From an uncultured bacterium (GTDB lineage Bacteria; Cyanobacteriota; Vampirovibrionia; Obscuribacterales; Obscuribacteraceae): a stretch of DNA of 64,000 nt. Positions 1 through 64,000 of the stretch are shown one piece after another. A program made the translations under genes and the position numbers. The DNA lies in assembly GCA_903835185.1 (NCBI GenBank), contig CAILLX010000067.1:58256-122255 (forward strand), in the 5' to 3' direction. Each line of letters starts with the position of its first letter. Within the stretch, counting starts at the first letter, position 1. Under the pieces are notes generated by a model. It did no database searches. It saw nothing but the letters and a program-made list of their open reading frames with translations, and was not told the DNA's origin.

Positions 1-2184
1 TGAAATGATCTCGGCAAAGGAGAGTTCTTTCCTTGCTGTGCGCAACGCATCCACACTGAGCTCCACCAGGGCAGTTTGGCAGCGTAAATTGAGCTTGTCT
101 GAGACAGCCGGGTGAATCTCTCCGAGATGTCCTAGCCTTACTGTGCAATCGCCTCGATCATATGTAATATTGGCACAACGACCTGGATGCAGGTAGGCAG
201 GAGAATTATCCGGACTGTCAAACCTGACCAGGTTGGCTTCTATGCCAAGTCTGGTTAACAGATTCTCTACTATCCCTTTGGCAATATAAAACTGGGCAGT
301 TGATTCGGCAGAGCGGTTTTGTTCCTGCCAGGTGGAAAGCGACTGAGCGCCGTAAATAGCTGTTGCTACGTGCAGCTCCTCGGCTACGCCGGTGTCTCTG
401 GCTGAAGATTGTCCATGCAGTTGATAAATTCTTCCCACTTCATAAAGCCAGATACTTTTCGCCCCTCTGTCCTGGTTATAAGCGACAGCTTTTATCAGTC
501 CGGGGAGCAAGCTTGATCTCAATGCCTGATGATCTGCAGACAGCGGGTTAAGTACATGTACAAGAGAGACATTGTCATCGGCAGGTGAGCCCAGCCCTAA
601 AGGATCGACTCCAGTTAAGCTTGATATGTAAGTTTCATTCAATCCACATGCCGACATCGCCTCACGAGTCAAGATTTCAGTGTCGTCAGGTCGGTCTGGA
701 GCAGCAGTATAAGCAGGCATAGAAATTGGCAGGCGATCATACCCCCAAAGCCTGCAAACCTCTTCAATCAGGTCAATCTCTCTGGTGACGTCACGCTGGC
801 GGAAGCTGGGGACCTGAACAGCTAAGAGGTCATCTCCTGTTTGCTTGCAGTTGAATTCAAGACGACCGAGCAGATGACTTACTTCATCGCCGCTCATATC
901 AATTTCAGTGAGGCGCTTCAGCTGAGAAAGGCGCAAAGCAACTTGCAACGGTCTTACTTCGTCGCTGCCACCATAAGTCAGGCGACCGGGACGTGCACCA
1001 CATATCTCAAACATGAGAACTGCAGCTCGGTCTGAGGCCCGACGCACACCGCAGACATCGACTCCACGCTCAAACTGCAAACTGCTCTCGCTTGAAAGAC
1101 CTAGCAGGCGACTTGCTCGCCTTACGCGCGATGGTTGAAAAGCTGCAGCTTCAAGCACTATATTTACTGTTTCGTCAGATATTTCGGAGTCTTTGCCTCC
1201 CATCACTCCAGCGACACCGAGTGGGCGCTGTGTGTCGGCGATAATGAGAGTTTCTTCGTTAAGCTCGCGTTCCCGGCCATCAATAGTGTCAACGCATTCG
1301 CCTGACCTTGCTCTGCGTACAACCATCTGGCGGCAGGAAAGCTTGGCAAGATCGTAGGCATGCAACGGTTGTCCCAGTTCATGCAAAACATAATTAGTAA
1401 TGTCAACTATGTTGTTTACTGAGCGAACACCTATTGCTTCCAGGCGTCTGGTCAGCCGCAACGGACTCGGACCGACTTTGGCTCCGGTAAGAACACGCAA
1501 ACTGAAGAAGGGGCAGTCTATATTGTTCTCAACTTCGATTTCAATAGACTCTGCGCTCTCGTCTATTTCTGGGAGCTGCCAGAGCGTTTTTTTTAGCGGA
1601 CAGTTGCACAAGGCAGCCACTTCGCGTGCCAACCCCAGTACCGACAGGGCGTCGCCTCTGTTAGAGCGACTGCCTACATGCAGGATATGATCAGGATAAA
1701 GGTGTAGGAGCTCTATAACGTCGCTTCCCAGGATGGCGCCCGGCTCGAGAATAAGAATACCTTCTGAATCAATACATGTGATACCAAGCTCACCAGGGGA
1801 GCAGAGCATACCGTTTGATTCAACACCGCGAATTTTTGTTGGTTTGATGACAAGTTCACTTCCGTCGTGCCGGTTGAGCACTACAGCTCCGGCCAGAGCT
1901 ATAGGCACACGCTGACCGACAGCTATATTGCCTGCACCGCAAACTATTTCGAGGGGATCTGAGTTGGTCTCAATTTTGACTTTGGCGAGTCTAATCTTGT
2001 TAGCATTTGGGTGCGGATTAATTTCGACAATCTCACCGACCTTAACTGGACCTGTGAGCTGGGACCCTACTTTCAGCACCTCTTCAACTTCAAAAGCGCC
2101 GGCAGTAAGCTTGTCGGCTACTTCGTAAGGGGTTAAAGAGCCGGTATCAACATAATCCTGCAACCAGTCAAATGAGAGCTTCAC
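1..2184 (-). CDS. pheT: Phenylalanyl-tRNA synthetase beta subunit, 3' end beyond the left edge of the window
   Basis: Open minus-strand frame from a GTG at 2184 (VKLSFDWLQDYVDTGSLTPYEVADKLTAGAFEVEEVLKVG...) to the window edge. Contains tRNA-binding domain and B3/B5-like motifs (GVESNGMLCS, RGDALSVLGLAREVAAL). Absent from the ORF track because its stop lies outside the window. Directly downstream of pheS. Confidence 0.93.
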   Translation of the reverse strand, partial: MKLSFDWLQDYVDTGSLTPYEVADKLTAGAFEVEEVLKVGSQLTGPVKVGEIVEINPHPNANKIRLAKVKIETNSDPLEIVCGAGNIAVGQRVPIALAGAVVLNRHDGSELVIKPTKIRGVESNGMLCSPGELGITCIDSEGILILEPGAILGSDVIELLHLYPDHILHVGSRSNRGDALSVLGLAREVAALCNCPLKKTLWQLPEIDESAESIEIEVENNIDCPFFSLRVLTGAKVGPSPLRLTRRLEAIGVRSVNNIVDITNYVLHELGQPLHAYDLAKLSCRQMVVRRARSGECVDTIDGRERELNEETLIIADTQRPLGVAGVMGGKDSEISDETVNIVLEAAAFQPSRVRRASRLLGLSSESSLQFERGVDVCGVRRASDRAAVLMFEICGARPGRLTYGGSDEVRPLQVALRLSQLKRLTEIDMSGDEVSHLLGRLEFNCKQTGDDLLAVQVPSFRQRDVTREIDLIEEVCRLWGYDRLPISMPAYTAAPDRPDDTEILTREAMSACGLNETYISSLTGVDPLGLGSPADDNVSLVHVLNPLSADHQALRSSLLPGLIKAVAYNQDRGAKSIWLYEVGRIYQLHGQSSARDTGVAEELHVATAIYGAQSLSTWQEQNRSAESTAQFYIAKGIVENLLTRLGIEANLVRFDSPDNSPAYLHPGRCANITYDRGDCTVRLGHLGEIHPAVSDKLNLRCQTALVELSVDALRTARKELSFAEIIS

Positions 2185-2217
2185 GAGTTATTTCCTCTGC
2201 CAGTGTAATTCCGCTTG

Positions 2218-3258
2218 TTAAAACTGCTGGAGGAAGCGAAGATCCGAACTGAAGAAATGACGGATGTCGTTGACTCCGTATTTGAGCATGGTCAGGCGGT
2301 CTATCCCCATGCCAAAAGCAAATCCGCTCCATTCCTCAGGATCTATGCCTACCCCGTTGAGAACGTTAGGATCGACCATGCCGCAGCCGAGAAGTTCGAG
2401 CCAACCTCTGTGTCCACAGGTTTTACAGCCACTGCCAAGACAAAACGGGCACTGACTGTCGAGCTCGGCTGAAGGCTCAGTGAAAGGGAAGAAATCAGGG
2501 CGAAAACGTGTTTTGAGTTGCTTGCCGAAGAAAAGGCGTATGAACTCGTTGAGACATCCCTTTAACTGTCCGAATGTGACGTTGCGATCAATCAAAAGAC
2601 CTTCGAATTGATGGAAAAGTGGATATTTGCGGGCGTTTACCTCTTCGTTACGGTAGACGCGCCCGGGCGATATAATCCTGACCGGCGGCTTTTGCTTTTC
2701 CATCACACGTATCTGGACTGTAGACGTCTGGCTGCGTAAAACAACCTGAGGACCGGCACTTGTATAAAAAGTATCTTGTTCGTCACGTGCTGGGTGGTCG
2801 GGTGGGGTGTTGAGAGCATCAAAGTTGTAATACTCTGTCTCCAGTTCAGGACCTTCTGCCAGTGTAAAACCCATGCCATAAAAAATATTGGTGATTTCTG
2901 TAGTGACAGCCGTTAACGGATGCACATGCCCGAGTGAGTGCCCTGATCCTGGCAGTGTGATGTCGATAGCTTCGGCGGCAAGGCGCTGATTTAGCTCGAT
3001 CTGGTAAAGTTCATTAAGGCGGGCTGACAGCGCGTTTACTATCCGTTCTTTGACGAGATTGGCTAACTCTCCAACTTGCGGGCGCTCCTCTTTGCTCAGG
3101 AGTCCAAGTCCACGTAGGACTGTTGTCAGTGTGCCCTTCTGTCCTAAGAACTCCAGGCGAAGTTCTTCAAGCTGTTGGCTGGATTGTGCCCGGGCAAGTG
3201 CTGCCACTGCCTCAGATTCCACCTGCTTGAGTTTTGTTTTCAGTTCGGCAACGCTCAC
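2218..3258 (-). CDS. pheS: Phenylalanyl-tRNA synthetase alpha subunit
   Basis: 346 aa; class II aaRS motifs (GHVHPLTAVTTEITNIFYGMGF, RIISPGRVYRNEEVNARKYPLFHQFEGLLID, GMGIDRLTMLKYGVNDIRHFF). Confidence 0.97.
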   Translation of the reverse strand: MSVAELKTKLKQVESEAVAALARAQSSQQLEELRLEFLGQKGTLTTVLRGLGLLSKEERPQVGELANLVKERIVNALSARLNELYQIELNQRLAAEAIDITLPGSGHSLGHVHPLTAVTTEITNIFYGMGFTLAEGPELETEYYNFDALNTPPDHPARDEQDTFYTSAGPQVVLRSQTSTVQIRVMEKQKPPVRIISPGRVYRNEEVNARKYPLFHQFEGLLIDRNVTFGQLKGCLNEFIRLFFGKQLKTRFRPDFFPFTEPSAELDSQCPFCLGSGCKTCGHRGWLELLGCGMVDPNVLNGVGIDPEEWSGFAFGMGIDRLTMLKYGVNDIRHFFSSDLRFLQQF

Positions 3259-3387
3259 TTAGAGCACTCCTCCCAAATTTAATGCACCTATTAACACTAC
3301 CAGATGCATAGAACTTTACACCGGAGCCCGCCTCTGCTTTGCGATTTGCAAAGGTAAAATATCTAAGGTTATAGAGAGGGTACCCGC

Positions 3388-3864
3388 TTGGCTAAACAGC
3401 GGATAAAGAGACAACATGGCTCTACCATACCGACCACCCGTGTTTCAGTGGTTGTGGTGAGTGATGACAGGCAGATCCTTCTGGTCAGGCACAGGAAGGG
3501 CAATCGCCGCTCCTGGGTCTTGCCAGGCGGGAGGCTAGAGTATGGTGAAACTTTTGGCGAATGTGCTATCAGGGAGATTAAAGAAGAAACAGGTCTTGAT
3601 ATTGAAGTGGAGAAGTTTCTTTTTTTGTCAGAGGCGCTTGCTCCTGATCGCTCACGTCATATAATCAATGTTTACTTAAAAGGACGGATTGTAGGAGGTA
3701 TTATGCGCATCGGTAATGAACCGGTGTTAGCAGGTGTTGATTTCGTTCCGGCAAGTGATCTCGAGACAAGAGAGATCTTCCCACCTATAGGGAAAAGGAT
3801 TCTTGAAGCGATTGCTAACGGATTTAGCGGTGGAATTCAATATCTTGGCAACCTCCGGGTGTGA
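3388..3864 (+). CDS. NUDIX hydrolase
   Basis: NUDIX box GGRLEYGETFGECAIREIKEETGLDI; TTG start. Confidence 0.9.
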   Translation: MAKQRIKRQHGSTIPTTRVSVVVVSDDRQILLVRHRKGNRRSWVLPGGRLEYGETFGECAIREIKEETGLDIEVEKFLFLSEALAPDRSRHIINVYLKGRIVGGIMRIGNEPVLAGVDFVPASDLETREIFPPIGKRILEAIANGFSGGIQYLGNLRV

Positions 3865-3938
3865 GCCGGTCCATGTTTAAGTCAAGCGCTTGATGTTATG
3901 TTGACATTGAGCTTGTTAGAGAGCAGAGGAGAAAGGTT

Positions 3939-4082
3939 ATGGCGCAGCAAAAAGGGGTTAAGAGAGCGGTTAAGGTTCTCAAGCGTAAGCAAAAGAAGGC
4001 TGAACAGGCAAAAGTAGCCGGTATTAAGCGGGGGTCCCGCCAGGCTGAAGTCAAGCAGCAAGAAGAAGCAAAAGATAAATAA
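3939..4082 (+). CDS. Small basic protein (47 aa), unknown function
   Basis: ATG preceded by gaggagaaaggtt; translation MAQQKGVKRAVKVLKRKQKKAEQAKVAGIKRGSRQAEVKQQEEAKDK, stop TAA. Below the ORF-track cutoff. Confidence 0.55.
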   Translation: MAQQKGVKRAVKVLKRKQKKAEQAKVAGIKRGSRQAEVKQQEEAKDK

Positions 4083-4150
4083 GCAAAACATCCCCAGGCA
4101 ACGGCAGACTGTCAGGAGAAGCTGTCGCTGTTGCTTGTGCAGTTAATTGA

Positions 4151-5458
4151 TTAGAGGTCTTCTCCGAAGGAGAAGGCTACTCCAGCTATGATCACTTCGC
4201 AGCCTGATGTGGCCCCTGCTTCGAGTAGCGCTTCGAATAAGCCCATGGCTTTCAAAACATGACGCATATGATAGAGAGACTCTGGATCACGCATGTCTGT
4301 TACATCGACCAGTCGGTTTATTCTTTCTCCGCTGACAGAAAAAACCTTCTTGTGGCGCTGGATGGTAAAGCCTGAGTCGACATGCTCTCGTGCTATAGGA
4401 TCTTCAGCAACCTCGTACAGGCGGATGTGTGGTTGCAATACAGCCAGGCTTTCTAAAATCTGATTGGTGAGCTTATCCAGTCCCGCCCTGGTAGCGCACG
4501 AAATCATATATGGTCTTGCAGCTATCCCGGCTGAGTTGCATGGAAACAGGAAGAGATTATCCTTGTCCAGCTGTGCCAGTCTTTCTTCAGCCACAGCTGG
4601 GGTGAGAAGATCAACTTTGTTGAGGACAAGAATCTGCGGTAAAGAAGCTAAGTTGTTGCTGTAGGCGCTCAGTTCCTGGTTAACAGTTTTTATATTCTCT
4701 TCCAGGTCAGGGTCGCAGATGTCTGCCAGATGGATTAAAAGTCTTGTTCGTTCAATATGACGCAGGAACTTATGACCGAGTCCGATACCCTGAGAGGCTC
4801 CTTTGACAAGACCAGGGATGTCTGCCATTACATACCCATCTCCATCTGGCTTCTTGACGACGCCCAGGTTGGGAACCAGTGTAGAGAAAGGGTAGTCTGC
4901 AATTTTAGGACGTGCAGCTGTGAGTACTGAGAGAAGCGTTGATTTGCCTGCGTTTGGCATGCCTATTAAGCCGACATCTGCCAGCAACTTGAGCTCCAGC
5001 TCTAGCTTGCGTTCTATACCAGGCTGCCCTGGCTCGCAGTAGTGCGGAGCACGTCTCGTTGGCGAGGACAGTTTGGCGTTGCCGCGACCACCCTGTCCAC
5101 CTTCAGCCACGAGAACCTTATCTCCTGGTGCAATTAGATCGGCTATGACGTTGCCTGTTTCCCTGTCTGTGGCTACAGTCCCGACAGGAACCTTAATGAT
5201 CAAATTTTCTCCCTGGCGTCCATATTTGTTCTTTGAGCCGCCACGGACTCCTGGGGAAGCCTCAAACTTCGACTTGTAGCGGAAGTCAAGAAGTGTGCTG
5301 ATATTATTGTCTGCCTGGAGATAGACGTCTCCACCGTCTCCACCGTCCCCACCGGCCGGTCCGCCTAGCGGCTCGTATTTTTCGCGCCGCCATGCCACTA
5401 TCCCGTTGCCGCCATCACCGGAACGGATAGAAATTATTACTTGGTCTACAAAAGTCAT
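4151..5458 (-). CDS. obg: GTPase Obg/CgtA
   Basis: N-terminal glycine-rich OBG fold (FVDQVIISIRSGDGGNGIVAWRREKYEPLGGPAGGDGGDGGDV), G1 GMPNAGKST, NKVD motif, C-terminal OCT-like domain. Confidence 0.96.
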   Translation of the reverse strand: MTFVDQVIISIRSGDGGNGIVAWRREKYEPLGGPAGGDGGDGGDVYLQADNNISTLLDFRYKSKFEASPGVRGGSKNKYGRQGENLIIKVPVGTVATDRETGNVIADLIAPGDKVLVAEGGQGGRGNAKLSSPTRRAPHYCEPGQPGIERKLELELKLLADVGLIGMPNAGKSTLLSVLTAARPKIADYPFSTLVPNLGVVKKPDGDGYVMADIPGLVKGASQGIGLGHKFLRHIERTRLLIHLADICDPDLEENIKTVNQELSAYSNNLASLPQILVLNKVDLLTPAVAEERLAQLDKDNLFLFPCNSAGIAARPYMISCATRAGLDKLTNQILESLAVLQPHIRLYEVAEDPIAREHVDSGFTIQRHKKVFSVSGERINRLVDVTDMRDPESLYHMRHVLKAMGLFEALLEAGATSGCEVIIAGVAFSFGEDL

Positions 5459-5605
5459 CTTTGCTGATTATTGGGAAGCATGGAGTGGAGTATAACGAGC
5501 AGGAAGCTCTGTTGTCGACAGATAGTGAGCAGGCATCGCCTTTGGTTCACAATATTTACTCTGTAGCTGCGACCTGGCGGCAGAGAAGAAGGAAAAAACT
5601 ACAAC

Positions 5606-5698
5606 CTTGCCAAGTGGCAAGTATAGACTATTAACTAGATTAGTTATATAAGTAATGATAGTTAATATTATAGATATAGTTGATCTATATAACTTGGC
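5606..5698. promoter_or_regulatory. AT-rich intergenic region with inverted repeats, between obg (-) and the PC4-like gene (+)
   Basis: Palindrome CTTGCCA-AG-TGGCAAG (5606-5621); GCCAAGT (5609-5615) is complementary to ACTTGGC (5692-5698); the sequence between is AT-rich. Confidence 0.35.
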
Positions 5699-5732
5699 GA
5701 TTTGAAAAACGAAAAAAACGGGAGGGAAGTCC

Positions 5733-5945
5733 TTGGAAGAGCAGATTACTGTACATGAGAAAGCCCGGGGCGAAACTATCAAGGTTTATGTAGGCGAGTA
5801 TAGAGGTACCAAGTACCTGCATATTCGTGAGTGGTATCTCGATAAAGATCAGTCCGAAAAACCGACCAAGAAGGGTGTTGCCATTCCGGTTGATAAGGTT
5901 GAAGTGCTTCGCGAAGCGCTTGATCAACTTTTACCGAAGTCATAA
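5733..5945 (+). CDS. PC4/p15-like single-stranded-DNA-binding transcriptional coactivator family protein
   Basis: 70 aa MEEQITVHEKARGETIKVYVGEYRGTKYLHIREWYLDKDQSEKPTKKGVAIPVDKVEVLREALDQLLPKS matches the PC4 (p15) fold pattern; TTG start after ggaggg. Confidence 0.8.
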   Translation: MEEQITVHEKARGETIKVYVGEYRGTKYLHIREWYLDKDQSEKPTKKGVAIPVDKVEVLREALDQLLPKS

Positions 5946-5961
5946 TTCAAGGAAAGTGCTC

Positions 5962-6849
5962 TTGGGGCGTCTCTCTCCGGGCAGCCATAACTGGCTCGCT
6001 GGAATCTTTTTTGCTTCCCTTTCTCTTGCTGGCTTGTTTGAGCCAGCAAGAGCTGCTATCAGCGTATCCAACGAAAATCCAAAGCAAGGACAAACTGTAG
6101 AGGTGTCGCTGCCGCGCAAAGAGCAGATTGACTCAGCTGTGAGTGCAGCTGATCTTCCAACTTTGCAGTTTAACGAACGCAGTTATCAGCTTTTTCCTGC
6201 TAAAGAAAGCAACGGCGTTCAGTCATGTCAGTGGCGTGTCTTATTGTCCATCCCGGCAGACCTACCGCCTGGTACATATGTTTTTTCAACCGGCGATGGA
6301 AAGAAACAGATCAACGTTGTTGACGGTAACTTCCCGCTGCAGAAAATAAGGTTGCCAAAAGGGAAGGACACTTTTGAGGCTTCGCCAGGAGAAGAGGAAG
6401 CAGTCGACCGTGCCAAAGAGTTACTGTCGCCGGAGAGGCTGTGGCGGAAACATTTTGACCTGCCCTCTGCTGCTCGTATCTCTGCTGGCTTCGGTATCAA
6501 AAGGGTAGTAAATGGCAAGCTGCTGCCTGACTACACTCACTCTGGAGTCGATTTTGCAGCACAGCTAGGTTCGCCTGTAAGAACATGCGCTCCTGGTGTC
6601 GTTGTATTGATAGGCCGCAATTGGAAGCTGCATGGAAACCTGATTGCTATCGACCACGGGCAGGGTGTGGTCTCCTTCTACATACATTTGAGCAAAATCC
6701 TGGTGAAAAAAGGTGATGAGGTAAAGTCAGGGCAGATGATTGGTCAGGTCGGACACAGCGGTCGAGCTAACGGTCCACATCTGCACTTCAGCCTTTATGT
6801 CAATCAGGTAGCCACCAATCCGTGCGATTGGTTCAAGCAGCTTTTCTAA
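5962..6849 (+). CDS. Secreted M23-family metallopeptidase (LytM-like)
   Basis: Signal-peptide-like N-terminus (LAGIFFASLSLAGLFEPARA) and M23 motifs (HSGVDFAAQLGSPV, GPHLHFSLYVN). Start placed at TTG 5962; the ORF-track start at 5827 overlaps the upstream gene. Confidence 0.88.
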   Translation: MGRLSPGSHNWLAGIFFASLSLAGLFEPARAAISVSNENPKQGQTVEVSLPRKEQIDSAVSAADLPTLQFNERSYQLFPAKESNGVQSCQWRVLLSIPADLPPGTYVFSTGDGKKQINVVDGNFPLQKIRLPKGKDTFEASPGEEEAVDRAKELLSPERLWRKHFDLPSAARISAGFGIKRVVNGKLLPDYTHSGVDFAAQLGSPVRTCAPGVVVLIGRNWKLHGNLIAIDHGQGVVSFYIHLSKILVKKGDEVKSGQMIGQVGHSGRANGPHLHFSLYVNQVATNPCDWFKQLF

Positions 6850-7038
6850 AGCTGTCAGATTACTGTCAGGAGACATTGCTTCTGGAGATGGCGGCTCAGT
6901 GCCACCACAACGTTCACTCCCTCTCTCCTTATATATGGAAGTAAAACAGACTGCTGCACTGATGCGACTTGCTTGACTGCTGAGTGCCGATAGCGCTTTC
7001 GAGCAAACTTGAGTCAGGCGCATTTTATTGACAAAAAT

Positions 7039-7061
7039 GGAGCGGCCACTAGGGCCGCTCC
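7039..7061 (-). terminator. Intrinsic terminator for the minus-strand sepF unit
   Basis: GGAGCGGCC-ACTAG-GGCCGCTCC (9 bp stem). On the minus strand it is followed by ATTTTTGTCA. Confidence 0.75.
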
Positions 7062-7091
7062 TCGCCGTGGGGCAATGCTAATGTCTAAACG

Positions 7092-7598
7092 CTACGAAGT
7101 TTGAGTTTTGCTCCAGAATGCTTCTTTAATCGCTCTTGAAGAGTTGGACTCAGAGCTGATAACTACTGTCGCGGGAGCAAAAAGAAACACACCTTCGCCT
7201 ATGCGCTGTTGATGTCCGTCAACGGCGTGAGTCGCTCCGGAAAGGAAGTCGACAACCCGCTGAGAACCTTCATTATCCAAAAGATGGAGATTTAGCAATA
7301 CGGACTTGCGCCCGCGAAGATGTTCCACGATATCCATTACTTCGTCAAACGCTCTCGGTTCAATTACCAGGACTTCGCTTGATGGCTGAGCGCTTGGATG
7401 ATCAACAACCTTGGGTCCCAGGGTGCTAACATTCGAGCGAACAGATTTAAGCGACTCGATCGGGGCGTTATCAAGAGCCAGCTGCCCATTGGTGGCATAC
7501 ACGGTGTCACCTGTCTCAAACAGGTCTTCAAAATCTTCCTGGTCATAATTGTCAGATGGACCAAACCAGAAGCTCTTAAACTTTTGAACTATGCTCAC
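7092..7598 (-). CDS. sepF: Cell division protein SepF
   Basis: 168 aa with SepF C-terminal domain (VLVIEPRAFDEVMDIVEHLRGRKSVLLNLHLLDNEGSQRVVDFLSGATHAVDGHQQRIGEGVFLFAPATVVI); next to yggS, as commonly seen. Confidence 0.92.
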   Translation of the reverse strand: MSIVQKFKSFWFGPSDNYDQEDFEDLFETGDTVYATNGQLALDNAPIESLKSVRSNVSTLGPKVVDHPSAQPSSEVLVIEPRAFDEVMDIVEHLRGRKSVLLNLHLLDNEGSQRVVDFLSGATHAVDGHQQRIGEGVFLFAPATVVISSESNSSRAIKEAFWSKTQTS

Positions 7599-7679
7599 AA
7601 CCTTCCTCCTTACCTCAACTTGTTCCTAACCTTTTCCTCTTCACAACACGAAAAAAAACTTTATTGTCCCACGATGGTA

Positions 7680-8339
7680 CTAACTTCCGAAAATGGCCTG
7701 CCCAAGCCGCACCATAGTGGCACCGCAATTGACAGCTTCTTTCCAGTCCTGGGACATCCCCATTGAAAGCTCTTTCAGTTCGACACCAAAAGTTGCTCTC
7801 AAGTCATCACGCAGCAACCGCAGCCCATCAAAACAGCTGCTCCAGACACAAGGATCGCAGCTGAGCGGCGTGATTGTCATCAGCCCATTCACTGTGATCC
7901 CATTCAGAGCTGCAATGGTTGGGAAACATTCCCGCAGCTCATCAGGGCTAAATCCCGACTTGCTCGGGTCATTCAAAATTTTGACCTGTAGCAATACAGG
8001 CTGTACTATGCCAAGCAACTCGGCTGTTTTTGCTATTTCTTGCGCCAGTTTCAGCGAATCTACAGAGTGGATTAATGAGAAACGTCCGACCGCTTTTTTG
8101 ACTTTGTTGGTCTGAAGGTGTCCGATGAAGTGCCAGTTGATTTGCGTGCCACAAGAGTCTGCTAGTGACTGCTGCTTCTCCAGCGCGTCAGCTATCTTGC
8201 TTTCACCAAACTCGGTGACACCAGAGGCGAACGCTTCCTTAACGCTTTGGGCGCCAACATATTTGCTCACAGCAATAAGCTTCACCGGACGCTCTCCGAT
8301 GCCCTCTCTAATCCGGGCCAGGTTATCTGCCACACTCAT
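7680..8339 (-). CDS. yggS: PLP-binding YggS/PROSC family protein
   Basis: 219 aa; LIAVSKYVGAQSVKEAF..FGESKIADALEK..WHFIGHLQTNKVK..LSMGMSQDWKEAVNCGATMVRLGQAIFG. Confidence 0.93.
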   Translation of the reverse strand: MSVADNLARIREGIGERPVKLIAVSKYVGAQSVKEAFASGVTEFGESKIADALEKQQSLADSCGTQINWHFIGHLQTNKVKKAVGRFSLIHSVDSLKLAQEIAKTAELLGIVQPVLLQVKILNDPSKSGFSPDELRECFPTIAALNGITVNGLMTITPLSCDPCVWSSCFDGLRLLRDDLRATFGVELKELSMGMSQDWKEAVNCGATMVRLGQAIFGS

Positions 8340-8533
8340 GCCCTTCTAGCGTAAGAGGCGCTCTCCAATGATCGTCAGATCAACACCTACTATAAGACTT
8401 TGAAATGGTTGATTTGTCAAGTCTCTGATACCACTTTCTTTCTCTTGCTGCCGGTTATCTTCAGCTAAAGAGCCGTGCAGGTATGGCGTTTGCATATCTA
8501 AATGTCATTCGAAAGTGCCATCATGTCTGAACT

Positions 8534-9328
8534 CTATTCGTCGGACAGTATGTATATCGCTTGGGCTAGAGCTAAGATTGCTGCTGTTTCGCTGCGCATA
8601 ATCCTCGGACCGAGCGTGACCGGAGTGACACCACAGGCGATAGCCAGTTCAATCTCTTCAGGAGTGAAGCCTCCTTCCGGTCCGATGGCAATGAATACAC
8701 TTTGCGGTGGCAGCAGACTGGCGCGCAGATTGTTCAAGAGGCAGCTTGAACGTGGAGCTTCCCTTCGTTCGGCACAGATCAACCGTGCATCGGCAGCTAT
8801 TGAGCCGGTGGACAGTTCAGCCATCAGTTGGCTGAACTGAGTCGGTTTTGTGATAGTTGGAATTGATGCTCGTTCGCATTGCTCAGCTGACTCGCGCATG
8901 ATCGATTGCCAGCGCGCCAGCTTGGTTCCAAAATCGTCTGGCTTGACGACGCTTCGCTGGCAGATAAGCGGTATGACAGTGGTAACTCCCAATTCGGTTT
9001 GTTTCTCCAGGCTCCACTCAAAGCGGCCTCCTCTCAAAAGAGGTAGAGCTACTGTCACCGCCACTACAGGGTCTCCACTGGCCGCGTCCTGCTTGATTAT
9101 GGTAGCTTCAATAGATTTGCCTGCCAGGTCGGCAAGCGAGCACCAGTAAAGTTTGCCTTGACCATCAAGGGCGATGATCTGGTCGCCACGCTTGAGTCTC
9201 AAAACGTTTTTTATCTGTGAAACTAATGAGCGATCAGTAATCATGATTTTGCCGCCGGCGAGATCTATCGAATCGGCAGCTAAGAAGAAGCGGTGCAAGT
9301 TCATTGTCATCAAGCCTGAAACAGTCAC
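8534..9328 (-). CDS. rsmE: 16S rRNA m3U1498 methyltransferase
   Basis: SPOUT motifs IAIGPEGGFTPEEIELAIACGVTPVTLGPRIMRSETAAILAL. Confidence 0.93.
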   Translation of the reverse strand: MTVSGLMTMNLHRFFLAADSIDLAGGKIMITDRSLVSQIKNVLRLKRGDQIIALDGQGKLYWCSLADLAGKSIEATIIKQDAASGDPVVAVTVALPLLRGGRFEWSLEKQTELGVTTVIPLICQRSVVKPDDFGTKLARWQSIMRESAEQCERASIPTITKPTQFSQLMAELSTGSIAADARLICAERREAPRSSCLLNNLRASLLPPQSVFIAIGPEGGFTPEEIELAIACGVTPVTLGPRIMRSETAAILALAQAIYILSDE

Positions 9329-9436
9329 GGTGCTATAATCAACACCTCGTCATTCTATGTGATTTTTTTTACTGATCTGCTCTTTACAAACTCTGCCGTA
9401 ACACCTGGCATTGTGTCAAGGTAAAGCTGGCAGAGT

Positions 9437-10402
9437 TTGGCGGATGCTGAGTTTAGTATCTCGGGTCGACCAGGGAACAAGACTATGGATTTGAAAGAAT
9501 GGTTTGCAAACAGGAGAAAGGGCCGAGAGGCTGCCGAAGTAAAGCAGCCTTTGACAACTGAAGAGTACTGCGCTTTGTGGACACAGTGCTTTCAGTGTCG
9601 GGAGCTCCTTTACACTAGTGACCTGCGAGCTAATCTCCAAGTATGTCCAAAGTGCCAGTACCACTTCCGCATCGGTGCCCGGCAACGTATTGATCAACTG
9701 GCAGATCAGGACAGCTGGTCTGAGCTTGCTGGCAATCTTGCCTCCGACGATCCGCTTGGTTTTTTTGATACAGATAGCTATCCTAACCGCCTGGCTGAAG
9801 CTGCACATAAATCCGGGCTGTCCGAGGCTGTGCTCACAGGCACCTGTCTGGTAAAACAGGAGAAGATTGCTCTGGCTGTGATGGATTTTAGCTACTTCGG
9901 CGGCTCGATGGGTTCGGTCGTGGGCGAGAAGGTAACTCGCTTAGCCGAGCATGCTGCCTCAGAACGACTGCCTCTGGTCGTCGTAGCCAGCTCTGGTGGT
10001 GCTCGCATGCAGGAAGGGATACTTAGCCTCATGCAGATGGCCAAGACAAGTGCAGCTCTGGCTGCTTTGCATGATGAAGGTTTGCTCTACATTTCAGTGT
10101 TGACAGAGCCGACCTTTGGCGGAGTAACTGCCAGCTTTGCTATGCTTGGCGATTTTATTATTGCCGAGCCGGGAGCCCGCATCGGTTTTGCAGGGCGCAG
10201 AGTTATTGAGCAAACTATCCATCAAAAGCTTCCCAATGAGTTCCAGACTGCTGAACACCTTCTCAAGCAAGGACATGTAGATATGGTAGTTGAGAGAGCA
10301 AAGCTTAAGGATACAGTTTACCGGCTGGTGGTGTTTCACCCGGCTCCGCACAAGGGAGCTCGCAGACCGGACTCTTCAAAGAGGCTGCCTGTACTTGGTT
10401 AG
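9437..10402 (+). CDS. accD: Acetyl-CoA carboxylase carboxyltransferase subunit beta
   Basis: Zinc ribbon CFQCRELLYTSDLRANLQVCPKCQYHFRI; GGSMGSVVGEKVTRLAE, SGGARMQEG. Likely start ATG 9485 (MDLKEWF). Confidence 0.95.
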   Translation: MADAEFSISGRPGNKTMDLKEWFANRRKGREAAEVKQPLTTEEYCALWTQCFQCRELLYTSDLRANLQVCPKCQYHFRIGARQRIDQLADQDSWSELAGNLASDDPLGFFDTDSYPNRLAEAAHKSGLSEAVLTGTCLVKQEKIALAVMDFSYFGGSMGSVVGEKVTRLAEHAASERLPLVVVASSGGARMQEGILSLMQMAKTSAALAALHDEGLLYISVLTEPTFGGVTASFAMLGDFIIAEPGARIGFAGRRVIEQTIHQKLPNEFQTAEHLLKQGHVDMVVERAKLKDTVYRLVVFHPAPHKGARRPDSSKRLPVLG

Positions 10403-11410
10403 TTGATAAGTGATAAGCGCAAAATTATGGATAACAATCGCAAAGTAGTCCCGTTGGAGTTTGAGCAGCCACTCTCATTGCTGTCCCAGCAGATTGATGC
10501 GCTCGAGAGGCAGTTGGCTGACAATCCGCATGTGGAGCTGGAGGCTGATATTGTGCAGCTGCACGAACAGTACATTCAGCTCAAACGCTCTCTCTATGCC
10601 AATCTGCGTCCTATTGATCATCTGGCAATTGCCCGTCATGGGCAACGACCGTATACGAGGGATTATTTCGAACGGTGGGATCCAGACTGGATTGAAATTC
10701 ATGGTGACAGACATGGTGCAGATGATCAGGCCATGGTTGGCGGGTTGCTCTGTATGGGTGACATCAATGTAGTTGCTGTCGGGACTCAAAAAGGCAGGAA
10801 TTTGCGCGACAAGCAGCAGTGCAATTTTGGCATGCCGCAGCCGGAAGGTTACAGAAAAGCTCTGAGACTTTTTGCTCATGCCGATAAATTTGGCTTGCCT
10901 CTTGTCTGTCTTATCGATACTCCTGGCGCATATCCTGGCATGAACGCTGAAGAGCACAATCAAGCGCAGGCTATAGCTATGAATCTACGTGAGCTCGCTC
11001 GGCTTTCAGTACCGGTGTTGGCAGTGATTACAGGTGAGGGCGGATCTGGCGGAGCTTTAGCCATTGGAGTAAGCAACCGTATATTGATGTTGGAGCACTC
11101 AGTCTATTCAGTAATTTCGCCGGAAGGTTGTGCTTCAATTTTGTGGCGCTCAGCTGACAAAGTAGCAACAGCATGCCAGTCGATGAAAATGACAGCTCGC
11201 GAGCTGCTAGCGTCCGGAATCATTGAAGAGGTTGTCGAGGAGCCGTTAGGCGGGGCACACTGTGACTATGATCTGGCTGCCAGGAAGATTAAAGAAGCTA
11301 TTGTCAAGCATCTGAATTTATTGATGAAACTTTCGGCAGCTGAGCTAAAACAACAGCGTTTTAGCAAATACCGCAAGATAGGATGCTTTACTGAACTGCC
11401 TGTCTGTTGA
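10403..11410 (+). CDS. accA: Acetyl-CoA carboxylase carboxyltransferase subunit alpha
   Basis: RPYTRDYFERWDPDWIEIHGDRHGADDQAMVGG, DTPGAYPGMNAEEHNQAQAIA, GEGGSGGALAIGV. Start may be ATG 10427. Confidence 0.95.
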   Translation: MISDKRKIMDNNRKVVPLEFEQPLSLLSQQIDALERQLADNPHVELEADIVQLHEQYIQLKRSLYANLRPIDHLAIARHGQRPYTRDYFERWDPDWIEIHGDRHGADDQAMVGGLLCMGDINVVAVGTQKGRNLRDKQQCNFGMPQPEGYRKALRLFAHADKFGLPLVCLIDTPGAYPGMNAEEHNQAQAIAMNLRELARLSVPVLAVITGEGGSGGALAIGVSNRILMLEHSVYSVISPEGCASILWRSADKVATACQSMKMTARELLASGIIEEVVEEPLGGAHCDYDLAARKIKEAIVKHLNLLMKLSAAELKQQRFSKYRKIGCFTELPVC

Positions 11411-12932
11411 GAAGATGCCTGTAACGCTTTGCAAGCAGTTTGGCTTTGGCCACTTGTATGCTGCTTCCTGAAACCTGCTCAAGCCGCTTGATAGCAGCTT
11501 TGTAATCTTTCTTTTTGGCATCAATGTCTGCTTGTAGCAGATAAACTCTGTTGAGGAGGTAGATCTCATGGTGGCTTATAGTGCCGGCAGCTTTTTTCTC
11601 CAGCAGAGCTGTGCGCGCTTCATTTAGTTTGCCAGTTAATACCAGCTGCTCTGCGCTGACGCTAAATGCTCCAGTAAGCTGTGGCAGACCTAAATTGACC
11701 TGGTAATTTACAGCTTCTTCAATGTCTTTACGAGCAATCCAGTAGCCCACTGCAATTAGCGTAATGGTAACTAAGGTTGGTAACAACCGCTGCATTGTGC
11801 CTATTGCTCTAACCCACCATGGTACGCTGGTGCGCGTTTTGGGCAGACGTAGTGCGACAGGTTCAGCGACAGGTCCAGCTTCAGGAGCTGTTGTCTGCAG
11901 TACTTGTCTGGCTGAAGCTTTGCTTATTTGCTCTCCACCTTTTTTTGTTTCGTTGGAGACAAGAGCTGCTGATCCTGGCGTCGTATCAGCGAAGCCTTTT
12001 TCCAGCTCTTGCCAAAACTCGTCCATAGTTGCTGGACGGTCTGCCAGCTCTTTGCTTAAGGCATGGTTTATGGCGATATTAAGTTCAGCTGAGAGGGCGA
12101 GATCTGGTCTTACCTGACTGAGCATAGGCGGGGGTTCGTATACATGCAGTGACATAAGTGTAATGAGATCGCTGGCTTGGAACGGCAATCTGCCTGTGAG
12201 AATCTCAAAGATGACTATTGCCAGCGAATAGATGTCGCTGCGCTGGTCAACCTCAAGCCCTCTAAACTGCTCAGGACTCATATATGAAGGTGAGCCACAG
12301 ACAAGTCCTGTTGCTGTGATGCGCACTAAAGTGTCTTCGCCGTCCTGGATAATCTTGGCAATACCGAAGTCAACTACTTTTACTAATGGCTCTGGTCCAT
12401 CGTGGAGCTCCAGGACAATATTTTCTGGTTTGATATCACGGTGAATGACACCATGCTTGTGAGCTTTGCTCAGAGCTGCACAAACCTGCTCTATAATTGG
12501 CTTGGCTTCCAAGAGAGGCAAAAATTGTCTCTCTTCAAGCAGCTTTGAGAGTGGTGCCCCTTTGAGAAGGTCCATTACTATAAAAGGCTGACCGCTGCCG
12601 AGCACGCCATAATCGTACAAAGTAATAATATGAGGGTGGTTGAGCCGGCTGGCTGCTTTTGCTTGCTGGTGGAAACGTTTAAGCGCCTCCTTGTCTGCTA
12701 CCAGATGGCTATGCAACACCTTAACTGCCACCGCCCGCCCGATAAGCTCTTGGAAGGCTTTATAAACTACACCCATTGTCCCTTGCCCGATAATCGACTC
12801 GATCTTGTAGCGGTCCTGCAAGGTGGTCCCAATGAGCGGATCGTCTGCAAGCAGCACAAGGTTGACCCTGTCTTTGGGGCAGATGTCCATGTCGTTGTTA
12901 AACTCAAGATGGCAGGTCAAGCAAAGCTTCAT
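11388..12932 (-). CDS. Serine/threonine protein kinase (PknB-like) with N-terminal Cys-rich segment, C-terminal TM segment and TPR-like tail
   Basis: Kinase motifs GQGTMGVVYKAF, AVKVL, HRDIKPENIVL, DFGIA, SPSYMSPEQFRG; N-terminus MKLCLTCHLEFNNDMDICPKDR. Start set to the internal MKLC; the ORF track gives 13061. Confidence 0.9.
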   Translation of the reverse strand: MKLCLTCHLEFNNDMDICPKDRVNLVLLADDPLIGTTLQDRYKIESIIGQGTMGVVYKAFQELIGRAVAVKVLHSHLVADKEALKRFHQQAKAASRLNHPHIITLYDYGVLGSGQPFIVMDLLKGAPLSKLLEERQFLPLLEAKPIIEQVCAALSKAHKHGVIHRDIKPENIVLELHDGPEPLVKVVDFGIAKIIQDGEDTLVRITATGLVCGSPSYMSPEQFRGLEVDQRSDIYSLAIVIFEILTGRLPFQASDLITLMSLHVYEPPPMLSQVRPDLALSAELNIAINHALSKELADRPATMDEFWQELEKGFADTTPGSAALVSNETKKGGEQISKASARQVLQTTAPEAGPVAEPVALRLPKTRTSVPWWVRAIGTMQRLLPTLVTITLIAVGYWIARKDIEEAVNYQVNLGLPQLTGAFSVSAEQLVLTGKLNEARTALLEKKAAGTISHHEIYLLNRVYLLQADIDAKKKDYKAAIKRLEQVSGSSIQVAKAKLLAKRYRHLLNRQAVQ

Positions 12933-13288
12933 TGTTCTTAGAGGTTTATCCTGTCCTGCTCCCGGTGCTGCTCTTGACTTGCCAGTTGCCAGCTGCAGGC
13001 AAGCGGCTTCTGCTCTTCGGTACTTTTCAATCTGGCAGCTGAGAGACCTGACTGCCGGCACAGGATACCGGGCAGCTCTTGATAATTGTCAATTTCAAAG
13101 TTGTTGTGACATAGCTTGGATCTATCCATACTAATAAAGGCATTGTATATTATTAATAGTGTGCTATATTAGTCCGGCTTTGCAACCTTATGAGGTTTAG
13201 CTTGGCAAACTTTACAAACTTAGCTTTCAGAGAAGACCCGGCAAGAGTTCGGGAAATACTAGAGATGCAAATTGAAAAAGGAGGTTAT

Positions 13289-13402
13289 ATGGAAAAAGTC
13301 CAACAGCAGAAGGTACAGAAGCGTTATCAGCAGGAGCTGACACGCTATCAGAAGCAGATTGAAAAGACAAAAAAGGTCCTGGGAGTCCAAAAGGCTGCCT
13401 GA
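13289..13402 (+). CDS. Small coiled-coil-like protein (37 aa), unknown function
   Basis: Strong SD aaaaggaggttat before ATG; MEKVQQQKVQKRYQQELTRYQKQIEKTKKVLGVQKAA; followed by an intrinsic terminator. The ORF track extends it to 13190. Confidence 0.6.
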   Translation: MEKVQQQKVQKRYQQELTRYQKQIEKTKKVLGVQKAA

Positions 13403-13430
13403 GGCGTCAAAGAAATAGAGTAACTTGGAG

Positions 13431-13457
13431 GAACTGGTGATGTACCGGTTCTTTTTT
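13431..13457 (+). terminator. Intrinsic terminator
   Basis: GAACTGGT-GATGT-ACCGGTTC followed by TTTTTT. Confidence 0.8.
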
Positions 13458-13509
13458 GTTTCTCTGCCAGCTACTACAGAATCAAATCCTCATCTGTTAG
13501 GCTATCTCA

Positions 13510-14949
13510 ATGAACAGTAAAGAACAAACAGAAAACAGTGGCGAACAGCAAGCCGGGTTCATGCGCAATAAAAGATTTTGGCGCCATCTTCGCGTGGAGC
13601 AACATCTCCTCAACCATGATCTTGCAGTCACACTTGCTCATGTCAGAATGCTGGGAGCAACCGGGATCATAGACAGTGATACAGCTTCTACCGTTCTTTC
13701 TGGCTTAAGTCAGATCGAGCAAGAGCTATCTGCTGGCAACTCTTTTCTCAAAGAGCAACATACAGACATTCACTCTGCTCTCGAAGAGCGTTTGCGTGAG
13801 CTAATAGGCGATCTCTCAGCGACTCTTCGTATAGCCAGGTCTAAGCATGATCAAGTAGCTACTGATATTCGCCTCTGGTTGCGTGCAGCTTTGCTCGATA
13901 TTTTTGCACTAATCCTGGAGCTGCGCGGGCAGCTGGTTGTGTTGGCTGAACGAGATCTTGAGATTGTCATGCCTGGATATACTCATATGCAACCAGCCAG
14001 ACCAATCTTACTTGCTCACTGGTGGCTGGCGAATGAGTCCCGTTTTGCTTCTGATTGCGGGCGCCTGACAGACCTTTATCGTAGGCTTAATGTGTTGCCG
14101 CTTGGGGCAGCTGCCGGAACTGACAAACCGATTGATAGGGCGCAGGTGTGTGCAGAGCTCGGCTTTGACGATTTAATTGACAACAGTTTGTATGCTATTT
14201 CAGACCGCGACTATTTAGTTGAGTTTGGTTCTTTCGCCTCTTTAGTTGGGGTGCATATTGCACAAATTGCTGACGATCTGCTTCTTTGGGCTACGCAGGA
14301 GTTTGGTTTTGTCAAGTTGAGAAACGCTCTCCTTCTAGGCAGTCAAAGCGCACCAAAAAAGAGTGGACAGGTAGCTCTTGAACTGATGCGTTCCCGTCCG
14401 GCAGGAATAGCTGGGCGGCTCGTTGAATTTATTGCTATCTTGAAAGCTGTTCCGATCGGCTACTGTCAGGATTTACAAGAATGTTTGCCTGCTGCTTTTG
14501 ATATTGTCGATAATATCAAGCTGCTTCTGGAACTATCAGCAGCAGTTGTACCAGCTGTTGAACTCAATGCTTTGCGGATGCGGGAGATGGCTTCTGCAGA
14601 TCTGACAAATTCCGGAGCAGCTATGGATTTTCTTGTCGACTGTGGCATACCTATTGATCGTGCCAGTAAAGTGGTCGAACAGTTGCTCAACTACTGCAAA
14701 CAACGCAACAAGAATCTCTGCGATCTGGAACTTAATGAGTGGCAGCAGTTCTGCCCAGCTTTTGATGAAGAAATTTATCAGCACGTTACTATTGAGGAGT
14801 CGGTCGGTTCACCTTCTTACCCGGGCAGCACTTTGCTGGATCAAATAGGTAGTGAGCTTGACCGAGCAAAGGGGCGGCTGGAGCAAGACAAGAACTCGCT
14901 TTCCAGTCCGGAGGCAACACGCAAAAAACAGGCAGGTCTTAACGTATGA
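13510..14949 (+). CDS. argH: Argininosuccinate lyase
   Basis: Family motifs HTDIHSALEERL, RSKHDQVATDIRLWLR, PGYTHMQPARPILLAHWWLA, signature-loop region GSQSAPKKSGQVALELMR. Confidence 0.92.
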   Translation: MNSKEQTENSGEQQAGFMRNKRFWRHLRVEQHLLNHDLAVTLAHVRMLGATGIIDSDTASTVLSGLSQIEQELSAGNSFLKEQHTDIHSALEERLRELIGDLSATLRIARSKHDQVATDIRLWLRAALLDIFALILELRGQLVVLAERDLEIVMPGYTHMQPARPILLAHWWLANESRFASDCGRLTDLYRRLNVLPLGAAAGTDKPIDRAQVCAELGFDDLIDNSLYAISDRDYLVEFGSFASLVGVHIAQIADDLLLWATQEFGFVKLRNALLLGSQSAPKKSGQVALELMRSRPAGIAGRLVEFIAILKAVPIGYCQDLQECLPAAFDIVDNIKLLLELSAAVVPAVELNALRMREMASADLTNSGAAMDFLVDCGIPIDRASKVVEQLLNYCKQRNKNLCDLELNEWQQFCPAFDEEIYQHVTIEESVGSPSYPGSTLLDQIGSELDRAKGRLEQDKNSLSSPEATRKKQAGLNV

Positions 14950-15938
14950 AGGCTATAGTTCTAGCGGCAGGAGTGGGGTCGCGTCTTGATCCACTGACAG
15001 CGCAAGTTCCCAAACCTATGGTTCCGGTGGTCAACAGACCAGTACTGGAACACATTTTAATTCTGCTCAAACAGCACGGCTTTAACGAAGTGGCTTCTAA
15101 TCTGCACTATATGCCTCACAAGGTCAGAGACTATTTCGAGGACGGAGCTCGATGGGGAACAAAACTCTCCTTCCTTTTTGAAGAAAAGCTTAGCGGGGAT
15201 GCTGGCGGTGTAAGGGCTCTGAGACGTTTTCTTGATGATGACACATTTATGGTAGTAATGGGTGATCTGCTCACTGATGCTGATTTAACTGCTTTAGTGC
15301 ATGAGCATAAGAGAAAAAAAGCTATTGCCACTATAGCTCTGCAAAGTGTTGCTGACGTTAGTCAGTTAGGAGTGGCTCTTGTTGATGGTGAAGGTTTTAT
15401 CAAAGGGTTTCAAGAGAAGCCGACAGAAGCTGAGGCTTTGTCGGATCTAGCCTCCACTGGTATTTATATCCTTGAACCAGAGGTGTTTGCACATATTCCA
15501 TCTCATGGAAGCTACGGTTTCGGACGGCAACTCTTTCCTTGTCTTGTTGAGAAAGGGCTGCCTGTTGCTGGTGTGAAGCTCAACGGTTACTGGTCTGATG
15601 TCGGTACTATCAAGCAATACCGCAAGTCAAACTTTGATGCACTGGAAGGTTGTTTAAAAGTGGACCGTCCTGGTTCTGCTACAAGCTGGGGCTGGTTAGG
15701 TGAAGGTGCGACAGTAAGCAGCAGCTGCCTGATTGAAGGGCTGCTTATGGTTGGCAAAAACAGTCATCTCTTAGAGGGAGTAAAGATTTCTGGCAAAGTG
15801 GTCATAGGTGATAACTGTACGATAGGTGCAGGCGCAGAACTTCAGGATACTGTTGTCTGGTCTGATGTTCAGCTACCGCCGGCAACTGTTCTGTCAGACT
15901 CAATAGTCTCTTGCAACTGTGTGGTGAAGCAAGTGTAG
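14946..15938 (+). CDS. Nucleotidyltransferase (sugar-1-phosphate guanylyl/uridylyl-transferase-like) with left-handed beta-helix C-terminus
   Basis: MKAIVLAAGVGSRLDPLTAQVPKPMVPVVNRPVLEHIL and C-terminal hexapeptide-like repeats (GKVVIGDNCTIGAGAELQDTVV). Confidence 0.92.
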   Translation: MKAIVLAAGVGSRLDPLTAQVPKPMVPVVNRPVLEHILILLKQHGFNEVASNLHYMPHKVRDYFEDGARWGTKLSFLFEEKLSGDAGGVRALRRFLDDDTFMVVMGDLLTDADLTALVHEHKRKKAIATIALQSVADVSQLGVALVDGEGFIKGFQEKPTEAEALSDLASTGIYILEPEVFAHIPSHGSYGFGRQLFPCLVEKGLPVAGVKLNGYWSDVGTIKQYRKSNFDALEGCLKVDRPGSATSWGWLGEGATVSSSCLIEGLLMVGKNSHLLEGVKISGKVVIGDNCTIGAGAELQDTVVWSDVQLPPATVLSDSIVSCNCVVKQV

Positions 15939-15939
15939 T

Positions 15940-16143
15940 CTAAGAACCAACTTTAGAGTCCAGCTCGGACCCAGAGTGTGATGCTTTCCAGATCTCCATC
16001 CACAGCCAGTAGTGAAACGGGTTGAGATTTGTGTCTGCTGGCTCAAGAAGCGACATCCATGTGCGCGGGTTTGGAAAGCGCTTGGCCAGGCTGTAGCAAT
16101 CGGCCATCCAAAGAACCTGTTCGCTTGTTTGTTGAGTAAGCAT
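15940..16143 (-). CDS. Possible small Trp-rich protein (67 aa)
   Basis: MLTQQTSEQVLWMADCYSLAKRFPNPRTWMSLLEPADTNLNPFHYWLWMEIWKASHSGSELDSKVGS; purine-rich aagaggcgag upstream; occupies a gap between known genes. No family recognised. Confidence 0.4.
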   Translation of the reverse strand: MLTQQTSEQVLWMADCYSLAKRFPNPRTWMSLLEPADTNLNPFHYWLWMEIWKASHSGSELDSKVGS

Positions 16144-16348
16144 GCGGCTCGCCTCTTATTCACCCGTATGGGTGATTTCTCCTACAGCAATCTCATACCC
16201 AGTTAACTAAGGCATGAAACAGCCATATTTGGTTGCCATGTTACAAATTTTAATTGGTAAAGAACCAGAAGTAGAGCTGGAGCCGCATCTGGAGTCTGTC
16301 CTGTTATTTCCTTTTTGCTGCCGGCTGTATGTAGATTGACCAGGGGGA

Positions 16349-16705
16349 TTAACCTGGAGGCCAGGAGAGCTGCCTGCCGCCCAACAAGTGAATGTGCAGG
16401 TGGTAGACTGTCTGCCCTGCATCTGCTCCTTTATTAATGACTAAGCGGAAGGAGCTTAATTTTTCGGAGGCAGCAACTTTGCTAGCTGCTTGAAAAAGCC
16501 TGCCCAGTTGAGCCGGCTCTTCAAATTCTGACACACCTGGTAGGTGCAACTTAGGTATGACAAGGATGTGAACAGGAGCTTGCGGGTTAACATCCCGGAT
16601 AGCCAGATACTCGTCATCTTCGCTGACTCGACTTGCTGGCAGCTTGCCACTGATTATTTTGCAGAAAATGCAGTGGTTGTCGCAGTTTGATATGCTCTCG
16701 TTCAT
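16349..16705 (-). CDS. HIT-family hydrolase
   Basis: CIFCKIISGKLPASRVSEDDEYLAIRDVNPQAPVHILVIPKLH and histidine triad HLHIHLLGG. Start set to MNESIS. Confidence 0.92.
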   Translation of the reverse strand: MNESISNCDNHCIFCKIISGKLPASRVSEDDEYLAIRDVNPQAPVHILVIPKLHLPGVSEFEEPAQLGRLFQAASKVAASEKLSSFRLVINKGADAGQTVYHLHIHLLGGRQLSWPPG

Positions 16706-17002
16706 AAAACTCTCCAGGAGCATTTATATATGCATTTGAGTGTACAGATGCAAGTTTATGTTTATGGTGCAGAGTGCACAACGTTTGAGACAGTTTATCA
16801 ATATAATATGTCCACTGTGTTTATTCGACCAGCCGCTTGACTATATTTCTATGTTTGGTTATGTCGGAGGATAAAGCAGGAGCCATAGCGCCTCTGTTCG
16901 CGCATATGCACAAGGCAGCTCGGGCAGCTCCGGGCTTTTATCTGGTGGAGCAAGGTCACAGCCAGTGACACTCGCTAAGCAAACTCTTCTAAGGAGGAAT
17001 AT

Positions 17003-18664
17003 ATGCCGGCAGATGGTAACCTGTTGCCTCGCTACATCCTGATGCAGAAAGCCTTATTAGCTACTATGCATCTGAAAGATGTGCTGGAAGCTGCTGTCGT
17101 GCAGTTTGCTGATCTGACTGGTGGAGCTAAAGTAGCTTTATTCCTGTCAGACAACGAAAGTATGGCCTTTAAACTTATGGCTTCTAAAGGGTATTCTGAC
17201 CCTGCTGTCGAGACTATGAGAGTCTTACCTTTTGCAGCCGAGACTCTTCTTAAGTCTGTAATGCAAAAGAGGTTGCCTTTTAGTATCGGACCAGGAGAGC
17301 CTGCCCCTGATGTCAGTGACGCTATCATGCGGCGTGAACAGTCGACAGTTCAGCTGGCTGTGCCTCTAATAGCTTCCAACCTGCTGGTAGGCGCTCTTCT
17401 TATTGATTCAAATGAGACAGCGATACGCTCCCAGATTGATTTTTATAAAGATGTGGCTGATGTGGTTGCTGCAGTGCTTGCCAACTCCATCCTTTTCGGG
17501 CGGTCTGAGTATGAGCGCGAGCGGCTGGGGACTTTGTATAAAACTTCCTGCGCACTCTCTGGCAGTGTCTTAAGTGTGCCTGAAGTGTTGCAAATAGCTT
17601 CAGATACAGCACTTGTTCTTGGAAACACGCCTAACTGCGCTATTTTGCTTTATGACTCAGCCAAGCGAGGCTTTAATCTAGCTGCTTTTAAAGGTCTGGA
17701 CGGGTCGTCTCTCTCTGATTTTGACCTGTCTGGAGAAGGGACTATTGCCGGGCGAGTGCTGAGCTCAGGCAAAACAGAATATGTGCCTGAAGCTACTGCC
17801 CATATGTACGGGTTGCCACGTAGCGCAGGAGGGAGCATATTGGGGTCTTTGATAGCTCTACCGATGATTCATCATAACGAGCCGACCGGAGTTCTTATGG
17901 TGTTCTCAACTGATGCTCGGGCTTTTCACCGCGAACAGCTTGAACTGCTCGAGTCGCTTGTCGGACAAGTGACAACCGCCTTAAATGTTGCTCTCGCGCA
18001 TGAAAGTGCAGCAGCTCAATCAATTCAAGATGCGCATACTGGTCTTTATAATCGCTGGCACTTTGAAGCTTCTCTTGTCAAAGAGATGGAGCGCAGTCAG
18101 CGTCACAAGCGTGATCTTTCTTTGATGTTGGTTGATGTTGATCATCTCTCACATATTAATGAACATCTGGGGCAGGAGAAAGGTGATGAAGCTATAAGGC
18201 ATGTTGCCCGTCTGATTAAGAGCACTTTAAGAGACATAGATCTCCCCTGCCGCTACGGTGGAGAAGAGTTTGCAGTTCTTCTGCCTGAGACTGTCATTGA
18301 TCATGCTGCTGAAGTGGCTGACCGCCTGCGCAGCCGCATTCGTAGCGAAGCTGTACCAGGAATTGGTATGGTGACAGTATCTATAGGACTTTCGGCTTTT
18401 CCTAAAACAGCACATGATGCTGGCGCGCTGCTCAAGAGCGCCGAGCAGGCTCTTAACGTGGCAAAATTCGAAGGACGTGATCGGATTAAAGTCAGCCTTT
18501 CAGGACAGCCAACAAGCGGACAGATCTCCTGGGAAGAGCTGTCCAGGCAGGCTAAACTTTCTGTCATTAGCGAACGTCAGTCCCGTTTGCGCAGCAAGCT
18601 GGAGGTGGCTCCTGAAATTGCCAGCTGGATGAAGACAAGGCGGACCGGCGAGATTCAGTTGTAA
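17003..18664 (+). CDS. GAF-domain diguanylate cyclase (GGDEF)
   Basis: Two GAF-like regions; C-terminal GGDEF with RYGGEEFAVLLPE and upstream RDID matching the RxxD I-site; SD aaggagg. Confidence 0.93.
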   Translation: MPADGNLLPRYILMQKALLATMHLKDVLEAAVVQFADLTGGAKVALFLSDNESMAFKLMASKGYSDPAVETMRVLPFAAETLLKSVMQKRLPFSIGPGEPAPDVSDAIMRREQSTVQLAVPLIASNLLVGALLIDSNETAIRSQIDFYKDVADVVAAVLANSILFGRSEYERERLGTLYKTSCALSGSVLSVPEVLQIASDTALVLGNTPNCAILLYDSAKRGFNLAAFKGLDGSSLSDFDLSGEGTIAGRVLSSGKTEYVPEATAHMYGLPRSAGGSILGSLIALPMIHHNEPTGVLMVFSTDARAFHREQLELLESLVGQVTTALNVALAHESAAAQSIQDAHTGLYNRWHFEASLVKEMERSQRHKRDLSLMLVDVDHLSHINEHLGQEKGDEAIRHVARLIKSTLRDIDLPCRYGGEEFAVLLPETVIDHAAEVADRLRSRIRSEAVPGIGMVTVSIGLSAFPKTAHDAGALLKSAEQALNVAKFEGRDRIKVSLSGQPTSGQISWEELSRQAKLSVISERQSRLRSKLEVAPEIASWMKTRRTGEIQL

Positions 18665-18827
18665 TGGAAAGCTCCAGTAATCCTTAAGAAAAATGGGGAA
18701 ACCTGCCCTAGCAGCGGCTTTGCTCGTTACACTCCTATTTGTAGAAACGTCTGGAGACGGTGGATGCTCATTGCTGACTCGTCCCCAGCGCCCCAATGTA
18801 TCCGTATGAGATTAGGAGGATTCAACC

Positions 18828-19133
18828 TTGGCTACTGCAACAAAGCTAGCATTGAAACCATTGGCCGACCGAGTCGTAGTCAAAAAGCTGGAGGCTGAGG
18901 ACAAGACTGCCGGCGGAATCGTCCTTCCGGATACTGCCAAAGAAAAACCCCAGCAAGGTGAAGTATTGGCAGTAGGGCCCGGTAAGTTTGATGAGAAAGG
19001 CAGCCGTACGCCCATGGAAGTAAAGGTCGGAGATAAGGTTCTCTTTGCTAAGTACTCTGGTACTGAAGTAAAGATGGACGGGATTGAGTACCTGATTTTG
19101 GCAGAACGCGACCTGCTTGCTGTCATAGGCTAA
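18828..19133 (+). CDS. groES: Co-chaperonin GroES
   Basis: [48 protein letters not shown] start after aggagg-like SD. Confidence 0.97.
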
Positions 19134-19191
19134 TCTGGTTTGATTTTTTATTTAAAGGTTGCCCCCAAACAAAGGAGAGGGACGAGGTAAT

Positions 19192-20823
19192 ATGGCAAAG
19201 CAAATAGTTTACGAGGAAGAAGCACGCCGAGCGCTTGAGCGTGGAGTTGATCAAGTAACAAATACAATCAAGATGACATTGGGGCCGGCCGGGCGCAATG
19301 TGGTTCTGGAGAAGAAGTTTGGTGCTCCTCAGATCGTTAATGATGGAGTGACAATAGCTAAAGAGATCGAACTGGCAGACCATCTCGAGAATGCCGGTGC
19401 TCAACTGATTCGTGAAGTTTGCACCAGGACAAATGACACTGCTGGTGATGGTACTACAACAGCTGCAGTTCTTGCTCAAGCCATGATTAAAGAAGGGCTA
19501 CGCAATGTGGCTGCTGGCGCCAATCCGATGGTGCTGCGTCGTGGCATTAACAAGGCTGTCCTTGACGCGATTGAAGAGATCAAGAGGATTGCCAAGCCGG
19601 TTGAAGACAAGATTGCTATTCAGCAAGTAGCCACTATCTCTTCTGGAAACGATGAAGAGATTGGCGCTTTAATTGCTGATGCCATGGACAAAGTCGGCAA
19701 GGATGGAGTTATTACAGTTGAAGAGTCAAAGTCACTCTCTACTGAGCTTGAAGTTGTCGAAGGAATGCAGTTTGACAAAGGTTATGTCTCTGCTTATTTC
19801 GTGACTGACTCAGAAAAGATGGAAGCTTTGCTTGACGAGCCTTTCATCCTTTGTGTAGACAAGAAGGTTAACCTGTTGGCAGACCTGGTACCGGTGCTTG
19901 AGAAAGTTGCCCGTGCTGGACATCCGCTTCTGATCATTGCTGAAGATATTGAAGGCGAGGCGCTGGCTACTTTAGTGGTCAATCACCTGCGTCAAGTCCT
20001 CCGCTGCTGTGCAGTCAAGGCTCCTGGCTTTGGCGACAGAAGAAAAGAGATGCTTAAAGACATCGCTATCTTAACCGGCGGTCAGGTCATCTCTGAAGAA
20101 GCTGGACTCAAGCTTGAGAACGTTACGATGGAGATGCTCGGCAAGGCTCGCCAGGTCCGTGTCAATAAAGATAAGACCACTGTTGTTGCCGGCAAGGAAC
20201 ATACAGCTGATGTGCAAAAGCGTATAACGCTTATCAAGCGGCAGATGGAAGAGACCGATTCCAGCTTCGACAAAGAGAAGCTGCAAGAACGTCTGGCCAA
20301 GCTTTCTGGCGGCGTAGCTGTCATTAAGGTTGGAGCTGCCACTGAGACAGAGCTCAAGGATCGTAAGCTGCGTCTAGAAGATGCACTTAATGCAACTCGG
20401 GCAGCAGTTGAAGAAGGATATGTCCCCGGCGGCGGCACCACAATGCTTAACCTGGTGGTCAAACTTCTGGCTAGCAAAGAGTACAAAGCTCTTTCCGGCG
20501 ACGAGAAGACAGGCTACGACATCGTGGTTAAGTCATTCGAAGCCCCTGTACGCCAGATAGCCGATAATGCTGGCTTGTCTGGTGAAGTGGTAGTCGAGAA
20601 AGTCAAGAATGAGAAAGAAGGGATAGGCTTCAACGCCCAGACTTTCACTTATGTTGATATGACTAAAGAAGGCATCATTGATCCAGCTAAAGTTGAGCGT
20701 TGTGCTCTTCAAAACGCTGCTTCAATTGCTGCAATGTTCCTCACCACTGAAGCTCTCGTAGTGGATGTGCCTGAAGAAAAAAAGATGCAAATGCCGGCCG
20801 GCGCCGGCATGGGTGACTTCTAA
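19192..20823 (+). CDS. groEL: Chaperonin GroEL
   Basis: [44 protein letters not shown] ... GAGMGDF. Start corrected to ATG 19192. Confidence 0.98.
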
Positions 20824-20841
20824 GAAGTAACTGAATAAAGT

Positions 20842-20878
20842 GACAGAGCCAGAGATCTCACAGATCTCTGGCTCTGTC
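20842..20878 (+). terminator. Intrinsic terminator after groEL
   Basis: Perfect 17-bp stem GACAGAGCCAGAGATCT-CAC-AGATCTCTGGCTCTGTC followed by TTTGTGG. Confidence 0.8.
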
Positions 20879-20893
20879 TTTGTGGAGCCTGCC

Positions 20894-21391
20894 TTAAGCG
20901 CTTGTCAGAGGTAGTGTCGAAGCACGGGCGTGGCATACAGCCAGAGCTACAGCATCAGCTGCATCATCAGGCTTGATTATGTTCTCGTGTCCTAAAAGTT
21001 CTGACAACTTATACTGCACCTCTTTTTTGTCGGCTCTGCCGTAGCCGGTCAGAGTGAGCTTAACCTGCATCGGTGTGTACTCTGCCACAGGAACATCGGC
21101 ACTGGCAGCACATTCAAGAATAACTCCACGTGCTTGAGCAACCCCGATTACAGTCTTGGCATTCTTAAAAAAGAAAATTGCTTCAACCGCCATAATGTCA
21201 GGTTTATATCTGGCGATAATGCTGAGTAGATCTTCTCTGATCATCTTCAGACGAGCACCTGCAGGAAGAGTAGGCGGTGTTGATATGATGCCTGCTGCCA
21301 CATATGAATATGTGTCTTTGTCAGGGCAGTCTAATATGCCATAACCCACTGTGGCTGTGCCCGGGTCGATTCCTAAAATGCGCTTGTGCAA
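20894..21391 (-). CDS. ruvC: Crossover junction endodeoxyribonuclease RuvC
   Basis: ILGIDPGTATVGYGILD, MAVEAIFFFKNAKTVIGVAQARGVIL, KPDDAADAVALAVCHA. Confidence 0.95.
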   Translation of the reverse strand: MHKRILGIDPGTATVGYGILDCPDKDTYSYVAAGIISTPPTLPAGARLKMIREDLLSIIARYKPDIMAVEAIFFFKNAKTVIGVAQARGVILECAASADVPVAEYTPMQVKLTLTGYGRADKKEVQYKLSELLGHENIIKPDDAADAVALAVCHARASTLPLTSA

Positions 21392-21582
21392 CTGCTTGAC
21401 CTTGAGCGAAGTTTCAGTTCAAGTTTAACATTGCCTGGAGCTGCTGCCTGACCTGTGCCTGCGCCGCCATGTGGAAGGAGAACTCAATTGATTAACTGCA
21501 CCTGGTAGGTAATGTGCCTTAACGCCAAGATGTTAAGCTGTGTGCAGCCAGCGGCTGCTGCCAATGGTAATCTGCCTAGGCG

Positions 21583-23187
21583 ATGATGATGGTGATGAAT
21601 ACGAGCAATAGTGCAACTCTCCAGCCTCGAGACAAGGTTCGGGTGCTCGAGCAGCTCCACTGGCTGGACAAGGTGCTGGTGGCGCTCGGGTGTGGTTGTC
21701 TGCTTGGGCTGTCGACTCCAGGTTTTGATCTCTGGTATCTGTCCTGGTTCGGACTGGTACCGGCTCTGGTGCTAATTGCCAGTTGCAAAAGTAAATGGCA
21801 GGCAACTGCCGTCGGTCTTGTCTTCGGTCTTGGCTACCATCTTGTTGCGCTGTGGTGGATTCTTGGACTGTATCCGTTGCCATGGCTCGGAGTTAGTAAT
21901 TGGCTTGCTTTTCAGTCAGTAATCCTTGTCTGGCTGGCAGAGTCGCTCCATCAGAGTATTTTGATGGCTGGGTTTGCTCTCTTTGCTTATGTTTTGCCTA
22001 CGCGGGCAGGATTGCTGCCTCACTATGCCCGTCCTTATTTCCCTTATCTTTTAACTCTGCCTGTGATATGGCTGTTTCTCCATTGGGTTGTAGGACCGGC
22101 AGAATATTTTGCTGGCATGCCGGTTAATCAGCTGGCTTATTCACAAAGCTGCTTCATCGAGCTCATACAGATAGCTAAATTAGGGGGCAGCCAACTGGTC
22201 GAGTGTCTTCTCCTTCTAAGCAACTGTGCTCTGGCTGCTCTTATTATTGAACGTAGCGGCTGGGTGACGCCGCTGGCTGCCCGGGTCGATCCAATTTCGC
22301 CGCGTGTCGGTGCTTTTGTCGATCTGGCTTTGGTGGCAACTCTTATACTTCTGGCAACAGTCTGGGGGGGAAGTGAAGTTGCCGTCAGACCAGCAGGCAT
22401 TACTGCGACAGCAGTGCCTGTAGAGTTAGCTGTGATTCAAGGCAATATTGGCGCTGAAGATGAACTGTCGGGTTTGATGAGTGCTTCTGAAATAGTGCAC
22501 CGTTACACTTCATTGATTGATAAGCTCGGTGTCTCGATTCTTGTCTTACCAGAAGGTGTAGCTAAGACAACAACAGGAGCGCTCTGGGGCGCTCTTCGGA
22601 CAGTTGCAAGGGAGCAGAAGAAGGAGGCGATTGTAGGAACAGTAGAGCCGGTTGAAGGCGGTGCAGTCAATGCTGTGCGCATCATAACCGGCTGTGGGCA
22701 AGAGAATCATGTTTATGTGCAGCGGCGCCTGGTGCCGTTTAACCAGTTTGTTGCTGGCTTGCTGAGTATTATTGGATTACCTAAATCAATCTGGCAGTGC
22801 GCAGGTGGTGGACTGATTTCCACCCGCCAGCTCTCCTGTCCAGCCTCTATCTGGGGCAAAGTTGGGGCGTCTGTTTCAGCAGAGCTGCTCTATCCGCACC
22901 TGGTAGCTGACGAGGTTCGACATGGAGCTTCACTTCTGGTTGCTCTTGTTAATCTCTCCTGGTTCCACAATGCTGGCGTCAACAGGCAAATTGTGGCAGC
23001 TGCTGTCATGAGAGCTGTGGAGAATGGACGTTTTCTGGTTCTGGCAACGAACACTGGTATATCAGCAGTCATTTATCCTTCAGGATTTGTCTCCAGCGCT
23101 TCAGCGCCAGGGCACCCCGGTGTCCTTGTTGACACGGTACAATTCCTTTATCAAAAAACTCCCTTTACAAGAATGTGGTGGTTATGA
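21583..23187 (+). CDS. lnt: Apolipoprotein N-acyltransferase-like protein
   Basis: Multi-TM N-terminus plus nitrilase-like C-terminus (VLPEGVAKT, QRRLVPFNQFV, SAELLYPHLVADEVRHGASLLVALVNLSWF). Confidence 0.85.
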   Translation: MMMVMNTSNSATLQPRDKVRVLEQLHWLDKVLVALGCGCLLGLSTPGFDLWYLSWFGLVPALVLIASCKSKWQATAVGLVFGLGYHLVALWWILGLYPLPWLGVSNWLAFQSVILVWLAESLHQSILMAGFALFAYVLPTRAGLLPHYARPYFPYLLTLPVIWLFLHWVVGPAEYFAGMPVNQLAYSQSCFIELIQIAKLGGSQLVECLLLLSNCALAALIIERSGWVTPLAARVDPISPRVGAFVDLALVATLILLATVWGGSEVAVRPAGITATAVPVELAVIQGNIGAEDELSGLMSASEIVHRYTSLIDKLGVSILVLPEGVAKTTTGALWGALRTVAREQKKEAIVGTVEPVEGGAVNAVRIITGCGQENHVYVQRRLVPFNQFVAGLLSIIGLPKSIWQCAGGGLISTRQLSCPASIWGKVGASVSAELLYPHLVADEVRHGASLLVALVNLSWFHNAGVNRQIVAAAVMRAVENGRFLVLATNTGISAVIYPSGFVSSASAPGHPGVLVDTVQFLYQKTPFTRMWWL

Positions 23188-23654
23188 GTTCAGTCTTGTC
23201 AAAAGCAGTTGTGGTAGGCACATCGTTGTGGATCGCAGTGGTGACCAGCAGCAGTTTGGCGTTTGCTAAAGCACCAGTAGCCAAGATTGGCCATGGCAAT
23301 ATAGTTAAACTTGAGGTGTCCAGCAGCGAAGCCGAAATTACCCGTGGACTAATGTTCAGGACAGCTATGCCTGAAGATAGCGGTATGGTCTTCCTGTTTC
23401 ATCCAGCAAGAGCAGTCAACTTCTGGATGTATCACACTCTCATCCCGCTCGACATGCTTTTTGTCAAAGATGGCAAAGTGGTGAAGCTGTTTGAGCATGT
23501 TGCTCCATGCAAATCAGAGAATCCTCACGACTGTCCTACTTATCCTGCCGGGGCAGGTCTTTCTGTCTCTGAAGTAATTGAGGTCAATAGTGGCTGGGCA
23601 GGCAGACATGGTGTCAAAGAAGGCGACCAGGTCACCTTCGATCTGCCTAATTAA
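23175..23654 (+). CDS. DUF192 family secreted protein
   Basis: KLEVSSSEAEITRGLMFRTAMPEDSGMVFLFHPARAVNFWMYHTLIPLDMLFV matches the DUF192 pattern; signal peptide. Confidence 0.9.
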   Translation: MVVMSSVLSKAVVVGTSLWIAVVTSSSLAFAKAPVAKIGHGNIVKLEVSSSEAEITRGLMFRTAMPEDSGMVFLFHPARAVNFWMYHTLIPLDMLFVKDGKVVKLFEHVAPCKSENPHDCPTYPAGAGLSVSEVIEVNSGWAGRHGVKEGDQVTFDLPN

Positions 23655-23711
23655 TTAAAAGCGCCGCAGAGCTCTCAGGATTGATGAGCTTAAGCTACTA
23701 ATCAGTACAGC

Positions 23712-23930
23712 CTAAAGCTGTACAACTCGTGTGACTTCAGGTATAGACTCTTTGAGAGCACGCTCCACGCCCATTTTAAGTGTCATTGTCGAAGCTGGAC
23801 ACATGCTGCAGGCGCCAGTTAGATGGACAAAAACTTCACCATCTTTGACATCAACCAGCTCGATATCTCCGCCGTCGGCTAACAGCATCGGGCGTAGTTT
23901 ATCTAGAATCTCTTGAACTTTCTCTTTCAT
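23712..23930 (-). CDS. NFU/NifU C-terminal-domain iron-sulfur scaffold protein
   Basis: [66 protein letters not shown]. Start set to the internal ATG. Confidence 0.92.
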
Positions 23931-24292
23931 TGCGCTTCCTCTTTGCTCCCTCAATGAGCCAGCCTCACTTCTGCCGCTGTGTGTGTTGGCAGGACTGTGC
24001 AGCTTTACCATGACAATTGTGACGCTCTGTCCTTAAGGACTGATAAAGGCTAAGCTGGTTTCAAGCTTAAGAGTATATCATTACTACACATTGCTTCTGC
24101 CGGCAGATCAATGGGCTAGTTTGTAAGACAGTCCATATCTGAAGGAGTTAACTGAACGTGCAGCCCAGGCATCGAAGTACAGTGGTCAGACGACCAGGAG
24201 TCGTCCTATCAGGCTGCCAGTGCAGGCAAACGAAGTTGATAGTGCTGTGCGGACACCCTGTCTCGACAGACAGAGGGCGGGGAAAGATGCTT

Positions 24293-24529
24293 AGACAGAC
24301 AAGTAGAATTGCGGCAGCGGAGCAAATAAAAGAGTATGCATCCCAGGCAACATTGCCTGAACAAACAGTGGAGTTGCGGATTCCGAGAGCATTTGCAGAC
24401 AGATGGTGCTCAGAGATGAGCAGACAGACAAGTAGAATTGCGGCGGCGGAGCAAATAAAAGAGTATGCATCCCAGGCAACATTGTCTGGACAAACAGTGG
24501 AGTTGCGGATTCCGAGGAGGAATCCGCAA
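24293..24529. repeat. Imperfect tandem duplication, period 129 bp, in the gap leader region
   Basis: aagtagaattgcgg(c)(a/g)gcggagcaaataaaagagtatgcatcccaggcaacattg(c/t)ctg(a/g)acaaacagtggagttgcggattccgag at 24301 and again at 24430. Confidence 0.85.
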
Positions 24530-24530
24530 C
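24502..24530 (+). promoter_or_regulatory. Perfect inverted repeat in the gap 5' region
   Basis: GTTGCGGATTCC-GAGGA-GGAATCCGCAAC, 12-bp stem with 5-nt loop. A second hairpin, GCGGATG...CATCCGC, lies at 24557-24580. Confidence 0.6.
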
Positions 24531-24611
24531 GCAACGGGTAGACGCGCGGAGGCGCAGCGGATGGAGAGTGCGACATCCGCGCAGCCGGAGCGCTTATAAA
24601 AAGGAGAACAC

Positions 24612-25637
24612 ATGGCAAGAGTAGCAATTAACGGTTTTGGCCGCATCGGCCGCATCGCCCTGAGAGCATTGCTTCAACACCCGATTTCTGGGGTGGAGAT
24701 TGTGGCAATAAATGACCCGCTTCAAGATACCAAGCAGTCTGCTCATTTGCTTAAGTATGATTCCATACTTGGCGAGCTTCCCAACAGAATAAGCCACACA
24801 GAGACAGCGATTATAATTGACGGGAAGGATATTGAGTTTTCACGTGAGAAAGGACCGGACACCTGTCCGTGGGGCAAGCACAAGGTTGACATTGTGCTCG
24901 AGTGCAGTGGTGTCTTTACTGAAGCTGAAAAGGCTAAAGGACACATTTCTGCTGGTGCTAAGAAAGTCATCATATCTTCTCCTGCCAAGGGTGAAGATAT
25001 CACGATTGTAGTTGGCGTCAACGAGAAAAACTATGATCCAGACAAGCATCACATCATATCCAATGCAAGTTGCACGACCAACTGTCTGGCACCGCTCGCT
25101 AAAGTAATTGATGAAGCATTTGGAATTGAAAGTGGTGCAATGACCACTATCCATAGCTACACCGGCGATCAGCGCCTGCTCGATTCAGCTCACAGAGATT
25201 TGCGCAGAGCACGTGCTGCAGCACTGTCGATGGTGCCATCAACAACTGGTGCTGCCAAAGCTCTCGGATTGGTGTTGCCTGGCTTGAAAGGTAAACTGAA
25301 TGGCTTTGCCATGCGCGTACCTACTCCAAATGTCAGCATAGTCGATCTTGTTGTCATAACCAAGAAGGATGTAACAGCCGAAGCTGTTAACAACGCTTTG
25401 AAAGAAGCTGCCAACGGACCGCTCTCCGGCATTCTTGCTGTTAGCGAAGTGCCGCTGGTTTCTTCTGATTACTGTGGCAGCAATATTTCATCAATTGTTG
25501 ATGCTGAGCTGACTATGGTTGTTGGCACCAGACTGCTCAAAGTCCTCGCCTGGTACGACAATGAGTGGGGCTACAGCTGCCGTCTGGTCGAACTGGCTGG
25601 TATGGTTGCCAAGAAATTGGCAGTAGCTAAGGTATAG
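24612..25637 (+). CDS. gap: Glyceraldehyde-3-phosphate dehydrogenase
   Basis: [48 protein letters not shown]. Confidence 0.98.
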
Positions 25638-25650
25638 TCGGATTATTTTT

Positions 25651-25682
25651 GCTGTCCCAGGCTTATTTAAGCCTGGGACAGC
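25651..25682 (+). promoter_or_regulatory. Strong intergenic hairpin between gap and pgk
   Basis: Perfect 15-bp stem GCTGTCCCAGGCTTA-TT-TAAGCCTGGGACAGC; no downstream U-tract on the plus strand. Confidence 0.6.
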
Positions 25683-25724
25683 AAATCTCAAAATTTTAGT
25701 ATCCTTTGCCAGGAGGCATAGACA

Positions 25725-26960
25725 ATGGCTAAAAAGACGATTGCCCAGGTTAACCCTTCCCTTTTTAAAGGTAAGCGGGTACTGGTAAGAGTTGATTTTA
25801 ATGTTCCGCAAAATGAGGACCGCTCCATTTCGGAAGACTCGCGTATCCGTGCTGCTTTACCGACGATCAATTTGTTGCGTGGTGCCGGAGCTAAGGTAAT
25901 ACTGGTTTCCCACCTGGGACGACCCAAAGGTATAACTGAGAAGTATTCATTAAAGCCTGTAGCTGTGCGCCTGCAAGAACTGATTAGCCACCCTGTTCAT
26001 TTTGTTGCTGACTGTATTGGAGACGAAGTATTCACGGCAGTTGCTGCCATGAAAGATGGCGATATTTGTCTGCTGGAGAATGTGCGTTTCTACGCTGAAG
26101 AAGAGAAGAACAATCCTGATTTTGCGCGCAAGTTAGCCGGCTTTGCCGACATTTATGTCAATGATGCTTTTGGCACAGCCCACCGTGCTCATGCTTCCAC
26201 TGAAGGTGTGAGTCATTTTGTTTCGCCGTCGTTGGCTGGGCTTTTGATGGAGAAAGAGTTGAGCGCTCTTGGCTCAGCGCTCGACAATCCGATTCGCCCC
26301 TTTGCCACAGTTATAGGTGGAGCTAAAGTTTCCTCAAAGATAGGCGTTCTCGAGAATCTCTTAAATAAGGTGGATATCCTGATAATTGGAGGCGCTATGG
26401 CCTTCAGCTTCTTGAAGGCTCAGGGCAAGGAAGTTGGCAAGTCGCTTGTTGAAGAAGATCGCCTTGAGTTCTGCAAAGGTTTGATTGAGAAAGCAAAGAG
26501 CAAAGGGGTCAAGCTTGTCCTGCCGGTCGATGTAGTTTGTGCTACTGAGATTGCTGCGGGAGTGCCGACAACTGTTCGCTCAATTGATGAGATTAAAGCG
26601 GATGAGATGGGACTTGATGTTGGTCCCAAAACAGTTGAGGACATTAAGAGTGCTCTGAGCAGCGCTAAAACGATTGTCTGGAATGGTCCTTTAGGAGTCT
26701 TTGAGACTGCTGGTTTTGAGAAAGGCACTTATGCTCTTATCGACTATCTGGTTAAGCTAACGGCGGCAGGAGCACGCACTATTATCGGTGGTGGCGACTC
26801 CGTGGCGGCCATAGAAGCCAAAGGTGTAGCTCCAGGATCGTTCAGCCATATCTCCACCGGTGGCGGTGCTTCGCTTGAGTTTCTCGAAGGACTTGTACTG
26901 CCTGGTGTAGCCTGCCTGGATCCAAGTGAACCGGTGGCAGCAGCAGGAAGACAACCGTAG
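25725..26960 (+). CDS. pgk: Phosphoglycerate kinase
   Basis: [69 protein letters not shown]. Confidence 0.98.
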
Positions 26961-27020
26961 TACAATCGATTGCAGCCGGACAAGCAAGAATATGGTTGCA
27001 AGCGAACTGTTTCAATCTGT

Positions 27021-27053
27021 GCGGGCGGCTTTGTGAGTCGCCCGCTTTGTTGT
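27021..27053 (+). terminator. Intrinsic terminator after pgk
   Basis: GCGGGCGG-CTTTGTGAG-TCGCCCGC followed by TTTGTTGT. Confidence 0.65.
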
Positions 27054-27112
27054 GTCTGGCAGGTGGCTTTTTCAGGAGTGTTTTCGGTATCCCAGTTTTG
27101 AGGAGGTGCCCG

Positions 27113-28198
27113 GTGCCTGTCTTATCCAAATCTGTCAGTTACTGTTTAATTGTTGTTGTCTTGGGCGTGCTTTTGTCTGGAGTTGCCTGTGCTGATGAGG
27201 GCCGACAGTATTTTGTTAACGGTCAGCCAGCATCAGCTGATCTTGCCGCTGCAGTTAATATACTTCAAGAAGGCTTGGCCCTCTTGCGTGCCAACCAGAA
27301 CAGTGAAGCAGTTGATAAGTTTACAGCTGCTGTTGTCCTGGCTCCCGACCTGCCAGCAGCTCATCACAACCTGGCAGTGGCTCTGGCTAAAGTCGGGCGT
27401 TTGCAAGAGGCGATTGAGCAGCTGCAAAAGGTTCTTACTCTTGATCCTAATCTCTCGCCAGCACTGCTCACTCTTGGTGGTCTTTATCAGTCGACCGGGC
27501 AGGTTAATGTAGCTATTCAAACCTACCGTGAGTTTCTTAGACGTTTTCCTAAGGATAGCGAGGCGCCCAAAGTTGCCAATCTTGTAAAAGGGCTGGAGGC
27601 TGTCTCGGCTGCTACAGCGGCAGCTCCTGGTGCTGATTCGCCCAGGGCGGACTCAAGCGACTATTTAGCCGAGATGTTGAAGAATGGTACTTTCCGCTGG
27701 CCCGACATGCGTATGCCGATCAAGATTTATGTGCAACGTGGTGAAAATGTTCCCGGCTTCCGTCCGCAGTTTACAAAACTGCTCATCAGGTCGTTTGTTG
27801 ATTGGAGTGCCGCTTCAGGCGGGCATGTGCGTGTCAGTCAGGTGGACTCGAACAGAGATTCTGATATTGAGTGTATGTGGTTGGATAACCCTTCTTCGCT
27901 ATCTAATCCGAGCGAGTCGGGCGAAGCAAGAGTCTTTACTGACAATACAGGTATCAAGAGAGGGACTATTAAGCTGCTAACAGTTCCGCTGTCTAAGGAG
28001 CTGCCGTTAACTGACAATCGTATGCGTCAAATCTGCCTGCATGAGATTGGACATGTTTTGGGACTGGCCGGGCATACTACCAACCCGGCCGATGCCATGT
28101 TCTTCTCCGCTTCAGTTGCCGATGAGTGGAGAGAGCTCTCGACCCGTGATAGCAATACTGTCACCAAGCTTTATACTTTGAGTAGTTCCAGGCGGTAA
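27113..28198 (+). CDS. Secreted TPR-repeat protein with matrixin/metzincin-like metalloprotease domain
   Basis: Signal peptide (SYCLIVVVLGVLLSGVACA), TPR units (AAHHNLAVALAKVGRLQEAIEQLQKVLTLDPNLSPAL), zinc motif HEIGHVLGLAGH followed by DAMFF. GTG start 27113 after aggagg. Confidence 0.85.
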   Translation: MPVLSKSVSYCLIVVVLGVLLSGVACADEGRQYFVNGQPASADLAAAVNILQEGLALLRANQNSEAVDKFTAAVVLAPDLPAAHHNLAVALAKVGRLQEAIEQLQKVLTLDPNLSPALLTLGGLYQSTGQVNVAIQTYREFLRRFPKDSEAPKVANLVKGLEAVSAATAAAPGADSPRADSSDYLAEMLKNGTFRWPDMRMPIKIYVQRGENVPGFRPQFTKLLIRSFVDWSAASGGHVRVSQVDSNRDSDIECMWLDNPSSLSNPSESGEARVFTDNTGIKRGTIKLLTVPLSKELPLTDNRMRQICLHEIGHVLGLAGHTTNPADAMFFSASVADEWRELSTRDSNTVTKLYTLSSSRR

Positions 28199-28213
28199 TC
28201 TCCTTAAATTTGC

Positions 28214-29149
28214 ATGACAGGTCTGTTTGAGCACAAAAATGAAGCTGCCAATCACAAGGATTGGCGAGGAACTGCCTGGCGACGGGAAAGTTCCACCCGG
28301 ATGTGCCTTGTCCTTGTCTTGACACTCCTTTATATGGTGGTGCAGGTGGCAGTTGGGCTGCACTCAGGTAGCCTTGCTTTATTGGCTGACGCCGGGCATC
28401 TGGCTACTGATGTCGGCTCTATTGTTCTAGCACTGTTGGCTTTCTGGTTTTCTGCTCGACCGTCGACTGCAGCTAAGACTTATGGCTATTATCGTAGCGA
28501 AATATTAGCTGGTCTCATTAACGGCGTTCTGCTTGTGGGCATCTCCGGCTTTATCTTATGTGAAGCATGGAGGCGCCTGGCAAATCCTCCGCCTGTTGTA
28601 AGTGGACCTGTCCTTGTAGTTGCTCTTGTTGGACTGGTTCTGAATCTTGTCGCGGCCAAACTGCTTCATCGTGACGCAGGACACTCACTTAATGCCAGAG
28701 CTGCTTATCTTGAGGTTCTTTCCGATCTGCTTGCTACTGTAGGGGTTATAGTTGCGTCTGCAATTATGCTTACAACCGGGTGGTATCAAGCAGATCCTAT
28801 TGTAAGCATGGTCATTGGTGTCATGATTCTGCCCCGTACCTGGGGGCTGCTCTGTGAATGCACGCACATTCTTATGGAAGGAGCTCCTGGTCATATCGAC
28901 CTGGCGGCGCTTAGAGCAGCTATGCTTCAGGTGCCTGGTGTGGTTGATGTTCATGATATACATGTCTGGACAATTACCTCCGGTCTTGATGCCATGTCTG
29001 GACATGTGACTGTCGATGTTGCTGCGTCCCCTGATGCAGTCCTCTCTAAGATTACTGATCTGGCGCAAGGAGAGTTCGGTATTCATCACACGACAGTTCA
29101 GGTCGAGCAGATTGATTGTAAGGGAATGAATAACGGTACCTGCTCCTGA
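28214..29149 (+). CDS. Cation diffusion facilitator (CDF) family transporter
   Basis: SLALLADAGHLATDVGSIVLALLAFWFSARP, YGYYRSEILAGLINGVLL, conserved C-terminal domain (VPGVVDVHDIHVWTITSG). Confidence 0.95.
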   Translation: MTGLFEHKNEAANHKDWRGTAWRRESSTRMCLVLVLTLLYMVVQVAVGLHSGSLALLADAGHLATDVGSIVLALLAFWFSARPSTAAKTYGYYRSEILAGLINGVLLVGISGFILCEAWRRLANPPPVVSGPVLVVALVGLVLNLVAAKLLHRDAGHSLNARAAYLEVLSDLLATVGVIVASAIMLTTGWYQADPIVSMVIGVMILPRTWGLLCECTHILMEGAPGHIDLAALRAAMLQVPGVVDVHDIHVWTITSGLDAMSGHVTVDVAASPDAVLSKITDLAQGEFGIHHTTVQVEQIDCKGMNNGTCS

Positions 29150-29292
29150 TCAGAGCACATGTTGCCTGTGCGTAATTTTACGTCTGTGGTGGGAAAACCC
29201 CCAATTGTCCCCGGGCGGGCTAATCGCTAAGCTTGTTTCATGGATAAGGGCAGCAGGCTAAGCTTGCTAGCCGGCAATGAGAGGGAGGCATA

Positions 29293-29529
29293 ATGAGCAT
29301 GTTTCAAGATACCAAAGATGAAGAGAGACTCTGTCATGTGTTGAAGGCTTATGTTGAAGAATGGGGCCCGGAAAATGTAATCGTCTGTGTGCCCAAACAC
29401 TGGAAAGAGTACAGTACCAACAATCTTGGACGTGTACGTTTGGACTACAGTACTGAAAGTACTGTGTCGATTCGAGTTGAATATGACCTTGTACGCTTGA
29501 ATTATGACGTGCAGCTGCAAGCAGCCTGA
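29293..29529 (+). CDS. Small conserved-looking hypothetical protein (78 aa)
   Basis: ATG preceded by gagagggaggcata; acidic/aromatic composition; followed by a terminator. Confidence 0.6.
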   Translation: MSMFQDTKDEERLCHVLKAYVEEWGPENVIVCVPKHWKEYSTNNLGRVRLDYSTESTVSIRVEYDLVRLNYDVQLQAA

Positions 29530-29570
29530 CTATTCCAAACCAAAAAGTTTTTCCCCGCCTTCCTCCCGAA

Positions 29571-29594
29571 AGAAAGCCCCGCAAGGGGCTTTCT
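29571..29594. terminator. Intrinsic (possibly bidirectional) terminator
   Basis: AGAAAGCCCC-GCAA-GGGGCTTTCT, 10-bp stem with GNRA-type loop. Confidence 0.7.
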
Positions 29595-29702
29595 TTATGT
29601 GGTGTGAGAGATGATTTCGCCCTTCTGCCGACACTCGAATCTGTTCTACGCGCCAAAATTGAGAGCTATTCAAATCACGGTGCATATTCTCGGCAAAAAG
29701 TC

Positions 29703-29875
29703 TTACCCGACTGGCTTTAATCTCCTGCAAAAACCTGAATCCCATTCCTCTGTACTGGGCTCATACACTGTGATTATGTAAGTTACCCTATCTCTATCGT
29801 TGTCAGCTGCAACTATGTGAATAGGACGTCTATCAATAAATCCTAACACTAGACTGGGCTGATGATAGCAGGTAG
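29703..29875 (-). pseudogene. DUF4258-like toxin C-terminal remnant
   Basis: Minus-strand frame reads YHQPSLVLGFIDRRPIHIVAADNDRDRVTYIITVYEPSTEEWDSGFCRRLKPVG, resembling the C-terminal half of DUF4258 proteins; the N-terminal half is missing where hipB begins on the other strand. Confidence 0.6.
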
Positions 29876-29890
29876 AATTATACCGGTTGC

Positions 29891-30226
29891 GTGGTGAAAA
29901 TGGAGATAACCGGCACAATGTTGCACTTTGAGTTGGCTACCCTTAATGAGATCGCCCGGGAGTTCGGTAACAGAATTCGGGCTCATAGGCTGGCTGAGAA
30001 CCTACAGCAAAGTGAGCTAGCCGCTCGTGCAGGAGTATCCGAACGAGCACTGCGCAACTTTGAGCGCTCGGGGCGTGGTTCTTTTGACTTGTTCTTGCGT
30101 GTAGCAGTGGCGCTCGGTCTTATCGAATCTATGTCGAACTTGTTTGAGCTAAAGCCAAAATCCATCAAGGCTATGGAGCGGGCTAATCAAAAGCGCCAAC
30201 GCGCATCGAGGAGACAATCCGAATGA
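29891..30226 (+). CDS. hipB: XRE-family antitoxin/regulator (HipB-like)
   Basis: HTH FGNRIRAHRLAENLQQSELAARAGVSERALRNFERSGRGSFDLFLRVAVALGL; overlaps the hipA start. Confidence 0.88.
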   Translation: MVKMEITGTMLHFELATLNEIAREFGNRIRAHRLAENLQQSELAARAGVSERALRNFERSGRGSFDLFLRVAVALGLIESMSNLFELKPKSIKAMERANQKRQRASRRQSE

Positions 30227-31446
30227 AGAAGTTGAACGTGATCTACGTGGGCTGGGGAGAGCGATTTGAGTTGGGAGTGCTGGCGGACGACGGCAGAGAC
30301 CTTCTTTTCGAGTACTCACCACTGGCTATAAGCCGCGGACTTGAACTATCTCCTCTCAAAATGCCGTTAAGCACCAAATCATTCGGTGATTTTCCGGAAC
30401 ATCAGCTTCGATTACCAGGACTGATAAGTGATGCATTGCCGGATGGCTGGGGCATGTTTTTGATGAACAGGCTCTTTCATAAGCAGGGAAGGGATCTGGC
30501 TCAGATCTCTGCGTTGGATCGGCTGGCGTTCATTGGGGACAAAGCGATGGGAGCACTCGCCTTTGAGCCAGCCGATCGCGAGGCATTAACGCTAGCAGAT
30601 GTTCAATTGCTGGATCTCGCACGGGATGTTCGCCACGTAGTAGATGATGAGAGTGAGGTCCTATTGCGCAAACTTGCACTGATGGGCGGTTCGCCGCATG
30701 GTGCTCGTCCTAAGGTCTTGGTGCACTTTGATCGAAAGAGCAATCGCATGTCCAACTCGCAGGACGGTGAAGGAAGCCCTATGCTGGTGAAATTTCCTGC
30801 ACCTCACGAGCACAAGGAGGTGTGCGCTGTGGAAGCAATGTATGGTCGGATTGCCAGTGCAAGTGGGATTCGAGTTCCTGTGACAGAGTATTTTGATCTC
30901 GGACAGGAGCTTTCAGCATTTGGTATCGAGCGTTTCGACCGTTTCGAGGACATGCGCATACCGATGCACACGGCGGCCGGAGCAGCGCATGTGGATTTCC
31001 GGATTCCGCAGCTCGACTACACTGCTCTATTGCGACTGACTCAGTTCATGACCCGCGATGTTCGTGAAGTGCTGCAAGCGTTCGAGCGATGCGTATTCAA
31101 TGTAATTTTCAACAACCGTGATGATCACTCTAAAAACTTCTCCTTCTTGATGAAAAAAGATGGTAAATGGCAGTTTTCGCCAGCCTATGATCTGACATTC
31201 AGCGAAGGCCCCAACGGTGAACATCAGATGGATATTTGCGGTGAAGCACGCGTTCCAGCCCGCAAACATTTACTGCAACTGGCAAATAAGACTGGTATCG
31301 CGCAACAAGCTGCTGCAGAAATAATCGAGCGAGTTGCCACCGTGGCGGAGCACTTGAGTGACTTTGCCGGTGATCTGCCGATAAGGACAGAAACACTCAA
31401 GTTAATTGAGAAAGCTGTGAAGTCGAATCGTGCACGCCTGATTTAA
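30223..31446 (+). CDS. hipA: HipA-family serine/threonine kinase toxin
   Basis: LPGLISDALPDGWGMFLMNR, GGSPHGARPKVLV, NVIFNNRDDHSKNFSFLM, FSPAYDLTFS. Confidence 0.95.
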   Translation: MKKLNVIYVGWGERFELGVLADDGRDLLFEYSPLAISRGLELSPLKMPLSTKSFGDFPEHQLRLPGLISDALPDGWGMFLMNRLFHKQGRDLAQISALDRLAFIGDKAMGALAFEPADREALTLADVQLLDLARDVRHVVDDESEVLLRKLALMGGSPHGARPKVLVHFDRKSNRMSNSQDGEGSPMLVKFPAPHEHKEVCAVEAMYGRIASASGIRVPVTEYFDLGQELSAFGIERFDRFEDMRIPMHTAAGAAHVDFRIPQLDYTALLRLTQFMTRDVREVLQAFERCVFNVIFNNRDDHSKNFSFLMKKDGKWQFSPAYDLTFSEGPNGEHQMDICGEARVPARKHLLQLANKTGIAQQAAAEIIERVATVAEHLSDFAGDLPIRTETLKLIEKAVKSNRARLI

Positions 31447-31579
31447 GCACGGGCACTGGCTCCTGAGGAAATCAAACAAATCGAGGATCTTTCCTACACT
31501 GTCCACCCTTGTCTGGCAATTGGCAGTATTGCATTTGGTGTGCTTTATCTGGTTCTGAATTTGATGCAGTTCAGGAAGT

Positions 31580-31990
31580 CTATAGGCAGGCACGAAATGC
31601 ATTATCTGCGAAACCCGCAAGGCGTTCGAGCTTGGAGTATGTTTTTTTGCGCAGCTCTGCGCGGTAGCTGAAGTTGGCGATGCTTGCACCTAGCTGCTTG
31701 ACGTTAACATTGGCAGGTGCATTGATTGCAATGCCAATTTGCCAGTCCCAGTAAACCGGTTCCAGAAGAGTTGGGTGCTTGTGTTTGGCGTCAAGTACTT
31801 TTGGAACTAAATCTAATTGTCGCTCATCAGTAGATCTGGCTCCAGAATCAGCAACTTGCGCCACTATCTTGGTTGATAAGAAAGTCCTTCGGATGTAGTA
31901 AGAAGACCAACTTTCTCAAGTCGGGATAGGTGATGCTTGTGGATGCTTTGCCGATCCATTTGTTGAATTGCCAATTGTTTTCTTATGGCA
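31580..31990 (-). pseudogene. Probable frameshifted remnant of a winged-helix/HTH regulator
   Basis: Minus frame A reads ...AAIRKQLAIQQMDRQSIHKHHLSRLEKVGLLTTSEGLSYQPR* and, after a +1 shift at about 31866, continues as VAQVADSGARSTDERQLDLVPKVLDAKHKHPTLLEPVYWDWQIGIAINAPANV... to 31580. Confidence 0.4.
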
Positions 31991-33224
31991 GCGGGCACTC
32001 GTAGATCTTGCTGCGGGATTGATGATCCAGCCAGACAAGTTTGCGCTTTAGCTTGGGATACTCCATTTGAAAGTCCAGCTTGACTCTCTTGACACTGTGA
32101 GGATCAACATCGAATAGCAGCTCTTCGTCCTCTTCTTCGCCGGAGGCAACAGGGAAACGATTGCCGTTGTCATCCTGGAGGTAAAGATCAATTGATTTGA
32201 GTCGCACGTCCGAATCGTTGGTGACGACCATCTCCAGACGTAAATTGTGCCCATCAAGTCCGTCTTTCACTACTTTTGACTTGACAATTTCTATTTCAAG
32301 CCCGCCTAAATTATTGAGTGCTTTCTTGGGTTCAGCTTCCACTGCTGCAGGAAGAAGGAGGTCACTATCGATGGAGATGTTGAGATCGTCGCCTGGCTCC
32401 AACACTGCTTCCGAACCATGTTTCCAGAGTGCGTAGCCGGTAGCTAGCAGCGCTCCGGCTGCTGCACCGCCGGCGATATTATAGCCGTGCATGGCTATTG
32501 TGCTCTTGAGACCAAAAAGTTGGTAAGCGACCAGTGCGCCGGTTATTGCACCACCTGCGGTGTAGGATGCAACATAGCCCAGCCGCTTGGCTTTAGTCTT
32601 GGCAGTGGAGGCATGCAGATTGTTGGCTTCACAACGGAAGGCAAAGCACTTGCCGTTAGGAGTATTGAAATGATCAAAGGTGATTACAAGCGATCCGGGG
32701 CGGTTTATCCGTTTTGGCGGGATTATCTTAGTTACCAGCCCGTGAAAGACAGTGCCAGACGGAATTATTTTATTGTCGTCGACATAGAGATCTTCGGAGA
32801 TTCTGGCTGTAATCTCCTGACCTTCGCGAGCCGGATAATAGTTGCCCTCATCGTCACGGTCCATGAGTCTAAGTCCGGTCGTCGGCACACTTGCTAACTT
32901 CAATTTGAGTCCGGTTCCCTTGGGCACCAGATAAGTTACCTGTCCTTTTAATAAAAGTTTGGAAGGAAGATTATTGGTATTACCTGCAGTGGCATCATTG
33001 GATAAGGAAGCTGCTGTTGACGGCGTATTGGACGAAATTTCTTGCTGGTCTGCTCTTGGAGTGAGCATAATTGTCGAGCGCACTGGCTCGCAGTCCTGCC
33101 CAAAAGCTAGCTGTAGCGGCACACACGTTGCACAGATGGCGCAGGATGCAACGACAGCTTGGCAGCAGAATGCTCGGCTGTAGCGTGACGAGGCTGGTGT
33201 TCGTTTTGCCAAAGTTATTAACAA
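31983..33224 (-). CDS. Secreted/envelope protein of unknown function with glycine-zipper-like segment
   Basis: 413 aa; LLLKGQVTYLVPKGTGLKLKLASVPTTG...ARISEDLYVDDNKIIPSGTVFHGLVTKI, then AGGAITGALVAYQLFGLKS..IAGGAAAGALLATGYALWKHG. Confidence 0.65.
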   Translation of the reverse strand: MLITLAKRTPASSRYSRAFCCQAVVASCAICATCVPLQLAFGQDCEPVRSTIMLTPRADQQEISSNTPSTAASLSNDATAGNTNNLPSKLLLKGQVTYLVPKGTGLKLKLASVPTTGLRLMDRDDEGNYYPAREGQEITARISEDLYVDDNKIIPSGTVFHGLVTKIIPPKRINRPGSLVITFDHFNTPNGKCFAFRCEANNLHASTAKTKAKRLGYVASYTAGGAITGALVAYQLFGLKSTIAMHGYNIAGGAAAGALLATGYALWKHGSEAVLEPGDDLNISIDSDLLLPAAVEAEPKKALNNLGGLEIEIVKSKVVKDGLDGHNLRLEMVVTNDSDVRLKSIDLYLQDDNGNRFPVASGEEEDEELLFDVDPHSVKRVKLDFQMEYPKLKRKLVWLDHQSRSKIYECPLP

Positions 33225-33383
33225 ACCTCATTGACCTGTCGGCGAGCCCGGCTGGCTCACAGACAGTATATAAGAGGGCAAGCAGTTCAGGAAGTGCAAC
33301 TGTCTCATTGTCAGCCTGCTAGTTGCAGAGCGCCTGGAGCTGTTTAATCATTCTTACAGAGACACACTGAGCACAGGACAGTT

Positions 33384-34595
33384 TCATTTAGGTTTGTCTG
33401 GATTGGCAGATTCTGCGCCAGCTGGGGCACAAACCGAGTAGGAGGCATATAGTTTAGCCATAGTCTCTTTGTCTCTTCTGGTGAGCACAGTCCAGACAGT
33501 GGCAGTGTCGATTGTAAAGAACATGACATCATGATTATTGGTTGAGTGCCCCTGCAGCCCCAGGACATGACCAACTTCATGAAGGCATGCTTTTTTCAGG
33601 TCGCTGTCACTTAAGATGCCTTCTTGAAACATTGGCCTTGTCAAGATTCTTATTGTGGCACGTTGAATCTCATCGGCACGATTGGCTGCAATTTCAGAGA
33701 TGCCACGTTCACTTTGTGTCCCGGCTCTGCTCACAGCTGCTGGGTTAGCTTCCCAGTCGCAAATAATATCGGCTCCTGCCGTTGCGTCGGTGACAATGTA
33801 GCTGATGCGGTACCCTGAGGCTGCTGCCCAGGCATCAAATGCTTCTTTGAGCAGATGTGGGAAACTATCGCGAAAACCTGCAGTGCGTAAACCTGAACCG
33901 ATGAAGATCTTAAGTGGCATCTTCTGCTGAGCCCACCGGTATGTGCCTTCGGAAGTAATACAAGTTAGATAGTCAGGCAGATTAGGATCAGCGCCTGGTT
34001 TTGAGCTCACTGTTTTGAGGGCGGATACTACGTCGCGTACCTGTCCGGCATCGCCAGGCGGCGGACTGAAAGAGAGATACTTTTCAAACCAGCGGATTGC
34101 TTGCCCTGTGAGTCCCATGCTTTGATAACAGCCGGCCATATTCAAAGTGGCCTCGTGCATGTTCGGCTGTAGCTCCAGTGCTTTCTGAAACTCAGATATG
34201 GCGCAAGAGAGGTTGCCTGAATTTTGATAAGCCAGCCCCAGATTGCAGTGTATAGCTGCAGAGGCAGGATCAAGCTGTGATGCTCTGGTGAGTAGCTCTC
34301 TGGCTGCAAATGCCTGGTTGGATTTGAGCAGGGCGAGAGCTTTAGCGAAGAGGCGGGCTGCTTCATTTGCCCTGGCGCTAACTAAGCTGGCTTGATTAAC
34401 TGTTTCGGTGCTACTCTGTGCCTGCACTTCCAAGTAGCCGGAAACGGTTACTGAAAGTGCAAGAAGAGGAACTAGATTTAGTTTGTAAAAATCAGTCACT
34501 GTTGTTTTGGCACTATCTCGTGTGCACGATGGTGATTTAAATAATCCAGAGCTGGATATAAATAGAGCAGGAGCAATATTTAAGCAGCTGTTCAA
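33384..34595 (-). CDS. Secreted TPR-repeat protein with matrixin/metzincin-like metalloprotease domain (paralogue of 27113-28198)
   Basis: TPR units (AIHCNLGLAYQNSGNLSCAISEFQKALELQPNMHEA), HEVGHVLGLQGH with DVMFF. Confidence 0.85.
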   Translation of the reverse strand: MNSCLNIAPALFISSSGLFKSPSCTRDSAKTTVTDFYKLNLVPLLALSVTVSGYLEVQAQSSTETVNQASLVSARANEAARLFAKALALLKSNQAFAARELLTRASQLDPASAAIHCNLGLAYQNSGNLSCAISEFQKALELQPNMHEATLNMAGCYQSMGLTGQAIRWFEKYLSFSPPPGDAGQVRDVVSALKTVSSKPGADPNLPDYLTCITSEGTYRWAQQKMPLKIFIGSGLRTAGFRDSFPHLLKEAFDAWAAASGYRISYIVTDATAGADIICDWEANPAAVSRAGTQSERGISEIAANRADEIQRATIRILTRPMFQEGILSDSDLKKACLHEVGHVLGLQGHSTNNHDVMFFTIDTATVWTVLTRRDKETMAKLYASYSVCAPAGAESANPDKPK

Positions 34596-34953
34596 CTTGA
34601 GGCTAAGTTATTACTTACTCTAAAACAGAAGATGTACACATGCTACAGGTTAAATCTAGCAAGAACTTGTCTCTTTAGGTGATGTGCTTTGCGATCTCAA
34701 CTGGCTGGCGCTGGATATTCTGTGGGTACTCATTGAATGCTGATAGCTGACTGGGGTCTGCAACCTGATTGATTAAAAGGCTGCTATGGTGAGCTGCTGG
34801 TTGACTGTAGTTGTCAGAGTGGTATTGCAGGCAACCGGACTGCAAAGAGGCAAAATTTATGAACAAGCAGACAAAGATGAGCAGCTTGCGGTTAAATACA
34901 ACTAGAAAGGCATAATACGGAGAGATCTGTGGGCTGGTGAGGAGGCAAAGGAA

Positions 34954-36825
34954 ATGACGACAGACTCTGGTGAAGGCACCACAATGATACTGGCGCCAGG
35001 ACAGGCTCAGGAGAGTATTGTAGTCCTGCCTTATGGTCCCAGCTTGCTTGAAGAGCTCAACAAGTTGGCCAAGTCCAAGACACTTTATGATGTTGTCATT
35101 GTTGATGCTGTTGCCTCAGGCTTTCTTTTTCCGGCCAAAATCCTGATTGAAGCAGCTCGTGAAGTTAAAAAAGTGCTCTCAGTTGGTGGCGCGCTCATGA
35201 TTGTCAAGGTAGACAAGGCGGTGGCGCTCATTAAAGAGACACATGTCGGGCAGCTCTCTTTTCAAGTTTTTGATACTCACGCAGAGCTTTATGATTATTC
35301 ACCTTCTCTGGCCAGGCATGTACAGCAGGTATTAGGCAACACTTCTGAAGTTATGCCACAGAGCACTGACTTATCAGAGCAGGTGCTTATGTCTTCAGTT
35401 CCTGTGCTTACTACTTTTGGCATTAAACTTAAAGCTGGCATGGAATCGACGCGCAGGCGCAATCAGGTTCTTGGCTTAATCGACAACCATACACCTCTGA
35501 GCGCCATAGTGCAGCGCCTGGTTGGGCAGCGAAAGATGACACAGCAGGAGCTCATTGATGAGCTGCGTTCGCTGGAACAGGTGCGAGCAATCTTTGCTCT
35601 CTTTGCTAAAGTTCCGTTTCTGGTTCACTGTTTTCGGAACAAGATACCGTTCAAGCTGAGGGATTACCTTCTGGCCTCACGTTTGATTACTCAAGACCAG
35701 CTTGATGAGCTGGTCTTTGAGCAGCAAAGTAATAGAGGAAGAACCAAACTGTCGCTTGGTGTACTGTGCGTGTCCAAGGGCTATCTGACTACCCGCCAGC
35801 TTGAGATTGCTTTGCAGGATCAGGCATTCTACGGGCAGGCTGGCGAGGCTGACAAAGTTAAACTAATGTCTGCTGTGGGTGATACCAGCCAGCTGCAATC
35901 TTTAGTCGGGCACTTAGGCACAACTGATCCGGCTGGTCTGTTGCAGAGCCTGGCTAACAACAGGGAAACTGGGGTGCTCTCTATTGAACATAAAGATCTG
36001 CAGTTTAGAGCACTTTTTGATCAAGGGCGACTTACGCACGCAAAATTGGGCAGTATCAAGGGTAATAGCGCAGTTGTTGAACTTGTCTCTGCCTGGTCGG
36101 AAGGTATCTTCGTTTTCATTCAACGGCAACCGCCCTCCGATTTATCTGCAGCTCCCTGTGAGCTCTCACGCCCGCTCGACAAGCTTCTTCTTGATGCAGC
36201 GCTGGCAGAGGACAACTTAAACGTTGTCTGGAACAAGCTGCCTAAAGGGTCAAATACACCGCTTGAAAAGCTTCCTGATGAGCGTAACCTTTTTGCTAGC
36301 GGGCAGCTGGTCGATCTCCAGGAGAAGACACTGCTGAGTGCACGCGATCTTGATGTGATGCAACGTTTATGGAAGGCGCTCGACGGACTGACTCCAGTTG
36401 TAAACAGTATGCGCTTTCTTTCTGACGTGCCTACATGGGAAGCTGCTCTGGCAATCGATCGGTTGCTTTCTTATGGCTTGGTTTCAGTGCCAGGTATGGA
36501 TGTGGCAGCTCAGCTCGGGAAGTTTCAGCAGATTGTCGCTGGGGTGAAAGAGCAGGTTGGGCAGGAACGTAATCTGGCCATGCTTCGCCTCAGTCTGCAA
36601 GCAGCGCTCGGTTATTCAGTTAGGTCCAGGGTGTTTAATATCGGCTCGGCTGGTGAAGTAGGTATTGATTTAGCTGCTGCTCGCTCTGCTGCCACATCTC
36701 TTTCTGTCGTAACCAAAGATCTTGAAGAGTGGCAAGTCAAGTATATTGAGTATGTCAGTCAGGAGCTTGACAGACAGGTGCTCCGGGATATTGTTTACAA
36801 GGTTCACAGCCGGCGTCCTTCCTAA
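34954..36825 (+). CDS. DUF4388 (PATAN-like) domain protein
   Basis: 623 aa; GLLQSLANNRETGVLSIEHKDLQFRALFDQGRLTHAKLGSIKGNSAVVELVSAWSEGIFVF matches DUF4388. Confidence 0.75.
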   Translation: MTTDSGEGTTMILAPGQAQESIVVLPYGPSLLEELNKLAKSKTLYDVVIVDAVASGFLFPAKILIEAAREVKKVLSVGGALMIVKVDKAVALIKETHVGQLSFQVFDTHAELYDYSPSLARHVQQVLGNTSEVMPQSTDLSEQVLMSSVPVLTTFGIKLKAGMESTRRRNQVLGLIDNHTPLSAIVQRLVGQRKMTQQELIDELRSLEQVRAIFALFAKVPFLVHCFRNKIPFKLRDYLLASRLITQDQLDELVFEQQSNRGRTKLSLGVLCVSKGYLTTRQLEIALQDQAFYGQAGEADKVKLMSAVGDTSQLQSLVGHLGTTDPAGLLQSLANNRETGVLSIEHKDLQFRALFDQGRLTHAKLGSIKGNSAVVELVSAWSEGIFVFIQRQPPSDLSAAPCELSRPLDKLLLDAALAEDNLNVVWNKLPKGSNTPLEKLPDERNLFASGQLVDLQEKTLLSARDLDVMQRLWKALDGLTPVVNSMRFLSDVPTWEAALAIDRLLSYGLVSVPGMDVAAQLGKFQQIVAGVKEQVGQERNLAMLRLSLQAALGYSVRSRVFNIGSAGEVGIDLAAARSAATSLSVVTKDLEEWQVKYIEYVSQELDRQVLRDIVYKVHSRRPS

Positions 36826-37082
36826 AGCTTGATTAACATCAGTCTTCGGCGCTCCCAGGAGCAGCCCCGAGTAGCTTTCTGATTGATTTGACTGGTGCTG
36901 TCAGAATACTTTCTGATTAAAGCTGTTCTTGGTGAGAAAGGCTGGCTTGCTGGCACCGGACTGAATGTCGATAGCCAGGTGCAGCACACATTGTTTCAAA
37001 CACCAGTGTTGGATCTGCAACTTATCTGCATATCTGTGTATACCGGCGGTAAAATTGGTGTGCTTGCTAATAAGGGAGTCTA

Positions 37083-38990
37083 TTGACTATGCTCAAGTGG
37101 TGTTTGGTAGGAGCAGCAGCTCTTCTTGGCTTACAGGCTGGGCAGCCGGTATTAGCTGATGAGGTTGCCAATGGCAGGCGTGCGGAAAGCAGCCGGCTTA
37201 TGTCGGTATGGAACAGTAGCGGTCCTGTAATCAAAGTGCGTCTGGCGGTAGCTGGCAATGTCAAGACCCCTCCAGATGTGCTTGATAAACTGGCAAAAGA
37301 TCCTTCCAGTATCATCCGGGGAGCTGTAGCAACTAATCCAAACTGTCCGGAAGATGCAAAGGCGCGTCTGGCTCTTGATGCTGATCAATCAGTAGTTGAG
37401 GCGCTTTTGAACAATCCCAAGCCTGCCAGCATGGCTGTTCTTTCTTTGTTGACCAGTCATCAACAACCAAAAATCTATGAAGTGCTTGCTGCAAATGCCA
37501 ACACGCCAGCCGAGATTCTTGGAAAGCTTGCACACGAGAATGTGCGAACAGAGTTTCTTTTACTCTCTTTAGCCCGCAACCACAATGTCCCACCTGATGT
37601 GGTAGCGCATTTGGTGAAAGTTGGCGACCGGTTGGTGCGAACCTTTCTTGCCCGCCAGCCTAAATTATCGCCAGAGCAGCTGGCTTTGCTGGCAACAGAT
37701 GGTGATCTTGGAGTGCGTTCTTTTGTTGCTTCCAATTCAAGCACTTCTGCTGGAGTGCTCGAGTTGCTCGGGCAAGATTCTAATCGGGTGGTGAGACAAG
37801 CAGTGGCAGCCCATCCGGCAACGCCAGGACAGACTCTTGCCAAGCTGGCGCAGGACAGCGCCTGGGATGTGAGAGCTGAAGTTGCTGGCAATCCTAAGTG
37901 TCCGCCTACACTGCTAGATGCTCTGTCTAAAGATGATGTGACTAAGGTGCGGTGGGCAGTGGCTGAAAACAGGAAAACACCACCTGCAGTACTGGACCAT
38001 CTATGTGGAGATAAAGAAGCGATTGTGCGTGCAGCTGTGGCAGAGAATCCGGGCTTGTCAGGAGAAGCTTTGGAACGGTTATCTATGGATGCAAGTATTG
38101 CAGTTGCGCAGATAGTGTCATCGAGAGCTGATCTATCTCCTGCTGCCTGGCAGCGGCTGGCTAGCCATCCGGTTGTGGCAGTCAGGCGGGTTGTTGCTGC
38201 CAATCCAAAGCTGCCTCCTGCCCAGTCCCGGAAGCTCATGACTGATAGCTCCTTTGTTGTACGTAGCGTGCTGGCAACTAATGCCGTTGTTGGACCTGAG
38301 GCTATGGAACAGCTCCTGATTGACAGGTGTAAGCTGGTTAGAGAAGCGCTAGCTACAAATCAAGCTGCTCCAGCAAATGTCTTGTCCAGACTGGTAGATG
38401 AGAGCTCTTCGGCAATCAATAGAACTCTGGCTCTCAATAAATCGTGTCCTGCCGAGGCGCTTCTTAAGCTCTCACAGATGCCTGATCCAGATCTTAAAGT
38501 CATATTGCTGTCGCGTCCAGATGCAACTGCTGAACTGCTAGCTAAACTGGCGCAAGATGCTGATGTCTCATTAAAGCTCCACCTGGCGGCGCTTGGCAAC
38601 TGTCCGGAGGCGGTTCTCTATTCTTTGGCTGCAGACAAAGACGATCGCATCCGCTTTGCTGCAGTGAGAAATCAGCATCTGCCGATAGAGAGTATAACTG
38701 CCTTGACTGGGGATCCTAATCCGCTGGTGCGTGCTTTTGCTGCTGCATCGTCGCGCCTGCCGGTCTGTGAGATTGACAAGTTGTCACATGATGCGGAGGG
38801 GGTTGTGAGAATGGGAGTTGGCGGCAATTCGGCAACACCGGATGAGGTTCTCAAGCGTCTGGCAAGTGACAGCGAAACTACAGTGAGAGCCGCAGTTGCT
38901 GGTAACAGGAGCGCTTCTGCCTCTCTGCTTGAGCAACTTGCCAAGGATGATGTGCTGTACATCTCGCTGCCGGAGAGTTTTGTGAGGTGA
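37083..38990 (+). CDS. Secreted leucine-rich-repeat-variant (LRV/HEAT-like) solenoid protein
   Basis: Signal peptide plus many about 24-aa units such as VRLAVAGNVKTPPDVLDKLAKDPSSIIRGAVATNPNCPEDAKARLALD. Confidence 0.85.
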   Translation: MTMLKWCLVGAAALLGLQAGQPVLADEVANGRRAESSRLMSVWNSSGPVIKVRLAVAGNVKTPPDVLDKLAKDPSSIIRGAVATNPNCPEDAKARLALDADQSVVEALLNNPKPASMAVLSLLTSHQQPKIYEVLAANANTPAEILGKLAHENVRTEFLLLSLARNHNVPPDVVAHLVKVGDRLVRTFLARQPKLSPEQLALLATDGDLGVRSFVASNSSTSAGVLELLGQDSNRVVRQAVAAHPATPGQTLAKLAQDSAWDVRAEVAGNPKCPPTLLDALSKDDVTKVRWAVAENRKTPPAVLDHLCGDKEAIVRAAVAENPGLSGEALERLSMDASIAVAQIVSSRADLSPAAWQRLASHPVVAVRRVVAANPKLPPAQSRKLMTDSSFVVRSVLATNAVVGPEAMEQLLIDRCKLVREALATNQAAPANVLSRLVDESSSAINRTLALNKSCPAEALLKLSQMPDPDLKVILLSRPDATAELLAKLAQDADVSLKLHLAALGNCPEAVLYSLAADKDDRIRFAAVRNQHLPIESITALTGDPNPLVRAFAAASSRLPVCEIDKLSHDAEGVVRMGVGGNSATPDEVLKRLASDSETTVRAAVAGNRSASASLLEQLAKDDVLYISLPESFVR

Positions 38991-39019
38991 AGTTGTCGGT
39001 TAATGGCAAAGAGGGAGCC

Positions 39020-40228
39020 ATGTCAGAACTTAGAGAAGCAGTAATTGTTGATGCTGTACGTACTCCAATTGGCCGCTATGGCGGAGCGCTGAAAGATGTC
39101 AGACCGGATGATCTGGCTGCGGCGGTGATTAAAGAGCTTCTCAAGCGCAATCCGATTGATCCAAGCGAGATCGAGGATGTACTGTTTGGCTGTTCCAATC
39201 AGGCAGGTGAAGACAATCGCAATGTTGCTCGCATGGCTTGCCTTCTAGCCGGTTTACCTGTGAATGTTGGTGGTGGTACTGTGAACCGCTTGTGCGGCTC
39301 AGGATTGATGGCCGTCAATGAAGCAGCCAGAGCAATTCAAACCGGTTGTGGCGATCTGTTCATAGCCGGTGGTGTCGAGTCGATGACACGTGCTCCGTTT
39401 GTAATGGTGAAGCCTCACAGCTCGTATCCTCGTGGTGACATGAAACTTGTTGATACCACGCTTGGCTGGCGTCTGGTCAATCCCAGACTTGCTGAGGCTT
39501 ACTACCCGTATTCGATGGGTGAAACTGCTGAGAATGTGGCCGCACAGTGCCAGATCTCGCGCGCAGAGCAGGATGAATTTGCCCTGGCAAGTCAGCTTAA
39601 GTATAAAGCGGCTTTTGAGAGCGGCCGTTTTGACGATGAAATAGTGCCTGTTGCAGTACCGCAGGCCAAAGGTGGCGTTGTGCTGGTAGCTGCTGATGAA
39701 CATCCCCGACCTGCCATCACAGCCGAAGATCTCAAGAAGCTGAAGCCGGCATTCAAAGAGGGTGGCACTGTCACGGCCGGCAACTCTTCTGGTATTAATG
39801 ATGGTGCGTGTGCTGTTTTACTCATGTCTGCAAGCAAGGCTTCTCAGCTTGGAGCTAAGCCGCTTGCTCGCTATGTCTCTTCAGCTGTAGCTGGAGTTGA
39901 TCCGTCAGTGATGGGGTTAGGACCGGTCCCGGCCATTAGGAAAGTGTTGAGCCGTGCCGAGCTGACTGTTGCCGATATTGATCTGATTGAGATTAATGAA
40001 GCATTTGCTGCTCAAGTTATTGCCTGTGCTCGCGAGCTGCGGATTGATCCAGCCCGGCTGAATGTTAACGGTGGTGCTATTGCTCTGGGACATCCGTTGG
40101 GTTGCAGCGGTGCCAGGCTGCTTACTACTTTGCTTTATGAGTTGAGACGACGAGCTGTTCGGTTTGGGCTTGCCAGTATGTGCATCGGTGTCGGTCAAGG
40201 GATAGCTACTTTAGTGGAGACGTTGTGA
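39020..40228 (+). CDS. Acetyl-CoA acetyltransferase/thiolase
   Basis: [69 protein letters not shown]. Start set to ATG 39020. Confidence 0.96.
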
Positions 40229-40461
40229 ACGTGTGTTGCGGATTGTCAGAGTAGTTATCAGCTGCCTGCGTCTGGTTGCCATGGGTGGAATGGCAGATTA
40301 AACAGACGACAGGAGAAGGCAGGCTGTGCCGCCAGACTGGGGCAGCAAGAGTGAACGCAGGCAGCTTGTTGTCGCCATTTGAGGTAAAATCGACAGCATC
40401 GCCGGACATACCTGGCGGGCGGGTAGTAAGGCAGGGCAATTAAGAAAGGGCAAAACGGTCT

Positions 40462-41706
40462 ATGCCGGATGAAGCAGCTATTTTTACTTTCTTGCAAGTT
40501 TCAGATGTACATCTTGATTCAAAGCTTAACTCATTGAGGCTAGCTTTACCGGCAGCAAAACGCCAGCTACGTGCCTCTGAGATTTTAGCTGCAGCTGAAC
40601 GGGCCTTTACAGTGGCGCAAGAGAAGAAGGTTGATGCAGTCATTATTCCAGGCGACCTCTGGGATGCCGATAGTGTAAGCAGCAGTATCAACAGGTTAAT
40701 TGAAGCTGCTGGCGCCCTTGGGCAGATCCCGGTTGTAATTGCTCCTGGCAACCATGACTATTGCTCAGCCGATTCTCTCTACAACTCAGATGTTTTGACG
40801 TCCAGAGGTATGCGTCCATGGCCTGACAATGTGCATATTTTCAGGAGCTCTTCCTGGCAGCTCTTCGGGCATCCGCTCCGAGCAGATGTCTCTTTTACAG
40901 GTAGAGCATTTACAGTCAACACACCAGTATCACAGCGGCTGCTGGCTCAGTCAGTTCCGCGGCAGATGGGAGGACACAACCTCCTTGTTTTTCATGGTTC
41001 GCTCGACGGCTATAAGGGCGGCGATTCGGGATGGCCTGGCAAGGTTACAGCACCATTTTCAGCTGCCGAGCTGCTGGCGCTCGAATTTACTTATGCAGCT
41101 GTCGGGCATTACCATGATCATACTGAAATTAGAGGTGGCGGTAAGCTCCTGGGAGCTTATGCAGGCTGCCTGGTCGGGCGTGGGATTGATGAAAGCGGTC
41201 CACGCTCAGCCATTTATGGAACTATTACAGGCGATGGGCAGTGCACACTTGAGCGCCTGGAGCTCGACCAGCGCAGGGTAGTTGCAGTTTCATGCGATAT
41301 CACAGGCTCAACTGCAGCTGAAGTGGTGGCAGATGTGCGTAATCTTCTCGATTCTGCAGGGGCCAGACCAGGCAGTGATATTGTTTACCTGCATCTTGAG
41401 GGTAGGCATGTGGTAGGTGGCGAGCCTACTTATCTTGCTGAACAGCTGGGCGACATTTACTGGCATTTTGTGGTGGTGGATGAGAGTCGTCCGGATTACC
41501 TGACGCAGCGATTTGATCGCCGCACTACAGAAGGGCGCTTTATTCAGTCTATGCTCGAGCTTAAGAGACAGTCCATTGAAGCCGGCGGATACATAGTAGA
41601 TAGCAGTTATGATTGCGAGCTTACGCCCGATTTAATTGAAGATGCTCTCTATTACGGACTCGATGCTTTGAAGCAGAAGAAGGTTTCGGTGCGTTATGTG
41701 GATTGA
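40462..41706 (+). CDS. SbcD/Mre11-like metallophosphoesterase (YhaO-like)
   Basis: FLQVSDVHLDSKLNSLRLALP, IIPGDLWDA, IAPGNHDYCS, VFHGSLDGYKGG, AVGHYHDH. Confidence 0.9.
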   Translation: MPDEAAIFTFLQVSDVHLDSKLNSLRLALPAAKRQLRASEILAAAERAFTVAQEKKVDAVIIPGDLWDADSVSSSINRLIEAAGALGQIPVVIAPGNHDYCSADSLYNSDVLTSRGMRPWPDNVHIFRSSSWQLFGHPLRADVSFTGRAFTVNTPVSQRLLAQSVPRQMGGHNLLVFHGSLDGYKGGDSGWPGKVTAPFSAAELLALEFTYAAVGHYHDHTEIRGGGKLLGAYAGCLVGRGIDESGPRSAIYGTITGDGQCTLERLELDQRRVVAVSCDITGSTAAEVVADVRNLLDSAGARPGSDIVYLHLEGRHVVGGEPTYLAEQLGDIYWHFVVVDESRPDYLTQRFDRRTTEGRFIQSMLELKRQSIEAGGYIVDSSYDCELTPDLIEDALYYGLDALKQKKVSVRYVD

Positions 41707-44629
41707 ACGGATTGAGTTTATTGGCTTCGGTAATCTGATCAATGAGAAGATTGAGTTCAGCGAGGATAAACTTAATCTGGTTGTCGAGTCTAATGATTAT
41801 GGTAAGTCGACAATTGTTGAAGCTATCTGGGCTGTTCTTTTTGACTATGCGCCCAGGAGTAAGACGACTGCTGACAAATTAAAAGGGCGCTTAGTCAGGC
41901 AGCCTGAAGTTGGACAAGTATTTAAAGCTTGTCTGGATGTAAGAGATCAAGATCGTGCTTTACGTATAGTGCGTGATTTCGGCGCCAGAACAGTGAGAGT
42001 TTTTGATCGCAACAAAAGTGATGTGGAGATAACTTCTGAGTTTTTGAGCGGCCCGTCCTCGGATGATGTTGGGCTAAAATTAACAGGCTTAAGTCGCGAA
42101 CTTTTTAGAAATACATGCTTGGTTGGACAGCGTGAGCTTGGCAGCAACATGCTAGGCGAGGTGGAAGATCTCCCTTCGCTATTGCAGTCGCTGGTCGATG
42201 CTTCCGGTGCAGCCACCACATCTGCTACTGCTGTATCTGTTCTGGAAGCAACATTGGGGCATTTCTCTTACCAAGGGATCAATCTGCGAGTTGACAAACT
42301 TGTGCAGCAACTGGAAGGAGAGCGCGATGTAGCTAAAGAGCGTTTGCAGCGTCTGGGTGCCGAACACGAGTCTGTCTCCGCTAGTGCGAGCCAGCTTACC
42401 CGGCTGGAAGAGGAGATCCACCAGATAGAGAAGAGGTCCAAAGCAGCTGATTATTTTCAACTTTGTATGGAAGTTGCCGAGGTTGACAGTCGTCTTCTTA
42501 AGGCTCAGGAGAGAGCTCTACGTGTAGCAGACTTGAAGACGCAGTTAGCCAAAGTGAGTGAATTTGCCGACTTCCCATTTGAGAGCTCCAAGGTGGTGGA
42601 AGAGCTATGGAGTAAGCGGCAATCGCGCCTTGCTGACTTCAAGCGCACCGAGCTTGAATTGAAGCTGAAAGAAAAGCAGCTTGATGCAAGACGCATGGAG
42701 ATTCGCGAGAGGTGGGAAGGTGTTAATAACTGTACGGTTGAGGATGCGCAAACTCTCTCGAGTCTGGCGCGCACTTTAGATAGTATTACTGCTGAACTTT
42801 CAGAGTCAAGACGCAAGCGTGATGCTGAAGCTTCCCGAGTGGCCGACTCAGGTCTCAAACTTGATCAACTATCTGGAGTGCGCACAGCTTTGTTAAATCT
42901 GGATGCACGCGATCTGGACAATGCGCATGCATACAACGCTATGATTGCTGCAGCTCGCGATCAGATTCGTGAATGCGAAGGGACAGTCTGGCGCACGCGG
43001 CAAATTATGCCTGAAATCCAGCAGCAACGCAAAATAAAACTCAGCAGTTGCCGCAATAACTTTGTGTTGCTTGCCCTTTTGTTTGCGCTGTTTGCTGGTG
43101 TAGAGGCATGGCTGTTGCTGGCTAATCGTGAGCAGCTCCACAGTCCGGTAACCATTTTGGGCTGGATAGTCCTTTTCGGACTGGTGGTCTGTGGTGCTGT
43201 CAACTGCTGGGTGTGGAGACAAGCCAGTGTATACCGAGCAAAGGAGGCAGAACAGGCACGCCAGGAAGAGCAGAAGAACAGCGAGCGAGGAATTGAGCTG
43301 CACAACAAAATAATGGGACTGGAAATTAGACTGGATGACTTTGCCAGAAAGGCTGGTGTCGCCAGTGGTGCAGAGCTTATGAAGTGCAGCCAGTCCTATG
43401 CGGCGGCAGCAGCGCAGTTGAAAGACCTTGATCTTTTTGATCACATGATTGATAGTCGTGAGGTTCATGGCACCAAGTTGGTGAGCCAGATCGAGCCTTA
43501 TTTTGCCAAAGCTGAACGCAAAGTTGAGACAATCACGGCCCAGGACGGTTTCAAGCTGGCTGACGATATTAATTTCTACCTGGACGAGGTGCGTTCAGTT
43601 GAGAGCTCTGAGGGCTCGCTTGAGCACCATCAGTCTGAACTTCGGTTCCTAAATGATGAACTCCAAGATATGAATTCGCAGTTGAGACAGCATTTGAGCC
43701 AGGCGAAAGTGACGCATCCAGATGATCCTGATCTTGGTTATCCTGAGTTTGACTGTGCGTTGAAAGGATTTAAACAGTGGGAGTGTCTTCAGACAGAGCT
43801 GGCAAGAATGGAGCAGGATCTTACTGCCGATCTGCCTGTATCAGAACTTCCCTCCGTTGTCCAGCGACTAGAGGGGCAGAGAGTGGTGCTATGGGAGAAG
43901 ATTGAAGCGTTAATTGCAATTTGTCCTGAAATTGCCAGTCAGGCACCACCAGTGATGAATCAGGCTGCCGGCGCGGTTGAGCAGCCTGGAGAGACGCTAG
44001 ATGATTTGCGTAAGCAGCGCGATGAGCTTTTAATCTTGATTAGGGCAGCTACAAAGAATTATGATGAGCAGTTTTTGAACACTGCTGAGGAGCTCGAAGA
44101 TTTAGATCGCGATATAGAACGGATAAAACGATCCAGGAGCGCACTTGAGCTGGCAAGAGACACTTTTCAGCGGTTGTCTGAGGAGACGCACAGTCACTGG
44201 TCCAGTCAGTTGAACGATATTTCACGCGTTATGCTCAAAGGGATGGATACTGATTTCGAGAGTCTGCACTTTGACACTGAACTTAAATTGACTGCACGAC
44301 GTAAAGGACGTAGCGAGCCGCTGCAACCTGCAAATATCAACAGTCAGGCTTCTGGAGGCACCAGAGAGCAGCTGCACTGGCTGGCACGCATGGCTGTAGC
44401 CAGATACCTGGCTGAAAAGACAGCTTTGCCTATTATTCTTGATGAGCCTTTCAGTGAGGCTGATGATGAGCGGTTTGCCTCTATGATGCGCTTTTTGCTC
44501 GCAAGCGTGCGTGGACAACATCAGTTGATCCTTTTCAGCTGCCACCAGAAGCGGCATCAGTGGCTGACGGAGGTGCTAGGTGACAGCGGCAGAGGGATGA
44601 TTGCACAGTGCCGGCTTGAACCTGTTTAA
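41696..44629 (+). CDS. SbcC/Rad50-like ATPase with internal transmembrane hairpin (YhaN-like)
   Basis: Walker A ESNDYGKSTIVEAI; signature-like region ASGGTREQLHWLARMAVARYLA; Walker B LPIILDEPFSEADDERF; coiled coils; two hydrophobic helices NFVLLALLFALFAGVEAWLLLA and VTILGWIVLFGLVVCGAVNCWVW. Overlaps the upstream gene by 11 nt. Confidence 0.9.
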   Translation: MWIERIEFIGFGNLINEKIEFSEDKLNLVVESNDYGKSTIVEAIWAVLFDYAPRSKTTADKLKGRLVRQPEVGQVFKACLDVRDQDRALRIVRDFGARTVRVFDRNKSDVEITSEFLSGPSSDDVGLKLTGLSRELFRNTCLVGQRELGSNMLGEVEDLPSLLQSLVDASGAATTSATAVSVLEATLGHFSYQGINLRVDKLVQQLEGERDVAKERLQRLGAEHESVSASASQLTRLEEEIHQIEKRSKAADYFQLCMEVAEVDSRLLKAQERALRVADLKTQLAKVSEFADFPFESSKVVEELWSKRQSRLADFKRTELELKLKEKQLDARRMEIRERWEGVNNCTVEDAQTLSSLARTLDSITAELSESRRKRDAEASRVADSGLKLDQLSGVRTALLNLDARDLDNAHAYNAMIAAARDQIRECEGTVWRTRQIMPEIQQQRKIKLSSCRNNFVLLALLFALFAGVEAWLLLANREQLHSPVTILGWIVLFGLVVCGAVNCWVWRQASVYRAKEAEQARQEEQKNSERGIELHNKIMGLEIRLDDFARKAGVASGAELMKCSQSYAAAAAQLKDLDLFDHMIDSREVHGTKLVSQIEPYFAKAERKVETITAQDGFKLADDINFYLDEVRSVESSEGSLEHHQSELRFLNDELQDMNSQLRQHLSQAKVTHPDDPDLGYPEFDCALKGFKQWECLQTELARMEQDLTADLPVSELPSVVQRLEGQRVVLWEKIEALIAICPEIASQAPPVMNQAAGAVEQPGETLDDLRKQRDELLILIRAATKNYDEQFLNTAEELEDLDRDIERIKRSRSALELARDTFQRLSEETHSHWSSQLNDISRVMLKGMDTDFESLHFDTELKLTARRKGRSEPLQPANINSQASGGTREQLHWLARMAVARYLAEKTALPIILDEPFSEADDERFASMMRFLLASVRGQHQLILFSCHQKRHQWLTEVLGDSGRGMIAQCRLEPV

Positions 44630-44682
44630 CTGTGTGTTCTGACTTGGCTAGCCGGCTGCCAGCCCGGCGCCGGTCGCATTTA

Positions 44683-45813
44683 TTACGGAGACTTGTGCGG
44701 CAGAGTAATCCGGACAATAGAGTTGTCCTCTTGCTGGCTCACATAAAGATTGCCATCATGATCAAGTGTCAAATAATATGGTTTACGCAACCCGGTGGCT
44801 ATGACAGTGGCAACCCCTGCTGGAGAGATGCGTGCAACAGTGCCGCCGTTATAGTTGGCTACATAAAGATTGCTCACCTCGTCTACAGCAAGACCGATTG
44901 GACCTTTCAAGCTGATACCACTGCTAAACTGTGTCCGGCTGCCGTCGGCGCTAATGCGATCTATCGTGTTGCTTAAAAAGTTGGCGACATAAAGGTTGCC
45001 CAGGCGGTCAAATGCCAAACCGGCTGGTGCATTGAAGCCGGTAGCAATGATGCGCAATGTAGTGTTTGCCAGCACTGGCACCGGGTTGGAGACCGGTTGA
45101 GCCGGCAAGACAGGCAGTGGTGGATAAGGCTGGGCTGTTGGCTGGGCCGGCGGCGCAGTATAGACAGGTGGCAGTTGTGCAGGAGGATAGCTGCTTGTTT
45201 GATTAGGTATAGTATCAGTCTGTCCTGGGTATGTGACAGGAGCCTGTGGTGCTTGCGCTTGCAGCTGTGGTGGCTGAGCCGGGGTAGTGAGCTGGTAGCT
45301 GGTAACTGCGTCCTGGTTAGGAGCAGCTCCAGCGCCAGGCGTGCCAGATGGCTGCTGATTAATCTGAGCTATGCGTCCCTGGGACTCTGGGAAATGAGAG
45401 TTGTTGGGGGCTATTGAGGAGAGATGTTGCCTGGCTTCGGCTAGCTGTCCAGCTTCCTGGTAAATAAGACCAAGCTGGAAGTGAGCGTCAGGGTCGGTCG
45501 GCTTTATTCTCAACACTTCAAGGAAGCGAGGAATTGCTTCTTTGTAGCGTCGTTGCGTCTGAAATATGACACCAAGGTTGTACTGGGCATCAGCCAGGTT
45601 GGGATCTATATCTGTAGCCCGCTTAAAGAAAATAATGGCCGACTCGGGGCTACCCTGTTTGTAAGCAGTAAGTCCCAGGTTGTACATGCTTACTGCTTGC
45701 GGGTTGGGTGCTTGGGCATAAGCAGGAGTAATCAGCAGAAGAACAGTTGCCAGCAGAGCCTGTCTAAATAGTTGCCTGTTCATGCCTGGATCTCCTGATT
45801 GTTTTGGGCACAA
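44683..45813 (-). CDS. Secreted TPR protein with Pro/Gln-rich linker and C-terminal NHL-repeat beta-propeller-like region
   Basis: TPR N-terminus (AVSMYNLGLTAYKQGSPESAIIFFKRATDIDPN), PPAQPTAQPYPPLPVLPAQP linker, NHL units (GPIGLAVDEVSNLYVANYNGGTVARISPAG). Confidence 0.85.
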   Translation of the reverse strand: MCPKQSGDPGMNRQLFRQALLATVLLLITPAYAQAPNPQAVSMYNLGLTAYKQGSPESAIIFFKRATDIDPNLADAQYNLGVIFQTQRRYKEAIPRFLEVLRIKPTDPDAHFQLGLIYQEAGQLAEARQHLSSIAPNNSHFPESQGRIAQINQQPSGTPGAGAAPNQDAVTSYQLTTPAQPPQLQAQAPQAPVTYPGQTDTIPNQTSSYPPAQLPPVYTAPPAQPTAQPYPPLPVLPAQPVSNPVPVLANTTLRIIATGFNAPAGLAFDRLGNLYVANFLSNTIDRISADGSRTQFSSGISLKGPIGLAVDEVSNLYVANYNGGTVARISPAGVATVIATGLRKPYYLTLDHDGNLYVSQQEDNSIVRITLPHKSP

Positions 45814-45870
45814 GTTAGCCGAGCTTGCTTGCGCTTTCTCTCGGGGCTATGCTCTTTATCTTGCTGCTAC

Positions 45871-48800
45871 TTAACCCTGAACAGAGAAGCTTCCTTCGCC
45901 AATTGGCGGATAGATGTCGCCTTCTTCGTTCTCCTCTTCAGCCGGCATGGCATGGCCCTGGAAGCCTGTGCCTGCTGGGATGAGGCGACCGATGATGACG
46001 TTTTCTTTCAAGCCTCTCAGCCAGTCTTTCTTGCCTTCCACTGCTGCTTCAGTAAGGATGCGGGTAGTCTCCTGGAATGAGGCTGCCGAGATGAAGCTTT
46101 CAGTATTGAGGCTAGCTTTGGTGATGCCGAGCAAGACAGCTGTGTAAGTAGCCTCGCGCGTACCAACAAGTCTGCTCTTGTCGTTATCGTGGTCAATGTT
46201 GTAGCGTTCTAAAAGCTCGCCGGGCAGGAGGATAGTGTCGCCTGGTTCGTCTATACGCACTTTACGTGTCATCTGCCTGACTATGACTTCAATATGCTTG
46301 TCAGCAATCTCAACGCCTTGCGATCGGTAAACTGACTGTACTTCATCGACCAGATACTTCTGGGAAGCTTCTATGCCGAGCAGCCGTACAACATCGTGCG
46401 GATTGGGCGGTCCGTCAGTCAAAGCTTTACCGACGTGAATGTCTTCACCATCTTCAACGATGATGTTGAGCCCAGCTGGGATGATGATCTCTTCTTCAAC
46501 TCCCTCACTGTAAACGAGGAACAGACGTCTGGCATCATCTTCAACTAGAACTTTGGCTCGTCCGCCTTTCTCTGAGAGGATGGCACATTCTTTTGGCCTT
46601 CTTGCTTCAAGCAGCTCTTCTACTCTAGGCAGACCCTGGACGATGTCGCCGGTCTTCTGGCGCTCAAAGATAAGGGTAGCAAGAAGGTCTCCACGCTGTA
46701 CCAGCGCAGCGTCTTCACTTTGCAGCTGGGCGTTAGCCGAAATCAGATAAGGTCGTCCGCGACGGATACTGATATCAGGGCCGTTGATGCTGACAATCTG
46801 TCCGGAGTGAACTGCTTGCGATGACTTGGAAACAGGATCTCCGTTGCGTATCAGATCACCTTCAGCTACAGTTACTGCGCCTTTGCATTTCTGGTGAATC
46901 TGCTGCTCCTCAGTTACAAGAAGCAACCGCCGTTCATCTGAACGGGAGAGCTGCACTTTAGCTGCGCTCTTAGTGAGCACCTGTGTAGTTGCTATTGGTG
47001 CGCCGGGGGCGACAACCTCTCTGTCTTCAACAGCCAACAAAGTGACGTTAAATTCACTGTCGCGACGCAAAAGGATATTTTCGAGAACGACAATTTGAAT
47101 GTCGTCTCCAATTTCAACTGTACCTTTGAGCGAAGTGAGTTGCCCCTGCATCTGCAGAACTAGGCTGGTGCGAGTCAACTGGGCGCCTGCCAGGTTGCGA
47201 ACTTTCTCACGATCGCGGAAGAGCAGCTGTGTCACAGGTCGCAGGCTGATCTTATCGTCAGTTGCCTTGTGTCTAAACTTAGTCTCGCGCGGTTCGATCA
47301 TGAACTCTTCTATCGGGCGGACCAGAACCTGGGTAGTGCCGTCTTCACGCTCGAACAGGTTAATCATCTTGCGGGCGTCGCTTGTGTAGCCTTCCATGAT
47401 TTCTGTGCCAGGCTCAACTACTTCACCTTCACGCACTTTGATTTCAGAAGGATCGCCGACAGAGACAAGCTCGCCAGGTCTGATAATTACTTCATGAATA
47501 ATGTCGTTATCGGCGACAATCTCGATTACTCCATCCAGGTGGGCAAAAACATCTTTGACCACTTCCTGTCCAGCTGTAACTATATCGCCAGACTCGGACA
47601 TCTTTAAACTGATGTCCTTGGAGATGAAGTGCACCTCTTCAGGAACAAACAAAACTCGTCCTGGCTTGACTACGACACGCCGATCATCTATCTCTACGCC
47701 GTCGTAAATAATTTCACCGCCGGTAGTGACGACGTTAGTACCATCATCAATTAATTCAGCAATTATCTTGCCGTTTTCTACTGTTTCGTCATTGACCACT
47801 TTGAGCTGCCACTGCTCTTTATTCTTGGTGACCTTCCATGTATGCCCTTGTTTGGCTGCTTCAAGCTTGGCGTTGTTGGCGCTTACTGATGCTATGACAA
47901 CGTTGATTTCTTTGCCTTGTATGAGGCGCGTGGCTGTGAGTTTCTTGCTGACCTTAACCTGTTCAGTGACCAGCTCGGTACCAAAGCGTATCTCGCCACC
48001 ATGTTCGCTGTTGATTGTAATTTCAGCGAGAACATCGTTAGCGTTGACGTCCTGTCCATCGGCTACAACAACATGAGCACCAGAGGGTAGGTTGTAAACG
48101 TCTCCTTCGAGAACCCAGATAATGCCGGCACGATTGGCTGTGCGTGAGATGTTGCCCTGACGGTCACGCTTTTCGTCGGCCTGGAAACCATGGAACGCAA
48201 CCCGACCGGAGATATCAGCTGTAATGTCTTTAGAGGCACGTTCAGTCAGGTTCTTCTTTGAGCCTGGCGGATCGTATTCAAGCATGACCTGTCCGGCTGT
48301 GACTTCGGTGCCGCTTTCCAACATGAGTAGGCTGCCTGTCGAAACATGTATCGACTCTTCCTTGCTGCCTTTACTGACCTTAATCTTGCCGTCGCGAGTA
48401 GTTTGCTCGACGACGTCGCCGTATGCTGTACGCACTGAGCGGCTCTGAATCTTGAAAGAGAGTGTCCCGTCAAATGGGGCTTTCACCTGAGCGCGGCTGC
48501 TGCCACCGGCTACTGCACCGCCGGTGTGGAACGTTCTCATAGTCAGCTGCGTTCCTGGTTCACCAATTGACTGAGCGGCAATAATCCCGATTGCTTCGCC
48601 GATATCTACAAGGCGGTTGTTAGTGAGCGACCAGCCGTAGCATTTTTGACAAACGCCATACTGACTTTCACATTGCAGAGGCGAGCGAACTTTCACCTGC
48701 TTGATCTTAGCTTCTTCAATCTTCTTAGATAACGGGCGGTTAATTAAATCACCGCTCCGGGCTATGACTTCGCCTGTTTCGGGGATGACGATATCGGCTG

Positions 48801-49554
48801 CTATTGTGCGGCCGAAAACACGGTCTTGAATCTTGACCATAGTTTTCTCGCCTTCCGAGATTGGCTGCATGAGGATACCGCGTGTAGTACCGCAATCAAG
48901 ATCGCGCACTATTACATCTTGTGCCACATCGACCAGTCTTCTGGTTAGATAGCCGGAGTCGGCAGTCTTGAGCGCTGTGTCTACCAGACCTTTTCTTGCT
49001 CCGTAGCTCGAGATGATGTATTCGGTTACGTTTAAGCCTTCGCGGAAGTTGGCCTTAATCGGCAGGTCTATAATCTGTCCTTGCGAGTCAGCCATCAAAC
49101 CGCGCATACCGACCAATTGGCGTACTTGGCTGATATTGCCTCGGGCGCCAGAGAAGGCCATCATGTAGACAGGGTTGAGGCGGTCGAAGTTGTCGACTAC
49201 TTCTTTTGTGAGCTGGTCAGTGGTAGCTGACCAGGTATCGATTACCTTGTTGTAACGTTCAACTTCAGTAATGTCTCCACGCTCATAACGCCGTTGAGCT
49301 TTTTCAATTTCTTTTTCAGCGGCTGAAATGAGACCCCGTTTGGCTTCAGGGACATCGAGGTCGTCAATTGAAATAGTGACACCAGCTTTAGTGGCGTACT
49401 TGAAGCCTAAATCCTTAAGCGCATTGGCCAGATCGGCTGTGCGGGCGGCTCCGTACTTCTCGTATACTTCAGAGAGGAGCGTCCCCAGTTTTTTCTTGTC
49501 TACTGTGGCGTTAATGAACTCTACCCAGTCTTTCTTTTCTAAGCTGCTAGCCAT
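45871..49554 (-). CDS. rpoC2: RNA polymerase beta-prime subunit, C-terminal part (RpoC2)
   Basis: 1227 aa; MMAFSGARGNISQVRQLVGMRGLMADSQG, GEPGTQLTMRTFHTGG, TGDIVQGLPRVEELLEAR, TEAAVEGKKDWLRGLKENVIIGRLIPAGTG. Confidence 0.98.
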   Translation of the reverse strand: MASSLEKKDWVEFINATVDKKKLGTLLSEVYEKYGAARTADLANALKDLGFKYATKAGVTISIDDLDVPEAKRGLISAAEKEIEKAQRRYERGDITEVERYNKVIDTWSATTDQLTKEVVDNFDRLNPVYMMAFSGARGNISQVRQLVGMRGLMADSQGQIIDLPIKANFREGLNVTEYIISSYGARKGLVDTALKTADSGYLTRRLVDVAQDVIVRDLDCGTTRGILMQPISEGEKTMVKIQDRVFGRTIAADIVIPETGEVIARSGDLINRPLSKKIEEAKIKQVKVRSPLQCESQYGVCQKCYGWSLTNNRLVDIGEAIGIIAAQSIGEPGTQLTMRTFHTGGAVAGGSSRAQVKAPFDGTLSFKIQSRSVRTAYGDVVEQTTRDGKIKVSKGSKEESIHVSTGSLLMLESGTEVTAGQVMLEYDPPGSKKNLTERASKDITADISGRVAFHGFQADEKRDRQGNISRTANRAGIIWVLEGDVYNLPSGAHVVVADGQDVNANDVLAEITINSEHGGEIRFGTELVTEQVKVSKKLTATRLIQGKEINVVIASVSANNAKLEAAKQGHTWKVTKNKEQWQLKVVNDETVENGKIIAELIDDGTNVVTTGGEIIYDGVEIDDRRVVVKPGRVLFVPEEVHFISKDISLKMSESGDIVTAGQEVVKDVFAHLDGVIEIVADNDIIHEVIIRPGELVSVGDPSEIKVREGEVVEPGTEIMEGYTSDARKMINLFEREDGTTQVLVRPIEEFMIEPRETKFRHKATDDKISLRPVTQLLFRDREKVRNLAGAQLTRTSLVLQMQGQLTSLKGTVEIGDDIQIVVLENILLRRDSEFNVTLLAVEDREVVAPGAPIATTQVLTKSAAKVQLSRSDERRLLLVTEEQQIHQKCKGAVTVAEGDLIRNGDPVSKSSQAVHSGQIVSINGPDISIRRGRPYLISANAQLQSEDAALVQRGDLLATLIFERQKTGDIVQGLPRVEELLEARRPKECAILSEKGGRAKVLVEDDARRLFLVYSEGVEEEIIIPAGLNIIVEDGEDIHVGKALTDGPPNPHDVVRLLGIEASQKYLVDEVQSVYRSQGVEIADKHIEVIVRQMTRKVRIDEPGDTILLPGELLERYNIDHDNDKSRLVGTREATYTAVLLGITKASLNTESFISAASFQETTRILTEAAVEGKKDWLRGLKENVIIGRLIPAGTGFQGHAMPAEEENEEGDIYPPIGEGSFSVQG

Positions 49555-49594
49555 ATTTCCCTCGTTGAGTTAATTAATTTGATCTGCCTGGTGC

Positions 49595-51445
<1,851 letters not shown>

Positions 51446-51513
51446 TCAGATGTCCTTCAGGCAGGTTGCTGGCAGGAGAGCTATCGTCAGCTTTTAGCGC
51501 TAAATACCAGGCG

Positions 51514-54500
51514 CTAAATCTCCTCAGGAGTGGCGATATCTTCTTCACTGTCATCGGGGGCAAATTTCTCTTCCTCCTCTTCCAGTTCGAGACCTGAGAC
51601 AGCTCTTCCTTCAGTGACAGTAACAGCGGCCGAAGGGACAAGCGGTTGTCTGCCTAGTTCGAGCAGTTCGGACTCAATGCCGATCTCTCCAAATGGGCTC
51701 ATACGTTTCATCCCGCGTGGACGGACTTCTTCCACCTCAGTCATAAGGTCGACTTCCATCTCGCCGCCTTCACGGGTACGTTTGGCGACTGAGACATCAA
51801 GTCCTATTGATTGCAGTTCACGGACCAGAACTTTGAAAGATTCTGGGATGCCTGGGCGTTTGAGATTCTCTCCTTTGACGATTGATTCGTAGGCCTTGGA
51901 ACGGCCGTTAACATCGTCAGACTTGATGGTGAGCATCTCTTGCAATGTGTAAGCACCACCAAAAGCTTCCAGCGCCCAGCACTCCATTTCTCCTAAACGC
52001 TGTCCGCCAAACTGAGCTTTTCCGCCTAGTGGCTGTTGGGTCACAAGAGAGTAAGGTCCTGTTGAACGGGCATGAATCTTATCGTCAACCAGGTGGACTA
52101 GCTTCATCATATAGATGCGGCCTATTGTCACTGCATTGTCGAAAGGATCACCTGTACGTCCGTCAAAGATGATAGCTTTGCCGCTGTCTGCGACCCAGTC
52201 AATGTTTGCGTGCTGTTTGCCTTTCCTGATTTCAGAGTGAACCAACTTGGAGGAGGCTTCCTTCTCGTACATTTCGTCGAAAGGAGGCACTTCATAACTC
52301 AATCCGGTGAGCATGGCTGCCAGACCCAAAAGAGTCTCATAAGTCTGTCCGACGTTCATACGGGAAGGGACACCCAGCGGATTAAGAACTATATCCACTG
52401 GTGTACCGTCAGGCAAGAATGGCATATCTTCTGGCGGCAGGATGCGGGCTACAATCCCTTTGTTGCCGTGACGTCCAGCACATTTGTCACCTACGCTAAC
52501 CTTGCGCTTTTGAGCAATATAAACACGGACGACTTTGTTGGCAACAGGTGGCAGTTCGTCTCCCTTCTCGCGATCGAAGACTTTAACGTCGACTACTCGA
52601 CCGCCTTCACCATGAGGCACGCGCAACGAGTTGTCGCGCACGTCGCGTGCTTTTTCACCAAATATGGCGCGGAGAAGCTTCTCTTCAGGCGGGTGCTCAG
52701 ACTCGCCTTTAGGTGTAATCTTACCCACCAGGATGTCGTCTGGATAAACGCGCGAACCGATACGCACGATGCCGTTTTCATCAAGGTGTCTTAACGACTC
52801 TTCTGAAACGTTAGGCACTTCGCGGGTAATTTCTTCAGGACCGAGCTTAGTGGAGCGGGCGTCAATTTCAAGCTTTTCAATATGGATTGACGTCAGGATG
52901 TCGTCATAAACCAGCCTCTGACTGATAAGGATTGCATCTTCAAAGTTGTATCCTTCCCAGGGCATAAAGGCTACAAGCAGATTACGTCCGACAGCCAGTT
53001 CGCCATCTTTAGTAGCTGCTCCGTCAGCAATAACCTGACCAGGTTTGACTGTGTCACCAACTGCCACAATCGGTTTTTGATTCAGGCAGGTGTCCTGGTT
53101 GGAGCGCTGAAACTTAGCCAGTTTGTACTTAATCAGCCTCTTGTCTTTGGCTCTGACATGGATAGCATTGCCAGAGACATACTCAACCGTGCCGTCGATG
53201 TCAGCTACAATCACCATCCCGGAGTCTCGTGCAGACTGTTTTTCTATGCCGGTTGTAACCAATGCCCGCTCTGTTTGAATGAGCGGAACTGACTGCCGTT
53301 GCATGTTAGAACCCATGAGTGCCCGGTTAGCGTCGTCGTGCTCCAGGAACGGGATAAGAGCTGTTCCGACTGAGACAATCTGAATTGGCGAGACGCCTAC
53401 ATAGTCCACGTGATCTGGTGTTGTTTCAATAAACTCAGACTTATAGCGAACTGGAATTAGTTCAGTTAAGAACTTTCCGTCTTCAGCAACCGGCACGTCA
53501 CCTGGTGCAACGCGGTAGCGGTCTTCTTCGTCAGCTGAGAGATAGTGCACTTGATCTGTACATCTGCCGCCAACAACCCGGCGGTAAGGTGTTTCTATAA
53601 AGCCGTATTCGTTGACACGGGCATGAGTGGCTAATGAGCCGATAAGACCAGCGTTAGGTCCTTCAGGAGTTTCGACAGGACAGATGCGTCCGTAGTGGCT
53701 GGGATGGATGTCGCGTACGGCAAATCCGGCCCGCTCCCTCGAGAGACCGCCAGGTCCTAGAGCTGACAGACGTCGTTTATGAGTCAATTCAGCTAACGGG
53801 TTGGTCTGATCCATGAATTGAGAAAGTTGCGAAGAGCCGAAGAACTCTCTGATGGCAGCAACCAACGGTTTAGTGTTTAAAAGGTTGGCTGGTGTAAGTG
53901 TATCGGCATCTTGCAGAGTCATGCGCTCGCGCACAATCCGCTCCAGTCGGGAAAGACCGATACGGAACTGATTTTGCAGCAGCTCGCCTACTGAACGGAT
54001 ACGACGATTGCCAAGATGGTCGATGTCATCGACCTGCCCTTCATCATAATTAAGACAGATCAAGTAGTCGACAGCAGCAACAATATCTTCTCTGGTTAAA
54101 GTCCTCTGAGCTTCAGATACTGAAAGGCTGAGCTTCTTATTCAACTTATAGCGACCGACCTTACCCAGGTCATAACGCTTATCGTCAAAGAAGCGACTGT
54201 CTATTATGTTCTGACCGCCTGCTACAGATGGCGGGTCGCCTGGTCTGAGCTTGCGGTAAACCTCAATGAGAGAGTCTTCGCGCGATTTAGTATTGTCTTT
54301 TTCAAGAGTCTTCTTAAGGAAGTCGCGGTGGCGGAAGATGGTCTCCATCTCCTGATCTGAATAGCCAAGGGCACGCAGGAGAGTTGTGGCTGGTAGCTTT
54401 CTATTTTTGTCTATCTTTACATAGATAATGTCATTGACATCAGTTTCAAATTTGAGCCAGGCGCCGCGGTTGGGAATAAGTGTAGCGCTGAAAGTTCTCT

Positions 54501-54969
54501 TTCCGTTAGCGTCGACTTCGCGCTTATAGTAGATGCCGGGGCTGCGGACAATCTGACTTACGATTACTCGTTCGGCGCCATTAATAATGAATGTGCCGCG
54601 GTCGGTCATCATTGGAATGTCGCCGACATAAATCTCTTGTTCTTTAATCTCGCCTATATCGCGGTTGACTAAACGCATCTGAATGCGAAGCTTCTTAGTG
54701 AAGCTGGCGTCCATAGCCCGGGCGTCTTCAGGCGTTTTAGGCTTGTTTGGTTCGGTGTGGTCGTCGAAGGTATAACTGGGCAGGAAGTGAAGCTCGAGTC
54801 TGCCTGTATAGTCGCGAATCGGACTGAAGGCGCGAAGCTCTTCGCCCAGTCCTTCGTCTATAAACCATTTGAAGGAACTCTTCTGGATTTCGGCAAGGTC
54901 TGGAAGGTTGGCGATACGAGAACTGCCGACCCCGAAGGTTCGGAAGCGCTCAGATAGTTCTAAAGCCAT
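51514..54969 (-). CDS. rpoB: RNA polymerase beta subunit
   Basis: 1151 aa; [78 protein letters not shown]. Confidence 0.99.
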
Positions 54970-55244
54970 TGACTACCTCTGAAACTGTGTATGGCTGGGA
55001 AAGCTCTTGTTTTAGCTGTAAAGAGTTTAAGTGTACGTAGGTAGTTATTTTATTGTCAATCAAACAAAGCTGCTCTGTGACAAGGAGGTTTTGAGCACAA
55101 TGCGAATTAAAATATTATCACGCGCCCGGGTGCGACTGCTGGCGCGGAGTTGCGGAACGATTAATTCTGGTTCAATATGTTTGTTTTTTGTTAATGTAAT
55201 TAAGACCTAAGTAACAGTTCTATTCTGACGATAAGATTACCTGT

Positions 55245-55341
55245 GGGGATGGAACATTGCTGGTGTGGTGCTCGGTCTTCAAAACCGCTATGGGGCAGCT
55301 AGACGCTGTCCTGGGTTGGTTCAATTCCAACGTATCCCCGA
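55245..55341 (+). tRNA. selC: Selenocysteine tRNA, anticodon TCA
   Basis: Acceptor GGGGATG/TATCCCC; anticodon region CGGT-CTTCAAA-ACCG with TCA at 55279-55281; long variable arm GGGCAGC...GCTGTCC; T-arm GTTGG-TTCAATT-CCAAC. Outside protein-coding genes. Confidence 0.88.
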
Positions 55342-55384
55342 TTATGTTTGCAGCCAGGCAGCCTGATGCTCTCAATGAGCAGCT

Positions 55385-56452
55385 TTGTTCTATTTAATGT
55401 TGAAAGCCGGACAAATTACATTTGGCTTAATGCATAAAGTGCTTTACAAACTTTATAAGCCGCTTATAATAAACCTGTTAACCGAACTATACAAACTAGA
55501 AAGGCGGCTTGCTTTGAGTTACCAACCAGGAGCCCTGGTCTGGCTAGATCAGTTTGCAGGCTATCTTGAAGTAGAACGCAATTACTCAACTCATACAATC
55601 AGAGCTTATATGAATGATCTTAAGCAGCTGATTGGTAGCGAAGAGGTGCCGGAGAGCGGCGGCACTGCTGCCAGCCTTGAGTCTGGACCACAGTCCGGCT
55701 GGCTGGAAGCTGAGCAGCTGAGAAATTACATCCATTCTATACAGGATAGATATAGCCGCCCCACCATGGCACGCAAAATTTCAGCTATAAGGACTTTCTG
55801 TCGCTATCTAAGGCGCGAGCAGATTATTGAAGAAGATCCGTCCAAGACTATGCAAGGTCCCAAGTTGGGGCGGAGACTGCCTCCTTGTCTCGATCGTGAT
55901 GAGGTGGCCCGCCTTTTCATGGCGGCAGACTCAAACTCAATTGGAATTAGAGACAGAGCAATCATGGAAACTCTTTATGCAACTGGCATGAGAGTGAGCG
56001 AACTGTGTGGTCTTACTGTTGCTGATTACAATGGACAGACGATGGAGATTCGCTGTCTTGGCAAAGGTTCTAAAGAGCGCATAGTTTTGCTTAACCAGAG
56101 TGCTAACGCCTGGCTGAAGAGATATCTTGGTGAGCACTGGTCGCGCCTTGCTGGCACCGGTCAGCCAACAAGTGATTCACCGCTTTTTGTCAGCCGTGAG
56201 GCTACTCCGCTGTCCACCAGGTCGGTACATCGGATTGTGCTTAAATACGCCAACAAGGCAGGTATTAACAAAGTAATTACACCGCACACTTTGCGCCATA
56301 CTTTTGCTACCCACCTTCTAGAAGGCGGAGCTGACTTGCGTGTTGTGCAAGATCTGCTCGGGCATTCAAGCATAAGCACAACCCAGATCTATACACATGT
56401 GAGTTTGGAGCGTCTGCGGAGTATTTATATGTCAAGCCACCCGAGAGCTTAG
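55385..56452 (+). CDS. Tyrosine recombinase (XerC/XerD-like)
   Basis: Core-binding YSTHTIRAYMNDLKQL; catalytic ATGMRVSELCGL, TPHTLRHTFATHLLEGGADLRVVQDLLGHSSISTTQIYTHV. Real start probably the TTG near 55517. Confidence 0.95.
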   Translation: MFYLMLKAGQITFGLMHKVLYKLYKPLIINLLTELYKLERRLALSYQPGALVWLDQFAGYLEVERNYSTHTIRAYMNDLKQLIGSEEVPESGGTAASLESGPQSGWLEAEQLRNYIHSIQDRYSRPTMARKISAIRTFCRYLRREQIIEEDPSKTMQGPKLGRRLPPCLDRDEVARLFMAADSNSIGIRDRAIMETLYATGMRVSELCGLTVADYNGQTMEIRCLGKGSKERIVLLNQSANAWLKRYLGEHWSRLAGTGQPTSDSPLFVSREATPLSTRSVHRIVLKYANKAGINKVITPHTLRHTFATHLLEGGADLRVVQDLLGHSSISTTQIYTHVSLERLRSIYMSSHPRA

Positions 56453-56648
56453 GATTATCTGCTCATTGCCTCATTGAGTTAAACTGCATCCTGGCAGCTG
56501 TGCTGCACCGGTCTTCCGGCGCCTACTAGCTGCCCGGCTTGTCATGTCCGGCGGATGCCAATAGTTGCCTGATATAATGACTGCCGTTGTTAAACGGTTG
56601 CGGTCGTTTCCGCCCCTAGATCTGATGAGATAACCAACTGATAAGACT

Positions 56649-58943
56649 GTGCCGAGACGCCGAACATTGCGAAAACGTCAGAAACCTGCAGGGCTGCTAG
56701 GTTTTTTTGCCGGAGTGTTTAAGACTCTCTTCGTCATAGCATTCATTGTTCTGGCTCTCGGCGGCGGCTATCTAGGCGCTTCTCTCTGGAAGCAGATCAA
56801 GGATCTTCCTGATGTGGCAATTTTGGAACGGTATGAGCCTATTGAGGCTATCCAGATATTTGATCGTAATGATCATCTTGTGTGCACAGTGGAAGGGGAT
56901 GAAGACAGGCGGGTAGTGCCGCTGTCTCAAATCTCTACTCAGATGCAACAGGCTATGTTGGCGGCTGAAGATCACCACTTTTTCGAGCACCATGGCGTTA
57001 ACCCTGTAAGTGTCTTCCGTGCTTTCTGGGTCAATCTGGCTGCCGGGCATGTGAAGGAAGGCGGTTCGACAATTACTCAGCAGCTGGTGAAGAATCTCTT
57101 CTTTAATGACGCTGGCAGAACAGTGGATCGAAAAATAAAAGAGGCTTGTATGGCGTACGAGCTGGAGAGGCGTTACTCCAAGCAGAAAATTCTTGAGCTT
57201 TATCTCAATCAGGTCTTTTTTGGCAACGGTGGCTATGGTATCGAGCGGGCTGCTTCGCGTTATTTTAGTAAGAGTGCAGCTGCTCTCGATCTTGCTGAGG
57301 CAGCATTTCTAGCCGGTCTGGTCAAGGCGCCTTCAGAGCTGGCAGTGGATCGCGTAGCTGCTATTGCGCGCCAGAAAGAGATTCTCGACAAAATGGTCGA
57401 ATACGGTTACGTTACGCCATCCCAGGCGGAGGCAGCCCGCACAGAGCAGCTTGTCTTCAAAAGAGGTCTTAACCCGCTCCAGAGATATCCTTATTATGTA
57501 AGTCATGTCCTCCAGCTTCTGCGCGATCGTTTTAGTCAGGCGGAAATGCGTCGTCAGGGCTTGCGGGTTTACACCAATCTTGATCCGGCAGCTCAAGAAG
57601 CAGCAGAAGAAGTGCTGACTGAAGCTATTAGCAAGGCACCCAAAGGTGTCAGTCAGGGTGCGCTTGTCTCAGTTTCAGTTGCTGATGGTGGTGTTGTTGC
57701 TCTTGTTGGTGGTGTGGGTGACTTCTGGAAAAATCAATGGAACAGGGCCACCAACCCGCACACTGCAGGATCTTCTTTTAAGCCATATGTCTATTTAACA
57801 GCTTTCGCAAAGGGGAGCTTAAACCCGACAAGCATCATTGCTGACGAGCCGCTGGTTGTGAAGCAACCTTGGGGGCTGCCTGATTACTGTCCGAAAAACT
57901 TTGATCACAAGTTCCTCGGCAAGATACCGGTCAAAAAAGCTTTGGCTCTGTCTCGCAACGTCTGCTCTGTACGTATTGCCCAGCTGGTCGGAATAGATAG
58001 TGTGGTTGAGACTGCCAGGTTGGCTGGTATTACAACTAAGCTTGATCCTAATCTCTCACTGGCACTGGGAAGTTCTGCTGTCTCGCCTTTAGAACAAGCT
58101 GGAGCATATGCTACTTTTGCCCGTGGAGGCGTTTCTATTCGTCCGCAGGTGTTGAGACGGATTGAAAATAACAAAGGGCAGGTCATCGAGATGTTTGAGT
58201 CACGTGTGGAGAAAGTCTTCGAACCAGAGCCGATTGCTCAACTTGTCGAGTGTATGCAGGAAGTCGTGAGAGCCGGTACTGGAACGCAGGCTAAGCTGCC
58301 TGACAGACCGGTGGCAGGCAAGACCGGTACTGCCGACGAGTCTAAGGACATCTGGTTTATCGGTTTTACTCCTGACCTGGTGACGTCAATCTGGGCTGGC
58401 AATGACGATAATCTGCCGATTCCGGGGACTCATGTCACAGGCGGAGATGTGATGGCTAAGATCTGGAAAACATACAATTTAGCTTATTACAGTAAACATC
58501 CGACAGCTCCAGGCTCTTTTGTAAGCTCCAGCCGCCTGGTTGACGAAGGGTCAAAACGGCAGCCAGGGAAAGAGGAAGGTCAACAACTTCTCCCGGCTCC
58601 TCTGTTTCCTGCTCCTGATATGACTTCTGTAAAAGATGGGAGCATAAGCTCTCACAGTAGTGACAGCGCCTTGCCAGACAATAGGGCGATACCAAATCCA
58701 GTGCCCGCGGCCAACTCTGCGCCTCTTCCGGCACCAAGTCCGGCGCCAGCAGCATTGCCTCAGAACCCCTCTCAAGCACCGGGACACGAGGACACACTGC
58801 ATCGACTCCGGCTGCCATCGCCCGAGTTTGCACCGGTTTCGGACAAGGGTGCCGCTGGTGTAATGGCTCCTTCTCCTGATCACGGTGGAGGTGGAGCCGC
58901 AACCGTTCCAGATCCACGCCAGGGGGCAGCTAACTACAGATGA
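56649..58943 (+). CDS. Penicillin-binding protein 1A-like bifunctional transglycosylase/transpeptidase with Pro/Ala-rich tail
   Basis: GT51 motifs AAEDHHFFEHHGVNP, GGSTITQQLVKNLFF, ELERRYSKQKILELYLNQVFFG; transpeptidase AGSSFKPYVY, SRNV, KTGTADE. Confidence 0.95.
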   Translation: MPRRRTLRKRQKPAGLLGFFAGVFKTLFVIAFIVLALGGGYLGASLWKQIKDLPDVAILERYEPIEAIQIFDRNDHLVCTVEGDEDRRVVPLSQISTQMQQAMLAAEDHHFFEHHGVNPVSVFRAFWVNLAAGHVKEGGSTITQQLVKNLFFNDAGRTVDRKIKEACMAYELERRYSKQKILELYLNQVFFGNGGYGIERAASRYFSKSAAALDLAEAAFLAGLVKAPSELAVDRVAAIARQKEILDKMVEYGYVTPSQAEAARTEQLVFKRGLNPLQRYPYYVSHVLQLLRDRFSQAEMRRQGLRVYTNLDPAAQEAAEEVLTEAISKAPKGVSQGALVSVSVADGGVVALVGGVGDFWKNQWNRATNPHTAGSSFKPYVYLTAFAKGSLNPTSIIADEPLVVKQPWGLPDYCPKNFDHKFLGKIPVKKALALSRNVCSVRIAQLVGIDSVVETARLAGITTKLDPNLSLALGSSAVSPLEQAGAYATFARGGVSIRPQVLRRIENNKGQVIEMFESRVEKVFEPEPIAQLVECMQEVVRAGTGTQAKLPDRPVAGKTGTADESKDIWFIGFTPDLVTSIWAGNDDNLPIPGTHVTGGDVMAKIWKTYNLAYYSKHPTAPGSFVSSSRLVDEGSKRQPGKEEGQQLLPAPLFPAPDMTSVKDGSISSHSSDSALPDNRAIPNPVPAANSAPLPAPSPAPAALPQNPSQAPGHEDTLHRLRLPSPEFAPVSDKGAAGVMAPSPDHGGGGAATVPDPRQGAANYR

Positions 58944-59049
58944 GGTAAGTATGCCTGGCTTACATACGTTTGCCAGAAAGATTCATATGCATGGCGAGGA
59001 TTATATTAACGTAGACCTGTAGCTCACTTCGCTATAAACTTGAGACCTG

Positions 59050-60372
59050 GTGTGGACTGGCGGAGGGGAGCTGATGGGTGAATCCAAGTGGGTCGGACTG
59101 TTAGGTGTGGCAGCTATTCTTGGTGTTGCTTTCCTGATGTCAAACAATCGCAAGGCGATTAATTACCGCCTGGTTGTGTCTGGTCTGATTTTGCAACTGG
59201 GAATGGCTCTTTTTGTGCTCAAAGTAGAGCTTGGGCAACAACTTTTTCGCCAGATTGGCGATGGTATCACAGCGTTGCTTCACTTCTCTGATGCTGGAGC
59301 CGGTTTTGTTTTTGGACCGCTGGTAAAAAATTCTGACATCATGCTCAAACTGTTTGGTCCTGGCGCTGACTATATTTTCTCTTTTCGGGTGGTGCCTACC
59401 ATTATTTTTGTCTCCAGCCTGGTATCCATCTCATACTACCTCGGGATTATGCAGAAAGTAGTGCAGGTGGTGGCAAGGGTGGTGGCATTTGTGATGGGGG
59501 CAAGCGGTAGTGAAGCTCTCTCCAATGCTGCAAGCGTATTTGTTGGGCAGGTCGAGTCGCAGCTGCTTATCCGTCCCTATGTGCCTTCTATGACTATGTC
59601 AGAGCTGCTTGCTTCTATGTCTGGATCGATGGCTTGTGTAGCTGGTGGTGTTCTTGCTGTGTATATTGGGCTTGGCATTAAGGCAAGTTATCTCTTGACT
59701 GCCAGTATTATGGCAGCCCCGGGTGCCCTGGTGATCGCTAAAATCGTTTGGCCTGAAACAGAAGAGTCAAAGACAAAAGGCAAAGTTTCAATTGAAGTGA
59801 AGCGAACCAATGCCAATATTATTGATGCAGCAGCGCATGGTGCTTCTGACGGTTTGCGAATTGGTTTGAATGTGGTCGCGATGTTGATTGCTTTTATAGC
59901 TCTTATTGCAATGGCTGATGCCTGCCTTGGCTTGCTGGGACGGCAGCTCTCCTTGTGGGGGATGCGTGCGGACGCAGTTGGTCTGGATTTGTCCCATATG
60001 CGTTTACAAGATATCTTCGGTTGTGTCTTTGCTCCTATAGCCTGGCTATTGGGAGTTCCCTGGGTCGATGCACACACTGTTGGCCGTTTGATGGGTGAGA
60101 AGATGGTGATCAACGAGTTTGTTGCTTATTCCGATATGTCTGCCATGCTCAAAGGCTTGAGCACAGCTCATATTGGTGCTCATGCTGAAACAATCGCCAC
60201 TTTTGCTCTTTGTGGCTTTGCCAACTTCTCTTCAATTGCCATTCAGATAGGAGGCATCGGTGAAATTGCCCCAACTCGTCGGCAAGATCTGGCCAGATTG
60301 GGAGTCAAAGCACTTATCTGTGGCACGATGGCTAGCTATTTGTCCGCAACTCTAGCCGGTTTACTGGGCTGA
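59050..60372 (+). CDS. NupC-family concentrative nucleoside transporter
   Basis: VFGPLVKNSDIMLK, GQVESQLLIRPYVPSMTMSELLASMSGSMACVAGGVLAVYIGLG, GKVMVNEFVAY-like segment, ALCGFANFSSIAIQIGGIG. Confidence 0.93.
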   Translation: MWTGGGELMGESKWVGLLGVAAILGVAFLMSNNRKAINYRLVVSGLILQLGMALFVLKVELGQQLFRQIGDGITALLHFSDAGAGFVFGPLVKNSDIMLKLFGPGADYIFSFRVVPTIIFVSSLVSISYYLGIMQKVVQVVARVVAFVMGASGSEALSNAASVFVGQVESQLLIRPYVPSMTMSELLASMSGSMACVAGGVLAVYIGLGIKASYLLTASIMAAPGALVIAKIVWPETEESKTKGKVSIEVKRTNANIIDAAAHGASDGLRIGLNVVAMLIAFIALIAMADACLGLLGRQLSLWGMRADAVGLDLSHMRLQDIFGCVFAPIAWLLGVPWVDAHTVGRLMGEKMVINEFVAYSDMSAMLKGLSTAHIGAHAETIATFALCGFANFSSIAIQIGGIGEIAPTRRQDLARLGVKALICGTMASYLSATLAGLLG

Positions 60373-60653
60373 TGGCAGTGCATTTGATTTTCGAGCATAT
60401 GATAGCTGTTACCATTCTTGCTGATTTTGGCATGCAGATGGCGGTAAGCAACAGCGGTGGCAAAGGGAAGGCTATCTACGCATGCACGCAACTCCCGGGA
60501 AGGCGTAGGCGTTAAGGATAATGGATGGCAAGTGTTGTTGCAGGAGCGGTATAATCCAGTCTCAAGTATTGCTCAGCGCCCAATCGATTGTCGGCAACAT
60601 GAGCATATGAAAAATGTAAGCAGTCTTGCGTAGTGACCTGAGGTAATTCTTAA

Positions 60654-61892
60654 ATGCGTTTGCTCTTTTTGTTGCCAGCAAATGCAATTTCAGGTGGTGT
60701 CTTTGTAGTATTCGAGCATGCCAGGAGATTGCAAGCGCGTGGGCATGAGGTTACGCTTGCTTTTGCGGATATTGCCTCAAATAAGAACATTTCTATATAC
60801 CCTGGAATGGAGGACGTCGAGACAGTATATCTCACCGAGATTGCACAGGAGCGTGTGTTCGACATTGCATTGGCAACCTGGTGGGAGACGGCTTATTTAA
60901 TTCACAAAGTTACGGCAAAGCATTACGGTTATTTTGTTCAGGCAAGAGAGTCCTATTTTTATTCCCAGGAGAGTATTTTTCCGTTGCTGGTTCAACACAG
61001 CTATAATGCTGGATTTCATGTACTAACTATATCGAGATCGCTGTCCAAATATCTTTCTAGTTGGTTAGGGTATGAACCGGCAGTGATACCGAATGCTGTT
61101 GAGTCCGAGGTTTTTGCTTCCAGTGTACCAATTCTGCCCCCGGCTTCCGGCTTCCGGAGGGTTCTGGTTGAAGGTGTTCCGCGTTCTCATGTAAAGCGCA
61201 CTGAGTTGGCGCTGGAAGTTCTTGAGCACTTCCCAGAGCTAGAGGTGGTGCTACTTTCTCAGTGCGATAAACCAGATGGTAAATATTCGGTATCTCACAC
61301 TTTTGAAGCAATACCCTACTCACATGTGCCGCCTATTTACCGCTCTTGTGACTTTATTCTCAAGCTCAGCCGGGAGGAGAGTTTTGCTCGTCCAGTACTG
61401 GAAATGTTTGCTGCGGGAGGGACGGCCGTCGTTGCAGAATTTGCTGGTCATGAGGAATATATATTGCATGATCACAATGCGCTTACAGTACCGGTCAATG
61501 ACAAGGATGCAGCTATTAAGGCAGTTGCCAGGCTGATTGGAGAACCAGGATTAATGGCGCGACTAAGCCGGGAAGCCTCTGCCACTGCCCGAACACGCTG
61601 CTTGGGACAATCTAACGACCTGCTGGCTGATGAATTGGACCAGATTTTTGCAAGTGAAATTACAAAGCATCGGCCGCTTGAGGAATTGTGGAGCTCATTC
61701 ACTGCTGCTGGCGGAATTCGACAGTACGAGTCTACACTGGAAAAGATGCAGAATCAGTGTGAGTCTTTGGTCGCTGAAAATACTTCTCTGCGCAACACGA
61801 TTGAAAAAATTACTTGTAGCTATTCCTATCAGCTCGGAAATAAAATTGCTAAACCGCTAAGACATGTGCGTAAGTTACTCAATTTGTATTAG
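60654..61892 (+). CDS. Glycosyltransferase (GT4/GT1-like)
   Basis: MRLLFLLPANAISGGVFVVFEHARRLQARGHEVTLA; SREESFARPVLEMFAAGGTAVVAEFAGHEEYILHDHNALTVPVND. Confidence 0.9.
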   Translation: MRLLFLLPANAISGGVFVVFEHARRLQARGHEVTLAFADIASNKNISIYPGMEDVETVYLTEIAQERVFDIALATWWETAYLIHKVTAKHYGYFVQARESYFYSQESIFPLLVQHSYNAGFHVLTISRSLSKYLSSWLGYEPAVIPNAVESEVFASSVPILPPASGFRRVLVEGVPRSHVKRTELALEVLEHFPELEVVLLSQCDKPDGKYSVSHTFEAIPYSHVPPIYRSCDFILKLSREESFARPVLEMFAAGGTAVVAEFAGHEEYILHDHNALTVPVNDKDAAIKAVARLIGEPGLMARLSREASATARTRCLGQSNDLLADELDQIFASEITKHRPLEELWSSFTAAGGIRQYESTLEKMQNQCESLVAENTSLRNTIEKITCSYSYQLGNKIAKPLRHVRKLLNLY

Positions 61893-61901
61893 GATACTGG
61901 A

Positions 61902-63194
61902 ATGAGGGTCCGCAATCTATTATCAGTTGAACTAACAGATGCAATAGCAGGTGTGTGTGCAGGACTAGTTCTTTTTCATCTCGGCTCTTTGCTTGTTGTT
62001 GGTAACATTTTTCAATTTGCATGCGCGCAGATATCTTCTGTTCCGGACTCATCTATTCAGGGACCGCTGATAGTGATGATCCTGGCAACCGGATTACTGT
62101 CGGCAAAAATGAAACGGCTGTCTGTTTGGCACATCTTGATCTTAGTGTCCTTGCTTTCTTATACACTGATTGTTTGCGTCCATCTCCCGGCAACTCATAA
62201 TCTTTTGTATGCTGCACTCTGCGGACTGACTCCCATTGCTCTTGCTATATGCCTGCCGGCAGCTCTCAATGAGCGCCAGTATAAGTTTTTGTTTTGGTCA
62301 AGTGCTGTCTTATTGTTGTCCCATAGTTTGATCAATCTGTTTCTTATTGTCGCTCGAGCACATTCTATCTTTGGGTATAACGTCTTCCTGCCGCACGGTA
62401 GGTTGATATGTCCTGCCTGGTTGATTCCTTATACGGGTGGGTTATTCGGCAATCCCAATACGTTAGCCAGCTATTTGATGTTTTTCCCCGCGATACTGGC
62501 GTACTTGTGGTTGGACACCACAAATGTGCTAAGACGCATTCTCATTATCTTCGTAGCCTTTGTTTTGTGTAGCAATCTTGCATTGACATTGTGCCGAGCA
62601 GCTATTTTTACGGCTATTCTGTCATTTGTGCCGCTTGTTCTCTTCTACACCAAGCACAATCTTCGCAAAGGCATTGTCTTGGTGTCCGGTCTAGTTGTAG
62701 TCACTGCTGCGTTTCTCAGTATTCTTTTATGCTTTACAACGCTGCCTTCTCCATTCTGGCTTAGCGGACGGGAGTTGATCTGGAAGGAGATATTTTGTGA
62801 GTTACAGTGGACTGGGTTATTTGGGACCGGATTGTTTGGCGTATCTGTTCATGATCTGACGCCACATAGCTTTATAGTGGCAAATCTTGCATATTTTGGG
62901 TGGCTCGGATTAATTAGCTTGTTGTGTGCTCTATCCGGGTTCTTCTGCCTTTCCTGGCGTGATCGCTCCTGTATTTGCAATCCCAAAATCCTTCCGATTA
63001 CAGGGGCAATTGCTGTGTACTTGGTCTTCTACGGAAATCTTGAGTATGTATTTACCTACCCGGCGTTTTTCTCCAACTCACTTGGGTGGTTGCTCATAGG
63101 TTTCCTTTGCAATTTCCGCTCAATCGCTGATCGCCAACTCAATACCAGCAGGCTAACAACATACGCATGTCAACTGGTTGCGCACAAAGGATGA
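61902..63194 (+). CDS. O-antigen ligase/polymerase-like multi-TM protein
   Basis: 430 aa hydrophobic, many predicted TM segments; GLFGNPNTLASYLMFFPAILAYLWL and LCRAAIFTAILSFVPLVLFY resemble the Wzy/WaaL pattern. Confidence 0.75.
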   Translation: MRVRNLLSVELTDAIAGVCAGLVLFHLGSLLVVGNIFQFACAQISSVPDSSIQGPLIVMILATGLLSAKMKRLSVWHILILVSLLSYTLIVCVHLPATHNLLYAALCGLTPIALAICLPAALNERQYKFLFWSSAVLLLSHSLINLFLIVARAHSIFGYNVFLPHGRLICPAWLIPYTGGLFGNPNTLASYLMFFPAILAYLWLDTTNVLRRILIIFVAFVLCSNLALTLCRAAIFTAILSFVPLVLFYTKHNLRKGIVLVSGLVVVTAAFLSILLCFTTLPSPFWLSGRELIWKEIFCELQWTGLFGTGLFGVSVHDLTPHSFIVANLAYFGWLGLISLLCALSGFFCLSWRDRSCICNPKILPITGAIAVYLVFYGNLEYVFTYPAFFSNSLGWLLIGFLCNFRSIADRQLNTSRLTTYACQLVAHKG

Positions 63195-63216
63195 TTCTGG
63201 TTGATGCTGGGCTGAA

Positions 63217-63348
63217 ATGATCTACAATCTACCGAACGGACACGTCAAAGATCTCTTGCGCAAATATGGTACAGAACTGGTGGTATTTGATAACTACAAC
63301 ACCAACAAGCCAGCGTCATGGATACCTAAACATGTGGACCAATGGTAG
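63217..63348 (+). CDS. Possible small ORF (43 aa)
   Basis: MIYNLPNGHVKDLLRKYGTELVVFDNYNTNKPASWIPKHVDQW*; no clear SD; lies between two known genes. Confidence 0.25.
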   Translation: MIYNLPNGHVKDLLRKYGTELVVFDNYNTNKPASWIPKHVDQW

Positions 63349-63355
63349 GGGATAC

Positions 63356-63874
63356 TTAAAGCAGACCATTCCGCAACGCTTTGACAGCAGCTTCTGTACG
63401 ATCCGTTACAGAGAGCTTTGCCAGTATATACCGTATATGATTTTTCACTGTGTCAAGAGTGAGTGACAGTTTGTCGGCAATATCCCGATTACTCAATCCT
63501 TTAACAATAAGGCTCAAAATCTCAAGTTCGCGTTTGCTCAACAATGTTTTGTGTGACGTTATTGGTGCTTCGTCAAGGTCTAGCGTCTCGGGAACCTTTC
63601 TATCTTTACACTTACGCTCTTTTCGCTCAGCAATTACCAGACGAATAGTGTTGAGTAACTGACTTGGTGACACCGGTTTTTCCAGGCAAGCATGAAAGCC
63701 ATCTTCAATTGCGTTGTCCGCTTGAGCAGTCGATGGGAATTCTGTAAGTAGGATAAATCTTGTGCGTTCTGAGACAACATCGGTCAGCATACCTGCGATT
63801 AGATCACTTCCGCTCTGCTCTTGTACACTGTGATCTATGATGGCAACTTGGAATTCATTTCGGGCATGCCCCAA
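63356..63874 (-). CDS. LuxR/NarL-type response regulator with N-terminally short receiver
   Basis: C-terminal HTH LSKRELEILSLIVKGLSNRDIADKLSLTLDTVKNHIRYILAKLSVTDRTEAAVKAL; receiver part starts near FQVAIIDHS. Confidence 0.88.
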   Translation of the reverse strand: MGHARNEFQVAIIDHSVQEQSGSDLIAGMLTDVVSERTRFILLTEFPSTAQADNAIEDGFHACLEKPVSPSQLLNTIRLVIAERKERKCKDRKVPETLDLDEAPITSHKTLLSKRELEILSLIVKGLSNRDIADKLSLTLDTVKNHIRYILAKLSVTDRTEAAVKALRNGLL

Positions 63875-63960
63875 AGCTAGTTGAAAATTGAGCGATCTCT
63901 CCCAGGACTAAGCCTGGTATTGTTTTTGGTGACTAAACTAAAACCAATTGGAGAGACCGC

Positions 63961-64000
63961 ATGAAGAAATCATCAAACAAAAAGTCTAAGAATGTCAACC
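63961..64000 (+). CDS. Start of a downstream gene (partial)
   Basis: ATG AAG AAA TCA TCA AAC AAA AAG TCT AAG AAT GTC AAC after ggagagaccgc; runs off the window. Confidence 0.4.
   Translation, partial: MKKSSNKKSKNVN

Follow-up and report, generated by a model that had tools for sequence, protein, structure and literature searches.

The DNA analyzed here, which we refer to as the window, comprises 64 kb (C67:58256-122255) of a 4.35 Mb assembly that is split into 243 contigs, is 85% complete and has a bin contamination of 4.5%. The window contains a gene for tRNA-Sec (selC), flanked by a divergently oriented rpoB and by a gene for a tyrosine recombinase (Table 1). This selC is a true, vertically inherited gene: It is orthologous to that of 16 other genomes of the same family, and in all cases in which both flanks are present in the data the gene lies between rpoB and xerC. 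The nearest sampled relative is genome G020, whose rpoB and xerC are 95% and 84% identical to those of the window. An earlier note, made from the letters of the window, had proposed a Melainabacteria-type genome, and this assignment is sustained: rpoC is split in two genes, which is the cyanobacterial arrangement, and the named loci of the selenoprotein of the relatives described below stem mostly from Candidatus Obscuribacterales/Melainabacteria MAGs. The Obscuribacterales are a non-photosynthetic sister lineage of the cyanobacteria.

Table 1. Features of the selC locus (window coordinates).
Feature	Position	Strand	Details
tRNA-Sec (selC)	55245..55340	+	95 nt + discriminator G73, CCA not encoded; Rfam RF01852, ortholog alignment, pair counts
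Acceptor stem, 5' strand	55245..55251	+	partner 55333-55339, 7 bp; seventh pair G.U in this genome only
G8	55252	+	faces G at 55332; G.G mismatch at the eighth position of the acceptor
D-arm	55255..55270	+	6-bp stem, 4-nt loop TGGT
Anticodon arm CGGT-CTTCAAA-ACCG	55273..55287	+	
Anticodon TCA (reads UGA)	55279..55281	+	
Long variable arm GGGCAGC-TAGAC-GCTGTCC, 7 bp	55293..55311	+	
T-arm, 5 bp	55315..55331	+	third pair U-A here vs G-C in most relatives (compensated)
Discriminator G73	55340	+	G in 19/19 aligned tRNAs
rpoB, divergent upstream neighbor	51514..54969	-	Pfam RNA_pol_Rpb2 domains; adjoins selC in relatives too
xerC-type tyrosine recombinase, downstream neighbor	55385..56452	+	Pfam Phage_integrase; adjoins selC in relatives too

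Identity and Fold of the tRNA

Within the 64-kb window, the Rfam model RF01852 matches positions 55245-55339 of the plus strand (model positions 1-91) with 62.3 bits and an E value of 2.9e-10, which is about 15 bits above the gathering score of 47 bits. Genes for tRNA-Ser(UGA) of other orders of this class reach only about 47 bits with this model, and for this reason the match is not a tRNA-Ser. Like other bacterial tRNA-Sec of RF01852, the molecule combines the UCA anticodon and G73 with a long D-stem (6 bp, 4-nt loop) and a long variable arm. In an alignment of the window tRNA with 18 orthologs (96 columns), 95.4% of the cells of the cloverleaf are paired (slid controls, 41-58%), and both sides have changed in 13 pairs, a number that was matched by none of 500 shuffles. 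We conclude that window 55245-55340 (+) is a genuine tRNA-Sec gene, as the earlier note had claimed on the basis of the long variable arm and the anticodon TCA; the anticodon hairpin CGGTCTTCAAAACCG that it had given is exact.

ARAGORN, which calls tRNA-SeC in all six orthologs tested, did not call it in the window (the sole miss of seven), its RF01852 score is the lowest among 20 selC genes, and its six private substitutions are the highest count of the 17 family members. These private changes include the G.U at acceptor pair 7 and the compensated U-A in the T-stem. As 29 of 31 pairs are intact, the tRNA is no pseudogene by structure, which suggests that the loss of selB described below is recent. 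A mismatch at 28-44 in the anticodon stem was dismissed as a mark of decay, because this pair is missing in the nearest relatives too. A plasmid search with the window tRNA as query gave no match. Separately, G020 carries a tRNA-Cys (GCA) with a tRNA-Sec-like fold (L028:2997-3096, G020:C17), which scores 54.9 bits with the tRNA-Sec model and which, as far as the tRNA itself goes, resembles the selC* tRNA-Cys listed from other phyla in a 2020 review (PMC7609411).

The Eighth Acceptor Position

The window tRNA differs from bacterial tRNA-Sec (RF01852) in its acceptor/T arm: Instead of a 13-bp helix with an 8-bp acceptor (8+5), it has 7 bp, a G.G and 5 bp. The earlier note had recognized both the 7 bp and the poorly formed eighth pair, yet the latter turns out to be a trait of the lineage rather than a defect. 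Position 8 is a G facing a G in 16 of 17 same-family tRNAs (the exception, G021, has A-U), a distribution on which we rejected decay as its cause; in the tRNA-Sec of the second family of the order the position is G-C. Since 14 of the 15 orthologs with the G.G form belong to genomes in which SelB was found, and the form thus occurs alongside a full Sec system, we regard it as a variant of the bacterial 8/5 fold that belongs to this lineage. An 8-bp acceptor is typical of bacteria but not universal, with published exceptions (PMC5330540), and other 12-bp acceptor-arm variants have been published from other phyla (PMC5330540, PMC7609411); in the literature we found no report of a tRNA-Sec with G.G at the eighth acceptor position.

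The selB Locus

selC is present in 17 of 24 same-family genomes, the window's included, and in all three genomes of the second family. SelB was found in 16 same-family and three second-family genomes, and SelA and SelD accompany selC/SelB in the relatives. Moreover, the location of selB is fixed: It directly adjoins dedA in each of the 19 relatives that possess it, and the order in G020 is degT-lpxA-M-g125-selB-dedA, where g125 is a 125-aa gene of unknown function. In the window genome, a single contig (C234) carries degT-lpxA-M-g125-dedA in the same order without selB. The gap between g125 and dedA, where selB is expected, measures 153 bp; 5' of dedA, part of the sequence is conserved in G020 (17-base exact match), and no remnant of selB was found at this locus. 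C234 correlates with the window in tetranucleotide composition (0.92), its genes likewise have their nearest relative in G020, and close copies of dedA, lpxA and degT were found nowhere else in the bin. selB is cleanly absent from an intact locus, and its absence is not an assembly gap.

A SelB profile built from eight same-family proteins retrieved from the window genome only EF-Tu, IF-2, CysN and similar GTPases: The match on C66 has a CysD-like gene next to it and is read as CysNC, that on C114 is EF-Tu, and that on C23 reads as IF-2. SelB, the hallmark of a functional Sec trait, is missing from the assembly as well as from its conserved locus, and we infer that the unassembled part of the genome holds no relocated selB.

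SelA, SelD and the Use of UGA

SelA was sought in the window genome, also with a same-family profile, and gave no match. In the relatives, selA and tuf are 2-3 kb apart, on either side of rlmB. The bin's only tuf contig is C114 (G000:C114, L035), whose EF-Tu is 65% identical to that of the family compared with 87-90% among the relatives, and whose tetranucleotide correlation with the window is 0.49; C114 is a foreign contig in the bin. rlmB yielded only a 28% match in the window genome and the gene beyond selA none. As the only EF-Tu is foreign and these neighbors lack a close match, the true tuf-rlmB-selA block is unassembled, which makes the absence of SelA uninformative and leads us to reject a loss of selA as unproven. 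SelD, the further component of a Sec trait, is intact (C35, 373 bits). We do not take it as a sign of Sec use, however, because the genome also encodes a selenouridine synthase (TIGR03167, 326 bits), whose presence explains SelD. The earlier note had seen no selA, selB, selD or ORF with in-frame UGA in the window, and our searches of the 64 kb for these genes and for TGA-interrupted ORFs likewise found none. Extended to the assembly, the check on the three genes gives a divided answer, with SelD present, SelB absent and SelA not found for want of its block.

TGA makes up 35% of the stop codons in the window genome, and UGA is consequently an ordinary stop here; general UGA suppression by the UCA anticodon was rejected on this ground. 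A de novo scan of 0.99 Mb, or 23% of the genome, showed no TGA ORF resembling a selenoprotein; the interrupted ORFs comprise 6 with TGA, 8 with TAA and 10 with TAG, which is no excess of TGA. A large repetitive ORF (823 + 552 codons) on the minus strand of G000:C12 has an in-frame TGA in its middle (L281:15485), which is without a redox motif and looks like a nonsense change or a sequence error. FdhA was rejected as the selenoprotein, since the window genome has no FdhA and that of the relatives has no in-frame TGA. Conserved TGA ORFs near sel genes, picked out by codon-position statistics, were dropped since they are mostly antisense frames of rpoB and others. The GxTUSA[GA]NSLR family of the relatives is absent from the window genome assembly; this is weak evidence because two Sec-positive relatives (G008 and G021, both with SelB, SelA and selC) are without it as well.

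A Candidate Selenoprotein Family in the Relatives

A coding-potential scan of the relative G005 yielded one convincing TGA ORF (L104:10226-11440, TGA at 10571), which has more than 30 homologs across 18 genomes, with a maximum of six in one genome (family loci: L104, L125-L154 and L155-L234). In nearly all of these >30 copies there is exactly one in-frame TGA, and in 80 of 80 named loci, including records of Planctomycetota and Armatimonadota/Fimbriimonas, it occupies the active-site codon. One paralog in G010 (L329) has TGT there and represents a Cys homolog. The family is marked by the motif GxT-U-SA[GA]NSLRAVSLS and by a C-terminal helical region. Its distribution follows that of the Sec machinery: All 18 genomes with the family have selC or SelB, and none of the genomes without both has the family. 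On the 3' side of the UGA lies a hairpin, GAGAGC-CGUGUC-GCUCUC, at 21-38 nt; its loop occupies nt 27-32, counted from the U of UGA. Identity at codons +8 to +11 is 100, 100, 91 and 90%, compared with a mean of 53% and a maximum of 73% for other conserved residues; wobble changes are present among the hairpin pairs and double changes are not, such that the case for this SECIS is one of synonymous-site constraint rather than covariation. Given a conserved UGA with coding sequence on both sides, a Cys homolog and a downstream SECIS hairpin, we regard the relatives as carrying a candidate new selenoprotein family.

An AlphaFold model (pLDDT 88.7) places Sec at the predicted start of the first active-site helix, and Foldseek returns DsbD-gamma/AGR/DsbH-type thioredoxin folds with modest significance (best E 0.005); the family is thus modeled as thioredoxin-fold, and an N-terminal signal-like stretch, judged by eye, suggests that it is probably secreted. 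Searches of Pfam, NCBIfam and PDB sequences gave no credible match, and the motif is not present in a 2026 selenoprotein catalogue of 119 families (PMC13188914). The nearest named match is the VPGUxxT family (NF041382/NF041383), likewise thioredoxin-like (seleno)proteins by name, but the best E value is only 0.025, in three of 22 members, and the motif differs. Three family members also weakly match the selenoneine synthase SenA model (E 0.00033), possibly through a helical segment. A distant homolog (L330, G010:C79:10500-12500) has a Cys-Sec motif, LDKEFC-U-TNAQLART, at the corresponding site and is possibly a second Sec-containing type.

Discussion

We consider it probable that the window gene is an orphan tRNA-Sec left after a recent loss of selB. 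An ancestor within the family would have decoded UGA as Sec using SelA, SelB, SelD and this tRNA; in the window lineage, selB would then have been deleted between g125 and dedA, after which Sec-tRNA could no longer be delivered to UGA codons, and SelD would have been kept as the supplier of the selenouridine synthase. With selB missing from its site, the organism has probably lost the synthesis of selenoproteins, and we infer that the tRNA is now without function. The claim of the earlier note that the organism decodes UGA as Sec is thus probably wrong, given that SelB is gone from both locus and assembly and that SelD is otherwise explained; the evidence points instead to the relic that the same note had named as its alternative. 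The following count against an orphan: The tRNA shows no visible breakage and its T-stem change is compensated, which fits either a very recent loss or continued selection, and at about 85% completeness in 243 contigs a relocated selB could be unassembled.

The latter possibility leads to the least implausible of the alternatives, in which the Sec system still works and selA, selB at a new position and the genes for selenoproteins reside in the ~15% of the genome that is unassembled. The structural integrity of the tRNA with its compensated change, the presence of SelD and the missing selA-rlmB-tuf block, which deprives the absence of SelA of its weight, all agree with it; selB, however, must then have left the place it holds in 19 of 19 relatives and also have escaped assembly, with the old locus intact, and we judge this unlikely. 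If the intact fold and the compensated change were instead maintained without a SelB partner, the tRNA may have been kept for another job, for instance reading UGA with a serine charge and EF-Tu as its carrier, or in a non-translational role. The 8-bp acceptor form is bound poorly by EF-Tu (PMC7609411), and the 7-bp acceptor, G.G and G.U seventh pair are nearer to an elongator tRNA than that form. The G.G, however, is also found in relatives that keep SelB and selenoproteins and is hence no adaptation to the loss of SelB; moreover, TGA is not depleted as a stop, nor are TGA-interrupted ORFs in excess, which renders such a role improbable. Least probable of all, and hardly to be expected, is a binning or assembly artefact by which the selB-less C234 or the window contig would come from another organism: The bin is contaminated to some degree and one foreign contig, C114 with its EF-Tu, was identified in it, but C234 and the window agree in composition where C114 does not, share G020 as nearest relative, and C234 supplies the only close dedA, lpxA and degT copies found. 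We therefore retain the orphan tRNA-Sec as the preferred explanation.

A comparable state has been described in Yersinia pestis CO92 and Mediaevalis, where the Sec trait was recently lost through selB and selC and selD remain (PMC1273633). As there, selC and selD outlast selB in the window genome; in Yersinia pestis, however, a frameshift has made selB a pseudogene and selA is still present, whereas here selB is cleanly absent and the selA block unassembled. The window genome also has both genes of the SelD + selenouridine synthase (YbbB/MnmH) trait, in which the extra selC has no role. A 2006 survey reported no Sec trait in Cyanobacteria (PMC1794560), and we found no literature joining selenocysteine or selenoproteins with Obscuribacter or Obscuribacterales in a search that covered few subscription papers.

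Taken as a whole, it is very likely that the window tRNA is a remnant of an Obscuribacterales Sec system and that the relatives use this system, whose tRNA-Sec has a conserved G.G where the acceptor meets the T-arm, for secreted thioredoxin-fold proteins of an uncatalogued family, which has expanded in the lineage and almost always contains Sec in place of Cys. The genes of this candidate family would be cut at the UGA by a standard gene caller, and a high-scoring tRNA-Sec alone is no proof of selenoproteins. How SelB and EF-Tu discriminate tRNA-Sec from other tRNAs is a question to which the conserved acceptor G.G is relevant. In the window genome, an expansion of the genetic code has apparently been caught in the middle of its dismantling: The delivery factor is gone, the tRNA looks intact, and nearby genomes have the system in full.
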